Shown here piece after piece: positions 1 to 64,000 of a stretch of 64,000 nt of DNA (its first letter is position 1; every line of letters starts with the position of its first letter). Origin of the DNA: Deltaproteobacteria bacterium (GTDB taxonomy: Bacteria; Desulfobacterota; Desulfobaccia; Desulfobaccales; Desulfobaccaceae); contig JAFDGA010000004.1 of the NCBI GenBank assembly GCA_019309545.1, positions 62,001 through 126,000 of the forward strand, written 5' to 3'. The position numbers and the translations under genes are program-made. The notes beneath the pieces are model-generated. The model did not search any database and was not told where the DNA came from. It saw only the letters and a program-made list of their open reading frames with translations.

Positions 1-1683
1 ACCTATAACCTGGTCCGCTGGCAATCACCCGCGGCGCGGCGGTTTCCTCTATTAACCGCCCGGCGTATTGAGACCAATATTCCCCGGCTGATGGCCGCCG
101 CGGCTCGGACCGGATATTTCAATGCCATCCCGGATAATGACGGCACCATCCGCCGGCTGCCGCTGGTGATTAGATATCGTGGGCAACTGGTTGCCCCTTT
201 GCCGCTGGGTGTCCTCCAGCAATATTTTGGCAACCCGCCCTTGAGCATAAGCATTGCCGACCACGGGGTCAGCCAGTTGCGATTGGGAACCCGGCGGATT
301 CCAGTGGATAATTATGGGCGCTTCCTGATCAACTTCCGGGGACCAGCCCGGACCTTCAAGTACTACTCGTTTGTCGACGTCATCCAGGGGCGAGTGCCGC
401 TGACGGTCTTTCGGGATCGAATTGTGCTGGTGGGGGCGACCGCGGTCGGAATCTACGATATTCGTATAACTCCTTTTGAAAGCGTTTATCCCGGAGTGGA
501 AATCCAAGCCACGGTCATCGACAACATCTTACAGCAGGATTACCTGCGGAGCTCTGCCAGGGCGTTTCGGCTCGACCTGGTGGCAATGATTGGTTTGAGT
601 TTGCTGTTGGGCTGGTGGCTGCCCCGGCTGCGGGCGGCAAGAGGTCTTTTCCTTTTCCTGGTCATGGTGATGGCGTATATCATGGTAGGCTTTTACCTGT
701 TTTCTGGTCATCGCCTTCACCTGCAAATGCTCTATCCCCTTAACTGTCTGGCTACGGTGTATGTCGGGGTTACATTGATGCGCTTTTTAGCCGAGGAACG
801 GGAGCGCCGCCGCATCCGGGCCGCGTTCCAGAGTTTTGTCGCCCCGGAGGTGGTCAACGAAATGCTGCAGCATCCGGAGAAATTGCGGCTCGGCGGCGAA
901 AAACGCGAGCTTACGGTAATGTTCAGCGACATCCGGGGCTTCACCACCCTTGCCGAGCAGATGGAGGCCGCAACCCTGGTCAGCCTGCTCCACGCTTACC
1001 TGACCCCGATGACCGAAATCGTCTTCAAGCATGGCGGCACGGTCGATAAATATATCGGCGATGCCCTGATGGCCATTTATGGGGCTCCCTTGGATCTCCC
1101 CGAGCATGCCGATCGGGCCGTCCAGACGGCTCTGGAAATGACCGCGGCCCTAAGACAACTTTGCCAGGAATGGCAGCCGCGCGGCTGGCCGGAGATCCAA
1201 ATCGGGGTGGGTATCAATTCCGGCCTGATGTCAGTGGGCAACATGGGTTCGGAACGGTTATTTGATTATACCGTCATCGGCGATGACGTTAACCTGGCTT
1301 CCCGCCTGGAGGGTCTTAACAAACAATACGGAACCGAAATCCTGGTCAGCGAATATACCGCTAAGCGTTTGCAGAACTCCTTTATTTTGCGCGAAGTGGA
1401 CCGTGTCCGGGTCAAAGGCAAACGAGTCCCGGTCAGTATCTTTGAAGTCCGGGGCCAAGGGTTGCCTACAGATGCTGAGGCCCAATTCCTGGAGACTTTT
1501 CATCAGGCTCTGGCGGCCTTTCGGCAACGCCAATGGGAACTGGCCGAAAAACTTCTGACCGATTGCTTATCTTTTCACCCCTCCGATGTTCCGGCCCGGC
1601 AATTGCTCTCCCGGTGCCGCCAATTTGCCCAATCCCCGCCCCCCCCGGATTGGGACGGAGCCGCCACCCTGACCGAAAAATAA
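1..1683 (+). CDS. CHASE2-domain class III adenylate cyclase (5' end outside window)
   Basis: Membrane-bound sensor cyclase predicted to make cAMP from ATP. The frame is open from base 1 with no stop, so the true start lies upstream; the ATG at 91 is internal to the CHASE2 domain. Visible order: the C-terminal part of a periplasmic CHASE2 sensor (about residues 1-170), three hydrophobic segments (about 190-260), then a class III cyclase domain (about 300-480). The cyclase shows FSDIRGF with a metal-binding Asp, DKYIGDALMAIYG with the adenine-contacting Lys, and FDYTVIGDDVNLASRLE with the second purine-selecting Asp, which favours ATP over GTP. A short helical tail resembling a degenerate TPR follows. 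The sensed ligand cannot be told from sequence. The gene ends 70 bp before purA, which has its own promoter. Confidence 0.93.
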   Translation, partial: TYNLVRWQSPAARRFPLLTARRIETNIPRLMAAAARTGYFNAIPDNDGTIRRLPLVIRYRGQLVAPLPLGVLQQYFGNPPLSISIADHGVSQLRLGTRRIPVDNYGRFLINFRGPARTFKYYSFVDVIQGRVPLTVFRDRIVLVGATAVGIYDIRITPFESVYPGVEIQATVIDNILQQDYLRSSARAFRLDLVAMIGLSLLLGWWLPRLRAARGLFLFLVMVMAYIMVGFYLFSGHRLHLQMLYPLNCLATVYVGVTLMRFLAEERERRRIRAAFQSFVAPEVVNEMLQHPEKLRLGGEKRELTVMFSDIRGFTTLAEQMEAATLVSLLHAYLTPMTEIVFKHGGTVDKYIGDALMAIYGAPLDLPEHADRAVQTALEMTAALRQLCQEWQPRGWPEIQIGVGINSGLMSVGNMGSERLFDYTVIGDDVNLASRLEGLNKQYGTEILVSEYTAKRLQNSFILREVDRVRVKGKRVPVSIFEVRGQGLPTDAEAQFLETFHQALAAFRQRQWELAEKLLTDCLSFHPSDVPARQLLSRCRQFAQSPPPPDWDGAATLTEK

Positions 1684-1694
1684 CCTTCCTTTAG

Positions 1695-1723
1695 TTGACA
1701 AGCCAGGTGAAATATTTTAAATA
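1695..1723 (+). promoter_or_regulatory. sigma70-type promoter of purA
   Basis: TTGACA at 1695-1700, a 17-base spacer, then TAAATA at 1718-1723. It lies in the short gap between the cyclase gene and purA, 30 bp before the purA start. A strong ribosome binding site (aaaggaggt) sits at about 1739-1747. Confidence 0.7.
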
Positions 1724-1750
1724 GAGTTGGTTTTGAGAAAAGGAGGTTGA

Positions 1751-3049
<1,299 letters not shown>

Positions 3050-3084
3050 TCGACCAGATATCTCTCGGCCTCCCGCAATGGCTT

Positions 3085-4104
3085 TTATTCGGTCAGGGCG
3101 GAAGGGGCGAAATGGTCAAACCCGGCCCCCGAGATATCCTCTTCCCCTTGCGGGGTTTCCAGGTAAACCCGTTCTCCGGCAATGATCCGGCCGATGGTCC
3201 AGGGCAACGGCAGGGCCGCGGCCTGGAAGCAGCGTTGCAATTGGCTTTCCTGGCGGGCTGGGGACGTAAACAGCAGCTGATAATCTTCGCCGCCCTTCAG
3301 GGCCAGGTTCAGGGGATCTAGGGTTAAAATCTCGGCGGCTTGGCGAACCGCAGTAGAAATCAAAATGCGGTCGGCCTGCAGGCGAGCCCCGACCCGGCTC
3401 CGGCAGCAGATATGATACAGGTCGGTGGCCACCCCATCGGAAAGATCGATCAGGGCCGTGGCCAGATGATGTTGGGCCAGGACGCGGGCGGCGCGCAATT
3501 GCGGCGTCGGATCCAAAAAGGCCCTTAGTAAGACTGCCTGTGTTTCTGCCGGCAACGCCGTGCCCCGACGCAGCACTTCCAGCCCGGCGGCGGCCTCTCC
3601 CAAAGGACCGGTGACATAAATCAAATCCCCTACCTGGGCCCCGTGGCGGCATAGCAGCTCCCCTGGGTTGACACTGCCGATGACCGTCAGGCTAAGGGTC
3701 AGACCGATAGGGGACTGGACCGTATCCCCGCCAATGATGCTCACCCCGTACTGCTTGGCGATCTCCTGAAGACCGGCGGCGACTTCGAGTGCCCCGCTTA
3801 ATTCCCGTTTCGGGGGCCATCCCAGGGAAAGTAATGCATATTGTGGTTCTCCTCCCATGGCGGCGATGTCGCTCAGGTTGACGGCCAGGGCTTTGCGGCC
3901 CAGTTGTCTGAGGGTGGTGTAGCCCAAGTCAAAGTGCACCCCCTCGATCAGGCTGTCTATGGTCCACAGCAGATAACGCTCCGGGCTTAGCGCCAGGACC
4001 GCGCAATCATCGCCGATGCCCTGGACCACCTCAATGGGCGGGAGGCCGAACACCTGGGCCAGTTGCTGTATTATGGCCCATTCCCCTAAAGGCCAAGTGG
4101 GCAT
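3085..4104 (-). CDS. thiL: thiamine-monophosphate kinase
   Basis: Phosphorylates thiamine monophosphate to the active cofactor thiamine diphosphate. The 339 residues start with a conserved acidic patch (GIGDDCAVL, about residue 28) followed by LGRKALAVNLSDIAAMGG, the family's ATP/Mg-binding signature. Its ATG begins on the base next to the ndk stop codon (gap of zero), so the two genes are almost certainly co-transcribed and possibly translationally coupled. No other thiamine gene is in the window. Confidence 0.96.
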   Translation of the reverse strand: MPTWPLGEWAIIQQLAQVFGLPPIEVVQGIGDDCAVLALSPERYLLWTIDSLIEGVHFDLGYTTLRQLGRKALAVNLSDIAAMGGEPQYALLSLGWPPKRELSGALEVAAGLQEIAKQYGVSIIGGDTVQSPIGLTLSLTVIGSVNPGELLCRHGAQVGDLIYVTGPLGEAAAGLEVLRRGTALPAETQAVLLRAFLDPTPQLRAARVLAQHHLATALIDLSDGVATDLYHICCRSRVGARLQADRILISTAVRQAAEILTLDPLNLALKGGEDYQLLFTSPARQESQLQRCFQAAALPLPWTIGRIIAGERVYLETPQGEEDISGAGFDHFAPSALTE

Positions 4105-4524
4105 CTAGAATTTTTCCAAGTGGTTGAAGAAAAATGCTATTTCAGTAAGGGCGGCCTGGCGGCTATCAGAGCCATGGACAATATTGTGCTCAATGGAGGA
4201 GGCAAAGTCGGCCCGGATGGTGCCGGGCGCTGCCTGCCGGTAGTCAGTCGCCCCCATTAGCTGGCGGTTGCCCTCAATCGCTGACTCGCCCTCGAGGATG
4301 AGCACCACCACCGGCCCCGAACTCATAAAATCGGTCAGACTGTCATAAAAACCCTTCTCCCGGTGGACGGCATAAAAGGCCTGGGCCTGGGCCTTGGTGA
4401 GATGCACCATTTTCAGGGCCCGAATCTTCAGGCCATTTTTTTCAAAGCGACTGATCACTTCGCCGATCAGGCCCTGAGCCACCCCATCCGGTTTAATGAT
4501 CGATAGTGTCTGTTCGATTGCCAT
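4105..4524 (-). CDS. ndk: nucleoside diphosphate kinase
   Basis: Transfers the gamma phosphate between nucleoside triphosphates and diphosphates through a phosphohistidine. The 139-residue length is standard. The catalytic histidine is in NIVHGSDS near the C-terminus, and the N-terminus reads ...[11 protein letters not shown], the usual first strand. A purine-rich ribosome site (aaggag) lies about 11 bases before the ATG. It is transcribed with thiL downstream and lies 103 bp after fusA on the same strand, separated by a decayed GC-rich repeat. Confidence 0.98.
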
Positions 4525-4550
4525 GTAAGTGCCATCTCCTTACCAAAGTT

Positions 4551-4606
4551 AAGGTTAAGCGGAGGGGCGGGCCGGAGAACCGCCGGCCTACCCCCTATTC
4601 CAAGAT
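4551..4606. repeat. decayed copy of the dispersed GC-rich repeat (possible)
   Basis: The stretch reads aggttaagcggaggggcggg, then an inverted GGCCGG/CCGGCC core. It resembles the head and G-rich tract of the repeats at 28613, 30164 and 62677 but is diverged. It fills most of the gap between fusA and ndk. Its hairpin could act as a processing or partial termination site between the two genes; that role is inferred. Confidence 0.35.
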
Positions 4607-4627
4607 TAGACTGAATAGTCGTTAAAT

Positions 4628-6679
4628 TTAAGCTGTACTTCGGCGCTCTACCACACCGTAGTGGTCAAACTGCAGGGTGAAGGTGCCGCGCCCCTGGGTG
4701 GCCGAACGCAAGTCAGTGGAATAGCCGAATAACTCCGCCAATGGGGCTGTGCCCGAAAGCACTCCTACCGGCCCTTTGGGCAGGAGTTGCTCAATCTTGC
4801 CTTTACGGGCATTGAAATCACCGATCACCTCTCCCATAAACTCCTCGGGGGCAATGACTTCCACTTTCATGATCGGTTCCAACAAGAGCGGTTGGGCCGC
4901 CTGGCAGCCCTGTTTGACCGCCAGCATGGCGGCCACCCGGAAGGCCATATCACTGGCCTGACCTTCCCGGACTTCGGCGTCCAGCAACTCAATCTGGACA
5001 TCGGTCATCGGGTGGCCAAAGGCCGGCCCCGCGGCCAGGGCTTCTTCTACCGCGGCCTGGATTAATGGAACCAAGCCGACGGCTGGATGATCATCCGCCA
5101 ACCGGGAGATGAACAGGTTGGTTGTGCCCCGAGGCCGGGGGGAGAGGCGCAATTTAACCTGGGCATAATGATGCTTACCGGCCAGTTCGCGGTCAAAGAC
5201 GGCGCTTTCCTCCGCGGTTCGGGCAATGGTTTCACGATATACCACCTGAGGCTGGCCAGCAGTAACCTCGGTTTGAAAATCCCGCTTCAGACGATGAATG
5301 AGAACCTCTAAATGAAGTTCGCCCATCCCGGACAAAATAGTCTGACCGGTATCCTCGTCGGTCTGGACCCGCAGACTAGGGTCTTCTTCGGCCAGCCGGC
5401 TCAGGGCCAGAGCGAATTTTCCCTGATCTTCGCGGGTCTTGGGTTCAACCGCCAGAGAAATCACCGGAACATAGGCAGAAATCGGTTCTAAGATAATGGG
5501 GTGGTCAGCACTGCACAGGGTGTCGCCGGTAGTGGTGGCTTTCAGACCCATCAGCGCGACGATACTGCCGGCCCGGGCCTCATCCAGCCGTTCCCGTTTG
5601 TTGGCGTGCAGCCGTAAAATCCGCGCCACCTTTTCGGTGATGTCTTTAACCGGATTATATAACTCCTGGCCGGTCTTCAGGATGCCGGAATAGATGCGCA
5701 CAAATGTCTGCCGCCGCCCCTGATCCATCATGATCTTAAAGGCCAACGCGGCCAGCGGTGCGTCATCGCGGGCCGGACGGGTTTCTTTAGCTTTGGTTTG
5801 GGGGTTTTCCCCGGTAATGGCAGCGACTTCAATGGGATTAGGTAAATAACGGACAATGCCATCCAGCAGGGGTTGGACGCCTTTGTTCTTCAGGGCGGCC
5901 CCGCAATAGACCGGCACCCCTTTGAGGCTGATGGTGGCCCTATGCAGAGCGGCCTGGATTTCTTCCAGCTCCAATGGCTTTTCGGCCAGATAGCGTTCCA
6001 TGAAATCATCATCGACTTCGGCCAGCGCTTCTAATAAAGACTCCCGCGCCACCCGGGCCTCGGCCTGAAATTCTGTTGGGATATCAGTTAGATCATAAGT
6101 CGCCCCCAGGGTTTCATCATGCCAGAGGAGCGCCCGTTGCTGCAGGAGATCGATCACTCCCCGGAACTGGTCCTCCTGACCCAGGGGGATGGTCAGCACC
6201 AAAGGATGAGCGCCCAACTTATCCCGCATACTTTGCACCGCGGCCCAGAAATCAGCCCCGATGCGATCGAGTTTGTTTATAAAGGCCAATTTGGGAACCC
6301 GATATTTGTCGGCCTGATGCCAGACAGTCTCCGACTGGGGCTCGACCCCGCCCACGGCACAGAAGACCCCGATGGCTCCATCCAAGACCCGCAAAGACCG
6401 TTCCACCTCGATGGTGAAATCTACATGGCCCGGAGTATCAATGAGGTTGATGGTGGCGCCTTTCCACGTGCAGGTGGTTACTGCCGAGGTAATGGTAATG
6501 CCACGCTCCTGCTCTTCCGGCATCCAGTCCATCACCGCCGCGCCGTTGTGGACTTCCCCCATTTTATAGGTCCGACCCGTGTAATAGAGGATACGCTCGG
6601 TTAGCGTCGTTTTCCCCGCATCGATATGGGCAATAATGCCGATATTGCGGATTTTTTTTATCCTGGCCTCACCCGCCAT
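4628..6679 (-). CDS. fusA: translation elongation factor G (stand-alone paralogue)
   Basis: Ribosomal translocase GTPase of 683 residues. G1 is AHIDAGKTT (about residue 17), switch II is DTPGHVDF, and G4 is NKLD where canonical EF-G usually has NKMD. Domains II to V follow. It is not in a str operon (no rpsL, rpsG or tuf nearby), so it may be a second EF-G paralogue (EF-G2 type) rather than the main factor; this cannot be settled without the rest of the genome. A consensus-like promoter lies upstream, and ndk-thiL follow on the same strand. Confidence 0.93.
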
Positions 6680-6717
6680 CTTTCATGTCCCCACAAGGTC
6701 ACGTCCAGACCCAATTT

Positions 6718-6746
6718 TATTTAGGTTATTTTCTGACCGGTGTCAA
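6718..6746 (-). promoter_or_regulatory. sigma70-type promoter of fusA
   Basis: On the minus strand TTGACA (6746-6741), a 17-base spacer and TAAATA (6723-6718), about 40 bp before the fusA ATG. The -35 box lies inside ACCGGT-gtca-ACCGGT, a direct repeat of a six-base palindrome that could be an operator half-site pair; no regulator can be named. Confidence 0.6.
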
Positions 6747-6920
6747 CCGGTATCTGCATATTTAACAAATTATATCAATAAATTAAGCTACTAATGGTCA
6801 ACGGCCGAGCAAACGCCGCTCTTTTTGCTTTGATCAGGAGGGCAGAGGGGTTATAAATTAGCCGTTTTAAAGGACCTGACCAGGCTCGTGCCGATTACAA
6901 TAAAACCTTTAGGAATAAAC

Positions 6921-7436
6921 ATGTCCTGTAATCCGACCGCCTTTCGATTTTGCCCCTGTTGCGGCCAGCCTCTGGAAAAACGGCTCCGGGGTTATCGGGA
7001 GCGCCTTGTCTGCCAGGCGTGTGGTCGCACCGTTTATCTCAATCCGGCCGTGGGAGTAGCGGTGATTGTCCGCCGGGGAGAACAAATTCTCTTGGGCCGC
7101 CGGGCCCGGGGTCAGTATGCCGGGACCTGGTGCATCCCCTGCGGTTATGTGGAATGGGGGGAAGAGGTGCACCAAGCTGCCGTCCGGGAATTTAAAGAGG
7201 AAACCGGCCTGGCCGTCGTCCTGGGCGAGATAGTAGCAGTGCACTCCAACTTTCACGATCCCGACCGTCTCACGGTGGGCATCTGGTTCGCCGGCACCGT
7301 GGTCGGCGGCCGCCTCCACGCCGGGGACGATCTGGATCAGGTAACCTTTTTTAATCTGCAGAACTTGCCGGAAAACCTGGCCTTCCCTACCGACCGCCTG
7401 GTTCTGGCTGAGCTGGCGCACAAGCCAGTTGCATAG
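6921..7436 (+). CDS. NUDIX hydrolase with N-terminal zinc ribbon
   Basis: A 171-residue hydrolase of nucleoside-diphosphate-linked substrates. A four-cysteine zinc ribbon (CPCCGQ ... CQACGR) comes first, then a complete Nudix box: Gly, five residues later Glu, then REFKEETG. This layout matches NudC/NADH-pyrophosphatase-like and COG1051-type proteins; the true substrate is unknown. The ATG at 6921 is chosen over an in-frame GTG at 6888 because aggaa sits about 5 bases upstream. The 3' end overlaps the convergent phosphoesterase gene by 50 bp. Confidence 0.88.
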   Translation: MSCNPTAFRFCPCCGQPLEKRLRGYRERLVCQACGRTVYLNPAVGVAVIVRRGEQILLGRRARGQYAGTWCIPCGYVEWGEEVHQAAVREFKEETGLAVVLGEIVAVHSNFHDPDRLTVGIWFAGTVVGGRLHAGDDLDQVTFFNLQNLPENLAFPTDRLVLAELAHKPVA

Positions 7437-8088
7437 TCTCCAAGTCTTGGAGGTCAGTCAAAGAAATCATCTCCACGGTGTGGTGCTCCAGATCCAGGAT
7501 GGCAAAACTGAAGGTGGGATAGCGGCCCTCCTCCATGGTAAAGGCCCCGGGGACGATCAAATAAACGGTGTCCAGGGCCAGTTGCAGGCATTCTCGCCAC
7601 GGTCGAAACAGATAAGGCCGGGCAACGCTATGGATGTAGAGCAGATTGTTGAGGGTGCGGCCGAATCGGGTCACACAGGGGGTATGGGTGTGCCCATGAC
7701 AGATCAGCAAGGGGGGGCGGCCTAACGGGCGGGCCTGTTTATAGGCCTTAATCTGGGGTTTAAAATAATCGAAGGCAGTGGCCCGGGTGTGGGCCAAAAA
7801 AATGCGGTTATTAAGGGCCAGAGCCCGGTTGGTCAGGGTCGCCCGCGGATGATCAGCGCCATCCACATCATAAACCCAATAAAGCTCATTTCCGGGTGCC
7901 AGGTCCAACCACCAGTCAAACGGCTCCGCCTCACAATCCCCCAAACAGGCCAGACGCTGGATGTGGTGACGGCGGAATAATTCAAATAACCGCGGCAGAC
8001 CGGCCTCATATCCATGAGTATCGGAAACCAATGCCAGAATTGGCCGATTACCTGAATTAACCGCCGTCAATTCGCGTCTGGCAGTCAA
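7387..8088 (-). CDS. metallophosphoesterase-like protein (atypical metal site)
   Basis: Calcineurin-like phosphoesterase fold, 233 residues. ALVSDTHG supplies the first Asp and His, LGDCE the second Asp, and CHGHTHTP the C-terminal histidines. The expected GNHD/GNCD motif is replaced by VDGADH, so the usual metal-ligating Asn is absent. It may be a low-activity or diverged enzyme; the substrate is unknown. The start codon is TTG at 8088, and other TTG codons just downstream are possible. The last 50 bp overlap the NUDIX gene in opposite orientation. A 52-residue gene lies 24 bp upstream on the same strand. Confidence 0.8.
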   Translation of the reverse strand: MTARRELTAVNSGNRPILALVSDTHGYEAGLPRLFELFRRHHIQRLACLGDCEAEPFDWWLDLAPGNELYWVYDVDGADHPRATLTNRALALNNRIFLAHTRATAFDYFKPQIKAYKQARPLGRPPLLICHGHTHTPCVTRFGRTLNNLLYIHSVARPYLFRPWRECLQLALDTVYLIVPGAFTMEEGRYPTFSFAILDLEHHTVEMISLTDLQDLETMQLACAPAQPEPGGR

Positions 8089-8112
8089 CGGGGCTGGTCT
8101 GGGGCTTAAACC

Positions 8113-8271
8113 TCAGACTACCTTGGGACCGCAGGCATGTCCTGGGTGACCCCTAATTTTATCCAGCAAATCGGCCAGATATTTGAGGGCCTCATCTTTA
8201 TCCTTGTCGATAACGATGGTCTCTACCTTCTGCTGTTCCTGATCCGAAAAGGGAATCCTGACTTCGGCCAT
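8113..8271 (-). CDS. small conserved-looking protein, 52 residues
   Basis: A short acidic/lysine-rich protein beginning MAEVRIPFSDQEQQKVE and ending HACGPKVV, not assigned to a family. The ATG at 8271 is chosen because the leader reads gggagggattat immediately before it. A longer in-frame version up to 8319 has no such site. It precedes the phosphoesterase gene by 24 bp and is probably co-transcribed with it. Confidence 0.6.
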   Translation of the reverse strand: MAEVRIPFSDQEQQKVETIVIDKDKDEALKYLADLLDKIRGHPGHACGPKVV

Positions 8272-8459
8272 ATAATCCCTCCCTGTTCTCATTAATAGAC
8301 TCAGACTTCTTTTAAACATTCCTCAAGCAACTGTCAATAGCCTGCAAAATCATAAAATCTAGCGTCAGGGTCAGTTTTTGACATTATACCCTGGCTTCCA
8401 GGTTTAGGGGTGGAAAAAATCTCCTTAAGTGTTATGCTTAGAGAGAGGAGGATAAATCA

Positions 8460-8825
8460 ATGCGTTGGGAACATCTATTGGGAAGACAAAGAGCCAGAAC
8501 CTTCCCGCCCCGCTGTCCTTTCTGCGACCGGAAAATTGAGCCACCCGCGGAGATTGAGGATGAGCAATGGTATGAATTCGAGGGAGGACGCTGTGAGTGC
8601 GGGGCGGTCTATGCCTTCGACCCCACAGCCCGGAATGGCGGGGCTGCCATGCTGCAGGCCATGGTTTATGCCTGCGGGGGAGACTGGGATTGGGCCACCA
8701 GCATCGGTCGGGATGAAGATTACCTGGAAGCGCGGATCAGCCATTATGATAGCCACAGCCATCAGGTCGGAGCCGAAGGCGCTTTCGGGACCTTATATTT
8801 TATCCGGCTTATCCCTCACGCCTGA
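8460..8825 (+). CDS. zinc-ribbon protein of unknown function, 121 residues
   Basis: No family is recognised with confidence. A metal-binding knuckle, CPFCDRKI, occurs at about residue 19 and a second pair, CECG, at about residue 44. The rest is tryptophan- and aspartate-rich (GGDWDWATSIGRDEDYLEAR). The ribosome site gagaggagg is strong and well spaced. It stands alone, 100 bp before the sugar-type ABC operon on the same strand. It could be a small nucleic-acid-binding or enzyme-accessory protein; neither is shown. Confidence 0.75.
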   Translation: MRWEHLLGRQRARTFPPRCPFCDRKIEPPAEIEDEQWYEFEGGRCECGAVYAFDPTARNGGAAMLQAMVYACGGDWDWATSIGRDEDYLEARISHYDSHSHQVGAEGAFGTLYFIRLIPHA

Positions 8826-8931
8826 TGGCAAACTTAAAGCCGAGTACGGCGCTGACCGTCTGCTGAGTAACACATCCTCAGGAGGTTAGGGGCTTGGCGA
8901 TCCCTGCCCTCTTCTCAAATTAACCTGATAA

Positions 8932-10191
8932 ATGCTCCAAATGATAACCGGCACCCTCCGGTGCCTGCTCCTGTTACTGATCGTAAGTGGCTGCCGCCCC
9001 TCATCCGAGGCGGTGATCCTGCGATTTATGGACCGGCCGGATGTGGGGGGAGCCTGGGAATACCTGATTCAGTCCTTTGAACAGCAACACCCGGGATACA
9101 GGGTAAACCTGATCGAAGGACCCAACAACACTGATACCCGGGAGTCTCTCTATGCCATGGCTTTGCTGGCCCAGGACCCTACTTATGATCTGATTTTCTT
9201 AGACGTTACCTGGCTGGCTAAGTTTGCTCAGGCCGGCTGGCTGCTTCCCCTGGACGACTGGGTTGATCCTGGGATTTTGGCTGATCTCTTTCCCGGCGAC
9301 CTGAAGGCCAGTAAATTTCAGGGGCGGCTTTATCGCCTACCGCTGCGCACTGACGCCGGAGTACTCTATGGCCGCACGGATCTCCTGTCCCAGGCTCACC
9401 TGCCGCCGCCGCAAACCTTCAACCAGCTCACCCAGGCGGCCCGCCAGTTGATGCAGCCGCCCCGACGCTGGGGCTATGTCTTTCAGGGAATGCAATATGA
9501 AGGCCTGGTAGTAAATTTTCTGGAAGTCTTGCGAGGGTGGGGGGGAGAATTGCTGGATTCTCGGGGTTGGGTCGTGCTGGACCAACCGGCCGCGGTAGCG
9601 GCTTTGCGCTGGATGCGAGATCTGCTGACCCCTCCAGCGGTGGCCCCGCCGGGCGTCACCACCTATCAGGAAGAAGAGGCCCGGGCGATGTTCCAGAAGG
9701 GTCGCTCGGTGTTTATGCGCAATTGGCCCTATGCTGTAAAACTTATGAATTCCCCCTCTTCCCCGGTGGCCGGTAAATTCGGCCTTTATGCCTTGCCGCA
9801 TGGTCCCCGCGGCCAGTCCACCCCGACCCTGGGAGGCTGGGGTTTTGGCATCTCGGTCTATTCCCGGCATCCGGAAGCAGCCTACGCTTTTATCCGCCAT
9901 TGTCTTGAAGGAAAAAATCAGAAACGGCTGCATCAACTGACTGGTCTGTTGCCGGCCCGAGTGTCGGTTTATGATGACCCGGAACTTTTACGGACCAGTC
10001 CTTATCTTAAGGTCATGAGAACCATCCTGGCGCAGGCCCGACCGCGGCCCGTTCACCCGCTTTATGCGCGCATTTCTGACATTCTCCAGGTCCGCCTAAG
10101 TGCCGCGCTGATAGGCCAGTTGTCGCCGGAGGCGGCCATTAAGACCGCGGCCCAGGAAATCCGGGTGGTGCTGGGGGAGTCTGATGGCTAG
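8932..10191 (+). CDS. ABC transporter extracellular solute-binding lipoprotein (family 1, carbohydrate type)
   Basis: Captures the substrate of the importer encoded by the next three genes. The N-terminus is a lipoprotein signal with lipobox VSGC (Cys at residue 21), so it should be anchored by lipid outside the inner membrane. The 419 residues fit the MalE/UgpB-type family, with DLIFLDVTWLAKFAQAG and LGGWGFGISVYS as typical segments. The substrate is probably a sugar, oligosaccharide or glycerophosphodiester. The stop overlaps the next gene by 8 bp. No strong ribosome site is seen before the ATG, so a start at 8941 is also possible. Confidence 0.92.
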   Translation: MLQMITGTLRCLLLLLIVSGCRPSSEAVILRFMDRPDVGGAWEYLIQSFEQQHPGYRVNLIEGPNNTDTRESLYAMALLAQDPTYDLIFLDVTWLAKFAQAGWLLPLDDWVDPGILADLFPGDLKASKFQGRLYRLPLRTDAGVLYGRTDLLSQAHLPPPQTFNQLTQAARQLMQPPRRWGYVFQGMQYEGLVVNFLEVLRGWGGELLDSRGWVVLDQPAAVAALRWMRDLLTPPAVAPPGVTTYQEEEARAMFQKGRSVFMRNWPYAVKLMNSPSSPVAGKFGLYALPHGPRGQSTPTLGGWGFGISVYSRHPEAAYAFIRHCLEGKNQKRLHQLTGLLPARVSVYDDPELLRTSPYLKVMRTILAQARPRPVHPLYARISDILQVRLSAALIGQLSPEAAIKTAAQEIRVVLGESDG

Positions 10192-11077
10192 AATTGTGCC
10201 CTGCCGCGCCTTTTACCTCTTGCTGGCCCCGGCCTTAATGCTCCTGCTGCTGGTTCTGGTGTTGCCCCTGTTGGCTACGGTCTATTTCAGCCTCTTTACC
10301 GGTTCGCTGGTCGCCCCTTCCCTCGGAGTCCCCGGGGAAAATTATCTCCGTTTGGGAAGCGATCCTAATCTGGCCCGTCCTCTGATCAATACCTTGATTT
10401 TTGCCGGGCTGTCGGTAATTCTGGAGTTGTTCTTGGGGCTTGCTGCAGCCCTGGCATTAAACGCCACCCCATTGGCCGGGGGGCCCTGTCGGGCTTTGGC
10501 CCTGCTGCCCTGGGCCTTGCCGACCGCGGTCATGGCCGCGGCCTGGCGCCTTATTTATAATGATACTTATGGCCTTCTCAACCGCTTGCTTATGGACCTG
10601 CGCCTACTGGAAGGGGGCAAGGCCTGGCTGGCCACCCCGGTTGAGGCCTTTATCTCCGTCATCCTGGCCGATGTCTGGAAAACCACCCCTTTTGTGGCCC
10701 TGATACTATTAGCCGGGCTTAAGACCATTCCCGCCGAACTCTATGAGGCCATGCGGTTGGAGGGCGCCGGACCGTTTAGCTGCTCTCTCCGCATTACGCT
10801 GCCGCTGTTGCGTCCTTATCTGGTGCTGGCCGTGGTTTTCCGGGTAATCGCCGCCCTGGGCATCTTTGATCTGGTCTGGGTGATGACCGGCGGCGGTCCG
10901 GCCAATGCCACCCAGATGTTGGCCCTGTATATCTACGATCAGGTGTTCCGCTACCTGGACTTGGGCTATGGGGCGACTTTAACCATATTCATGGCAGTAC
11001 TATTGCTCCTGGTAGTATTGCTCTTGCTACGGCTGCGGCCGCGGGAGAGCTATTACTCCGGGCATTTAACAGGTTAA
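10184..11077 (+). CDS. ABC transporter permease, MalF/UgpA type
   Basis: Inner-membrane permease of 297 residues with six hydrophobic segments. The EAA loop that contacts the ATPase reads YEAMRLEGAGPFSCSLRITL. It pairs with the MalG-type permease downstream. Its start overlaps the binding-protein gene by 8 bp. The last codons and the stop fall inside a decayed copy of the dispersed repeat, so the original C-terminus may have been altered. Confidence 0.95.
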   Translation: MARIVPCRAFYLLLAPALMLLLLVLVLPLLATVYFSLFTGSLVAPSLGVPGENYLRLGSDPNLARPLINTLIFAGLSVILELFLGLAAALALNATPLAGGPCRALALLPWALPTAVMAAAWRLIYNDTYGLLNRLLMDLRLLEGGKAWLATPVEAFISVILADVWKTTPFVALILLAGLKTIPAELYEAMRLEGAGPFSCSLRITLPLLRPYLVLAVVFRVIAALGIFDLVWVMTGGGPANATQMLALYIYDQVFRYLDLGYGATLTIFMAVLLLLVVLLLLRLRPRESYYSGHLTG

Positions 11078-11120
11078 TTGGAGGGGAGGAGCAGGGGACC
11101 GCCGCCTCCACCTCTCCCAA
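11062..11120. repeat. decayed copy of dispersed GC-rich repeat spanning a gene junction
   Basis: Begins gcatttaacaggttaattgg and continues into a G-rich then C-rich tract, like the head of the copies at 28613, 30164 and 62677. It covers the last codons and TAA of the first permease and the spacer before the second permease. The region can fold on itself and could tune downstream translation. Confidence 0.55.
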
Positions 11121-11128
11121 GAAATAAG

Positions 11129-11965
11129 ATGGCACAGGCAATGGTAAAAAGGCTATTGTTAGCCACGATTCTGTTGGCCTTTCTCAGCTTCAACCTGGTG
11201 CCGCTGTTGTGGACCCTGGGCACTTCGCTGAAGCCGACCCCCGAGATCTTTAGCGCGCCGCCGACTTTATGGCCGCATAACTTCACCCTGGAACACTACC
11301 GCACGGTCTTGGTGGAGCGAGCCTTCGGAGTTTATGTCGCCAACAGTGTGCTGGTGGGGCTGGGAGCCACCGCCCTGGCCCTGGTGGTGGGGGCCTTGGC
11401 GGCTTATGCCCTGGCCCGCTTCCGTCATCCCCGGGCCGGGTTGGTGGAAAAAGCCATCCTGGCCGCAGCCCTATTCCCCCCGGCGGTCCTATTGATTCCG
11501 CTCTATCAGGTCGCCCTGCGGCTGGGCCTGTTGAACACCTATCTGATCTTAATTTTAAGCCACGCCGCCTTGAACCTGCCCTTTGTCGTCTGGGTACTCA
11601 CTGCCTTCTTTCGAGAAGTGCCGCGCGAATTGGAGGAAGCCGCCCGACTGGACGGCTTTTCGACTCTGGGCATCCTGTCCCGCATTATTCTGCCTCTGTC
11701 ACTCCCGGCAGTGGCCGCCACCGCCATCCTGGTATTTATCTTTTCCTGGAATGAATTTTTGTTCGCCCTGGCCCTGATTACCACCCCGGCCAAACGCACG
11801 GTGCCGGTAATGGTGGCGCTGTTATCTGGCACCAGTCTTTACGAGATTCCCTGGGGACCGATCAGCGCCGCGGTGGTGGCCACTACCGCCCCAGTAGTGG
11901 CGGCAATCCTGATTTTCCAACGTTGGATTGTCAGTGGCCTCACGGCCGGAGCCTTGAAGGGCTGA
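11129..11965 (+). CDS. ABC transporter permease, MalG/UgpE type
   Basis: Second permease of the carbohydrate-type importer, 278 residues from the ATG at 11129, with six membrane segments and the EAA loop LEEAARLDGFSTLGILSRIILPL. A TTG at 11078 would add 17 residues (EGRSRGPPPPPLPRNK) that are translated repeat sequence, so it is rejected. The ribosome site before the ATG is weak (aagaaataag). The ATPase gene follows after 2 bp. Confidence 0.94.
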   Translation: MAQAMVKRLLLATILLAFLSFNLVPLLWTLGTSLKPTPEIFSAPPTLWPHNFTLEHYRTVLVERAFGVYVANSVLVGLGATALALVVGALAAYALARFRHPRAGLVEKAILAAALFPPAVLLIPLYQVALRLGLLNTYLILILSHAALNLPFVVWVLTAFFREVPRELEEAARLDGFSTLGILSRIILPLSLPAVAATAILVFIFSWNEFLFALALITTPAKRTVPVMVALLSGTSLYEIPWGPISAAVVATTAPVVAAILIFQRWIVSGLTAGALKG

Positions 11966-11967
11966 AA

Positions 11968-13026
11968 ATGGCTAAACTGGTCGTCGAAAATATTTCCAAA
12001 AAATTTGGTGCTGAACAGGTTCTGGACCAGATCTCGCTTGTCGTCGAGGAGGGAGAGTTTTTTGCCCTTTTGGGGCCCTCGGGTTCAGGTAAATCCACCC
12101 TATTGCGTCTTATTGCCGGGCTTGAGGTTCCTGATCGGGGAAGGATTTTTCTGAATGGGGCAGATATCACCAACGTCCCGCCGGAGCGCCGGGATATGGC
12201 CATGGTCTTTCAGAGTTACGCCCTCTATCCCCACATGACTGTCTTTGACAACATTGCCGTAGGGCTGAAACTGCGGCGGGTGCCGCGGGCCGAGATCGGG
12301 CCGCGGGTGGGCAAAGTGGCGGCCATGTTGGAGATCGATGGTTTGCTCCACCGCAAACCCAGGGCGTTGAGCGGCGGCCAGCGGCAGCGGGTGGCTCTGG
12401 GCCGGGCCATCGTGCGGCGGCCGCAAATCTTTTTATTTGACGAACCGCTGGGCAGCCTGGACGCCGCGCTTCGGGAGCGCACCCGGGCTGAATTAAAGAT
12501 GCTGATGCGCCAACTGCAGGCCACCGTGGTCCATGTCACCCACGACCAGATGGAGGCGCTGACCCTGGCCGATCGGGTGGCCGTCCTGGCCAACGGCCGG
12601 TTGCAACAGGTCGGCAAGCCCAGGGAGCTCTATCAACATCCGGCCAATCGGTTGGTGGCCAGCTTCATCGGTAGCCCGCCCATGAACCTCTGGCTGGCCA
12701 CCCGCCAGGAACAGGGCTGGCAGCTATCGCCGCATTGGATCCTACCGCGGCAATCGATTGCTGCTCAAGAAGAACAGGTGTGGCTCGGTATCCGCCCGGA
12801 AGAGGTCCAGGTTTCTCCGACTCCGGTCTCCGGGGCCTGGGAAGCAACGGTTAAGTTAGTAGAATACAGCGGCGCCGCCTCTATCCTGACCATTGAGCGG
12901 AGTGGCCTGCCGGTGCGGGCCATCACTCAGGCCGCGCCCGGCTATCACTCCGGGCAAACCGTCTGGATCACCCTTGCCCCCGACGGCTTCCATGTCTTTC
13001 GGCATCCTACTGGAGAGCGCCTCTAA
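11968..13026 (+). CDS. ABC transporter ATPase, UgpC/MalK type
   Basis: Energises the preceding importer. Walker A is GPSGSGKST (about residue 37), the signature is LSGGQRQRVALGR, and Walker B is IFLFDEPLGSLD. A C-terminal TOBE/MalK regulatory domain (IRPEEVQV ... EYSGAASILTIERSG) makes up the last third. The ATG at 11968 is preferred because the family always begins about eight residues before the first strand (MAKLVVENISKKFG). These ATPases are often shared between sugar importers. The gene ends 8 bp before the convergent tupC gene. Confidence 0.95.
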   Translation: MAKLVVENISKKFGAEQVLDQISLVVEEGEFFALLGPSGSGKSTLLRLIAGLEVPDRGRIFLNGADITNVPPERRDMAMVFQSYALYPHMTVFDNIAVGLKLRRVPRAEIGPRVGKVAAMLEIDGLLHRKPRALSGGQRQRVALGRAIVRRPQIFLFDEPLGSLDAALRERTRAELKMLMRQLQATVVHVTHDQMEALTLADRVAVLANGRLQQVGKPRELYQHPANRLVASFIGSPPMNLWLATRQEQGWQLSPHWILPRQSIAAQEEQVWLGIRPEEVQVSPTPVSGAWEATVKLVEYSGAASILTIERSGLPVRAITQAAPGYHSGQTVWITLAPDGFHVFRHPTGERL

Positions 13027-13034
13027 TAATGACT

Positions 13035-13775
13035 CTAAAGCACCAGCTGGCGGGACAGGAAAAGCCGGGTGCGCGCCTCACGGGGGTTATTTAATACTCG
13101 GGCAGTGGGGCCGGATTCGACTATTTGCCCCTGGCACATGAAGATCAACTCGTCGGACAGCCGTGCGGCCTGGCCCAGATCGTGGGTCACCAGCACGATG
13201 GTGGTCCCATAGCGCTGATTAATAGAATTCAGAAGCTCTTCGATTTCAAAGGTGTTGCGCGGATCAAGGCTGGCCGTGGGTTCGTCCAGGAGGAGAATTT
13301 CCGGGGCAAAGATCGTGACCTGGGCCAGCGACACCTTCTGGGCTTCGCCGCCGGAGAGGGACGCGGCCGGTCGTCGGGCCAGGTGGGACAGGCCAAAGGA
13401 AAACAAGATGTCCTGAACCTGGGAGCGGATTTGAGAGCGGGTCTGCCCCCGAAAGCGGAGACCGGCGGCCACGTTTTCGAACACGGTAGTCCGAAACAGC
13501 ACCGGATGCTGATGGATAAAGCCAATCTGCCGCCGCAGGGCCAGACAATCGGGCCATTGGCGGGTGGCATCGACCCCGTTAAGCAAAATTCGCCCCTCTC
13601 CCGGTTTTTCCAAAAGGCCCAAAAAGCGCAGCAGGGTGGTTTTCCCAGCCCCGTTGGGACCGACCAGGGCATAGACCCGACCAGCCTCAAATTGAGCATT
13701 AATCAGGTCTATTATCTGAATCCCGTTGCGCCAGTGCGACACTGCCTCGGCAGCCAGAACCGGTGGTCGCGCCAT
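13035..13775 (-). CDS. tupC: tungstate ABC transporter ATPase
   Basis: ATP-binding subunit, 246 residues: Walker A GPNGAGKTTLLRF (about residue 39), signature LSGGEAQKVSLAQ, Walker B ILLLDEPTASLD, H-loop THD. The specificity call rests on its neighbours: a TupB-like permease 1 bp upstream and a TupA-type binding protein beyond. Tungstate uptake fits an anaerobe that uses tungsten-containing formate dehydrogenases or aldehyde oxidoreductases; none of those is in the window. Confidence 0.9.
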   Translation of the reverse strand: MARPPVLAAEAVSHWRNGIQIIDLINAQFEAGRVYALVGPNGAGKTTLLRFLGLLEKPGEGRILLNGVDATRQWPDCLALRRQIGFIHQHPVLFRTTVFENVAAGLRFRGQTRSQIRSQVQDILFSFGLSHLARRPAASLSGGEAQKVSLAQVTIFAPEILLLDEPTASLDPRNTFEIEELLNSINQRYGTTIVLVTHDLGQAARLSDELIFMCQGQIVESGPTARVLNNPREARTRLFLSRQLVL

Positions 13776-13776
13776 T

Positions 13777-14382
13777 CTAGCCCCCTTCGCCCTGCAATAG
13801 CTGGAGCAACAGATTAATCAAGAAAGCCAGGCCGATTAGCACTAGGCCCAAGGCGATGGCCAGTTCAAACCGGCCCTGGGAAGTAACCAGGACAATGGTG
13901 GTGGTCATCACCCGAGTATAGCCGGCGATATTGCCGCCCACCATCATCACTGCCCCGACTTCGCCGTTGACCCGGCCAAATCCGGCAATCACCGCCGCCA
14001 TCAGGGCAAACCGGGCTTCCCGGACTACCACCCAGGCGGCCTGGCGTTCGGTGGCCCCCAGCGAAATGGCTTTATCACGGATTTTCGGGTCAACGCTAAG
14101 TAGGGCGCTGACCGTCAACGCGGCCACGATGGGGGACGCCAAAATGGTCTGGGCCAGGATCATGGCCCCTGGGGTGAACAGCAAATGCAGTGCTCCCAAA
14201 GGACCGCGGCGGGATAACCATAAATAGACTACCAAACCCACCACTACCGGCGGCAGCCCCATCATGGTGTTGAGGACATTGATGAGCAGCCGCCGTCCCC
14301 GAAAGGGGGTCATGGCGATCCAGATACCCAGACTGCCGCCCAGGATAGCGGCCAGGGCCACCGCGCTGCCGGAGACCATCAA
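13777..14382 (-). CDS. tupB: tungstate ABC transporter permease (start uncertain)
   Basis: Membrane subunit of the Tup importer. The canonical ATG at 14382 gives 201 residues, but the frame upstream encodes GIIHSLALLISGDPELY and IIGRSL, which matches the expected TupB N-terminus. That extension runs back to an in-frame TAA near 14466 and contains no ATG or GTG. Its only usual alternative is TTG at 14385, at its very end; a CTG near 14439 is about 11 bases after aagga. Translation may begin at CTG or another rare codon, or the N-terminus is shortened. The permease has multiple hydrophobic segments and overlaps nothing; tupC starts 1 bp after its stop. Confidence 0.85.
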   Translation of the reverse strand: MMVSGSAVALAAILGGSLGIWIAMTPFRGRRLLINVLNTMMGLPPVVVGLVVYLWLSRRGPLGALHLLFTPGAMILAQTILASPIVAALTVSALLSVDPKIRDKAISLGATERQAAWVVVREARFALMAAVIAGFGRVNGEVGAVMMVGGNIAGYTRVMTTTIVLVTSQGRFELAIALGLVLIGLAFLINLLLQLLQGEGG

Positions 14383-14601
14383 CGACCGGCCGATAATGGC
14401 ATACAGCTCTGGGTCGCCGCTGATCAGAAGGGCCAGGCTGTGAATTATTCCTTGCCAGATAGTGGTTACTTATCTTCTCCTGTTCAGTGGTATTAGTCAG
14501 GTCAGGAAACAAGGCTCTTTGGAGAGGGGGCCGGCGGTCCTCCGGGCCTCCCATCACCTCAGCCATCCCCCAAGTAAAAAAAGAGTAGCGTATTATGGCC
14601 A

Positions 14602-15462
14602 CTATTTATTAGTGCCCTCCTGCGCATTGGGATGAAACAGTTGATTGCCTTTCTTATCCTTAAAGCTACCGATCAGTTTCTGACCGGCCGGAGAGACTAA
14701 CCAATCCACAAACTTGGTGGCCGCCTTGACTTTGGCATGGGGAATCTTGGCGGGGTTGACCACGATCACCGAATACTGGTTGAAAAGCAAGGGATCGCCT
14801 TCGACCATCAGGCATAAGTCCAGATGCTCCCGATCCTGGCTGGACAGCCAGGTGCCCCGATCTACCAAGGTGTAATACTGCTTTTCATCGGTCATGCGCA
14901 GGGTGCTGGCCATGCCCTGTCCGGCCTCCAGATAATCCTGATGGCCCTGCGGCTTCTGACCGGCCTTTTCCCAGAGTAGCAGTTCTTTGCTATGCGTCCC
15001 CGACTTATCACCTCGGGAGACGAATTTAAACCCGGCCTGGCCGATCCGTTGGAAAGCCTCCGCGGCATTTTTCAAGCCTTTGATTTTGGCTGGGTCCACG
15101 CACGGGCCGACGATGATAAAATCATTATACATCACCTGGCGGCGATTAATGCCGTATCCTTCTTGGACAAACTTTTTCTCCGCCCCGGGGTCATGGACCA
15201 AAACTACATCGGCATCGCCGCGACGGGCCATCTCCAGGGCCTGGCCGGTGCCCACCGCCACCACCGCCACTTTAATGCCGGTCTGCTTTTGAAAAACCGG
15301 CAACATATAATCAAATAAGCCGCTGTTCTGGGTGCTGGTAGTAGAAGCACAGGTTATCCGCTCTTCGCCCCAGGCCGGGGGAACTGACATCAGCCCGGCA
15401 ACCACGAGTAATACCGCCAACAGCCAGCTAAAACATTGCAAACTGAATTTCCTCCTTCCCAT
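14602..15462 (-). CDS. tupA: tungstate-binding periplasmic protein
   Basis: Periplasmic receptor that delivers tungstate to TupBC. A signal peptide covers about residues 1-32, ending at PPAWGEE. The oxyanion-binding start of the mature protein is CASTTSTQNSGL, the TupA signature. The GTGQALEMARRGDADVVLVH segment is also typical. The ATG at 15462 (286 residues) is preferred over a TTG at 15471, which would be only two bases from the aggagg site. The gap to tupB (about 150-220 bp) is unusually long and contains GC-rich sequence resembling the dispersed repeat. Confidence 0.92.
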   Translation of the reverse strand: MGRRKFSLQCFSWLLAVLLVVAGLMSVPPAWGEERITCASTTSTQNSGLFDYMLPVFQKQTGIKVAVVAVGTGQALEMARRGDADVVLVHDPGAEKKFVQEGYGINRRQVMYNDFIIVGPCVDPAKIKGLKNAAEAFQRIGQAGFKFVSRGDKSGTHSKELLLWEKAGQKPQGHQDYLEAGQGMASTLRMTDEKQYYTLVDRGTWLSSQDREHLDLCLMVEGDPLLFNQYSVIVVNPAKIPHAKVKAATKFVDWLVSPAGQKLIGSFKDKKGNQLFHPNAQEGTNK

Positions 15463-15581
15463 CGCTTTCAAGGCCTCCTATCGAGAAGAAGATTAATTCC
15501 GTTTGGAATAACCCATAATATGTCATATAAAGCATAGAAAGCAACCATAATCGACCAGGCCCCTCGGGATGCTAATAAGCT

Positions 15582-15609
15582 TTGATTTTAAATTGATATT
15601 CTCTATAAT
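15582..15609 (+). promoter_or_regulatory. sigma70-type promoter of pyrF
   Basis: TTGATT at 15582-15587, a 16-base spacer and a perfect TATAAT at 15604-15609, about 34 bp before the pyrF ATG. A ribosome site (aaaggagc) lies between. Confidence 0.65.
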
Positions 15610-15642
15610 GGCGTTAACCAGTATGGGCGAAAAGGAGCTATC

Positions 15643-16359
15643 ATGGAGCCTAAGGATCGTTTGATATTTCCCTTAGACGTATCGAACCGAGAAGACGCCT
15701 TAGGCTGGATTGAGCAACTTCAGGACCGGGTCGGCCTTTTTAAGGTGGGTCTGGAGCTGTTTGTGGCCGAAGGCCTGCCATTTCTCCAGACCATGGCCGC
15801 GGTGTTTCCGCGCGGCTATTTCCTGGATCTGAAATTCAGTGACATCCCCGCCACCCTCAGGGCCGCGCAGCAGCAATTATTCAACAATGTTTCTTTTTTT
15901 ACGGTGCATTGCGAGCAAGGCCAGAAATTGCTGCGGGAGACCATCGATAGTTTTCAGAATGGGGTTAAATTCCTGGCCGTCACCGTGCTTACCAGTCTGA
16001 ACCCCGATGATCTGCTGGCCCTGGGATACGACCGGCAATATTCCTTGAATCCCACCGACCTGGTCTTGTTACGGGCGCAGTTTGCCAAGGAGGCCGGCTG
16101 TAGCGGGGTGATCTGTTCGGGGCGGGAAGTTAAGGCAGTCAAAGAACGCTTTGGGAAAGATTTCCTGGTCGTTTGCCCCGGCATCCGTCCGGAGTGGAGT
16201 ACGGTGCCTGGCGATGATCAGCAACGCATCGTCACCCCCTATGAAGCCATCCGGGCCGGAGCCGACTATATCGTGGTCGGCAGACCGATACGACTGGCTG
16301 CCAACCCGGTTGAAGCAGCTCGGCGGGTGGTTGAAGAGATCGAACAGGCCTTGCCCTGA
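15643..16359 (+). CDS. pyrF: orotidine 5'-phosphate decarboxylase
   Basis: Last step of de novo UMP synthesis, converting OMP to UMP. It has 238 residues. The catalytic Asp-x-Lys-x-x-Asp array is intact in DLKFSDIPATL; the residue before the second Asp is Ser where most group I enzymes have His. The C-terminal phosphate-binding segment GADYIVVGRPI is present. The preceding aaaaggagc gives a clear start. It is a single gene with its own promoter, divergent from the tup genes. Confidence 0.96.
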   Translation: MEPKDRLIFPLDVSNREDALGWIEQLQDRVGLFKVGLELFVAEGLPFLQTMAAVFPRGYFLDLKFSDIPATLRAAQQQLFNNVSFFTVHCEQGQKLLRETIDSFQNGVKFLAVTVLTSLNPDDLLALGYDRQYSLNPTDLVLLRAQFAKEAGCSGVICSGREVKAVKERFGKDFLVVCPGIRPEWSTVPGDDQQRIVTPYEAIRAGADYIVVGRPIRLAANPVEAARRVVEEIEQALP

Positions 16360-16480
16360 AGGTTCATAACCCTTTTCTGTTTTCTATGGAAAACTGCATA
16401 GGATATTCAAATGGTCAGGCTGTGGCGGGCGGAAGAGTGATTTATAGGGTTTACAGTTTAAGGTTTTTAATTTTCTGACA

Positions 16481-17998
16481 TCAGGGCTTAATCAACCCCC
16501 GGATGTGATCCAGATCGAGATGGCGGCGAACAATGTCGGCCAGCCGATTGAATTCAGCTTCCAGGCCGTTAGCAAAGTTAAAGGCGGAGGTTAGCTCCCC
16601 ACTTAAACCCTTATGCGCCCGGAATTGTTGCAGAAGAGAATGACGGAAGTCATCGTTGTCAAACAGACCGTGGAGATAGCTGCCCCAAACGCGCTGGTCC
16701 GGGCTGATCCAGCCGTCTGGCACCCATACCGACTCACCCAGGCGTCGACAGATTTCAAACACAGCCTGGCCGGGGCCAACCGCCTCTGTAATCCCCATGT
16801 GGATTTCATATCCCCTTAGTAAAGCAACGGAGCCAGGCAAGCCGGTCACCCGGGCCTCAACCTGGGTGGTTGTTTTATCCCCAGCCATGGTGGTCACTAA
16901 GGGCAGCAATCCCAAACCTTCCGCCTCGGGTGTCGTCCCCTCGACCCCCAGCGGATCTTTGACTACAAGACCCAGAATCTGGTAACCGCCACAGATGCCA
17001 ATAAGGTGACCACCATTACTGGCATAATCTCTAAGGCGCTGGAAAAGGCCGGACTGTTTGAGATAGCCCAGGTCGGCAATGGTATTTTTGGTGCCTGGAA
17101 TGATGACCAGATCCATTGCCTTCAGGTCGTGGCGATGATCAAGGTAATGCAGGGCGACATCTGGTTCCTGCTCCAAGGGGTCGAAGTCGGTGTAATTGGA
17201 GATATGCGGCAAGCGCAGTACCCCTATCTGCAGGGCGGCCGTCAAGTTTCGAGGACAGCGCCCCAACTTCTGATCCAAAGCCACACTGTCTTCCTGGGGG
17301 AGATTGAGATCTGGGATAAAAGGCACCACGCCAAAAACCGGCCTCTTGGTTCGAACCTGGATGATTCTGACTCCCTCGGCAAACAGGGACACGTCGCCCC
17401 GCAACTTGTTGATTATAAATCCTGCGAGCAAGCGGCGCTCGCTGGGCGTCAACAGGTGGAAAGTGCCGATAGTGGCGGCAAACACCCCGCCCCGATCGAT
17501 ATCGGCTACCAGCAGCACTGCGGCCCCGGCCCGCCTGGCCATACTGAAATTAACCAGATCACTTTTCTTTAGATTCAGTTCCGCGGCACTGCCCGCGCCC
17601 TCCAGGATGATGAGCTCATGGGCTTCTTGCAGACGGCGGAAGCTGGCCATCACCTGGCGGACCAGTCGTGGTTTTTGCCCATAGTAATCATCGGGCCCAA
17701 GGTTAGCACGGACCTTGCCGTGGACGATCACCTGACAGCCCCGCCCCATGCAAGGCTTGAGCAGGATCGGATTCATATCCACCTGCGGGGCCAGGCCGGC
17801 CGCCTGAGCCTGCATCACCTGGGCCCGCCCCAATTCCGCGCCCTCAGCGGTAATGAAGCTGTTCAGGGCCATGTTCTGAGCCTTGAAGGGTGCCACCCGG
17901 ATGCCGTCTTGATAAAAAATGCGGCACAGGGCAGCGACCATGATGCTCTTCCCGACATCGGAGCCAGTGCCCAGGACCATCAGGGGACGATATTTCAT
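16481..17998 (-). CDS. cobQ: adenosylcobyric acid synthase
   Basis: Amidates four side chains of the corrin ring using glutamine and ATP during cobalamin synthesis. The 505 residues combine an N-terminal dethiobiotin-synthetase-like ATPase (GTGSDVGKSIMVAALCRIF) with a C-terminal glutamine amidotransferase. The nucleophile Cys is in GICGGYQILG and the catalytic His in SYLHGLFDN. No other corrin gene and no riboswitch adjoins it; the cobalamin riboswitch in this window is 38 kb away. Confidence 0.96.
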   Translation of the reverse strand: MKYRPLMVLGTGSDVGKSIMVAALCRIFYQDGIRVAPFKAQNMALNSFITAEGAELGRAQVMQAQAAGLAPQVDMNPILLKPCMGRGCQVIVHGKVRANLGPDDYYGQKPRLVRQVMASFRRLQEAHELIILEGAGSAAELNLKKSDLVNFSMARRAGAAVLLVADIDRGGVFAATIGTFHLLTPSERRLLAGFIINKLRGDVSLFAEGVRIIQVRTKRPVFGVVPFIPDLNLPQEDSVALDQKLGRCPRNLTAALQIGVLRLPHISNYTDFDPLEQEPDVALHYLDHRHDLKAMDLVIIPGTKNTIADLGYLKQSGLFQRLRDYASNGGHLIGICGGYQILGLVVKDPLGVEGTTPEAEGLGLLPLVTTMAGDKTTTQVEARVTGLPGSVALLRGYEIHMGITEAVGPGQAVFEICRRLGESVWVPDGWISPDQRVWGSYLHGLFDNDDFRHSLLQQFRAHKGLSGELTSAFNFANGLEAEFNRLADIVRRHLDLDHIRGLIKP

Positions 17999-18121
17999 AG
18001 AGGCTGCCTTATTCTGGTCTGATGCTGATGCGACGGCTCAGCCCCAAAATAGTTTTGAATATTTGCAGGCAAAATCGGTTGTGTGAATCGAGGACGGCGG
18101 TAGCACCCCTGTTGAGGCCGG

Positions 18122-18691
18122 CTATTTTTTTACAAGTCGGAGAAGGAGGTCTTTGATTTCCGGGATGAGCTTGGTTTCCACTTTTCCGGTCTTTACAAAC
18201 CTAACGATACTTTCTTTATCGATGATTATAAAGTTACTTTCATTATCTCGCATCTGATAATCAGCAAACATTTTGCCGGTCCAATCTCCGTAGATGGTCA
18301 AATGCTGCCGCCGTGAACTCTCATATAATTTATTTTTCCAGAATATTGTGGTTGGCCATTGGGCACTTGTACATTTTATAACCACCAATCTTACTACCTC
18401 TGACTGTATCGCTTCCGGTTGGGAATGATAAAACTCGGTTAGGTTGTCTTTTAGCTCTTTATTCTTTTTGACCATTTCTTTGGTTTCATAAAAAAGAACT
18501 ATTACCTTACCTTTCACCATATCCAGGGTCAGTCTGTCTTGGGTTCCCGATTCTACGCTAAAAAAAGGAGCCGGTTGACCAACGCTCAAGGCTTGCGCCC
18601 TGGCAGGTAGCAAGCAGAACCAGCCCAAATAAATGGCTATTGATAGCAAAACTATTAATCCGAGTTTGTTTTGCCGGTGCCGTGGTCTCAT
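18122..18691 (-). CDS. secreted redoxin-fold protein without a CXXC site
   Basis: An exported protein of 189 residues. It has an N-terminal membrane or signal segment (LIVLLSIAIYLGWFCLLPARAQA, about residues 11-33) then a thioredoxin-like start, LSVGQPAPFFSVESG, as in AhpC/TSA and TlpA proteins. Where a CXXC should follow the first strand it reads VLFYETKEMVKKNKE, so no disulfide chemistry is expected there; a single Cys occurs later (VIKCTSAQWP). It resembles the YtfJ-like redoxin branch. The ATG at 18691 (aagga upstream) is chosen over 18769, whose extra residues are low-complexity translated repeat. Confidence 0.75.
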   Translation of the reverse strand: MRPRHRQNKLGLIVLLSIAIYLGWFCLLPARAQALSVGQPAPFFSVESGTQDRLTLDMVKGKVIVLFYETKEMVKKNKELKDNLTEFYHSQPEAIQSEVVRLVVIKCTSAQWPTTIFWKNKLYESSRRQHLTIYGDWTGKMFADYQMRDNESNFIIIDKESIVRFVKTGKVETKLIPEIKDLLLRLVKK

Positions 18692-18699
18692 TCTAAATT

Positions 18700-18765
18700 T
18701 TCCTTGAGCGGTTGGGGGAGTGGGTTTGGGAGAGGGGGTAGGGGTCTGCGAAACTACCACGTCCC
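18700..18765. repeat. fragment related to the dispersed GC-rich repeat
   Basis: Contains agtgggtttgggagag followed by gtctgcgaaac, closely matching the middle of the repeat copy at about 30256-30284 (agtgggtttgggagagtggg, tctgcaac). It lies between the redoxin-like gene and the next gene upstream. Confidence 0.45.
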
Positions 18766-18790
18766 CCAAGATATGATGGCTGAGGCCATG

Positions 18791-19201
18791 CTACAGCTCG
18801 TAATCGCCTTCGATATCGAGCAGAAACTCCCCGGGCTGGTCAGCGGGCTTGACGGTAAAATTCCCCTGGCCTTTAACATTTTTCAATTTACCCACGCCCT
18901 TATAGGTCTTCCAGGTGCCGGTAGTGAGTTTGGTCTGGGCGTCCCGGTGGCCCTCAAAGCGGCTGTAGACCTGGCCCTCCTCGAAGGTGGTGATGGCATA
19001 GCCCTGCATCGGGCCACTCCCCTTGATCCGGTCATGAAAGCCGACGCTACGGCGGGAGACGAATTCCCCTGCCACTCCCACCTGGTACTCGACCGGCTCC
19101 CCTTCCAGTTCGGTGAGCATCAGGGTATGGTCAGGAACATCGCCCACATGGAGCATCTCGCGTCGGGTTACCGTCACTTTGTACGTGGCCTTGCGTTTCA
19201 T
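18791..19201 (-). CDS. hypothetical protein, 136 residues, predicted beta-rich
   Basis: Begins MKRKATYKVTVTRREMLHV. No signal peptide and no recognised catalytic motif. Alternating hydrophobic strands with conserved-looking glycines (SGPMQGYAITTFEEGQVYSR, GKLKNVKGQGNF) suggest a small beta-barrel of the kind seen in DUF3224 or dirigent/allene-oxide-cyclase-like proteins; this is an impression from pattern only. A clear ribosome site (aaggagg) precedes the ATG. It sits between the redoxin-like gene and gyrB, all leftward. Confidence 0.7.
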   Translation of the reverse strand: MKRKATYKVTVTRREMLHVGDVPDHTLMLTELEGEPVEYQVGVAGEFVSRRSVGFHDRIKGSGPMQGYAITTFEEGQVYSRFEGHRDAQTKLTTGTWKTYKGVGKLKNVKGQGNFTVKPADQPGEFLLDIEGDYEL

Positions 19202-19260
19202 GGTTAAGCCCTCCTTGGGTTGATCCGGTAATAAGATTGTCCCTGGTCCCCGGATTCAGT

Positions 19261-22897
<3,637 letters not shown>

Positions 22898-23204
22898 AAG
22901 TTTTCCTCTGATTTTTTTAATTGTTTATATAAATATAATTATTTTAATAAAGCTGTTAACATTTGCCGAAAACCTATTCAACTAGTTTATTTAATTGCAT
23001 AAATTATCGACATCCAGGTTCGTCTTATTGACCTTTGAGGATGATTTTGAACACCCGCAGAACCATTCCCTTCCTTTTTTGTTGTTAACCAAGTAAGTCT
23101 CCGTTTTTATGAAATATATTATCAACACCGATGATATCAGCTAAGGTTGTTATCCACAGGTCGGCGACCTCTGGGAGTTGATACGTGAGTGTCCAGAATC
23201 AAGG
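22898..23204. other. candidate replication-origin-like intergenic region
   Basis: A 307-bp spacer between dnaN and ilvD. The first part (about 22908-22965) is strongly AT-rich, as expected of a DNA-unwinding element. A perfect DnaA box TTATCCACA is at 23150-23158, and one-mismatch boxes TTATCAACA (23119-23127) and TTATCGACA (23004-23012) lie on the same strand. The site next to dnaN-gyrB supports an origin. Against it, there are only three boxes, dnaA is missing, and genes on the right mostly run toward it. It must also hold the dnaN promoter. Confidence 0.4.
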
Positions 23205-24866
23205 TTAGTATTTGAATACCGCGCCACGGCTGCCGGAGGTCACTAACTGGCTGTAACGATAGGCGTAGCCATGTTTGATCTTGGGTTCCGGGGCCCGCCA
23301 CTGAGCCCGGCGCTGCGCCAGTTCGTCGTCGCCGACCTTCAGAGTTAAAGTTTTTTTAGGGATGTCGATAGCGATCAAATCCCCCTCCTGAACCAGGGCC
23401 AGCGGTCCGCCTTCGGCGGCTTCGGGGGAGATATGGCCGATGGCGGCCCCGCGGGTCCCGCCGCTGAAGCGGCCATCGGTCAGCAAGGCCACCTCCTTAT
23501 CCAGCCCCATGCCGGCAATGGAGGCGGTGGGGGTGAGCATCTCCCGCATCCCCGGGCCGCCCTTGGGGCCTTCGTAACGAATGACCACGACGTCGCCCGG
23601 TTTAATCTGACCGCCCAGGATGGCCGCGCCCGCGGCTTCTTCAGAGTCAAATACCCGGGCCCGGCCCTCATTGACCAGCATTTGCGGGTCGACCGCCGAC
23701 TGTTTGACCACTGCCCCTTCTGGAGCCAGATTGCCGGTAAGGATGGCAATACCGCCTTCGGTATGATAAGGATTATTTACCGGGCGAATAACTTCGGAGT
23801 CCAGAACCTGGGCCTTATCCAGATTATCTCGGACGCTCCGGGAGGTTACGGTTAAAGGCTCGGGCCAGAGCAGGCCAGCATCCAGCAATTGGCGCATCAC
23901 TGCCGGGATGCCGCCGGCCCGGTCCAGGTCCTCTAGATGATGGCTGCCGGCCGGACTGAGGCTGCAGAGATGCGGAGTTTTGGCGCTGATTACATTAAAC
24001 TGGGTCAGGGGCAGGTCCACCTGGGCTTCGTGAGCCAGGGCCATGACGTGCAATACCGTGTTGGTCGAACAACCGAGCGCCATATCCACCGCCACCGCAT
24101 TCTGGAAGGCTTGCCAGGTGGCAATCTGACGCGGTAGCAGCTGGCGGTTGACCAGTTCCATAATTTGTTGACCGGCCATTTTGGCCAGGCGATAGCGGGC
24201 CGCCGAGATCGCCGGGATGGTGCCATTGCCGGGCAGGGCTAATCCCAGGGCCTCGCTCAGGCAGTTCATCGAATTGGCGGTAAACATCCCGGAACAGGAC
24301 CCGCAGCCGGGACAGCCGGCGTCTTCCAGCTCTCTTAGCTCCGCTTCACTGATTATACCGGCCTTGACCTTACCCACGGCCTCGAATACCGAGATCAGAT
24401 CAACGGTCCGGCCCTTGAGGTGTCCGGCCAGCATCGGCCCGCCGCTGACGATGATCGCCGGGATATTCAGGCGCAGGGCGGCCATCAGCATCCCCGGGAC
24501 GATTTTATCGCAATTGGTTACCAAGACAAGGCCGTCAAAGGGGTGGGCCATGGCCATAACCTCCACTGAGTCGGCAATTAATTCCCTGGAGGCCAGCGAA
24601 TATTTCATGCCCTGGTGGTGCATGGCAATGCCATCACAGACCCCAATGACCCCGAACTCGATGGGCGTACCTCCGGCCATACGAATGCCGGCCTTCACCG
24701 CTTCCCCGATTTTGTCTAAATTAATATGTCCGGGAATGATTTCATTTTTGGCATTGGCAACCCCGATAATGGGTCGGGCCAGCTCGGTATCGGTCAAACC
24801 CATGGCCTTGAACAGAGAACGATGGGGAGATTTTTCTAATCCGGTTTTCATTAAATCACTGCGCAT
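23205..24866 (-). CDS. ilvD: dihydroxy-acid dehydratase
   Basis: Dehydrates 2,3-dihydroxy acids to 2-keto acids in valine, leucine and isoleucine synthesis. The 553 residues contain the iron-sulfur ligands NCDKIVPG and [18 protein letters not shown], plus the C-terminal [10 protein letters not shown] signature. Its start overlaps the end of the RNase G gene by 11 bp, with an aaaggagc site inside that gene, so the two are probably co-transcribed. No other branched-chain gene is in the window. Confidence 0.97.
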
Positions 24867-26415
24867 TCTGAGCTCCTTTGCGGTCGATTAAGGGTTCAAC
24901 CCCGCCTGCCGGCACCTCTGCTCTCTCGGGCTCGAGGGAGCGCTTGATATATTCTACCTGGACCTCGCCCCAAGGCAGACCCTCTTTACCTTCCAGAACA
25001 AGATGCAGGTTGAATTGTTTTTCCAGCCGCAATAACTCCGGGCGTTTTTTATTAAGCAGGTAATAGGCCACCTGACTAGGCAGCACAGCCCGGACCTCTT
25101 GGATATCCTTTTGGGTGATCTCGTGAGAAATTTTGCGGAGAAAACTGAGGCCGCTGGCTTCCGGAGATTTGACCAACCCTAGCCCCTCGCAGAAGGGACA
25201 GGGTCCATAGGTGGAAAATTGGACGGTCGGTCGCAGGCGTTGACGGGAAAGTTCCAGAAGGCCGAACTTGGAAATTTGCCCCACGGTCACCCGGGCCTTA
25301 TCCAGTTTCAGGGCCTGTTTGAGGACTTTTTCTACCTCTTTCCGGTGCTTGCGATCCTTCATGTCGATAAAATCGATGACGATCAGTCCGGCCAGATCTC
25401 GCAGGCGCAATTGCCGGGCGATCTCCCCTGCGGCTTCAACATTGGTTTTAAAAGCGGTTTCTTCCAGGTTCTGTGGTTTTAGGCAGCGTCCGGAGTTGAC
25501 GTCAATCGCCACCAGGGCCTCGGTGGGACTGATGACGATGCTGCCTCCGGAGGGCAGCGGAACCTGGCTATGGTAAATCTGTTCAATCTGCGGTTCGATG
25601 TGATAATTTTCAAAGAGAGGTCGGTTGCCCTTATAAAGCTTCAGCACCCGCGACTGCTTGGGAGCGATGATCTTAAAAAAATCTTTGATCTGCCGATAAA
25701 TCTCCGGGTCATCAATGAGAATTTCTTTGATTTCCGAGGTGTAATAATCGCGGATGGTCCGGATAAACAGATCTAATTCTTTATAAACCAGACAAGGGGC
25801 CTCACAAACTTGCGCGGATTTTTTGATTTCCTCCCAGGTGTGCATTAGATAGTTAAAATCTTTGGTCAGGTCCCGCTTTTTGGCGTTAGCGCTGGCGGTC
25901 CGGACGATCAGTCCGATTTCCGGCGGCAGAGAGAACTCCTGAATAATCTCCTTCAGACGCTGCCGTAATTCTTCGCCTTCGATCTTGCGAGAGACGCCAA
26001 TCTGGTGCTGCCCGGGCAATAGCACCAGGTAGCGACCCGGCAAGGAAATGTAAGTGGTTAGATAAGCCCCTTTGGTGCCGGTCTCCTCCTTGGCCACCTG
26101 TACTAGCAGTTCCTGTCCACGGCTGAGCAAATCCTGAATGCGGGGCCGGGTTCCCTCCCCCACCTCTTTTTGAAAGTATTCCGGATGAACCTCGGAAATC
26201 GGCAGAAAGCCCTGGCGTTCGACCCCATACTGGACAAAGGCGGCTTGTAGACTGGCTTCAATATTGCTGATGACCCCTTTGTAAATATTTCCTTTGGTCT
26301 GCGCCCGGCTGGCTGCTTCCAAGGTGAAATCCTCCAGACGGCGATTCTCTACGATAGCCACCCTAATTTCCTCCGGGTCGCTGGCGTTGATCAGCATTTT
26401 GCGGACGCCGCTCAT
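24856..26415 (-). CDS. rng: ribonuclease G/E family endoribonuclease
   Basis: Endonuclease for 5' rRNA processing and mRNA decay; at 519 residues without a long C-terminal scaffold it is RNase G-like. An S1 domain is near the N-terminus ([20 protein letters not shown]). The catalytic acidic residues are in VAIDVNSG and [13 protein letters not shown], and the zinc-link is CPFCEGLG. The ATG overlaps the upstream gene's stop (ATGA), and ilvD overlaps its 3' end, which makes a tight three-gene operon. Confidence 0.96.
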
Positions 26416-27791
26416 TGCTTCGGACTCCGATAGCGGGCCGCAAATTCTATAAATCCCGGCTGTCGTTCCTGAGCCGCCAAGCGATTGATGGCCAAGGGCA
26501 GGGTAGCAGGAGATTTTAGATTTTGGATAGGGCGTAAAACCTTCCGCCGTATGAAGGCGGTGGGAACCAGAAAATTTATATCGCCCTGTACCGGTTGAAA
26601 ATAGAGATAACCGTCTTTTACCGACACGGGCATGGGCAAACCATGCTCTTTGACCTGTTTCCAGGCCTCGTATGGCCGGGGGTAGTGATTAAAATTACGA
26701 TTCAAATAGCGGATCTCCTCATTTTTTATTTGACCTAGTTGAAAGCTCTCGATCATCACGTCTCGGCCCAGAATCGGGTCCCAGGCGGCCATGCCCCCTT
26801 TCTGAGGCTTGATCGGATTGTTGGCCACCACCTCCATGACCATGCGATAGCCCTGGTCGGCCAGTTCCAGCACCAGGGCCAGATTGGGATAATCCAAGGC
26901 TCTGGTTAAATATTCCAGGTCTTCGATATTAAACGATATTTTGTTTTTGAAACCCTGGAGCCACTGGGCTACCGCGTCGTGGGGCAGACGATTTTTTTGA
27001 AAGTGGAGCTCATGAGATATCGTAAAGATTTCCTGGTCCATGGTCTGCTGCATTACCATCTGCCCGTGGTTGTGTAAGCGTCGGGGACTGCCGGGGTCAT
27101 AAAAAAAGTTTCCCTTTTGCAGATTAAGACCATGATAACTTTGTTGCACCAGGAAATGGACATGGGCCGGCCGGAAGCCAAAGAACTGCCATTGGTAAAA
27201 ATCCCGCAGAATATGTGCGAGCATCTCTTCCCCGACAATGACCAACATATGCTGGCGCTGCAGTACGATATTGGGGTCTTCCCCCAGTTCTTTGGCCAGT
27301 TGTTCCAGTTCAAAGGCCAGTTGCAGCATATGCCGGGTTCCCAGGGCCAAGGGCAGCAAACTCTCGGGGGGCTGTTCCAACCGGGAGTGGACTTCCCGCG
27401 GATCAATTTCCTTCCCAGCCTCCTGACTCATCAGCCGGGCGATTTTTTCCACGGTCAGATCCTGGGCCGGATTGACCAGGTATTTTGCCCCTAGCATCAA
27501 CCGGGTGCCTTCGCCCGCGGCCGCGTGTTCAAAGAGAATCTGACCCTGGGTGATGGCCTCTCGGGCCCGGTTTAGAGAGCTGGCCGAAACCCGTTCTTCA
27601 TCATACTCAATAATCTGTCGGGGGTCTTCCAGGTGAGTCAAGCGGACATAACGATTGATCTCTTTTTCACGCAATTGGGCTTCCGCTAAGGAGTTAATCC
27701 CATTTAAGCGGTCCTGGGCAATAGCAAGGCAAGAAGCAATATAATGTTGATGAGAACGCAAATCCACTTTTGGGGTTATGCCCGGGGCCAT
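26412..27791 (-). CDS. divergent UDP-sugar pyrophosphorylase-like protein
   Basis: 459 residues of unproven function. Two stretches recall the UDPGP/UAP1 nucleotidyltransferase fold. EGTRLMLGAKYLVNP (about residue 95-110) stands where the nucleotide loop GxGTRLG...K.P is expected. A later segment, FFGFRPAHVHFLVQQ followed by RRLHNHGQMVMQQTM, mimics the FGL...V.FFQQ...P.GNGG region. No experimental assignment is known to me, and the catalytic activity is inferred only from pattern. The ATG at 27791 has aggttagga just before it; a TTG at 27827 is less likely. Operon with rng and ilvD. Confidence 0.6.
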   Translation of the reverse strand: MAPGITPKVDLRSHQHYIASCLAIAQDRLNGINSLAEAQLREKEINRYVRLTHLEDPRQIIEYDEERVSASSLNRAREAITQGQILFEHAAAGEGTRLMLGAKYLVNPAQDLTVEKIARLMSQEAGKEIDPREVHSRLEQPPESLLPLALGTRHMLQLAFELEQLAKELGEDPNIVLQRQHMLVIVGEEMLAHILRDFYQWQFFGFRPAHVHFLVQQSYHGLNLQKGNFFYDPGSPRRLHNHGQMVMQQTMDQEIFTISHELHFQKNRLPHDAVAQWLQGFKNKISFNIEDLEYLTRALDYPNLALVLELADQGYRMVMEVVANNPIKPQKGGMAAWDPILGRDVMIESFQLGQIKNEEIRYLNRNFNHYPRPYEAWKQVKEHGLPMPVSVKDGYLYFQPVQGDINFLVPTAFIRRKVLRPIQNLKSPATLPLAINRLAAQERQPGFIEFAARYRSPKQ

Positions 27792-27906
27792 TCCTAACCT
27801 ATATGAATTATTTAGTGATTTAGGCAAGATACCAATCTATTTTACCATGTTGGGAGGCTCTCTGTCAACAATTGATCGACCGCATCGTGGACTCCTGCTG
27901 GGGGAT

Positions 27907-28602
27907 TTACCGCATCTGAATGCGTTGCAACTCGGCCTCGGCCGGACGCAGATAAAACGGCGTTAGTTGATCGATGCTCCCGAACTGTCTCTGTTCCAGT
28001 CGTTTAAGGCCCAACCGGGCCAGAACGCCGGCCCGCAGGTGCCGCAATTCGGGGGGCGCCAATAGGACGAGGTTGGTTTTCTGGGATTGTAGAAAAGGGC
28101 CATAGCGGTCAAGACCGGGGCCGGTTAGGATCGTCGGCTCCTTCAGGCGATCAGCCAGCGCCGCGGGGGTTAAGAGTAGATAGTCCCCGACAAGTTCGGG
28201 AAATCCTTGCTCGCACCGATAACAGGCGGCGTAAACTTCATTTTTTTTGGCGTCCAGCACCGAACAGATGGGGTGCGCCGTAAAAGGAAAATTGGCTGCC
28301 AAGGTCTCCAGAGTCGGGACCGCAACTATCGGACATTCCAGCCCCAGGGCCAAGCCCTTGGCCGTGGACATACCGATGCGCAGGCCGGTAAAATTGCCTG
28401 GCCCAGAACTGACGATCACCGCCCGGATCTCAGCCAACTGCCGCTGGGTATCTTGAAACAGACGGTCGATGCCGGGGAGCAGCCGATTTAAATAGGAGGC
28501 CGGACTTTCCAGGGTGTATTCTGCCAGAAGGTGCTCACCCTGGAGCAGAGCCAGGCTCCCCCGGGCACAGGCAGTGTCGATGGCTAAAATCAAGTCTTTC
28601 AA
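27907..28602 (-). CDS. tsaB: tRNA threonylcarbamoyladenosine biosynthesis protein TsaB
   Basis: ASKHA-fold partner of TsaD and TsaE in making t6A37 on tRNAs that read ANN codons. The 231 residues start LILAIDTACARGSLALL and include SSGPGNFTGLRIGMSTAKGL, the TsaB signature. The start codon is TTG with no good ribosome site, just below a copy of the dispersed repeat at 28613. tsaD, tsaE and rimI are not adjacent, although a GNAT gene lies 108 bp upstream. Confidence 0.92.
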   Translation of the reverse strand: MKDLILAIDTACARGSLALLQGEHLLAEYTLESPASYLNRLLPGIDRLFQDTQRQLAEIRAVIVSSGPGNFTGLRIGMSTAKGLALGLECPIVAVPTLETLAANFPFTAHPICSVLDAKKNEVYAACYRCEQGFPELVGDYLLLTPAALADRLKEPTILTGPGLDRYGPFLQSQKTNLVLLAPPELRHLRAGVLARLGLKRLEQRQFGSIDQLTPFYLRPAEAELQRIQMR

Positions 28603-28612
28603 GATGAGTCCG

Positions 28613-28700
28613 AGCTTTTAAAAGGTTAATTTGAGGGGAGGGCCGGGGGACCGTCTGCCCCCCGTTCGCCCAAAAAAGGGGTGCCCTCGGCAGGCCGCCC
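28613..28700. repeat. dispersed GC-rich repeat, clear copy 1
   Basis: Shares an exact 27-base block with the copies at 30164 and 62677: TTTAAAAGGTTAATTTG, then a G-rich tract starting aggggagggc (28617-28643). It continues with a C-rich complementary tract. It fills the gap between the GNAT gene and tsaB. See findings. Confidence 0.85.
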
Positions 28701-28710
28701 CAACTTTGGA

Positions 28711-29280
28711 TTAGCACGCAGCTGCTTTCATAGGGTCGCGGCGGGCCTCGATATCACAGACCATAACGATCATATCGGCATTTCGGCCATAGCGGTCTTT
28801 AACCAAGTCTTCAAACACCGCCTTGACCCCAAAGCCGGCCCGTTTAAAGGCATTCAACGCGGCCGGGGCATTGAAATAGATTTCCGCAAACAGCTTTTCC
28901 AAGCCGAATTCTCCGGCCAGTTCGGCCAGTTCATTAATCAGCAAGGTTCCCAGGCCCTTATTCTGATATTCCTTGGCCACCACCACCCGGACATTCCCCA
29001 GGTGGCGTTTCCAGCCGGTTTTGCGCATATGGAGAGTGGCATCGCCGATGATCTTGCCGTCCACCTCGGCCAGCAAAGGAAAGACCTTTTTATAATCGAT
29101 ATGTTTGACCCAATGGTCGATGATTTTAGGGTTACGGACATCGCTCCGCAGATATAAGCGGTCTTCCTCTGTCACCCGGGAGAAAAAATCGATCAATTTT
29201 TCCCGGTCGTCCTGATTCATGGGACGCAAGATCACCCGAGTGCCGTCTTTGAGTATTCCTTCTTTTCGAAACCCTTCCAT
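28711..29280 (-). CDS. GNAT-family N-acetyltransferase
   Basis: 189 residues with the acetyl-CoA loop VVAKEYQNKGLGTLLINELAE (Q/R-x-x-G-x-G/A, about residue 105-115) after the strand HLGNVRV. The start IILRPMNQDDREKLIDFF-type segment is usual for protein or small-molecule acetyltransferases of the RimJ/RimL-like group; the substrate is unknown. A strong aaggggg site precedes the ATG. The phosphoesterase gene lies 38 bp upstream, which suggests co-transcription. Confidence 0.88.
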   Translation of the reverse strand: MEGFRKEGILKDGTRVILRPMNQDDREKLIDFFSRVTEEDRLYLRSDVRNPKIIDHWVKHIDYKKVFPLLAEVDGKIIGDATLHMRKTGWKRHLGNVRVVVAKEYQNKGLGTLLINELAELAGEFGLEKLFAEIYFNAPAALNAFKRAGFGVKAVFEDLVKDRYGRNADMIVMVCDIEARRDPMKAAAC

Positions 29281-29318
29281 AGCTATCCCCCTTACAGCAA
29301 CCCCATCCTTTTCCTTGG

Positions 29319-30065
29319 TTAAACCCCTTGAGCCAGACGTTCGGCCAGATATGGATGTAATTTGGCGGCCAGAATCTTGCGCTGGGTTTTCTTAATGTCA
29401 TACGGTACTAGTTTAAACTGGACAGAATAATCCTGGGTATCAAACAGGGCGTAGGACGCAGCCGGGTTGTGGTTGCGAGGCTGTCCGACGCTGCCCGGGT
29501 TGATCAGATAGAGACAATCCTGGTTTAGATAAATTTTTCCTGGTTTAAGGGGCAGCAGCGCCACTTTGCCGCGGACATCCCGGTACCACAGGGCGCGCTT
29601 ATGAGTGTGCCCGAAAAAGCAGATCTGAACTGGATTAAGTTGCCGCCGGATCAAGTTAAAGATCCGCCGGCTTTGAAATGGAAAGGAAATATAGGCATCG
29701 GCACTGGTGGGAGTGCCATGACAGGCCAGAAAGCGGTTGTCAATTATGAGGGTAGCAGGCAGATTTTTTAAGAAGTGCAGGTTATCGGCTTCAATCTGAT
29801 CGATGGACCACATAATCGCCTGATAAGCAATGATATTAAAGTCCTGGGCCTGGATAGGGTTGCTCACGGCCAGATCATGGTTGCCGGCGACGCTAAGAAT
29901 TTGGCGGCAGCGAATCAGCTCCACACATTCATTTGGATCGGCATTGTAACCAACCAGATCTCCCAGATTGATGATCAGATCAACCCCCTCCTGAGCAATT
30001 GACATCAGGACCCCTTCCAGGGCTTCGAGATTGGCATGGACGTCAGAGATGAGGGCGATTTTCAT
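29319..30065 (-). CDS. metallophosphoesterase, YfcE/MJ0936-like
   Basis: Predicted phosphodiesterase, 248 residues, with an intact metal site: ISDVHANLEAL (first Asp/His), LGDLVGYNADP, GNHD, CHGTP and GHTHK. Unlike the phosphoesterase at 7387 nothing is missing here. The substrate is unknown; cyclic nucleotides or phosphodiesters are usual. A gaggaaaaggg leader gives a clear ATG. A 335-bp region with the best-preserved repeat copy lies upstream. Confidence 0.9.
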   Translation of the reverse strand: MKIALISDVHANLEALEGVLMSIAQEGVDLIINLGDLVGYNADPNECVELIRCRQILSVAGNHDLAVSNPIQAQDFNIIAYQAIMWSIDQIEADNLHFLKNLPATLIIDNRFLACHGTPTSADAYISFPFQSRRIFNLIRRQLNPVQICFFGHTHKRALWYRDVRGKVALLPLKPGKIYLNQDCLYLINPGSVGQPRNHNPAASYALFDTQDYSVQFKLVPYDIKKTQRKILAAKLHPYLAERLAQGV

Positions 30066-30163
30066 CCCTTTTCCTCAAAATCGGGAAAAACGGCGGTTTG
30101 ATTAACAAACATTATATCAGGACCAGCACTTTTTGCCAATGACGGTATTATCTATTACGCCGA

Positions 30164-30350
30164 ACATTTAAAAGGTTAATTTGAGGGGAGGGCGGGGAGG
30201 GGCCAAAAGATCCCCCCTAGAGCTCCCCTTCCAACCCACCTTAAGGGGTTAGGGTAGTGGGTTTGGGAGAGTGGGTCTGCAACCCCTGGCCCCCTCTCCC
30301 CAGAGCTTTTTTTCTAACTCCAATCATTTATTTTATAACCTGAGTAATTA
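30164..30350. repeat. dispersed GC-rich repeat, clear copy 2 (full length, about 187 bp)
   Basis: Head TTTAAAAGGTTAATTTG at about 30167, then a tract of four G-runs (30185-30202), a C-rich arm, a T-run and an AT-rich tail with ataacctgagtaatta. The tail matches the copy at 62677 (caacctgagtaataa). It lies in the leader region of the RNase II-type gene and may affect its transcription. Confidence 0.85.
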
Positions 30351-30423
30351 CTGGGCAGTGGGCCGCCGTCCTTGACTTTTTAACTGTTCTTGGATAAGTT
30401 TGGCGACAAACAGGGTCTGGGTT

Positions 30424-32421
30424 ATGTTTATGGAAGTTAATAAAATTATTGAGTTTTTTGAAGAAAGAAAAATCCTTTGTGGTATCTGTTTGGAGGACCG
30501 CGGGGACCGGCTGCGGTTACTTTCAGAAAACAACCGGGAAATGACCCTTTCGCGCCAGCGGATCATCCATTCCTCGCCCAGTCCCTATGATTCCCAACTT
30601 CCCCGCCAGCAGTTGCTGGCGCATTTAAAGGCCGTGGCCCAGCGGCGGGAGGCCTGGAAGCAGGAAATCCCTGTAGAAGAATTGTGGGAGTTACTGGTCG
30701 ATGATCAGGAGACCTTCACCGTGCAGCAGCTAGCCGAAACCTGGTTCGGCGCCGAGGTCAGCCCGGATCAGGTGGCGGCCTTGGGGCGGGCCCTGTTTGA
30801 GGATCGGTTATTCTTTAAACACAAGGGTGGCTTATGGACGCCGCACCCCGCCGAAACGGTTGAAAGTTTGCGGGAAAAACACCGCCGCCAGCAGGAACGG
30901 GAGCAGGAACTGCAAACCGCGGCCAACTGGCTCAAAGCGGCCTGGGAGGGCCGGGAGATTACTGACCCGTTCTGGCGCTCCCGTCTGATCGAAGTGCTTA
31001 AGGACATGGTGGTTTTCGGTCCCGAGGGTCATTATTACCAGTCGGGTAAAGAATATCTGCAGCGGGCCAAGCTAGTTAAGCCTGAAGCTCCGTTTCGACT
31101 CCTGGTGGCTTTAGGGGTCTTCCAAGAAGATGAGAACCTGGACCTTTATCGCTTGGCGGTCCCGCAGGATTTTCCTCCACAGGCCCAGAGCGCGGCACTG
31201 GCTTTAAGCCGCTCGGAGTATTTTGTAGATCTTTATGCCGATCTTCGTCTTGACCTGACTGAGGAAGACATTATCACCATCGATGGCGAGCAGACCCGGG
31301 ACTTTGATGATGCCTTGAGTCTGAAGCGGGTACCGGGGGGGTGGCAGTTGGGGGTCCACATCGCCGATGTCTCTTCTTATGTGAGGACAGGCGATCTGTT
31401 GGACAGCCTGGCGCTGGAGCGAGGCACTTCAATCTACCTGCCGGATCAGCGTATCCCGATGCTGCCCGAAACCTTATCGGAAAACACTTTAAGCCTGCTG
31501 GCCAATAAGCCTCGGTTGACTCTGAGCTTTTTCGCGCTCTTGAATGAGGCTGCCGAAATCCTGGACTGGCACATCGTTCCCTCCCGCATCCAGGTGCAGC
31601 GGCAACTAACCTACCACCAGGCTGATCTGTTGTTGGCCCAGAATAATACTCTGGCGGCTTTGGAGCGCCTGTGTAGCCGCCTGCGGGACCGGCGTCTGGC
31701 TCAGGGGGGGATTAACCTGCAACTCCCCGAAGTGATGGTAAATATTGATCCTCGGGGGCAGATAAGCGTGCAGTTGGAGGATAGCGAAACCCCCAGCCGG
31801 CAAATGGTCTCCGAGGCCATGGTGCTGGCCAACAGGCTGGCCGCCCAATTTCTGGCCGAACACGGGGTCCCGGCGATTTATCGGGTTCAGCCCCCGCCGC
31901 GGGAAGAGCTTAATCGGCAAGTGCCGCCGACCCTGTTGCAACTCTGGCAGAATCGCCGTTGTCTGAGCCGGGTGGTCCTGGATCTGGAACCGCAGCCTCA
32001 TTGGGGGCTGGGCCTGCCGGCTTATACCACCATCAGTTCGCCGATCCGCCGCTATCTGGACCTAATTATGCATCGCCAGATTCTATCTACCATCAATGGC
32101 CATTTGCCAGCTTATCGCCAAGATGAGCTGGAAGCCATCCTGACGCAGCTGGATCCGGCCCTGCGCCGGGCTGGACAGCTCAAAGCCCGACGCTTGCGCT
32201 ACTGGCTGTTAAAATACCTCAGCACCCGATTGGGGCAGAAGATGCCTGCCGTGGTCATTGATCAGTTGGCCAACCGCTATCGGTTGCTTTTAACTGACCT
32301 ATTGCTGGAAGTGGACCTACCCGCGCCCCCCTCCCTGAACCTGATCATCGGCGATCAGGTAAACGTGCGTCCGGATCGGGTTAACCCTCAGGAAGATGTG
32401 GTAAAAGTCAGCTTGGCTTAA
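30424..32421 (+). CDS. RNase II/RNase R-type 3'-5' exoribonuclease
   Basis: Processive RNA-degrading hydrolase, 665 residues. The RNB catalytic domain carries TIDGEQTRDFDDALSL (about residue 285-300) with the metal-binding aspartates, and HIADVSSYV follows. The ISSPIRRYLDLIMHRQI segment is also typical. Cold-shock domains are not obvious, and a C-terminal S1-like strand set is short. The ATG at 30424 is chosen for aggg eight bases upstream; a TTG at 30400 and an ATG at 30430 are alternatives. The 3' end overlaps purB by 4 bp, convergently. Confidence 0.92.
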   Translation: MFMEVNKIIEFFEERKILCGICLEDRGDRLRLLSENNREMTLSRQRIIHSSPSPYDSQLPRQQLLAHLKAVAQRREAWKQEIPVEELWELLVDDQETFTVQQLAETWFGAEVSPDQVAALGRALFEDRLFFKHKGGLWTPHPAETVESLREKHRRQQEREQELQTAANWLKAAWEGREITDPFWRSRLIEVLKDMVVFGPEGHYYQSGKEYLQRAKLVKPEAPFRLLVALGVFQEDENLDLYRLAVPQDFPPQAQSAALALSRSEYFVDLYADLRLDLTEEDIITIDGEQTRDFDDALSLKRVPGGWQLGVHIADVSSYVRTGDLLDSLALERGTSIYLPDQRIPMLPETLSENTLSLLANKPRLTLSFFALLNEAAEILDWHIVPSRIQVQRQLTYHQADLLLAQNNTLAALERLCSRLRDRRLAQGGINLQLPEVMVNIDPRGQISVQLEDSETPSRQMVSEAMVLANRLAAQFLAEHGVPAIYRVQPPPREELNRQVPPTLLQLWQNRRCLSRVVLDLEPQPHWGLGLPAYTTISSPIRRYLDLIMHRQILSTINGHLPAYRQDELEAILTQLDPALRRAGQLKARRLRYWLLKYLSTRLGQKMPAVVIDQLANRYRLLLTDLLLEVDLPAPPSLNLIIGDQVNVRPDRVNPQEDVVKVSLA

Positions 32422-33731
32422 CGCCCCTGTTGCTTCCTATTTGCAAAAACCCGCTCATACACCCGATCAATATGTTGCAGGTAGTGGCGCAGGTCAAAGA
32501 TCGCGGCTATTTCGGCCTCGGAGAGATATTGCCTGATGGCCGGGTCAGTGCTGACCAGCTTATAAAAATCGCAGCCTTCCTCCCAAACCCGCATGGCCGG
32601 TCCCTGGACTAGCAGATAGGCCTGTTCCCGAGTGGCGCCGCGGCGGATCAACTCCAGGAGCAGCCCTTGAGAAAAGATTAGACCCTGGGTCCGTTCCAGG
32701 TTGTGGCGCATGGCCTCGGGATAAACCAACAAATTGCGGAGCAGGCCGGTCAGCCGATGCAGCATAAAATCCAGCAGGATGGCGCTGTCCGGGGCAATGA
32801 TACGCTCCACCGAAGAGTGGCTGATATCCCGTTCGTGCCAGAGGGCCATATTTTCCAGCGCGGCCAAGGCATTGGCCCGCAATATCCGGGCCAGCCCCGA
32901 GAGGTTCTCGCAGAGAATAGGGTTGCGCTTGTGGGGCATGGCCGAGGAGCCTTTCTGCCCCTTGGCAAAAAATTCCTCGGCTTCGCGGACTTCGGTGCGC
33001 TGTAAGTGACGGATTTCAACGGCAATCTTTTCGATGCCGCCGCCGATCAGGGCCAGAGTGGTGAAATATTCAGCATAGCGATCCCGTTGGATCACCTGGG
33101 TGGACACCGGCGCCGGCCTAAGGCCCAGGCGCTCACAGACCATCTCTTCAACTTGCGGCGGCAGGTGGGCAAAAGTTCCTACTGCTCCGGACAATTTGCC
33201 CACATTAATTGCTTCCCGGGCCCGCTCCAGGCGCTGTCGATGGCGCTGCATTTCCGCGTACCACAGGGCCAGTTTGAGGCCGAAGGTAATCGGTTCGGCA
33301 TGGACGCCATGGGAGCGGCCGATCATAACCGTATCCTTAAATTCTAAGGCCCGCTGGTGCAACACCGACAGCAACTCATCCAGGTCGGCCAGTAACAGCT
33401 CTGCCGCCTCCCGAAGGCGGAGGGCCATGGCGGTATCCAGGATATCCGAGGAGGTCAGGCCATAATGGAGATAGCGGCTGTCCTCCCCGACATATTCGGC
33501 GACATTGGTGAGGAAGGCGATGACGTCGTGCCTGGTCTGGGCTTCTATGGCCTCAATCCGCTGCGGATCAAACGCGGCTTTGGCCTTGATCTGGCTCGCT
33601 GCGGCCTGGGGGATCAGCCCCAGTTCGGCCATGGCCTCCAGGGCCGCCAGCTCCACCTGGAGCCAAGTGTGATATTTATATTCCTCGGTCCAGATCCGGG
33701 CCATCGGTTCCCGGCTATAACGTGGAATCAT
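32418..33731 (-). CDS. purB: adenylosuccinate lyase
   Basis: Cleaves fumarate from SAICAR and from adenylosuccinate in purine synthesis. The 437 residues start MIPRYSREPMARIWTEEYK, the family's usual beginning; a longer frame to 33854 only adds a hydrophobic non-homologous lead. The fumarase/aspartase signature SSAMPHKRNP is at about residue 260. An agagg site lies 6 bases before this ATG. It works with PurA encoded at 1754. Confidence 0.97.
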   Translation of the reverse strand: MIPRYSREPMARIWTEEYKYHTWLQVELAALEAMAELGLIPQAAASQIKAKAAFDPQRIEAIEAQTRHDVIAFLTNVAEYVGEDSRYLHYGLTSSDILDTAMALRLREAAELLLADLDELLSVLHQRALEFKDTVMIGRSHGVHAEPITFGLKLALWYAEMQRHRQRLERAREAINVGKLSGAVGTFAHLPPQVEEMVCERLGLRPAPVSTQVIQRDRYAEYFTTLALIGGGIEKIAVEIRHLQRTEVREAEEFFAKGQKGSSAMPHKRNPILCENLSGLARILRANALAALENMALWHERDISHSSVERIIAPDSAILLDFMLHRLTGLLRNLLVYPEAMRHNLERTQGLIFSQGLLLELIRRGATREQAYLLVQGPAMRVWEEGCDFYKLVSTDPAIRQYLSEAEIAAIFDLRHYLQHIDRVYERVFANRKQQGR

Positions 33732-33847
33732 CTTTAACCTCTTAAGTATGCAGGCTACCAGCATCAGCAGGAAGTTAAAGAAACTTATCAGAAAATCATA
33801 AAATGGGCAAACCGATTTTAACGCCAGGGCAGTTGATCGGGAGACAA

Positions 33848-33876
33848 TTGACACGAGGGGCCGTGCTAAATAAAAT
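33848..33876 (+). promoter_or_regulatory. sigma70-type promoter of the macro-domain gene
   Basis: Perfect TTGACA at 33848-33853, a 17-base spacer and TAAAAT at 33871-33876. In the leader a 7-bp hairpin (CGGCTCC-acca-GGAGCCG, 33897-33914) is followed by gtttcattcttt and could be a weak attenuator. The ribosome site gggagg precedes the ATG at 33962. Confidence 0.65.
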
Positions 33877-33961
33877 CATCAATGGAAGTTGGAAATCGGC
33901 TCCACCAGGAGCCGGTTTCATTCTTTGAGGACCGCTTGGTAAAACAATTTGGGAGGCAATC

Positions 33962-34492
33962 ATGGAAGTGACGATCAACCAGTCTCATCTGGAATTGGTA
34001 GAAGGGGATATCACCAAACAGGATACCGACGCCATCGTTAATGCCGCTAATACCAGCCTGCGGGGCGGGGGCGGGGTGGACGGGGCCATCCACCGGGCCG
34101 GAGGGCCGAAGATTTTGGAGGAATGCCTACAGATCGGTGGCTGTCCTACCGGCGAGGCGGTGATCACCACGGGCGGCAACCTTAAGGCCCGTTATGTGAT
34201 CCACACCGTCGGTCCGGTTTATCGGGACGGTCTGCATCGGGAGCCCGAGCTGTTGGCCTCCTGTTATCAGAACAGCCTGAAGCTGGCATCGGACAAAGGC
34301 CTCAAAAGCTTGGCCTTCCCTTCCATTTCGACCGGAGCCTACGGCTATCCAGTGTCCGAGGCCGCCAAAGTGGCCTTGAGCACGGTAATGGCATATCTCA
34401 AAGCCCATCCGGAGATCGAGCGGGTCCGCTTTGTGTTGTTTGGCAGACCTACGTATGAGGCTTACGAACAGGCCCTAAAGGCTCTGATTTAA
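33962..34492 (+). CDS. macro-domain ADP-ribose hydrolase (MacroD/YmdB type)
   Basis: Removes ADP-ribose from acidic residues or deacetylates O-acetyl-ADP-ribose. The 176-residue stand-alone macro domain shows AIVNAANTSLRGGGGVDGA (ligand loop 1 with the catalytic Asn and the Asp-Gly-Ala-Ile) and STGAYGYPVSEAA (loop 2). It has its own promoter and is not in an operon. A second ADP-ribose-removing enzyme is encoded at 48101, but no ADP-ribosyltransferase is seen in the window. Confidence 0.94.
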   Translation: MEVTINQSHLELVEGDITKQDTDAIVNAANTSLRGGGGVDGAIHRAGGPKILEECLQIGGCPTGEAVITTGGNLKARYVIHTVGPVYRDGLHREPELLASCYQNSLKLASDKGLKSLAFPSISTGAYGYPVSEAAKVALSTVMAYLKAHPEIERVRFVLFGRPTYEAYEQALKALI

Positions 34493-34552
34493 ATAGCGAG
34501 CCCTAATCGCCGCGGGTCGGCTCAAAGTTTGTAAAAATTATAAAAAATTGGG

Positions 34553-36820
34553 CTACATAAGGCTGGCCGGATCGACATCGATGACCAGGGCGACGTCCTG
34601 GCTGATGAGCTGCCCGCGGTTTTGGCTTAAGCCGGATAACAGGCGGTGCAAAGGGCGATGGCCGTAACTCTTGAGCAGCAGTTGCCAGCGGTAACGGTGT
34701 TTCAAACGGGCTAAGGGGGCCGGAGCCGGGCCTAATACCCTTAGATAATCAGCCATCTGACGGTCGTTGTGGATGGTGCGGTTTAGCCAGCCCGCCACTT
34801 GCTGAGCCCCGGTCTCCACCCGAGCTGCATCGGTGCCGCTGAGGCGAAGCAGGGCCAGGCGGGTAAAGGGCGGATATCCCAGCCCGCGGCGGGCTTCCGT
34901 TTCGGCCTGATAAAAGGCCTGATAATCCAGGTTCTGGACCGCTTGCAGAACATAATGGTCGGGGTTAAAGGTCTGGATCAACACCCGCCCCGGGGCCAGC
35001 CCGCGTCCGGCCCGGCCAGCTACCTGGGCCAGAAGCTGAAAGGTCCGTTCCCCGGCGTGATATTCGGGGAAATAGAGGCTGAGATCAGCAGCAATGACCC
35101 CCACCAGGGTGACCAGGGGAAAATCGTGGCCCTTGGTGATCATCTGGGTGCCCACGAGGATATCCAGGCGCTGGGCGCCGAACTCCCTTAGCAGGGCCAC
35201 TGCCTGACGGCTATGGGGCGCGCTATCGCGATCCAGCCGCGCTACCCGGGCGGCAGGAAACAGCTTTTGAACCTCGCTTTCCACTTTTTCGGTGCCCAGC
35301 CCATAACGTTTCAAGGCGGTCGATTGGCAATGGGGGCAATCCTCCGGTACAGGTTGCTTGAAGCCGCAATAGTGGCAAAGCAATATCCGGGCCTGCTGAT
35401 GGTGGGTTAGGGCCACACTGCAGGCCGGGCATTGGAAAATGTGCCCACAGAACAGACAGAAATAAATATTGGCATAGCCTCGCCGGTTTAAAAACAACAA
35501 CGCCTGTTCTCCCCGGGCCAAGGTCTCCTCCAGGGCGGCGCGTAATGGGGTGGAAATGATGGGCAGGCGACGGCACTTCCTCTGCTGCCGAAGATTTATC
35601 AGGCTGATCTGGGGTTGCTGGTGGGGGGTTACCCGCCGGGACAGGCGGAGATAATGATGTTTACCCTGCTGGGCCCGATAAAATGATCCCAGCGACGGCG
35701 TCGCCGAACCCAACACCACGGTGGCCCCGGCCTGTTGGCCCCGGTAGAGGCTTACATCCCGGGCCTGATAGGGCAGGCCCCCTTCATTTTTATAGGAGGG
35801 ATCGTGCTCCTCGTCCACCACCATTAGCCCCAGCCGGGGCAGCGGAGCAAAGATCGCGGAGCGGGGCCCGACGACGATATCGATCTCTCCCTGGATAATC
35901 CGCCGCCACTCTCCCAACCGGGCTGCTTTTGACATACCGCTGTGGAGTAAGGTCACCCGAGGGCCGAAGCGCTGCCGGAAGGCCAACCCGATGGGGTGGG
36001 TGAGAGCAATCTCCGGGAGCAGAATCAAGGCCGTACGCCCCTGGCTCAAGGCCTCCTGGGCCGCAGCCAGATAGATTGCGGTCTTACCACTAGCCGTCAC
36101 CCCGTGGAGCAAAAACGACGAAAATTCTCCCGCCTGAAGCCCCGTGACAATCGCACTTAAGGCCTGCTCTTGTTCCGGCCCCAATTCCGGGATCTCGGGC
36201 CGGGCCGAGAGCAGCTGTTCAGCAAACGGGTCATACGGCCGCCGGCGCTCTTCCAGGGTAATAAATCCAGCCCGCCGCAAGCGTTGCAATGTGGCATAAG
36301 GCTTGGGAAAATGGCGGGCCAGTTCCGAGACCGGACAGCAGGGGAGCTCATGTAGGTAACCCAGTATGGCTCTGGCCTTGGCACTGAAACGGCCGGGGGG
36401 AGAATTGCCTTCCTGGTCAGGAGCCAGTCGGACCCAGCGCTCCGGGCGGCCGGTTCGGGGGCTGCCGCCGCCGGGGATGGCGGCGTTGAGGACCTCACCG
36501 ATCGGATAGTGGTAATAATCGGCCAGCCAGCGATAAAAGGGCACCAACTCCGGTCCGAAGCGCGGCACAGGGTCAAGGAGCGCTTCCACGGGGCGGATGG
36601 CCACCGTCGGGATTTCTCGGGCTGGACCCAAAAGATAGCCGGTGACCCGGCGCCTCCCCACCGGCACCTTGAGTGTCACCCCCACCTGGGCGGCATCTGT
36701 CAGCGTGGCGGGCAGACGATAGGTCAGGGTTTGAGACAGGGGGAGAATAACCGCTACTTCTACTAGATCGGAGTCCAGCAATTTACCTTTGATGGTTGAA
36801 CAACAGGAAGGGGGAATCAA
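34553..36820 (-). CDS. priA: primosomal replication restart helicase PriA
   Basis: 3'-5' helicase that reloads the replisome at stalled forks, 755 residues. It has an N-terminal DNA-binding part, then the helicase core with GVTASGKTAIYL (Walker A), DEEHDPSYKNE (Walker B), and an inserted zinc-binding region with paired cysteines (CLFCGHIFQCPAC, CHYCGF, CPHC). The C-terminal helicase motif is VAGRAGRG. The start is uncertain: TTG at 36820 has no clear ribosome site, and TTG at 36781 follows aaaggtaaa. An inverted-repeat element ends just upstream. Confidence 0.95.
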   Translation of the reverse strand: MIPPSCCSTIKGKLLDSDLVEVAVILPLSQTLTYRLPATLTDAAQVGVTLKVPVGRRRVTGYLLGPAREIPTVAIRPVEALLDPVPRFGPELVPFYRWLADYYHYPIGEVLNAAIPGGGSPRTGRPERWVRLAPDQEGNSPPGRFSAKARAILGYLHELPCCPVSELARHFPKPYATLQRLRRAGFITLEERRRPYDPFAEQLLSARPEIPELGPEQEQALSAIVTGLQAGEFSSFLLHGVTASGKTAIYLAAAQEALSQGRTALILLPEIALTHPIGLAFRQRFGPRVTLLHSGMSKAARLGEWRRIIQGEIDIVVGPRSAIFAPLPRLGLMVVDEEHDPSYKNEGGLPYQARDVSLYRGQQAGATVVLGSATPSLGSFYRAQQGKHHYLRLSRRVTPHQQPQISLINLRQQRKCRRLPIISTPLRAALEETLARGEQALLFLNRRGYANIYFCLFCGHIFQCPACSVALTHHQQARILLCHYCGFKQPVPEDCPHCQSTALKRYGLGTEKVESEVQKLFPAARVARLDRDSAPHSRQAVALLREFGAQRLDILVGTQMITKGHDFPLVTLVGVIAADLSLYFPEYHAGERTFQLLAQVAGRAGRGLAPGRVLIQTFNPDHYVLQAVQNLDYQAFYQAETEARRGLGYPPFTRLALLRLSGTDAARVETGAQQVAGWLNRTIHNDRQMADYLRVLGPAPAPLARLKHRYRWQLLLKSYGHRPLHRLLSGLSQNRGQLISQDVALVIDVDPASLM

Positions 36821-36829
36821 ATTTTTAGC

Positions 36830-36923
36830 CTCGTTCCCCAGCTGTGCTGGGGAACGCCTTCCCCGGCCAAGCTTGGCTTGGCATGCATTTCCGTTCCTAA
36901 GTTAAGTACAACTTGGGAACGAG
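36830..36923. mobile_element. 94-bp MITE-like inverted-repeat element
   Basis: Terminal inverted repeats at 36830-36848 and 36905-36923 match in 16 of 19 positions and begin CTCGTTCCC. Inside, a perfect 11-bp hairpin CGTTCCCCAGC-tgt-GCTGGGGAACG is at 36832-36856 and a second, 11 of 12 bp, is at 36892-36921. It has no coding capacity and lies between priA and the next gene. Non-autonomous transposable or REP-like origin is inferred. Confidence 0.6.
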
Positions 36924-36933
36924 TTTAAAAAGT

Positions 36934-37692
36934 TCAATAGGAAGTTGCTTTTAGGCCGAAGATGTCATCAAAAGCGACGGTGATAGCGCACAAACTCCAG
37001 GGTATGGTGACCAGCAGTCCGATACCCAATAATAAGGCCCCGCCCAGATTGAGCAACACCAAAGCCAGGATGAAAACGAAGAATCCGAACCATTGCCGGT
37101 GCACGGTCTTGCGACTCGACTCCATGGCCGGCCAGAAATCCAACCGACGATCCAGGATCAGCAGCGCCGCAAAAGTATAACCCACAAAAAGATAAATCCC
37201 TGGGATGATCAGCAGTACAAACCCCAGCGAGATCAATACCGCCCCGATGATGGTGTAAAGTAATAATGGTAGAAAATAGTGGAATCCGGCGAAAAAATCG
37301 CTGAATTGGGTAGGCTGACGTTGCACCAGTTTGGCGCTCACCACGAACCAACCGGCCGATAAGGGGCCACTAATGATGAGATGGATTAGTTGACCGAATC
37401 GGCCCAAAAGGCCTATGAGTACCATCGGGATAAGGAATACCAAAACTGTAAAGCCCACAAAGCCGGGTATATTCTGTTTAAAAATTTCCCAGCCGGTCTT
37501 GAGATAATATCCTGGTTTAACCTGATAGTCGCTGACTATGATGGTTTCCGGCTCGGCCCCGGGGGTGGCTGGGGTACTTGCTTCCGGGCCCCCGGGGCTG
37601 CTGGACGCAGCCACTTCCAACTGATAGCCGCAATGTGGACAGAACTTATCTCCGGCGGGGACTTCTTGTTGACATCGGGGACAAACAGGCAT
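36934..37692 (-). CDS. zinc-ribbon integral membrane protein
   Basis: 252 residues. The N-terminal zinc ribbon is CPRCQQEVPAGDKFCPHCG (residues 4-22), followed by a Pro/Ser/Thr-rich linker. Then come about five or six hydrophobic segments with glycine- and leucine-rich character, like the DUF975/glycerophosphodiesterase-associated membrane family. The function is unknown. The region YFLPLLLYTIIGAVLISLG and the downstream IPGIYLFVGYTFAALL are typical of that fold. It is a single gene between priA and the large activase gene, on the same strand. Confidence 0.82.
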   Translation of the reverse strand: MPVCPRCQQEVPAGDKFCPHCGYQLEVAASSSPGGPEASTPATPGAEPETIIVSDYQVKPGYYLKTGWEIFKQNIPGFVGFTVLVFLIPMVLIGLLGRFGQLIHLIISGPLSAGWFVVSAKLVQRQPTQFSDFFAGFHYFLPLLLYTIIGAVLISLGFVLLIIPGIYLFVGYTFAALLILDRRLDFWPAMESSRKTVHRQWFGFFVFILALVLLNLGGALLLGIGLLVTIPWSLCAITVAFDDIFGLKATSY

Positions 37693-37790
37693 AACAGACC
37701 TCCAGCGCTGAGTGTTTAAAAGTGCAAAAGAATCTGCGAGGACGCCCTTTAAGAGATAGCGGCCCGCATCAGGAATTCTCCCTTAACCCC

Positions 37791-40700
37791 TTACTCCTGA
37801 CCTAAACGATGGTATTTCTGAAATTGCCGCACCTGATACATAAAGGCTTCCAACCGGGTGCGAGTGTTGGTCTGTTCCTGGCCGTCATAGACCAGATTGA
37901 TAAAGGGGATGTTATCGTGCTCCTCCCGGAAGCGCTTGAACAGGGCGTTGACCACGGTTCCCGGCATGCAGGTGAAGGGCATAATGTTCACCAGCCCCGA
38001 AGCCCCTTTGCGGATAAAGTCCTTGGATTTGCCGATACTCAGGATGGCTTCCCCTTCAAAGGAAGGATCGAGATAGCCGTGAGCATAGGCGATGGTCTCG
38101 GCAATGCAGGGTTCACAAAGATTTTTCAACCCCCCCTGAAAGATCTGCTCCAGATGATGTTCCAGCTTGAGCTGCTGCCGTTCGGTCAGATAAACCTGCA
38201 GATAGTTCAAAAAGTGTTTGAGGTAGCGGGCCCGGATCTTGGCGGTGTAATTGACGTAGAGCAGCCACTCGCCGATCGGCGGCAGCCAGGCCTCTCCGCC
38301 CAGGGCCTCGATCTTTTGGACCGCATTTTCATTGGCAAATTTATTGGCCCGGGTATAGATTTCGCCGACCACGCCTACGATTGGCTTGGCGCCATCGCCG
38401 TTCAGGGTCAAACTCTCAAACTCTCCCCGGGCCTCCCGGAGAATCCGGTCCAAATCACCGCGATCCCGCAGGGTTTCATAAACCTTTTGCAGATAATAGC
38501 TATAGACCTCGTCGGTAGACCCGGCTTGCGCCTCATAAGGCCGGGTTTCCCGCAGTTTTTTCTCCAACAGGTCGATGGCGACAATTCCTTGCCAGGCGAC
38601 GCGGGGGTAATCGCTGCCCACCATGCCCAGTTCTTCATACATAGTCTCACTCTGATCCGGGGCATAGATCGGCACCTGGGAATAGCCCAACTCATCCAGG
38701 ATCAGGCGTTGGAAGCGGTGATACTGGCCAAAACGGCAGGGTCCATAACCCGAAGGCATAAAGAAGGCACTGCGCTCTGGATCAAAATCGGGCCGTCGGA
38801 CCAGCTTGACCATATCTCCGGTAGTCAGGATGCAAGGATAACATTCTTTGCCTGACGTATACTGCCGGCCCAGAATCAAGGTTTCCTCATCGGATTCCGG
38901 CAGGGCCTCCGCGTCCACCCCGCAGGCCTGAAAGGCCGCTACCAGTGCCAGGGCATGGTCAGTCATCGGCGGCAGGAAAATCTTGCGCCGCATTGGGTCT
39001 TTAATCCGACGTCGGTAAGGAGAGACCTTTTTCTGGAACGGCTGGTAAGCCACATTTTTCAGGCTATCCATAAAGGCTTCCAGGCGGGTGACGGCCCCCA
39101 CATCGGAGGAGTGCTCATCAATCTCGATCTCTAAATAAGGCTTGCCGCGCATTTTATCCTTGAAGAAATGCTGGATAAAGGAATCCGGGCCACATCCGAA
39201 GTTGGTGACATAGATCGCCTGCAAGCGGCGGTCGTTCCGGATCAGTTCGGCCGCGGCCAGAATTTTCTGGCCGTAACGCCAATACATCGGCTTGATATCT
39301 TCGATTTCCCGAACCTCATCCAGGGGTAAAAAGTCCATGGGAATCGCCAGTTGGCCCAGCTGCCGCAATTTGCGGGGCAGGTTGAGATTAACCCCGGGGT
39401 CAAAGCCGTTGTAAGGACGGCTGACAATGACCATGGCCATATCCTGAGGACTGAGTTGGTCAAGAATTTCCCGGCCCCGAGCCTGCAGGGCCTGATAAAA
39501 AGTCTTTTGCGCCGCCTCTCCGCGGCGGAAGGCGCGTTCGATGGCAAAAGGTGAAACCCGCAACGGCTGTGCCAGAGTCCTCAGGGAACGTCGGAGCTCT
39601 TTGGGGCCCCGACCGAAATAGAGCACCGGAGAGTAGAGTTGGGCTCCATGGTCAGCAAAATTAATAGTCGCCGGCACCACATTCGCCAGAGTCTGGGCCA
39701 GGGGACAGACCACCCCCTGGCGGATTTCTGGATGAGGATGGTGGATGTCGATGACGCTGGGGAGAAAGATTTTCTTTACCCCAACTTCCAGCAGGTCGAG
39801 GATGTGGCCATGCGCCACCTTGATCGGGAAGCAGGTTTCGGCCGCCATGCATTCCACCCCGCGGTGAATCACCGATTTGTTGGTCTTTTGGGAATAGACC
39901 ACGGTAAAACCCAGGGATTCGAAAAAGGCCCGGAAAAAGGGCATCAATTCATGGAAAAACATTACCCGGGGCAGGCCAATGGGGCCTCGGGGTCCTTCCT
40001 TGGGCGGCTCTGGTCCATACAGCCAGGCCTCCCGTTCCTTGAATAAGTCAGGCAGTTCCACCTGGATCTGGTCGCGCTTGACTTCATACTTTTCGCAGCG
40101 CCCGCCATAGAATAAGGGCTTTTCCCCGGCCACTTTGACCTGGCGAATTTCACAATGATTAGGGCAGCCGTTGCATTCGAAGGAAGTAACCTCATACTCC
40201 CGGTCCGCCAGATCAAAGCCTTTAAATCCGGAAGTCTTCCAGGTCCGTTCGCGACAGGCCAGGATCGCGGCGCCGATCGCTCCGGTAACATCATGGTGCG
40301 GCGGAACCACGATCTTTTTGCCCAGCACCGCCTCAAAGGCTGCCACCATGCCCTGGTTGGCGGCGGTAGCCCCCTGGAAGAAGATGGTATCACCGATGCG
40401 CCGGTCTTCCACTACCTTGTTGAGATAATTCTGCACAATGGAATAGGACAGTCCCGCCACCAGGTCCTCTTTGGCCACCCCCTGCTGCTGATAATGGACC
40501 AGATCGGATTCCATAAACACGGTGCAGCGTTCTCCCAGGCGCACCGGGTTCTGGCTTTGCAGAGCCAACCGCCCGAACTCATCCTTAATGGAAATGCCCA
40601 ATTTCTCGGCCTGTTCCTCCAGGAAAGAACCGGTTCCGGCCGCACAGACTTTATTCATCATAAAATCGACGATAGCGCCGTGTTCCAGGCTGATAAATTT

Positions 40701-41978
40701 GGAGTCCTGGCCGCCGATTTCGAAAATGGTGTCCACTGCAGGATTAATGGCCGCCGACGCGGTGGCCTGGCAGGTGATTTCGTTGCGCACCAGGTCGGCG
40801 CCGATGAAATCCCCGGTGAGATAGCGGCCCGAACCGGTGGTGGCGGCCCCGGCGATTCGGACCCGCTGACCGATTTTCTCGCCGATCAGTTTTAGGCCTT
40901 TGGAAACTGCCTCCAGGGGCCGTCCGGCGGTCATCAGGTATTCCCGGGCCAACACCCGCATCTGGGCATCGATGACCACCACGTTGGTGCTGATCGAGCC
41001 CACATCTACCCCCAAGTACCCTTCAATTTCATCTTCCGGACTGACTTCGGCGATGGCATAGTGCTCGGCAGCCAATTCCGTCGGAGGTTGTAAGGCGGGC
41101 AGACGTTGGGCCTCCGAAGGCCGGTGAGCCAGATAATCTCTAAGGCCTTGCAGGTCGAGGCGAAAATCCGGGGGTGGGTTTTGCCGGGCTACCGATACCG
41201 CCCCAATCGCTCCCAGGGAACAGAAGTGGGGCGGGATAATCAATTCCCCTTCTGCCAGGTCATAAATTTTGCGGAATGCCTGCCGGACCCCCAGGTTGTG
41301 CGCCACCCCGCCCTGGAACGCTAAGGGCCGCTGAATGATTTTTCCCTTGGCGATATTACTCTTGAGGTTCCTGGCCATGGCCAGGCAAAGGCCGGCAATG
41401 ATCTCATAATCGGGCGTTGCTCCCTGTTGCAGGTGTATCATATCGGTCTTGGCAAAAACACTGCAGCGCCCGGCGATGCGGGGTGGGGTGGTGGATTTTA
41501 GGGCCAGTTGGCTGAATTCTTCGATCCCATAACCCAGACGGTGGGCCTGCTGATCTAAAAATGACCCGGTCCCCGCGGCACACATACTATTCATGGCGAA
41601 ATCTTGAATAATTAAGTTGCCCTGAGGATCTTGATCAATCAATATCAGTTTGGCATCCTCCCCCCCCATATCAATTATGGTGCGGGCTTCGGGATGAAAA
41701 ACAAACGTCCCCTGCGCCTGAGCAATGACTTCATTGACAAACACCCCACCCAGCCGCTCCGCTAGGCACTGGCCGCCGATCCCGGTCAGGGCCGCCAGGC
41801 GGATGGCAGAGGAGTGAAACCGCTCCTGGAGGGCTTCCAGGATGTTAAGGGCCACCTGTAGTGGTTGACCCTGCGTCCGCCGATAATCTTCGAAGACCAC
41901 TTCCCCAGCTTCATTTATGACCACGGTATTGATGCTTACCGAACCGATATCCATACCCAGATCAAAAATATGCGTCAT
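37791..41978 (-). CDS. giant acyl-CoA dehydratase activase-related protein (tandem BadF/HgdC ATPases fused to DUF2229)
   Basis: 1395 residues. Two ASKHA ATPase domains in tandem: the first starts LGMDIGSVSINTVVI (residue 7), the second YLGVDVGSISTNVVVID (about residue 321). Each has the iron-sulfur cysteines of 2-hydroxyacyl-CoA dehydratase activators (SMCAAGTGSFL with GRCSVF; KVCAAGTGSFL with GERCTVF). A further cysteine cluster CNGCPNHC (about residue 604) and a DUF2229/HgdB-like C-terminal half follow, with ECMAAETCFPIKVAHGH and KECYPCILTTGD. The domains predict ATP-driven low-potential electron transfer. The target enzyme is unknown; no dehydratase gene adjoins it. Confidence 0.9.
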   Translation of the reverse strand: MTHIFDLGMDIGSVSINTVVINEAGEVVFEDYRRTQGQPLQVALNILEALQERFHSSAIRLAALTGIGGQCLAERLGGVFVNEVIAQAQGTFVFHPEARTIIDMGGEDAKLILIDQDPQGNLIIQDFAMNSMCAAGTGSFLDQQAHRLGYGIEEFSQLALKSTTPPRIAGRCSVFAKTDMIHLQQGATPDYEIIAGLCLAMARNLKSNIAKGKIIQRPLAFQGGVAHNLGVRQAFRKIYDLAEGELIIPPHFCSLGAIGAVSVARQNPPPDFRLDLQGLRDYLAHRPSEAQRLPALQPPTELAAEHYAIAEVSPEDEIEGYLGVDVGSISTNVVVIDAQMRVLAREYLMTAGRPLEAVSKGLKLIGEKIGQRVRIAGAATTGSGRYLTGDFIGADLVRNEITCQATASAAINPAVDTIFEIGGQDSKFISLEHGAIVDFMMNKVCAAGTGSFLEEQAEKLGISIKDEFGRLALQSQNPVRLGERCTVFMESDLVHYQQQGVAKEDLVAGLSYSIVQNYLNKVVEDRRIGDTIFFQGATAANQGMVAAFEAVLGKKIVVPPHHDVTGAIGAAILACRERTWKTSGFKGFDLADREYEVTSFECNGCPNHCEIRQVKVAGEKPLFYGGRCEKYEVKRDQIQVELPDLFKEREAWLYGPEPPKEGPRGPIGLPRVMFFHELMPFFRAFFESLGFTVVYSQKTNKSVIHRGVECMAAETCFPIKVAHGHILDLLEVGVKKIFLPSVIDIHHPHPEIRQGVVCPLAQTLANVVPATINFADHGAQLYSPVLYFGRGPKELRRSLRTLAQPLRVSPFAIERAFRRGEAAQKTFYQALQARGREILDQLSPQDMAMVIVSRPYNGFDPGVNLNLPRKLRQLGQLAIPMDFLPLDEVREIEDIKPMYWRYGQKILAAAELIRNDRRLQAIYVTNFGCGPDSFIQHFFKDKMRGKPYLEIEIDEHSSDVGAVTRLEAFMDSLKNVAYQPFQKKVSPYRRRIKDPMRRKIFLPPMTDHALALVAAFQACGVDAEALPESDEETLILGRQYTSGKECYPCILTTGDMVKLVRRPDFDPERSAFFMPSGYGPCRFGQYHRFQRLILDELGYSQVPIYAPDQSETMYEELGMVGSDYPRVAWQGIVAIDLLEKKLRETRPYEAQAGSTDEVYSYYLQKVYETLRDRGDLDRILREARGEFESLTLNGDGAKPIVGVVGEIYTRANKFANENAVQKIEALGGEAWLPPIGEWLLYVNYTAKIRARYLKHFLNYLQVYLTERQQLKLEHHLEQIFQGGLKNLCEPCIAETIAYAHGYLDPSFEGEAILSIGKSKDFIRKGASGLVNIMPFTCMPGTVVNALFKRFREEHDNIPFINLVYDGQEQTNTRTRLEAFMYQVRQFQKYHRLGQE

Positions 41979-42063
41979 GATCCAAATCCCCCCAGATTCA
42001 CACCCTTATTTTAAACCTTTGCTGGCCAGGGTCGTACTTACCCCCTTTCTCGCCGCGGGTGCC

Positions 42064-42088
42064 TACCATTTGGAGTCTCGAAATGGTA
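42064..42088. repeat. 8-bp inverted repeat between the activase and radical SAM genes
   Basis: TACCATTT (42064-42071) and AAATGGTA (42081-42088) are perfectly complementary with a 9-base loop, followed by TTTT on the plus strand. No plus-strand gene ends here, so it is more likely an operator or a structural remnant than a terminator. The rest of this 180-bp gap shows nothing. Confidence 0.35.
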
Positions 42089-42160
42089 TTTTCGTAAATT
42101 GACGGCCTCTAAAATTTGGCCGGGTGTTTACAGCTTATTAAAATATCCCCTAGTCGACGT

Positions 42161-43111
42161 TCATTTCGAAGAAGGCTGCGCAACCCGGCTGCGTGGATAA
42201 AAATAAAAACCCTGATGATGATGCACACTATAAGAGATCAGCCCCCGATTTTTCAATTGGTTCAATCTTTTCAGGACCTCCGGCAAGGGCAGGGCCAGGA
42301 TTTCCGCCAGATTCTGGGCGGTCATCGGCCGCCGGGCCAGGGTCTCCAGGAAGTCCGCATCCGATAAAGCAAGTTTGGCGTGGGTGGCGGGGTCGAATTC
42401 CGCGATGACTTCCACCCCTTCTCCCAAAAAGGCCGCCGCTGCCCTCAGTTGCTCGGGGCTCAAGGGGACTGCATAGTCCTCCACCACCGGGCGCACCGCG
42501 GTATTGAGTTGCACCCGCTCAGGTCTCAGGCGGGCGATAACGTGCCGCAGTTTTTCCAGTTCCGCCTGATCGTCATTAATACCCCGGAGGAGCAAAATCT
42601 CCAGCCAGATCTGGCCCTGAAAAGCCTTCCGGAAAGCCTCCTGCCCGGCGATGATTTGTTCCAGTTCCAGACCCGCCACCGGTCGGTTAATGGCCCGATA
42701 AATTCCTGGCGAGGCCGAATCCAGGGAGGGCAGCACCAGGTCAGCCTGAAGCAGGTCCTCCCGCACTTCCGGCAGGAAAAAGAGAGAGCCATTGGTCAAT
42801 ACCGCCACCGGCACCCGGGTTATCCGCTTAACCGCCTTGATAATTTCTCCCAGGCCGACATTGAGTGTCGGCTCCCCAGAGCCCGCCAGGGTGACATAGT
42901 CCGGCAAGATCTCGGCCTGTTTAAAATAGAATTGTAATTCCTGGATGATCACTGCCGCCGGGTGATACTCTCGCCGCTCCATGGTTTTGTGGACAGTCCG
43001 CCCCAATTCGCAATAAATGCAATCAAAAGTACAGGTTTTTAAAGGCACCAGATCCACCCCCAGAGATAGGCCCAGACGGCGGGACGGCACCGGCCCGAAA
43101 ATGTATTCCAT
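42161..43111 (-). CDS. radical SAM protein (COG0731-like) with C-terminal winged-helix part
   Basis: 316 residues. It starts MEYIFGPVPSRRLGLSLGVD, typical of the family, followed by the SAM [4Fe-4S] motif CTFDCIYC (Cys-x3-Cys-x2-Cys). LAGSGEPTLN supplies the glycine-rich SAM contact. The C-terminal 90 residues (MTAQNLAEILALPLPEVLKRLNQL-type) look like a winged helix. Substrate unknown; relatives include wyosine-type tRNA enzymes, but similarity is only general. A 57-residue gene ends 18 bp upstream on the same strand and is probably in the same operon. Confidence 0.88.
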   Translation of the reverse strand: MEYIFGPVPSRRLGLSLGVDLVPLKTCTFDCIYCELGRTVHKTMERREYHPAAVIIQELQFYFKQAEILPDYVTLAGSGEPTLNVGLGEIIKAVKRITRVPVAVLTNGSLFFLPEVREDLLQADLVLPSLDSASPGIYRAINRPVAGLELEQIIAGQEAFRKAFQGQIWLEILLLRGINDDQAELEKLRHVIARLRPERVQLNTAVRPVVEDYAVPLSPEQLRAAAAFLGEGVEVIAEFDPATHAKLALSDADFLETLARRPMTAQNLAEILALPLPEVLKRLNQLKNRGLISYSVHHHQGFYFYPRSRVAQPSSK

Positions 43112-43129
43112 TTTATCCTATCCGTTAAT

Positions 43130-43303
43130 CTAAAAACATCCCAGTTGACACTGGATAATTTTGATCTCCAATTCGTTCAATAATTCCCCTAAACGCTGGC
43201 GGGTTAGGCCACATTCCTCCGCCAATTGAAAAGCTCGGGCGCAGGCAATTTTGCCTTCCGGAGCCGCCGCCCTGATCTTTCCCTTCAATTCTTCATCGTG
43301 CAT
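43130..43303 (-). CDS. 57-residue conserved small protein ending CQLGCF
   Basis: Begins MHDEELKGKIRAAAPEGKIA and ends with IKIIQCQLGCF. The middle (LAEECGLTRQRLGELLNELE) looks like a helix-turn-helix. From memory, similar proteins of this size ending CQLGCF occur in Desulfobacterota and Geobacter-like genomes; I cannot check that here. The two terminal cysteines plus one near residue 21 could bind metal. It is the first gene before the radical SAM gene (18-bp gap), so it may be a carrier, regulator or substrate peptide for it. A gggag site lies about 12 bases before the ATG. Confidence 0.75.
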   Translation of the reverse strand: MHDEELKGKIRAAAPEGKIACARAFQLAEECGLTRQRLGELLNELEIKIIQCQLGCF

Positions 43304-43529
43304 AACATTCTTTGCTCCCTAATTCTTCTTTGGGATTAGAGGGCTATTTCGATGATGCAGCAGTTGGTTTTTATTCCAATGTGGTATTATATACCATATA
43401 GACTAGAGAAAGCTAAAAAGCAAGGCAGAATGAAAGCCCCCTTTTACTTGAGGCCATTAAAGCCATGGAGCTCATCGGCAATCCCCCTGCCCCTTGCCTA
43501 ACCCAGGCGCCACTTTTTTAGGTGAAATT

Positions 43530-43957
43530 ATGTCCAGAATGATATCAGATTTAAAACGTTATTTTAATGACTTGGTTCCGTCTCGGGATGAGCTCCTGGT
43601 GGAATTGGAGCAGGAGACCGAACAGGAGAAAATACCGATTGTCGGGCCGGCTTGGGAAACCGAATTGAAGTCCGAGTGGGAGAGGCAATCGGCCTGATGG
43701 CTGGCCTGAACGAGCCGTTTGACCTGATCTTTATGGAAATTGACAAAGAGGGTTACCTTCCGGCCCGGCCTCATTGTTTACGGCTGCTCAGGGTGGGCGG
43801 GTTGCTGGTCACCGATAACGTCGGCTTCCAGAGTTCGGTGGCCTTCAGCCAGGAGGTGTTTTCCCATCCCCGGTGGCGGTCGGTTCAGCTTCTGTCCTTT
43901 CTGCCCGGCCATTCACCCGAGGAAGATGGCTTGTGCCTGGCCCTGCGGCTGAAATAA
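43530..43957 (+). pseudogene. SAM-dependent O-methyltransferase (family 3), internally deleted and frameshifted
   Basis: The left piece (43530 to about 43647) encodes the start of a COG4122 O-methyltransferase: LKRYFNDLVPSRDELL and EQEKIPIVGP. The right piece continues in another frame from about 43646: AGLGNRIEVRVGEAIGL, FDLIFMEIDKEGY and LRVGGLLVTDNV. The segment that should lie between, about 60 residues with the glycine-rich SAM-binding loop, is absent. The join is at a gtcgggccggcttggg stretch. With the loop lost and the frame broken the product cannot be active. An aggtga ribosome site before the ATG survives. Confidence 0.85.
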
Positions 43958-45343
<1,386 letters not shown>

Positions 45344-45357
45344 ACATTATTAATCGG

Positions 45358-45440
45358 AGCATTAAACAGTTTAATTTGAAGGTAGGGCCAGGGACTGCCG
45401 CACCCCATCCATCCTTCCAGCTCCCCCTATCCCCTTTTAG
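45358..45440. repeat. diverged copy of dispersed GC-rich repeat
   Basis: Starts agcattaaacagtttaattt then gaaggtagggccaggg, and continues with ccatccttccagctccccct. The order of blocks is the same as in the clear copies (compare agctcccctcccaac at about 62737). It lies between the convergent eno and LEA14-type genes. Confidence 0.65.
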
Positions 45441-45464
45441 GGATGCTTTGGGGTCGTTGGCCGT

Positions 45465-45995
45465 TTAGGTCTGGGGTCTAAAAAACTCTTGGAGTCTGCC
45501 CCATCCCTCCTTCTCGGTAATCTGACCTTGGAATCGGAAAGGCAGCTTTAATAATCCTGGCCCGGGACCGAGCCGGAAGCTGCCGGCGATCTCATAAGCG
45601 ATTTTCCGCTTTTGGAAAAGGCCGCGCAATACTTTAGGGATGACGGGCAATTTGATCAGCATCGGCACCACGACTTTTCCCCGTCCCCGGGCCGGCAGCT
45701 TGAGGGCTTCCAGACTCTCCCCCTGAACCATGCGCTGACCCTCAAGCCACAGCTCATAATCAAAACCCTTGATATTGATGGGCTGCGGGTTGGGGTTCTC
45801 TATAAGGAGGGTGCAGGCCAGCGGCCAATCCTCGGACGCGGGGGGATTGACGGTGATCGCTTTGAGGCTCACCAGAGGCGGCTTCAGATCTCCGGTGGCC
45901 AACTGGTGGATCCCGCATCCGGCGAGCCCAACCAACCCTGCCAGCACCCCGCCCAACAAGCAACTAATACTCATAATGGATATTTTTTTTGACAT
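45465..45995 (-). CDS. LEA14/WHy-domain lipoprotein
   Basis: 176 residues. A lipoprotein signal ends in lipobox LAGC (Cys at about residue 27). The mature part is a water-stress/hypersensitive-response (LEA type 2) beta-sandwich, recognisable by LLIENPNPQPINIKGFDYELWLEG. Such proteins are common in anaerobic Desulfobacterota, are membrane-anchored and have no enzymatic motif; a stress or envelope role is inferred. It is divergent from the PagL-like gene, 54 bp away. Confidence 0.85.
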   Translation of the reverse strand: MSKKISIMSISCLLGGVLAGLVGLAGCGIHQLATGDLKPPLVSLKAITVNPPASEDWPLACTLLIENPNPQPINIKGFDYELWLEGQRMVQGESLEALKLPARGRGKVVVPMLIKLPVIPKVLRGLFQKRKIAYEIAGSFRLGPGPGLLKLPFRFQGQITEKEGWGRLQEFFRPQT

Positions 45996-46049
45996 TATTA
46001 GTCCTTGGTGGTAGCCTGGATTTACTCTGTCAATTTAAGGAGGCAAATA

Positions 46050-46646
46050 ATGTTTAAGTGCCTGAAAAGGTTGATGGTAGTGATATGCCTGGTTGGCATG
46101 CTATTTGTACCAGAATTTACTGTCCCTCGGGCTGGGGCCGCGGATTTCAATTACGCCGAACTGACCCGGGAGTGTGGTCTGCGCTTCGGCTGGGGGCGTT
46201 CCTTCGGGACCAAAGAAATTATCGATATTTACACCCTGTTGCCCCGCTGGGGCCTCTTCCTGACCCGGGCCGACAATCCTTACCTGGGTAAGCTGCGCAT
46301 TTCCCTGTTAATCGAAGGCGTTATCAGCTATGCTGACGCTCTCCATGACGGCTGGGAGGCTGGCTTTACCCCGCTGCTAAAATTTACCTATCCCTTGGGT
46401 AATAAGGTGCTGGTTTACCTGGAAGGGGGGGCCGGGATCATTTTCGAAAATATTGACAGCGAAGCCTTTGCCCATACCTTTAATTTCAGTCCCCAAGCCG
46501 GGGTTGGTGTAGATTTCCATCTCACCGGGGGCTATGCCCTGACTCTGGCGTACCGTTTTCGCCACTCGTCCAACGCCTCTCTCTACAGCGACAACCCAAG
46601 CTTTGATGTCAATTTTGTTCATATCGGTCTAGCCTACTATTACTGA
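46050..46646 (+). CDS. PagL-like lipid A 3-O-deacylase (acyloxyacyl hydrolase)
   Basis: Outer-membrane beta-barrel, 198 residues. A signal peptide covers about residues 1-29, ending PRAGAADF. The catalytic His-x-Ser of PagL is in YRFRHSSNASLYSDNP near the C-terminus, and the final residues HIGLAYYY have the aromatic ending of outer-membrane barrels. It would trim the 3-O-acyl chain of lipid A, which implies an LPS-bearing outer membrane. The start at 46050 is set by aaggaggc; an earlier GTG adds non-signal residues. Confidence 0.85.
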   Translation: MFKCLKRLMVVICLVGMLFVPEFTVPRAGAADFNYAELTRECGLRFGWGRSFGTKEIIDIYTLLPRWGLFLTRADNPYLGKLRISLLIEGVISYADALHDGWEAGFTPLLKFTYPLGNKVLVYLEGGAGIIFENIDSEAFAHTFNFSPQAGVGVDFHLTGGYALTLAYRFRHSSNASLYSDNPSFDVNFVHIGLAYYY

Positions 46647-46733
46647 AATCATTTATGCAAGTAATACCTTCCATTGACAGAGGAAAACTATTTTGAATCA
46701 CCCCTCGTTTAAAACCCCGGGCTAAAATAAAAT

Positions 46734-46763
46734 TTGACAAATCATAGTAATTAGTATTATAAA
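46734..46763 (+). promoter_or_regulatory. sigma70-type promoter and candidate Fur/PerR operator
   Basis: TTGACA at 46734-46739, an 18-base spacer and TATAAA at 46758-46763, directly before the Fur-family gene. The spacer and -10 overlap ATAGTAATTAGTATTAT (46744-46760), a partly palindromic A/T-rich stretch (six of eight pairs) of the kind bound by PerR/Fur proteins, so the gene may repress itself. Confidence 0.55.
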
Positions 46764-46780
46764 ATAGAAATTAAACTATT

Positions 46781-47257
46781 ATGACTATAAATGCCATAAT
46801 TAATAGATTGAAGGAGTGCCGTATTTCGGTTACTCCCCAACGGTTGGCGATTTTGCGGGCTATCCTTGCCCATCGTGACCATCCCAGTGCTGAGGTTCTT
46901 TACGACGAAGTACGACAGACCTTGCCCACGATCTCCTTTAACACGGTTTATAAAACTTTGGAGACATTTTGCCAAAAAGGTTTGATATTTAAAATCAATC
47001 CGTTGCATGAGGTAGCCCGTTACGATGGCAATCTTCATCCTCATGCCCACTTGGTCTGTTCTCGCTGCTTCCGGATAGAGGATGTCGATTGGGAATGGCC
47101 GAAGGAACTTCCATATCCAGAGGGCCTTGATGGCCCGTTCAAGGTTGAAAGGGTGTCAATCCAGTTCCTGGGAATATGTTCGGCCTGCCAACAGGAACTG
47201 GAATCCATGGCCTCTGAGCAAGGCAAAAAGAGCTTCGGGTCAGCTTCGGCAAGTTGA
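46781..47257 (+). CDS. Fur/PerR-family metal-dependent transcriptional regulator
   Basis: 158 residues: N-terminal winged helix (RISVTPQRLAILRAILAHRD ... ISFNTVYKTLETF), then the metal-binding and dimerisation half. HPHAHLVCSRC and GICSAC supply the two Cys-x2-Cys pairs of the structural zinc, and the histidines fit the regulatory site. The VTPQR...NTVYK pattern is closest to PerR-type peroxide sensors, but Fur cannot be excluded. A promoter with a possible autoregulatory palindrome lies upstream. The C-terminus is a polar, serine-rich tail. Confidence 0.92.
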   Translation: MTINAIINRLKECRISVTPQRLAILRAILAHRDHPSAEVLYDEVRQTLPTISFNTVYKTLETFCQKGLIFKINPLHEVARYDGNLHPHAHLVCSRCFRIEDVDWEWPKELPYPEGLDGPFKVERVSIQFLGICSACQQELESMASEQGKKSFGSASAS

Positions 47258-47354
47258 TCCCGGCGGCAAGGTTTCCGCTCAGACAGCGGGGAGAAAAGGC
47301 ATCGATCACCGTCAACCTGGATCAGTAGGGTGGGGCGGGCCTCAGATTGCCTAC

Positions 47355-48110
47355 TCAGCCCTTATTCCTTATCAAGCACTCCAGGGCCTGTCGCGCCGCA
47401 GCTTGGGCCGCCTGTTTTTTGGTCCTCCCCTGACCCCGGGCCAAAAACCGATTATCCAATCGAACTTCGACCTCAAAGTTTTTCGCATGGGCTGGGCCCG
47501 CTTCGCTCACCACCTGATAGTTGGGAACTAGTTTAAAATATTTTTGGGTATATTCCTGTAATCTGGTTCTGAAATCCTGAAGTAAATTCTGTTGTCCAGG
47601 CCAGACCAGGCGATCAGCGAATAAACGGGCGATTACTTGCCGGGCCGCCTTCAGGCCGCCATCCAGATAGATAGCCGCCAAAACCGCCTCCAAGGCATTA
47701 CCCAGGACCGACGGCTTTTTCCGTCCCGCCTGCTGCTCCTCTCCCCGACCCAGCAGCAGGCAGTTGCCTAGTTCCAGTTTTTGGGCAATCACGGCCAATT
47801 GTTTGGCATTAACCAGATAGGCCCGCCAGCGAGACAGGTCGCCTTCGCTGGCCTGAGGAAACTGTTCCATCAGCAGATCACTGATTACCAGGGCCAAAAC
47901 CGCGTCCCCTAAGAATTCCAGCCGTTCATTGCTCGTTCCAACCCCAGGATATTCATAGGCGTAGGAGCTATGGGTCAGTGCCTGATCCAGCCGGTGTAGG
48001 TCCTGAAACACGTATCCCACACGGTTTGCCAGGCTCAGTAAGGCCTGACGGCGATCTGGAGAAAGCTCATGACCAGGGGTTACCGAATTTATCTGAGTCA
48101 TTAGTTGCAA
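47355..48110 (-). CDS. rnc: ribonuclease III
   Basis: Double-strand-specific endonuclease for rRNA processing, 251 residues. The catalytic helix is NERLEFLGDAVLALV, with the second acidic site in NALEAVLAAIYLDGG, and a C-terminal double-stranded-RNA-binding domain ends with the Lys/Ala pattern TKKQAAQAAARQALE. Its start overlaps the 3' end of the ADP-ribosylglycohydrolase gene by 10 bp, so translation may be coupled. era, usually next to rnc, is not here. Confidence 0.97.
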   Translation of the reverse strand: MQLMTQINSVTPGHELSPDRRQALLSLANRVGYVFQDLHRLDQALTHSSYAYEYPGVGTSNERLEFLGDAVLALVISDLLMEQFPQASEGDLSRWRAYLVNAKQLAVIAQKLELGNCLLLGRGEEQQAGRKKPSVLGNALEAVLAAIYLDGGLKAARQVIARLFADRLVWPGQQNLLQDFRTRLQEYTQKYFKLVPNYQVVSEAGPAHAKNFEVEVRLDNRFLARGQGRTKKQAAQAAARQALECLIRNKG

Positions 48111-49090
48111 TGGCCTTTTTGACTCAAACGGTGAATTAAGCGCTGGGCTGCCAAGTCAGCCTGCGTCAAGAGAAACTCCCGACCCTGGGGGCCGGATTCC
48201 AGAATGGCCAGCCATTCCGTCGGGAGGCAGGAATAACCATAATAGGCTCCAGCCAGAGATCCCGCCATCGCCCCCAAGGTATCAGTATCGCCACCCAGGT
48301 TGACGGCCAGCTCTATGGCCGGTCGCGGCTCCCGGGTCCACAAAAAGGCCCCTAAGGCTGGCGGCACGGCCTCGATGGACCGGACATCACACCGGTAGGC
48401 TTGCCGCAGTGCCTGTCGCTGACTTTCCCGATCATTACCTGGCGAGTGCCTTAAGGACTCCAAGCGCTCGGCGAACTGGGGGCACAGGTCGGCAATCTGG
48501 GCTTGGATTATGCTGATAAACCGGTCTACTTCCAGGGGCCAGCCCTGGCAGCCGGCCTCCAGGGCCAAGGCCACGCCGGTGGCCTGAGCTACCGCTCCGG
48601 CCTGGGCCTCGGGATGTTTATGGGTGATCAGACAGGAAAGCAGGGCCTTTTCTTTGACGCGGACCAGGTCATCAAAGTAAAAAGCCCCTAACGGCCCGAT
48701 GCGCATGGCACTGCCATTGCCGAAACTATCGGTGCCCACCTCCTGCCAGGGTTCACCCTGGCGCAGACGTTGCATAATTCCGGAGATACGGCCACCATAG
48801 CCCCGCGCCGGGTGATAATTGGCGACAAAGCGCTGGGCGCAGACTTCCGGGTCAAAATCACCCACCATCACCAGGGTCTCCAGGATACCCACCATCATCT
48901 CGGTGTCATCGGTGTAGGCCCCGGCTGGTTGCCAGCCCTCCACCATCCGATCCAACCAGCCATACGTAGCCTGAATCAGAGGCGCGGGCCAGCCTTCCAC
49001 CCCTTGGCCCAGGGCATCCCCCAAGGCCGTGCCCAAGACACTGCCAATGAAGCCGTCTGCCAGATGCGAGCAATATCCCTTAATGGTCAT
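48101..49090 (-). CDS. ADP-ribosylglycohydrolase-family protein (DraG/ARH type)
   Basis: Hydrolyses ADP-ribose from proteins or small molecules using two magnesium ions. The 329 residues show ALGDALGQ, the metal-binding TDDTEMMVG (about residue 55) and the C-terminal GGDTDTLGAMAGSLAGAYYG. A DraG role in nitrogenase control needs a draT gene, which is not seen. The ATG at 49090 is chosen because the family starts close to ALGDALG; the longer frame to 49273 adds an unrelated lead. It overlaps rnc. Confidence 0.92.
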   Translation of the reverse strand: MTIKGYCSHLADGFIGSVLGTALGDALGQGVEGWPAPLIQATYGWLDRMVEGWQPAGAYTDDTEMMVGILETLVMVGDFDPEVCAQRFVANYHPARGYGGRISGIMQRLRQGEPWQEVGTDSFGNGSAMRIGPLGAFYFDDLVRVKEKALLSCLITHKHPEAQAGAVAQATGVALALEAGCQGWPLEVDRFISIIQAQIADLCPQFAERLESLRHSPGNDRESQRQALRQAYRCDVRSIEAVPPALGAFLWTREPRPAIELAVNLGGDTDTLGAMAGSLAGAYYGYSCLPTEWLAILESGPQGREFLLTQADLAAQRLIHRLSQKGHCN

Positions 49091-49580
49091 GATGGCGTAA
49101 TCTCCAAAATTTATGTTACCAAAAAAAAGGGTGTTCACAAAGTTATTGCTGGTCCCCAAAGCCAAAAAATAGCCCTCGGCAAATCTTCCTGGAGCTTTCC
49201 AGCTAGAAGAAGTGAATTTTTTTACTTGAATAACTGTCCGATAATAATATTTAATTTTGAACTCCCCGAACAAACATCACCTAAAAAGGGTTGACATCCA
49301 GCCGAACTTCTACTAAGGTTGACAAAATTTTCAGGGCTGATAAAGTTGCACCCTCTCGTTAGCCTAACTAATTGATTTAATCACTAAATTTTATCTAAGT
49401 CGATAACCACCGTCTATCCGGAAACCAATTATTTGTTTCCCTTGCTGGGACGGTTGGGATGAGGGTAAAAAAATATCAAACAATTTAATACATTACGCTT
49501 AATCTCTTCCGGTTGCTTTGAGACAGACTCCGGATGACTACTAACCAGACCCGATCCATGGTTAACCAGGAAGGAGGTCG
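49091..49580. other. 490-bp intergenic region, nothing firmly identified
   Basis: Spacer between the divergent ADP-ribosylglycohydrolase and NlpC/P60 genes, AT-rich. It contains two TTGACA-like hexamers (about 49291 and 49318) without matching -10 boxes. It must hold both promoters and a long leader for the endopeptidase gene. No ORF, repeat or riboswitch can be supported. Confidence 0.4.
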
Positions 49581-50435
49581 ATGATGGTATGCCGTCTAGT
49601 TATCAGCCTCTCTTTGGGACTGACGCTGGTTTTTTCCTCTTGTTTAATCAGCCAGGGCCAGGCCCAGTCAAGCAAAAAAAAGTCTGCGTCTTCCCAAATA
49701 AAAAAGAAATCTTCTAGTAGTAAAAAAGTCTCTCGTTGCCGCAAAAGTCGCCGGACGGCATATAAACGCTCGAAGCGCCGGTCATACCGGAGATATTCTC
49801 GTTCACGGTCATCATATCGGCGTTATTACCAGGGAGGGATTTGTGAGACTCCTCCGCTGATGAAAATTATCCCGCAACGGGATGGCAGTTTCTTGTTGGA
49901 ACCTTTATCTCCGAAAAAGGTGGGCGAGCCTACCGTCAACCCCAGAGCTAAAGATCAAAAAAAGCGTCGCCCTGGTGATGACGACTATTCTATGACCCAC
50001 CGTAAGAAAACCCCGATTTATCCCCGTTGGAGCTTCAGGGAGCTCGTTCTGGCCCTGGCCAAAAAATACCAGGGTGCACCTTATTCCCTGGGGGCCTCGC
50101 TAAAATATAGCGGAGCTACTGATTGTTCTGGATTTGTCCAATACATTTATCAAGGTTTTCGGATTGATCTGCCACGCACCAGCCGGGAGCAGGCTCAGGT
50201 AGGCAAAACCGTCACTCAGCGGCTTGATTTTTCCAGATTGTTACCCGGAGACCTGTTGTTTTTCCGGCGGGGCGGCGGGTATATAGGTCATTCCGGCATT
50301 TATATGGGCGAAGGCAAGATGATCCACGCTTCTAACCACCGCAAGGGGGTTACAGTTACGGATTTAAACCAGTCGTACTATATTAATACCTTTGTAGTGG
50401 CCAAGCGGGTGTTCGAGGTCCGGTATCCCAATTAA
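49581..50435 (+). CDS. NlpC/P60-family peptidoglycan endopeptidase
   Basis: Cell-wall hydrolase, 284 residues. A signal peptide covers about residues 1-30 (ending SQGQAQ). A Lys/Ser- and then Arg/Tyr-rich stretch (about 31-90) follows, which could bind wall polymers or nucleic acid. The C-terminal NlpC/P60 domain has the catalytic Cys in GATDCSGFVQYIYQG, the His in YIGHSGIYMG and the third polar residue in MIHASNH. The ribosome site aaggaggtcg is strong. It probably cuts cell-wall stem peptides during growth or division. Confidence 0.92.
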   Translation: MMVCRLVISLSLGLTLVFSSCLISQGQAQSSKKKSASSQIKKKSSSSKKVSRCRKSRRTAYKRSKRRSYRRYSRSRSSYRRYYQGGICETPPLMKIIPQRDGSFLLEPLSPKKVGEPTVNPRAKDQKKRRPGDDDYSMTHRKKTPIYPRWSFRELVLALAKKYQGAPYSLGASLKYSGATDCSGFVQYIYQGFRIDLPRTSREQAQVGKTVTQRLDFSRLLPGDLLFFRRGGGYIGHSGIYMGEGKMIHASNHRKGVTVTDLNQSYYINTFVVAKRVFEVRYPN

Positions 50436-50449
50436 CAATTTTTTCCATT

Positions 50450-50698
50450 GTGTCCCCCGCCTTACGGATGGGAAAGCCCCTGGTCGCAAACAGCATTACA
50501 CGATTCTGGGATCGGCTTATCTCCTGCTTCAAAAGGTCCCCACATCCGCCCACCCACTTGGGCGGCCAGAATATCCCTACTATCCTGGGAATCTGCGAGC
50601 GCTGCGGGGCAATGGTGATTCAGGGTTTACATCAGCAGACCGAAACCGGTTATCTTTGTCAGCGCTGTGCCGGTCAGGGGGATGAAACCAAAGAGTGA
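50450..50698 (+). CDS. small zinc-ribbon protein, 82 residues
   Basis: No known function. The C-terminal half carries a Cys4 knuckle, CERCGAMVIQGL ... CQRCAG. The N-terminal part is basic. The start is uncertain: GTG at 50450 or ATG at 50468. It begins 15 bp after the NlpC/P60 gene, so the two may be co-transcribed. Length and codon use are compatible with a real gene, but the evidence is moderate. Confidence 0.5.
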   Translation: MSPALRMGKPLVANSITRFWDRLISCFKRSPHPPTHLGGQNIPTILGICERCGAMVIQGLHQQTETGYLCQRCAGQGDETKE

Positions 50699-50823
50699 AA
50701 CCCGCGCGCAACTTTTCATGGTGGCTGGGCGGGTTGGTGGGAGGGCAAATTAGAGATGGCGGTCAATTCATTTTTCAGCTTAACATGTTGTCTTGGATGA
50801 TTTATCTCCCTTTCCTACCGATT

Positions 50824-51816
50824 TCATTTTAGACCAGCAATAAATTCCTTATCCTCCCCTAGCTTTTGCTCCCGGGCCCGAAGATAAACCGCCCACCCCA
50901 AGGCCAGATCCTGGATTATCAGTCCGGTAGAGTCAAATACCGTGATCTCCCGGGAATTTTCCCGCCCCGGTTTTTTGCCCGTCACCACCTCCCCCAGGCA
51001 CCCAAAAATCTGCTCCGGCCGGAGTTGGCCTTGGGCCAAAGGAACATTGATCTCTCCTGAATGCTGGGCTTGAGCCCAATCATCGATGATGATTTTGGCA
51101 TCTTGCAGAATGGCGGCCTCTAGTTCTTGTTTCCCGGCGGCATCAGCGCCAATGGCGTTGATATGGGTGCCGTCATTGATCCAGGCCCGCTGGATAACAG
51201 GGGTGGTATTGGGAGTAGTGGTAACCACCAACTCCTGATCCCGGACCGCGGCCTCGGCCGTTTCACTGGTGATGGCCCGGACCCCATATTGGGAAATGAT
51301 TTCATCCCGTAAGGCCCGAGCTCGGGCCGGAATAAGGTCATAAATGACTATCTCCTGAATGGCCAGCACCTTTAAGATAGCGGCCACCTGGGTGCGGGCC
51401 TGGGTCCCGGCCCCAATCAGTCCCAGGGTGACGGCTTCGGGGCGGGCCAGATACCTGGCCGCCAGTCCCCCCGCCGCCCCGGTCCGGAAATTAGTGATAT
51501 AGGTTCCATCCAGGTCAGCAATTTCCACCGCGTTATCCGGATTATTGAGTAAAATTTTGGCCATCACGGTGGGTAGCCCGTGTTGCGGATTATCGGGGTG
51601 GACATTGACCCATTTAAGGCCGCAAATTTCTCCGCTTTTTAAGGACAAGGCCCCATACATGGCCCGAAAATCGCCATGGGGCAATTTCAGATAAGACTTG
51701 GGGGGCATATTGACCCGGCCCTGACCATAGGCCTGAAAGGCTTCTTCCGCAGCTGCCAGCGCCAGTTCCATGTCCAGTATTTCCAAAACCTCGGCCCCGG
51801 TCAGTACCAGGCTCAT
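50824..51816 (-). CDS. ornithine cyclodeaminase/mu-crystallin-family NAD-dependent enzyme
   Basis: 330 residues with a Rossmann NAD site LGLIGAGTQARTQ (about residue 132) and the substrate-side segment PPKSYLKLPHGDFRAM. The family includes ornithine cyclodeaminase, alanine dehydrogenase and ketimine reductases; sequence alone does not choose between them. It lies 49 bp after the ade gene on the same strand. Confidence 0.88.
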   Translation of the reverse strand: MSLVLTGAEVLEILDMELALAAAEEAFQAYGQGRVNMPPKSYLKLPHGDFRAMYGALSLKSGEICGLKWVNVHPDNPQHGLPTVMAKILLNNPDNAVEIADLDGTYITNFRTGAAGGLAARYLARPEAVTLGLIGAGTQARTQVAAILKVLAIQEIVIYDLIPARARALRDEIISQYGVRAITSETAEAAVRDQELVVTTTPNTTPVIQRAWINDGTHINAIGADAAGKQELEAAILQDAKIIIDDWAQAQHSGEINVPLAQGQLRPEQIFGCLGEVVTGKKPGRENSREITVFDSTGLIIQDLALGWAVYLRAREQKLGEDKEFIAGLK

Positions 51817-51865
51817 ATGATCCTCCTGGAAGTATTGGTCAATATAATTGCCAACTTAAGTTGCG

Positions 51866-53608
51866 TTAGTCCTCACCAAACAGCGAAACGATCCGGAACC
51901 GGTTCACATCAACCAATCCCAGATCAGTAAGTTTCAGCTCGGGAATTACCGGCAGGGCCAAAAAAGCTAAGGCCATAAATGGATCAGGTAAAACCCCGCC
52001 CAGACTGCGGCTGGCGGCCTGTACCTCAGCGTGGCGGGCCGCTACCGCTTCCAAAGGCTCAGGACTCATCAATCCGGCCACCGGGAGAGGCAGGTCGGCT
52101 TTTACCTGCCCGTCGGCAACCACTGCCAACCCTCCTCCCAATGCCACCAGATGCTCGGCGGCCTTTAGCATGTCGGCCTCATTTACGCCCACCACGATAA
52201 TATTATGGGAGTCGTGAGCGACTGAGGAAGCCAGAGCCCCCTTCTGCAGGCCGAACCCCCGCACCAGTCCCAAACCGATATTGCCGGTTCCCCGATGTCT
52301 TTCGATTACGGCCAGCTTTAGCACATCCTGGCTTATGTCTGCCACTACCTGGCCATCCCGGGCCGGGGTCGGAAGCACTTTTAAGGCAGTTAAAATCTGA
52401 CCGGGAATCAGACCAATAACCTTTACCCGGCTACCCTGCACCGGAAGCTGGAAAGATTCCAGGGCCAGGTTCCGGACCTGAAAAGGAGACCTTGGATAAG
52501 CACTCGAGGGCAAGGGCCAGCCTTCACATCGCCCCTGTTCAGCCACCAGCTGCCCGTTTTTAAACACCTGGTTAACCTTAAATTCCTGTAGATCATCTAA
52601 AATTACCAGATCTGCGATATACCCAGGGGCTATCGCCCCTCGCCGTCCCAGGCGAAAGTACTCGGCGGTATTGAGGCTAGCCATGGTGATGGCGGTGATA
52701 GCATCTATCCCTAAGGAGACGGCTTTACGGATGAGATGGTCGATATGGCCTATATTAAGAAGGTCGTAGGGGTGGCAGTCATCCGTCACCAACATGGTCC
52801 GGCGCATGGTGGCCGGGGTCACCGCTGGGAGGAGGTCTTGCAGATTTTTGGCCTGACTCCCCTCCCGAATCATCAGGTGGAACCCGAGGGCTAATTTTTC
52901 CTGAGCCTCTGCCAGCATGATACATTCATGGTCAGAGGCGGGGCCAGCCAACCGGTAGGCATTAAGCTCCGGCCCGGACAGTAGCGGGGCATGCCCATCC
53001 ACCAGGCCGTTGGCAAACAGCGCTAATTTTTCTAAAACTTCCGGCACCCCATTAATCACCCCGGGAAAATTCATCATTTCTGCCAGCCCCAGGACCCGGG
53101 GGTGATATCGGTAGGCCCGTATTTCTGCCAGCTCCAATCTGGCCCCCGAGGTCTCCAGGTGGGAAGTTGGAATACAGGAGGGTATCATCAGGAAGACATC
53201 CAAGGGCAGCCCCTGGCTGGCGGTCAGAATATAGTCTAACCCCGTGGATCCCAGGACATTGGCAATTTCATGCGGGTCGGTGACTATGGCGGTAGTGCCC
53301 CGGGGAACGACGGCGCCGGCCAACTCTGGGGGAGTAAGCATGGTGCTTTCCAGATGAATGTGACCATCGATCAGACCGGGGGCGACAAATTGTCCTTTGA
53401 GGTCCAAGCTGGGGCCTTCGTAGGACCCCAGCCCGACGATCACCCCATCAAATAAAGCAACATCACACTTCATCAAAGTGCCGGTGAAGACGTTTATTAC
53501 CTGACCCCCGGTTAGGACCAGATCCGGAGGAATGCTTCCCCGAGCCGCACGGATTCGGTTTTTAAGTCGGTCAACGGTCATGTCTAACAATTGCTGAGGA
53601 CAAGTCAT
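51866..53608 (-). CDS. ade: adenine deaminase
   Basis: Converts adenine to hypoxanthine and ammonia. The 580 residues belong to the amidohydrolase superfamily: metal-binding GLIDGHIHLESTM and DPHEIANVLG, VTDDCHPYDL, and a C-terminal domain with SVAHDSHNIIVVG. This matches the Ade (not Add) type. It forms a likely operon with the cyclodeaminase-family gene downstream and feeds salvage of purines made through PurA/PurB. Confidence 0.94.
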   Translation of the reverse strand: MTCPQQLLDMTVDRLKNRIRAARGSIPPDLVLTGGQVINVFTGTLMKCDVALFDGVIVGLGSYEGPSLDLKGQFVAPGLIDGHIHLESTMLTPPELAGAVVPRGTTAIVTDPHEIANVLGSTGLDYILTASQGLPLDVFLMIPSCIPTSHLETSGARLELAEIRAYRYHPRVLGLAEMMNFPGVINGVPEVLEKLALFANGLVDGHAPLLSGPELNAYRLAGPASDHECIMLAEAQEKLALGFHLMIREGSQAKNLQDLLPAVTPATMRRTMLVTDDCHPYDLLNIGHIDHLIRKAVSLGIDAITAITMASLNTAEYFRLGRRGAIAPGYIADLVILDDLQEFKVNQVFKNGQLVAEQGRCEGWPLPSSAYPRSPFQVRNLALESFQLPVQGSRVKVIGLIPGQILTALKVLPTPARDGQVVADISQDVLKLAVIERHRGTGNIGLGLVRGFGLQKGALASSVAHDSHNIIVVGVNEADMLKAAEHLVALGGGLAVVADGQVKADLPLPVAGLMSPEPLEAVAARHAEVQAASRSLGGVLPDPFMALAFLALPVIPELKLTDLGLVDVNRFRIVSLFGED

Positions 53609-53914
53609 TAAGAAATCAGGATATCAAAGGATCGTTCTATAAGGTTAATATATTTCCACAAAATATCGCTATATTAATCATCTTGAGGAACTAAAGCAAG
53701 ATTTTTCCGATAAAGGGGACGGTGGGCAACAAGGCGTGGTTTGGCTATCTTGAGGACGTTCTTTTGAAGCTATGAGCGGCCGAGTACCTGCTTCTATTCG
53801 GAGGGAGCTTTAAGCCCACAAAACTTCCGCCGAGCTCATTTGCGGCGGTCAAGCGATCCCTTCCCGCCAATGACTTTGCTGATGAGGAAAAGTCTCAACG
53901 GAAGCGAAAACGAT
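53609..53914. other. 306-bp intergenic region, unexplained
   Basis: No ORF is supported. Pairing elements: GTGGGC (53723-53728) with GCCCAC (53814-53819), and a CCGCCGAG-like stem with GGCGG at about 53827-53848. The layout could be a structured RNA on the plus strand, but it fits no family I know. It lies downstream of fliA and upstream of ade. Confidence 0.3.
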
Positions 53915-54700
53915 TTATAATTTCTGAAAATATTCGTTAAGGTTACTACGCAGCCGAGCAATCGCCTGGCTGTGTTTTTGGGAAATCCGGGACTCAGTAT
54001 AGCCCATGATTTCACCGATTTCCTTCATAGTCAGTTCCTCATAATAATAAAGCGAGATCAATAATTTTTCCTTATCTGGCAAAGATTCGATGGCGCGCAC
54101 AATTTCCGCGCGCAGTTCCGAGAAATAGAGGGTAATAAAAGGATCTCGAGAGCTTTCATCCTGGAGAATTTCATAAATTTCATCTTCGGATAATTCTGGA
54201 AAGCTACGCCAGAAGGAATCAATATCTATCACCGATACCGTTTTGGTTTCATCTAAGAGATGGTAGAATTCTTCTAAAGTCAGTCCGAGAGAAGCTGCAA
54301 CCTCTTCAGCTTCTGCGGGTCGACCGAGTTCTTTTTGGAGATCGGCATAAGCTTTTTCCACCATGCTGCTTTTCTTGCGGACCGAGCGCGGAATCCAATC
54401 GAGGCTACGCAATTCATCTAAGATCGCGCCTTTTATTCGAAATTCCGCATATGTTTTAAAGTCGATATTTCTCCGTGGATCAAATTTCTGAATGGCATCG
54501 AGTAGTCCCACCATTCCGGAACTGATTAAATCATCCAGAGATATATGAGGGGGCAGGCGTAAGGCGATGCGACTGGCGATATATTTAATCAGGGGGACAT
54601 ATTGGACCACCATCCGTTCTTGCCATTCTGAGTCAGGCTTTTCGGGCCAGTCATACTGGGGCAGAGGTTGGATCTGTTGTATGGCCATATGTTTTTCCAT
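53915..54700 (-). CDS. fliA: flagellar-type sigma factor (FliA/WhiG, sigma28)
   Basis: Alternative sigma factor, 261 residues. Region 2 reads LIKYIASRIALRLPPH and DLISSGMVGLLDAI; region 4 is MKEIGEIMGYTESRISQKHSQA. This is the FliA/WhiG group that transcribes late flagellar genes. The ATG at 54700 follows aaggag by nine bases. It lies 26 bp after fleN, the usual order flhF-fleN-fliA, but no flagellar structural gene is in the window. Confidence 0.93.
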   Translation of the reverse strand: MEKHMAIQQIQPLPQYDWPEKPDSEWQERMVVQYVPLIKYIASRIALRLPPHISLDDLISSGMVGLLDAIQKFDPRRNIDFKTYAEFRIKGAILDELRSLDWIPRSVRKKSSMVEKAYADLQKELGRPAEAEEVAASLGLTLEEFYHLLDETKTVSVIDIDSFWRSFPELSEDEIYEILQDESSRDPFITLYFSELRAEIVRAIESLPDKEKLLISLYYYEELTMKEIGEIMGYTESRISQKHSQAIARLRSNLNEYFQKL

Positions 54701-54726
54701 GATCGGGTACTCCTTCAAAGGGCTCC

Positions 54727-55611
54727 TTAAACCTTAAGTGTGGCCAGACGTCGCCAAAAAAATTTGATATTCCCATCAAGTTCTGGACTTGGGTTCATTT
54801 CTAATAATCTGTGGGCTATTTCTGTAAAACACCGGCTTGCCGAGCAACGCGGGAAAAGTTCCGTTACGGCCTGTTGTTTCAATATGGCTTTAGGGATGGC
54901 CCCGTCTTGAGGAATAAAGCCCAAATAATCAATGGCTACCTCTCCGCCCAGAAAGCGATCGGCAATCATGGTTAGATTACGGTAGACAACCTCAGCCTCT
55001 TTGGGCTGGGAAAGGTAATTGATCAACAGTTTGAAACGCTTTTCGGCATACTTGGTAACCAGGACTTTGATCAGGGCATACGCATCGGTAACCGAAGTTG
55101 GTTCATTTTTGACCACGACGATCCGTTCTTGGGCAGCAATATTGAAATAAAGCACATTACTGGAGATGCCAGCCCCGGTATCAATCAATACGATGTCCAA
55201 GTTCTCAGAGTAGTTATCCAGCTCATTTAAGAGAAAAAGTTTTTGGCTCCTGTCCAGTTCGGCCATATCCTGAAAACCTGAGGCGGCCGGAAGGATTTTC
55301 ATGCCGCACGGACATTCGATGATTACCTCGGCTAATTTTTTTTGGCCGGAAAAGACGTCCTTGATATTAAACCGGGGAGATAATCCCAACAGGACATCAA
55401 TGTTTGCCAAACCCAGATCAGCATCGATGATCAGCACTTTCTTACCCAAACGGGTGAGTACCAAACCCAAATTGACCACAATGTTGGACTTCCCCACACC
55501 ACCTTTGCCGCTGGTTACGGCAATCACTCGTGGTCGCAGGTCGGAATCCAGCGCCACTTGGTTAAACAGACCGTCTTTATAACTCACCGAACTCTTTAAA
55601 CTCGGATCCAT
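54727..55611 (-). CDS. flhG: MinD/ParA-like ATPase FleN (FlhG)
   Basis: Controls flagellar number and position by its ATPase cycle. 294 residues with deviant Walker A SGKGGVGKSNIVVNLG (about residue 33), DADLGLANIDVLLGL and IDTGAGISSNVLYF. The FleN/FlhG assignment, rather than MinD or ParA, rests on the adjacent fliA gene. No flhF precedes it; the region upstream is a non-coding 670-bp gap. Confidence 0.88.
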   Translation of the reverse strand: MDPSLKSSVSYKDGLFNQVALDSDLRPRVIAVTSGKGGVGKSNIVVNLGLVLTRLGKKVLIIDADLGLANIDVLLGLSPRFNIKDVFSGQKKLAEVIIECPCGMKILPAASGFQDMAELDRSQKLFLLNELDNYSENLDIVLIDTGAGISSNVLYFNIAAQERIVVVKNEPTSVTDAYALIKVLVTKYAEKRFKLLINYLSQPKEAEVVYRNLTMIADRFLGGEVAIDYLGFIPQDGAIPKAILKQQAVTELFPRCSASRCFTEIAHRLLEMNPSPELDGNIKFFWRRLATLKV

Positions 55612-56267
55612 TCGAACCTCTAAATCAACAAGATATGAGGCCTTCCAATTGCTCCAGGACCTTTACTCTGACCTGGCCCACTGTTCCGTCAAAATATCAG
55701 CCTTATTTTTTAAGCTGCCCGGCTCCTAACCGGCCAAGGGAACGACGCTCAAAAAGAGAACCAAATCCAGGATTAATCAGCTTTTTTTGCCAGAGTGTCT
55801 CTATCCCCAATCGTGGCTAGTTTGCTTTTTCCCGTCTGTGCCGGCTTTTAATTCTTTTGGTGGTTATCTTGATGAGCAATCATTGTGCCAGAAGGGGAAA
55901 AATGTTCCGGCTGACAAAAATAATCAAAGATATTCATTAGATATATGTATGAAGCTTAGGTCCGCAGCAGGCCGCGGCCGCCATCAACCACCGTCAAAGA
56001 TCCATGTTGCCGTCAAAGAATTGACAGGGAAGGATAAACATGAAGGGTAATTAATTTGAAATTATTAAAAATTGAGGACGGGGAGAGCGACGAAGTGCTT
56101 TGACTGGGGGCGCCATTAAGTAAGGTTTAAACCGGTATAAATGCCTATACTTATAAACTTGGAAGCCGGGCAAATGGTAAAGTATATACTTAAAAATAAA
56201 TGATGGTTATATTTTCTGATTTTAAGAATTGGTGTCGGCTTCCTTGACTTCCGGCGAAAAAATTTGC
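55612..56267. other. 650-bp gene-poor region before the riboswitch
   Basis: No ORF with a usable start and length is visible. The sequence turns from mixed to AT-rich near 56050-56230. No remnant of flhF, which would be expected upstream of fleN, is recognisable. It probably holds the fleN promoter. Confidence 0.4.
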
Positions 56268-56296
56268 TTGACAGTCCCCCTCTAGCGTGTTAAAAA
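56268..56296 (+). promoter_or_regulatory. promoter of the cobalamin riboswitch transcript
   Basis: Perfect TTGACA at 56268-56273, a 17-base spacer and TAAAAA at 56291-56296. The expected start point, about 56303, coincides with the 5' end of the aptamer's closing stem, so the RNA is nearly leaderless before the aptamer. Confidence 0.6.
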
Positions 56297-56304
56297 GGGA
56301 CAAC

Positions 56305-56463
56305 TTACAGGCCCCGAGGGGTTAAAAGGGAAGACGGTGCAAATCCGTCGCGGTCCCGCCGCTGTAACCGGGGACGAAACCAGCATCAAGCCACTGGCCT
56401 GATAGAGGGGTTGGGAAGGCGCTGGAAGTAGAAAGAGCCGGGAGCCAGAAGACCTGCCTGTAA
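56305..56463 (+). ncRNA. cobalamin (B12) riboswitch aptamer
   Basis: The closing stem pairs TTACAGG (56305-56311) with CCTGTAA (56457-56463). Inside are the family's invariant blocks in order: gaggggttaaaagggaa, ggtgcaaatccgtcgcggtc, ccgctgtaaccggggacga, the B12 box core agccactg, gggaaggcgctgga and gagccgggagccagaagacc. The family senses adenosyl- or other cobalamins. No gene lies on this strand for 1.2 kb, so it does not control a conventional downstream operon here. Confidence 0.93.
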
Positions 56464-56536
56464 TAAATAAGCGAAGCAAGCTGCCGTCGGAGCCGCCCCT
56501 TCGTAATGGTTGAGGACCAAGAAAACTGGGTGCAAT

Positions 56537-56573
56537 CCTCAATTCTCAGCAACGAGAATTGAGGTTTTTTTTT
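56537..56573 (+). terminator. intrinsic terminator of the riboswitch expression platform
   Basis: CCTCAATTCTC (56537-56547), loop agcaac, perfect complement GAGAATTGAGG (56554-56564), then nine T's. It lies 74 bases after the aptamer, the usual place for a cobalamin-controlled transcription terminator, and gives a transcript of about 270 nt. Confidence 0.9.
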
Positions 56574-56658
56574 AGTTGAACAAAGGCTGATAAACCTGGC
56601 ACCGCCAAGAAATGATTTTAATCCTGGGGCACTTCCGCCCTCTCCTTATCCTCGGCGC

Positions 56659-56734
56659 CCTGTCGGCCCGGCTCATCCTTTCACCAATAACCCTGCTGCA
56701 GGGCAAGTGATGGCGGATGAGCCGGGCTGACAGG
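56659..56734. repeat. 20-bp inverted repeat with nested hairpin
   Basis: The left arm CCTGTCGGCCCGGCTCATCC (56659-56678) and the right arm GGATGAGCCGGGCTGACAGG (56715-56734) pair at 19 of 20 positions, the other being G-T. The 36-base loop holds a second hairpin, CCCTG-ctg-CAGGG (about 56691-56703). There is no T-run. It lies between the riboswitch terminator and the methyltransferase 3' end. Confidence 0.75.
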
Positions 56735-56800
56735 ATTTTCCCTCCAAGCCGTTTTCCAGAAGGTGCTTTTGCTGGCAAGAGGTCTAAATTCTGGGGCTGA

Positions 56801-57454
56801 TTAAGGGCGTTGGGGTCTGATTTCCGCCCGCCAGAAGATGTGATGGACTTTTTCTATTTGCCAAAAAGGTGCTCCGGCTTGCTGACAGGCCCATTCAAAA
56901 TCTTGAGCCCGGAGAGCGGAGTGGAGGGCCACAAGCCGTATGGCCGTGAAGGTCAGATAAAAACTCTGATGCTGCTGGCGGGCAAAGGCGCGAATCTCCA
57001 CAATCCCGGCGTTCCGGTCTAATTCATATAACCAGGCCCGCCCCTCGGGTTTGAGAACCCGCAACAATTCTTGCAGCCCCAGGCTCGGGTTTCTCCAATG
57101 ATGATAACTCATCGTGGCCACCGCCAGATCAAAGACTTGGGCCGGAAAGGGCAAAGCGGTGGCAGTGGCGGCCAGCACTGCCACCCGATCACTAAGGTGG
57201 GCTTGGAGCAGACGACGGTGCGCCAGAGTAACCATTGGCGGGGACAGATCCAAACCCAGGGCCCGGATATCAGTCCTTTGGGTGGCCAACCCCAGCAGGA
57301 GCCGGCCCGGCCCTGTACCGATATCCAGCAGCAAACCACCGGGGGGTAGCGCCTTCTGCAAATCTTCCCCCAACAGGCGGTATAATCGCCGAAAATAAGA
57401 ATTATCACTAATCCAGTCATAATAATAGGCAAAAGGACCAGGAATCGCTTCCAT
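56801..57454 (-). CDS. SAM-dependent methyltransferase (UbiE/UbiG-like fold)
   Basis: 217 residues. Motif I is LLLDIGTGPGRLLLGLA (about residue 40), motif II LGLDLSPPMVTLA, and motif III ATALPFPAQVFDLAVATMSYHHW with LQELLRVLKPEGR. The substrate is unknown. The ATG at 57454 (ggggat 7 bases upstream, start MEAIPGPFAYYYDW) is preferred; the open frame to 57631 adds residues without homology. Its 3' end faces the riboswitch transcript, so read-through from there would be antisense to this gene. Confidence 0.86.
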   Translation of the reverse strand: MEAIPGPFAYYYDWISDNSYFRRLYRLLGEDLQKALPPGGLLLDIGTGPGRLLLGLATQRTDIRALGLDLSPPMVTLAHRRLLQAHLSDRVAVLAATATALPFPAQVFDLAVATMSYHHWRNPSLGLQELLRVLKPEGRAWLYELDRNAGIVEIRAFARQQHQSFYLTFTAIRLVALHSALRAQDFEWACQQAGAPFWQIEKVHHIFWRAEIRPQRP

Positions 57455-57636
57455 ATCGGTATCCCCAGGCTGGTCTGCACCATTCAGCGAGTTTGATGGT
57501 TGTAAGTTTTCCTGGTTTATATCACATCTTCCCGAAAAAAGCTGGCCCACCGCCCTGGGCCTTAGGTTAGAATCCTGGCTTTCCCTAGACAAGGAATGGA
57601 GAAGGCCCGGGCATCTGCATATCTTAAACAAATTCC

Positions 57637-57666
57637 TTGCATTAAAGGCAAATAGTGAATTATAAT
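57637..57666 (+). promoter_or_regulatory. promoter of the IHF-like gene
   Basis: TTGCAT at 57637-57642, an 18-base spacer and perfect TATAAT at 57661-57666. This gives a leader of about 110 nt before the gene at 57783, with a small hairpin (AGAAC/GTTCT) in it. Confidence 0.5.
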
Positions 57667-57782
57667 TTTGATTACAGGTGATGGTCAGCCCAGGTAGTTT
57701 TTCATAGCCGCCCTAAAGGGGACGGAGAACAGAGCTTGGTTCTGGGCTGCGTCTTGACAATAACATAGTTTAAGGAGAGCCC

Positions 57783-58082
57783 ATGCCACTGACCAAGGCA
57801 GCCCTGGTGCAGGTACTTTTTGAGAAGGAAATTTTGCCTAAGGCAGAGGCCGCCCGCGCCGTTGATAGTGTATTCGGTCTGATCAAACAGGCCTTGGCCT
57901 CTGGAGACGATGTGCTCATCAGTGGTTTTGGGAAATGGACGGTGAAAGACAAAAAAGAACGCCGGGGCCGCAACCCTCAGACCGGTCAGGATCTAACCAT
58001 AAATGCGCGGCGGGTAGTGACTTTTAAGGCATCCGGGGTTCTGCGCCGCTTAATCAGCGAACCACCCGCCAAACCATCATAA
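57783..58082 (+). CDS. integration host factor/HU-family DNA-bending protein
   Basis: 99 residues, normal for the family. It starts MPLTKAALVQVLFEKE. The beta-arm carries GFGKWTVKDKKERRGRNPQT with the conserved Gly-Arg-Asn-Pro tip that intercalates DNA, and the C-terminal helix follows. The IHF-alpha-like tip suggests a sequence-tolerant architectural protein. An aaggag site precedes the ATG. The tRNA-Gln gene lies 27 bp after the stop. Confidence 0.93.
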   Translation: MPLTKAALVQVLFEKEILPKAEAARAVDSVFGLIKQALASGDDVLISGFGKWTVKDKKERRGRNPQTGQDLTINARRVVTFKASGVLRRLISEPPAKPS

Positions 58083-58109
58083 AAAGTCAATCTACCCAGG
58101 CCAACCTGA

Positions 58110-58183
58110 TGGGGGATCGTCCAACGGCAGGACTGCGGACTTTGGATCCGCCAATGGAGGTTCGAATCCTCCTCCCCCAGCCA
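58110..58183 (+). tRNA. tRNA-Gln (TTG)
   Basis: 74 nt with CCA encoded. The acceptor stem TGGGGGA (58110-58116) pairs with TCCCCCA (58173-58179). The anticodon stem is GCGGA/TCCGC around loop CTTTGGA, anticodon TTG. The T-loop is GGTTCGAATCC. No other tRNA lies near. Confidence 0.97.
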
Positions 58184-58301
58184 TAGTGAGCACTTTTTTC
58201 CTCAAACTTAGAAAGTCACCTTATATCCAGCGGTTTTTCATATCGAACTCCTTTGTGTAATTTTTGGTGAGGGCAGGACCGGCATGGCAAGCCTGCAAGA
58301 T

Positions 58302-58658
58302 TCAATGCTTTTTGTATATCCGACCCTTCAGGCCATCGAGGCGTTGGCGCATCTCTTGCAATTGTTTTTGATGCTGCGATTGGCTCTGAGGGCCTTGGGG
58401 ACCGCACATCTGTTGCATTATCTGCCCCATCTGGTTCATTATTTCCTGCATTTGCTGTTGCTGGACCGGGTCCATCGGTTGGCCCATCATCTGGTGCATT
58501 TCCTGTATCAGGCCGGACATCATCCCCATATTGTGCTGCATGCCAGGTCCCATCATTTGGTGGTGCTGACCAGGACCGCCATGCATCTGAGCCAGTAGTC
58601 CGGCGGGAGAGAGCATTATACTTGTCGCCACCAGAATTGAGAAAATCTTACGTCCCAT
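58302..58658 (-). CDS. secreted Met/Gln/His-rich small protein, possible copper binder
   Basis: 118 residues. The signal peptide is about 1-23 (SIMLSPAGLLAQ). The mature part is packed with Met, Gln and His (for example QMHGGPGQHHQMMGPGMQH), with a predicted helical C-terminal half. Met/His-rich exported proteins of this type often bind Cu(I). It lies 166 bp downstream of the copper ATPase gene on the same strand, which supports a role in metal handling; this is inferred. Low complexity makes sequence-family calls unsafe. Confidence 0.75.
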   Translation of the reverse strand: MGRKIFSILVATSIMLSPAGLLAQMHGGPGQHHQMMGPGMQHNMGMMSGLIQEMHQMMGQPMDPVQQQQMQEIMNQMGQIMQQMCGPQGPQSQSQHQKQLQEMRQRLDGLKGRIYKKH

Positions 58659-58824
58659 AACGTCCTCCGATCTTTCTTTATCAATGGATTGAGAAGAAAT
58701 AGATTGAATCTATCCACCAGCTGGATTAACATAAATCCGGCCCTACTCCCTTTTTTCACCAGGTGTTAATTATTCCAAAACTCTGGACCGCACTGAGCAT
58801 GTCACCAAAGTCTGGAATAAACGG

Positions 58825-61158
58825 TTACAGAAAGAGGCGCCGCAGGCGGAGGGCGTTGCCTACAACTGACACGGAACTGAAGCTCATGGCCGCGGCCGCG
58901 ATGATCGGGCTGAGCAGGATGCCGAAGAACGGATAAAGGACGCCGGCCGCGATCGGAATCCCCAGCGAATTATAGACAAAGGCAAAGAACAGGTTCTGCT
59001 TAATGTTCCGCATGGTGGCCCGGCTGAGATGGCGAGCGCGGGCGATACCGTTAAGATCCCCCTTGATCAGCGTGACCCCGGCGCTTTCCATGGCCACATC
59101 GGTGCCGGTCCCCATTGCAATCCCGACCTGGGCCTGGGCCAGAGCCGGAGCATCATTGATGCCGTCCCCGGCCATGGCGACCATCCGGCCCTCGGCCTGA
59201 AGATGTTTTACCGCTTCCGCCTTCTGATCAGGCAGGACCTCAGGAATAACCTCGTCGATCCCCAGTTTTTGCGCTACCGCCTGGGCGGTAGTCTGGCTAT
59301 CACCGGTAAGCATGACGATCCGGATACCATCCTGATGCAGCTGGGCAATGGCTTCCGGGGTAGTCGCTTTGATAGGATCCGCGACCCCGACCAACCCTGC
59401 AACCTGGCCGTCTATGGCCACGAACATCACGGTTTGGCCGTCATGGCGTAAAGACTCCGCCGTTCTGGCCAGGTCCCCGGGGTCAAAACCCAGGTCCGCC
59501 AACAGCCGCCGATTCCCCAGAGCCCCACGATGTCCGTCGACTCGTCCAGTAACGCCCTTCCCCGAAACGTACTCGAATGATTCTGCTTCAGCAAATTCGA
59601 TCTGGCGTTCCTGGGCACCATTGACGATAGCCGCGGCCAGTGGGTGCTCGCTCCCGCGCTCCAGGCTGGCCGCCAGACGCAGCAGGGTTGATTCCTCCAC
59701 CCCATGAACCGGCGACACCGTCACGAGCTTGGGCTTGCCTTCGGTCAGTGTCCCGGTCTTATCCACCACGAGGGTATCAACCTTACGCATCACCTCAATG
59801 GCCTCGGCGTTTTTAAAAAGCACCCCCAAGGTGGCACCTTTGCCGGTCGCCACCATAATGGACATCGGTGTGGCCAGCCCTAGAGCGCAGGGACAGGCAA
59901 TAATCAGCACGGCCACGGCGTTGATAACCGCATGCGCCAAGCGTGGCTCCGGCCCGATCTGAGCCCAGACGATGAAGGTGACGATCGCCGCCAGGATCAC
60001 AGCCGGAACAAAGTAGCTCGCCGCGACATCGGCCACTCTCTGGATGGGCGCCCGGCTGCGCTGGGCTTCGGCCACCCTCTCCACGATCTGGGCCAGCAGG
60101 GTTTCGCCGCCGACCCGTTCGGCCCGCATAATGAGGGAGCCGCTGCCATTCACTGTAGCCCCGATCACCCGACTGCCCGGCTCCTTTTCCGCCGGGATAG
60201 GTTCCCCGCTGACCATGGATTCATCAACTGAGCTCCGGCCTTCCAGGACCACTCCGTCTACCGGCACCTTTTCGCCCGGCCGAACCCGCAGGCGGTCACC
60301 GACCTGCACCTGGTCCAAAGGAATGTCCTCTTCCGTCCTATCCTCCCGAATGATCCGGGCGGTCTTGGGGGCCAGACCGAGGAGGGCCTTGAGCGCGGCG
60401 CTGGTCTGGCCGCGGGCCTTGAGTTCCAACACCTGGCCCAATAGCACCAGGGTGACGATCATGGCCGCGGCCTCAAAATATACCCCCACCTCGCCCGCCG
60501 GGTCCCGGAAAGAAGCCGGGAAGAGGTTGGGAAACAGCTGAGCCACCACGCTGTACCAGTAAGCAACTGAAACTCCCAGCCCGATGAGGGTAAACATGTT
60601 GAGAATGCGGTTGCGGACCGATTGCACGGCTCGCACCAGAAAGGGCCAGCCTGCCCAGAGCACCACCGGGGTGGCCAGGGCTAGCTCCAGCCAACCCAAG
60701 ACTTCCCGGGAAGCCAGGCGCTCCAGGGGACGGCCGGGGAAATGGTGGCCCATGGCGATGATCGCCACTGGCAGGGTAAGCACTACTGCTACCGCGAAGC
60801 GGCGGCGCATATCCACTAATTCTGGATTTTCCTCTTCTGCTAGCGAGACGGTGCGCGGCTCCAATGCCATGCCGCACTTCGGGCAACTGCCCGGCTCTGA
60901 CTGCTGCACTTCGGGGTGCATGGGGCAGGTGTAAAGGACCCCCGGAGCCCCCGCTTTTGCACTGGTAGTTTCTTTGCTGGTTTCAAGGTCTAGGTATTGA
61001 CTGGGATTAACTTGAAACTTTTTCAGGCAGTGGGCGCAACAGAACAGGTACTCCTGGCTCTCGTAAGTGAGCCGATGGTGGCTGTCCGGTGACACCTGCA
61101 TGCCGCAGACCGGATCGCGGTAATTAACTGGATTAGCAGACTTCTCATTATTGGTCAT
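58825..61158 (-). CDS. copA: copper-translocating P1B-type ATPase with YHS and heavy-metal-binding domains
   Basis: 777 residues; pumps Cu(I) across the inner membrane. Instead of an N-terminal HMA domain it has a YHS domain ([14 protein letters not shown], paired Cys) and a heavy-metal-binding domain ([20 protein letters not shown], about residues 75-95). The membrane ion site is the CPC motif in [12 protein letters not shown]. Also present are the phosphorylated Asp in DKTGTLTEG, the HP motif GSEHPLA, and [10 protein letters not shown]. It is the only recognisable metal pump in the window and probably works with the Met-rich secreted protein downstream. Confidence 0.95.
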
Positions 61159-61376
61159 AGTCCTTATATCTCGAAAACCTGGGTGGTTATCCTTTGCCTT
61201 AGGCGGTAATCGGGCAAACGCCTTAAAGGCGTGTACGCATATTAAACAGCACCAAAGCGTAATTTTAACGGAAATTTGACCTCATTGCTGACCTCCTTTT
61301 TTAAGAGATTTTAACCTGGTTCTACCTGAGGTCCTAAAAAAAACTATCATCCACCGGAACTTTTTTTATCACCCGG

Positions 61377-61459
61377 AGCATTTACAAGATTTATTTGAAG
61401 GGAGGGTCTGAGGACCACCGGCCTCTCCTCCTCCCTTAAGCACCCCTCCCACCCCCCCT
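61377..61459. repeat. diverged copy of dispersed GC-rich repeat
   Basis: agcatttacaagatttattt then gaagggagggtctgagg, accaccgg and a ctcctcctcccttaagc C-rich arm, in the same block order as the clear copies. It sits in the 410-bp gap between copA and the coiled-coil pseudogene; the rest of that gap is a C-rich then AT-rich stretch with no supported gene. Confidence 0.65.
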
Positions 61460-61568
61460 GATACCAAGTTGCGATCAAAGAGCTAAAATGCCCCCTCACC
61501 CTCGCCCTTTCCCCCCAGCGGGGGATAAAGGATAAAATTACTCAATTGAAAGCCAATCGGTATAAGCT

Positions 61569-61798
61569 ATGGCACCCCCAAAAGTCTATTGGGTACAGGT
61601 AATGAATCGGCTAAAGGAAGTGGAGACCGAAATCGAGAAGTTAAAATCCGGTGCCGCCCAGATGGAAACGGCCGAAAAGAGAGATTCGACGAGTTGATTA
61701 AAAATCTGCAGACCAGTAAAGCGGTGGTAGAAGAAGAGCTGATGGAGCTGGTGGAGTCCAAGGCCTGGGGAAAAAATATCCCCAGGCCGAGGGGTTAG
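61569..61798 (+). pseudogene. small coiled-coil protein gene, frameshifted
   Basis: Frame 1 from ATG 61569 encodes MAPPKVYWVQVMNRLKEVE and a coiled coil, then stops early at about 61697. Another frame continues the same heptad pattern with ERFDELIKNLQTSKAVVEEE and ELMELVESKAWGKNIP to the TAG at 61796. The frames join at a gaaaagagagattc run (about 61674-61687), consistent with a one-base loss or two-base gain. The intact protein would be about 76 residues. It could be a sequencing error or programmed shifting rather than decay. The ribosome site is weak. Confidence 0.6.
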
Positions 61799-61818
61799 AT
61801 CTGTGTTTTCCTAAAAAA

Positions 61819-62595
61819 TCAGCCTTGCAACCGGCTCAGATTATCACCGATCTCCTGGGCCGCGGTCAGGCTCTCTGGGCTCAGGTCATAAGGGGGGGTC
61901 CCCTTCAGGTCGGATTCGATCACTTTCTCATCAAAGGGCAAAAATCCCAAGAAATTATAATCTGGCAAGTTCTTGACCAGGTATTCTTTGTCGGCTTCAC
62001 TGCGGATTTTATTGCCCACTAAGACGACCTGGTCCATACTGATGCCAATGTCTTTGGCCAGTTGCTGGACGTGTTGCGCGGTCTCAATGCTGCGGCGGCC
62101 GGGTTCGACGACGACGATCAATCTGTCCACCGCCTTGGCGGTGGCCCGCCCCAAATGTTCGATTCCGGCTTCCATATCCATGACCACCACTTCGTCGCGA
62201 AACAGCACCAGGTGGATAATCAGGGTCCGCAACAGCACGCTCTCGGGACAGACACAGCCGCTGCCGCCGCGTTTGACGCCCCCCATTACCATGAGTTTGA
62301 CGCCATCTAGAGAGGCGGAATAACGTTCCGGTATATCATCCACCTTGGGATTGAGCTTGAACATGCCGCCCATCTTGCCGGGGGTGGATTCGGTGCGCTC
62401 GGCGACCAGATCCCTCATCTCCGATATCGGGGTGATGGAACTGGGATCGGGAACGCCCAGGGCCACGGCAAGATTGGCATCGGGATCGGCATCGACGGCC
62501 AGAACTTTCTTGCCCTGATCCCGAAAATATTTGATCAACAAAGCGGCCAGAGTGGTTTTACCCACCCCGCCTTTGCCGCTTACTGCAATCTTCAT
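61819..62595 (-). CDS. cooC: CooC-type nickel-insertion ATPase
   Basis: MinD-family ATPase of 258 residues, used in maturation of carbon monoxide dehydrogenase or acetyl-CoA synthase (nickel site). Deviant Walker A SGKGGVGKTTLAALL (residue 6), Walker B VLAVDADPDANLAV and the CooC metal-binding pair GCVCPE are present. It is not next to any cooS, acsA or other Wood-Ljungdahl gene in the window, but it implies such an enzyme in the genome. Confidence 0.9.
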   Translation of the reverse strand: MKIAVSGKGGVGKTTLAALLIKYFRDQGKKVLAVDADPDANLAVALGVPDPSSITPISEMRDLVAERTESTPGKMGGMFKLNPKVDDIPERYSASLDGVKLMVMGGVKRGGSGCVCPESVLLRTLIIHLVLFRDEVVVMDMEAGIEHLGRATAKAVDRLIVVVEPGRRSIETAQHVQQLAKDIGISMDQVVLVGNKIRSEADKEYLVKNLPDYNFLGFLPFDEKVIESDLKGTPPYDLSPESLTAAQEIGDNLSRLQG

Positions 62596-62676
62596 CTGCT
62601 TATCTCCTTTATATCATCTGATGTTGGAATTTTATCATCTTGGACTGGATAAATTGGCTAGCTGATATTACTTGGA

Positions 62677-62815
62677 GCATTTAAAAGGTTAATTTGAGGG
62701 GAGGGCGGGGGCCAGCGGTCCCCCGCCCTCCCCTCAAGCTCCCCTCCCAACCCCCCTTAATGGGGGAGGGTTTTTTTTCTAACCCAATTTATTTATCTTA
62801 CAACCTGAGTAATAA
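62677..62815. repeat. dispersed GC-rich repeat, clear copy 3
   Basis: Has the exact 27-base block, beginning TTTAAAAGGTTAATTTG, and an 18-bp perfect inverted repeat (62694-62711 with 62720-62737, 8-base loop). A hairpin and T-run follow, then the caacctgagtaataa tail. It fills the gap between the cooC and peptidase genes, both leftward. Confidence 0.88.
62741..62778 (+). terminator. terminator-like hairpin inside repeat copy 3
   Basis: C-runs at about 62741-62756 pair across ttaat with GGGGG and AGGG at 62762-62770, followed by eight T's. It has the form of an intrinsic terminator on the plus strand, although no plus-strand gene ends here. Confidence 0.5.
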
Positions 62816-62950
62816 ATTCTGGCCTGCCTTACTGAGTATGATAGTCGCCCAAAACCAATAATCATTATTTATTTTGGCCATTGAACTGATAATTGTCAAG
62901 AGGCCGAGGGCCTTTAGTCTCGATCGCTCAGATAATAGATTTTTCTCTTT

Positions 62951-64000
62951 TCAGTCGAAGCGATAAAAATTCCGGTCGGCATTGAGCACTTCGGCCCCGT
63001 CCTCATGGATCAGGATCATATCCTCCAGCCGGACCCCGCCCCAGCCGGGTAAATAGATGCCCGGTTCCACCGTGGTTACCATTCCCGTCTTGAGGATGGT
63101 GGCTCGTTCTTTTAGCGGACTCAGACTGGGGCGCTCATGGACCGCCAGCCCCACGCCGTGCCCTAGGGAATGGCCAAAATATTCGCCGTAGCCAGCGGCG
63201 CTGATCACTTGGCGGGCCAGGGCATCAGCCTCATCCGACAACATCCCGGCCCGGATGCCTTCCTCCGCGGTCTTTTGGGCGGTCCGCACCACGCCATAGA
63301 CTTCTTTAAACTTCTCATCCGGCTCCCCCAAGACAAATGTTCGGGTCATATCCGCACAGTAACCGCGCCACCGGGCTCCCAGGTCAATGATAATCGGCTC
63401 CCCCGCTTGAATAGGCCGCTCGCTGGGATGGTGATGGGGCCGGGAGCTATTGGGACCAGAGGCGACCATGGTCGGGAAGGACAGGGCTTCGGCCCCGGAT
63501 TGCCGCAAGTGGCATTCAATCATCCAGGCAATTTCTTGTTCGGTCTGGCCCACCCGGAGTTGGGCCTGAACCGCGGCCAGCCCGGCCTCGGTCAGGCTCA
63601 AGGCCCGCTTCAGGGTGTCCAGTTCTTCTTCATCCTTGACCTCCCGCAGTTCCTCCAGCACTCCCTCCAGGGGCTTCCATGCCACCTCCAGCTCAGCCTC
63701 CGCTACTGCCTCAGTAAGTTTCTGATATTGATAAAAAGACAGGTAGGGAGCCTCGAAGCCCAGCCGCCGACAGCCTAGTCGACGGAGCAGTTCCGGCAAT
63801 ACTTTGGCCAGACCCTCAGGGTAGACGATGACCTCAAAATATGGTGCTTCTTGGGCGGCCCATTCCCGGTAGCGGAAATCCGTCAACAACCAAGCGGTGT
63901 CGGCGCTGAACAACAGATAGCCGCTGGACTCGTTAAGTTGGCAATCATGGGCGCTAAAACCACTCAAATAGCGACGATTTTCCGGACAGGAGACCAGGAA
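62951..64000 (-). CDS. Xaa-Pro aminopeptidase/M24-family metallopeptidase (5' end outside window)
   Basis: Removes N-terminal residues before proline. The frame is open to the window edge (PENRRYLSGFSAHD at the visible start), so it begins to the right of 64000; the TTG at 63967 is internal. 349 residues are visible. The metal site is intact: DLGARWRGYCADMTRTF (two Asp), GHSLGHGVG (His) and VEPGIYLPGWGGVRLED (two Glu). It is alone with the repeat copy downstream. Confidence 0.94.
   Translation of the reverse strand, partial: FLVSCPENRRYLSGFSAHDCQLNESSGYLLFSADTAWLLTDFRYREWAAQEAPYFEVIVYPEGLAKVLPELLRRLGCRRLGFEAPYLSFYQYQKLTEAVAEAELEVAWKPLEGVLEELREVKDEEELDTLKRALSLTEAGLAAVQAQLRVGQTEQEIAWMIECHLRQSGAEALSFPTMVASGPNSSRPHHHPSERPIQAGEPIIIDLGARWRGYCADMTRTFVLGEPDEKFKEVYGVVRTAQKTAEEGIRAGMLSDEADALARQVISAAGYGEYFGHSLGHGVGLAVHERPSLSPLKERATILKTGMVTTVEPGIYLPGWGGVRLEDMILIHEDGAEVLNADRNFYRFD

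Follow-up and report, generated by a model that had tools for sequence, protein, structure and literature searches.

A free-standing cobalamin riboswitch unit of the Desulfobacca group and its predicted trans pairing with the acsC ribosome-binding site

What does a complete cobalamin riboswitch control when no gene follows it? Riboswitches are usually read as cis regulators, and gene-less ones tend to be dismissed as orphans or relics. The locus studied here lies in the window, the whole stretch of 64,000 nucleotides that was analysed, in a genome called G000 below. An initial annotation had described it as a self-contained B12 aptamer with its own promoter and terminator. We compared it with its counterparts in related genomes, mostly MAGs, and consider it probable that the locus encodes a free-standing B12-gated small RNA whose low-B12 read-through form pairs in trans with the acsC ribosome-binding site and represses it.

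Structure of the locus

Up to its first terminator (T1), the unit has the following features.

56268-56295, plus strand: promoter, TTGACA (56268-56273), a 16-nt spacer and an imperfect -10, TTAAAA (56290-56295); from the sequence and the orthologous loci
56292-56475, plus strand: cobalamin riboswitch aptamer; RF00174, 123.3 bits, E = 1.6e-31, model positions 1-189 (full)
56508-56544, plus strand: antiterminator, GGUUGAGGA (56508-56516) with UCCUCAAUU (56536-56544); from the sequence, a shared motif and fold energies
56537-56573, plus strand: intrinsic terminator T1, an 11-bp stem (56537-56564) followed by T9 (56565-56573); seen in 12 of 12 loci

Covariance-model scoring bears out the full B12 aptamer, which by sequence and structure belongs to RF00174 (gathering score 31.5 bits). 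The promoter, the terminator and the neighbouring genes are also as first described. A consensus scan did not list the promoter pair; its TTGACA stands unchanged at 10 of the 12 orthologous loci, G006 and G011 have TTGACG, and G001 and G002 have TTGACA...TATAAT. In the window the promoter ends at the first bases of the aptamer. The next gene on the same strand encodes an HU-like DNA-binding protein (57783, PF00216), and between it and the riboswitch a methyltransferase gene lies on the minus strand (56801-57460, PF08241).

The antiterminator was absent from the initial annotation. Its pairing overlaps T1, the two are mutually exclusive, and the same motif stands behind other cobalamin aptamers of the order, which makes the region a transcription-terminating expression platform. 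Since this motif is common to ordinary cobalamin riboswitches of the order, conservation of the T1 region alone was rejected as proof of a small RNA.

Distribution among relatives

The unit consists of promoter, aptamer, antiterminator/T1, about 90 nt and a second terminator hairpin (T2). It is present in all seven genomes of the family and in five others of the order (the Desulfobacca group). The 12 loci belong to g1 (G000, G001, G002), g2 (G003-G006), g3 (G011, G025), g5 (G010) and g9 (G017, G021). A DNA search of the relatives found the aptamer-to-T1 stretch in G001, G002, G003-G006, G010, G017, G021 and G025, and the G011 unit was recognised through its T1 region and adjoining methyltransferase. 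Ten contigs came out of an exact-pattern scan of GTDB genomes; their labels are Desulfobacca, Syntrophobacterales or Deltaproteobacteria MAGs. Ten of the 12 loci are gene-less: those of all seven family genomes, of G011 and G025 in g3, and of G010 in g5.

Several neighbours recur. Downstream of the unit, an HU-like gene and a tRNA-Gln gene are found throughout the family except in G004, where the unit is intact in a different setting, and the methyltransferase is found in g1 and g3. Upstream, a gene resembling damage-control phosphatases occurs in G017, G021, G025 and G007. The downstream genes elsewhere, named by resemblance, are MvhD-like in G004, an HMA-type protein in g3, queE in G010 and btuF-like in g9. 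These common neighbours tie the loci to one another and make vertical inheritance the best reading for the unit. In G010 (L064, C7), genes resembling both queE and queC come after the riboswitch unit.

These arrangements bear on two readings in which the target is a neighbour. The riboswitch could control the distant HU-like gene at 57783 by read-through of both terminators, and an HU-like gene does follow in g1 and in three g2 genomes. This is hardly credible, however, as T1 and T2 both precede the gene, it has its own promoter-like sequence in g2, and other genes stand downstream in G004, g3, G010 and g9. The initial annotation proposed instead that low-B12 read-through runs antisense to the methyltransferase. 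The convergent arrangement in g1 and g3 would allow this, but it does not accompany the RNA everywhere: the g2 loci have the RNA and lack the methyltransferase. T2 also lies between riboswitch and methyltransferase, and conservation ends at T2. We regard an antisense role against this gene as very improbable.

Selection on the RNA

Between G000 and G001, 4-fold sites of neighbouring genes are 52-55% identical, as against 87% for the aptamer and 89% for T1. Between g1 and g2 the corresponding values are 37-49%, 71-78% and 79-83%. The window aptamer is 71-87% identical to its family orthologues (outside the closest pair of this genome). Aptamers of the unit score a median of 122 bits, compared with 115 for 123 other cobalamin riboswitches of the order. 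Judged by these comparisons, the RNA is under purifying selection, including the segment past T1 described below. A free-standing riboswitch-controlled non-coding RNA therefore has strong comparative support: the core idea of the initial annotation is backed by the ten gene-less orthologues, the intact aptamers and the purifying selection, while its proposed methyltransferase target is unsupported.

The other possibility raised at the outset was a relic, in which the riboswitch formerly controlled a gene that has since been deleted and the remainder is decaying. A B12-related gene downstream in relatives would point that way, and one was found. A btuF-like gene, whose best NCBIfam match is BtuF at a score under the cut-off, begins within the unit region of G017 and G021, and its first codons align with window positions 56620-56680. 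A decaying relic is nonetheless improbable, because promoter, aptamer, T1 and T2 persist in all ten gene-less units at divergences that leave 4-fold sites only about 40-50% identical. The aptamers score no lower than others of the order, T2 carries paired changes, and at least three similar losses would be required for three lineages to arrive at one common end point. Two histories can be drawn. In the first, which is the simpler, the gene-less form would be ancestral and btuF would have joined it in g9; in the second, btuF would have been lost at least three times, each time leaving the same residue.

The region beyond the first terminator

Three further features lie past T1.

56626-56641, plus strand: small hairpin GGGGC-ACUUCC-GCCCU between T1 and T2; from folds, missing in genus g2
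56640-56656, plus strand: antisense segment CUCUCCUUAUCCUCGGC, complement of the acsC ribosome-binding site GCCAUGGAUAAGGAGAG; from the site match, duplexes, permutation and background leaders
56659-56739, plus strand: second terminator hairpin T2, a 20-bp stem (arms 56659-56678 and 56715-56734) followed by AUUUU; from folds at 12 of 12 loci

The initial annotation had mentioned a hairpin element here. The element exists, and what had been missed is that it is a conserved second terminator hairpin. T2 can be folded at each of the 12 loci; 93% of its arm cells are paired, and one position alternates between TA, CG and GC pairs. Its U-run is short in the window genome (AUUUU) and weak in G001 and G002 (AAUCUUU).

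In the comparison of G000 with G001, the segment 56620-56661 has 90% identity, compared with 54% for the spacer next to it and 15% for the T2 loop (p = 4e-7 when the segment is tested against 54%). The segment would be present only in read-through RNA. No conserved start codon or reading frame was found in it across the orthologous loci compared. A small ORF between T1 and T2 was considered and rejected: its ATG occurs only in the window genome, G001 and G002 have no start codon, and g2 has a frameshift. Within the predicted folds the antisense segment is more unpaired than its surroundings.

Two kinds of match to T2 were set aside. A match of the hairpin to Rfam mir-4436 is attributed to chance (21.5 bits, gathering score 74), and T2-like 24-mers in G012, G014, G016, G027 and G028 are not beside a riboswitch and apparently lie in coding sequence.

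One further genome, G007, carries a natural truncation of the unit (L230, C36, about 7886-8062), where the phosphatase gene and the 5' half of the aptamer are followed by another gene. T1, the antisense segment and T2 are missing there, and the acsC leader of G007 has a 1-nt insertion (GCCATGGATTAAGGAGAG).

Predicted pairing with the acsC leader

The complement of CUCUCCUUAUCC, the core of the antisense segment, recurs at the acsC ribosome-binding site in all three g1 genomes. The product of acsC is the large subunit of the corrinoid iron-sulfur protein (NF003195, 617 bits, cut-off 306), and the gene lies within a CODH/ACS gene cluster, whose other genes were named by order and resemblance. 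Throughout the order, acsC leaders have GCCAUGGAUAAGGAGAG or a sequence close to it. A search of the genus for 14-mer complements gave no more hits than a reversed control, and acsC was chosen after looking, from this search without excess over control. Anti-Shine-Dalgarno complementarity by itself was therefore rejected as evidence.

The case for acsC comes instead from comparison of each RNA with the leader of its own genome. The riboswitch segment pairs in register with the cognate acsC leader over 14-19 bp in 10 of 10 comparisons, and where one partner has changed the other has changed with it. The mRNA of G004 has GCCAUAA and its RNA UUAUGGC (GG to AA, CC to UU); that of G005 has GCCAAGG and its RNA CUUGGC (U to A, A to U); and G010 has matched insertions, GGAUAUGGACAAGG in the mRNA and CCUUCAUCCUAUCC in the RNA. 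For each of these three genomes the cognate leader scores best of the four leader types. When leaders were permuted among RNAs, the observed assignment gave p = 0.0006 for the ten genomes and ranked 12 of 5040 for the seven distinct ones (range of p 0.0006-0.002), in a test that treats related genomes as exchangeable. Full-length duplex energies of segment and leader did not separate cognate from non-cognate pairs, because the GC-rich flanks dominate; the core comparison alone separated them. In a ranking of 252 leaders that have a ribosome-binding site, the acsC leader comes out on top in five genomes, second in four and fourth in one. At the level of sequence, then, the RNA has what is expected of a trans-encoded base-pairing RNA: conserved complementarity to a distant mRNA, with covariation.

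A different mode of action was weighed against this. The locus may be a conserved B12-gated non-coding RNA whose read-through part has a protein partner, as Rli55/EutX has in EutV, or a different RNA partner, the acsC match being a by-product of anti-Shine-Dalgarno resemblance. Conservation speaks for RNA function rather than for a mechanism, the two flanking hairpins are conserved, and pyrimidine-rich segments pair with many ribosome-binding sites. The complementarity, however, reaches past the Shine-Dalgarno part to GCCAUGG and follows the changes there, and acsC takes ranks 1-4 among leaders that all have ribosome-binding sites. The two hairpins are present, but their hexaloops do not fit the A1/G4 pattern that we take to mark ANTAR-protein sites. 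This other mode seems unlikely to us, if still deserving of serious attention.

Pairing with acsC is also to be read beside the genomes in which one partner occurs alone. Leaders of acsC carry GCCAUGGAUAAGGAGAG or a close variant in genera where the unit was not detected (g4, g6, g7, g10, g11; L133, L137-L139, L142, L146-L152), and the motif is therefore not kept for this RNA alone. Conversely, G003 keeps the unit though acsB and acsC are not in its assembly.

In G002 (L159, C136, about 2084-2618), a cobalamin riboswitch is followed directly by codons resembling acsC from residue 27 onwards, with no start codon. This junction may be a real fusion, contamination or a chimeric contig.

A second site in genus g9

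The exact 17-mer of the segment occurs once more in the whole genome of G017, at the start of the gene for the B12-binding subunit of methylmalonyl-CoA mutase. Pairing at this site extends over 19 bp in G017 and 18 of 19 in G021, and is much weaker outside g9, where methylmalonyl-CoA mutase is unsupported as a general target.

The g9 loci (L017:1820-2740, L045:449-1360) have the antisense segment and a T2-like hairpin inside the first btuF-like codons. This sequence would have to meet coding, hairpin and pairing demands at once.

Proposed mechanism

From the unit, its conservation, the complementarity and the co-changes, we infer that the locus is transcribed, responds to B12 and represses translation, as follows. 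With B12 bound, transcription would stop at T1, and the RNA, about 270 nt long, would be inert. Under B12 scarcity the antiterminator would form and RNA polymerase would read on to T2, giving an RNA of about 435 nt that exposes the pyrimidine-rich CUCUCCUUAUCC..GGC between two hairpins. The exposed segment would then act in trans, pairing with GCCAUGGAUAAGGAGAG where ribosomes bind the acsC mRNA and blocking translation. The logic would be one of sparing, with less of a B12-consuming corrinoid protein made when the cofactor is short. In g9, where the segment doubles as codons of the btuF-like signal region, one transcript would serve as both transporter mRNA and antisense RNA.

In more general terms, a cobalamin riboswitch would here directly gate a trans-encoded small RNA that silences mRNAs of B12-dependent proteins, acsC throughout and the small subunit of methylmalonyl-CoA mutase in g9, with sensor and effector in one RNA. 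On balance we lean towards this wider statement.

Such an arrangement would tie CODH/ACS directly to the supply of B12, and these acetate oxidisers are thought to depend on that pathway. The reading also gives specific predictions, including which genome's RNA fits which genome's target.

Relation to known systems

Riboswitch-controlled RNAs that act in trans are established by Rli55/EutX, AspocR and SreA (PMC5821096, PMC8079631). These exceptions to the cis rule were found in Listeria and Enterococcus; the present locus, if read correctly, would be a case in anaerobic sulfate reducers.

Rli55 of Listeria and EutX of Enterococcus end at the riboswitch terminator as a short form with B12, and without B12 form a long RNA with an active 3' part (PMC5821096). 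The unit resembles them in being free-standing, with no cis-regulated gene at the ten gene-less orthologous loci, and in its predicted short form with B12 and long form without. Unlike theirs, whose 3' hairpins sequester EutV, its read-through part has an mRNA-complementary segment, and no EutV-type site was recognised in it. AspocR of Listeria is a read-through RNA made under B12 scarcity and thought to base-pair in trans on a B12-related gene (PMC8079631), as is proposed here. AspocR, however, has its gene opposite that of its target, pocR, and a length of about 1,400 nt, whereas the RNA described here is about 435 nt and its target, a B12-binding enzyme subunit, is encoded elsewhere in the genome. 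SreA of Listeria is a SAM riboswitch acting in trans on prfA mRNA (PMC8079631). In both, a riboswitch-derived RNA pairs with an mRNA leader, here by prediction. The active form of SreA is the terminated, ligand-bound one, and SreA has a cis target as well, while here the read-through form would act.

RyhB-type small RNAs turn off proteins that use a cofactor when that cofactor is scarce, and RyhB is controlled by the Fur protein. The sparing logic would be the same, but here the RNA would contain its own sensor. Within the parts of the open-licence literature covered by our search, no description was found of a cobalamin riboswitch that controls a base-pairing RNA encoded in trans and directed against a B12-dependent enzyme. 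As far as that search reaches, a riboswitch deciding whether an RNA carries its antisense segment would be a new mode.

Other cobalamin riboswitches in the order

The genome G004 has three cobalamin riboswitches within 6 kb, and three within 6 kb have been described in Desulfobacca acetoxidans (PMC9481103). A near-identical element, GGAYCAAGnAAnCUGGGUGCAAUCC, lies between aptamer and terminator in many cobalamin riboswitches of the order (leaders L001, L003, L010, L013-L024), and its loop is more conserved than the antiterminator alone would need. The window genome also contains a degenerate cobalamin riboswitch match (39.6 bits, model positions 47-167; L004, C48:840-964), near a gene for a small secreted-type protein.
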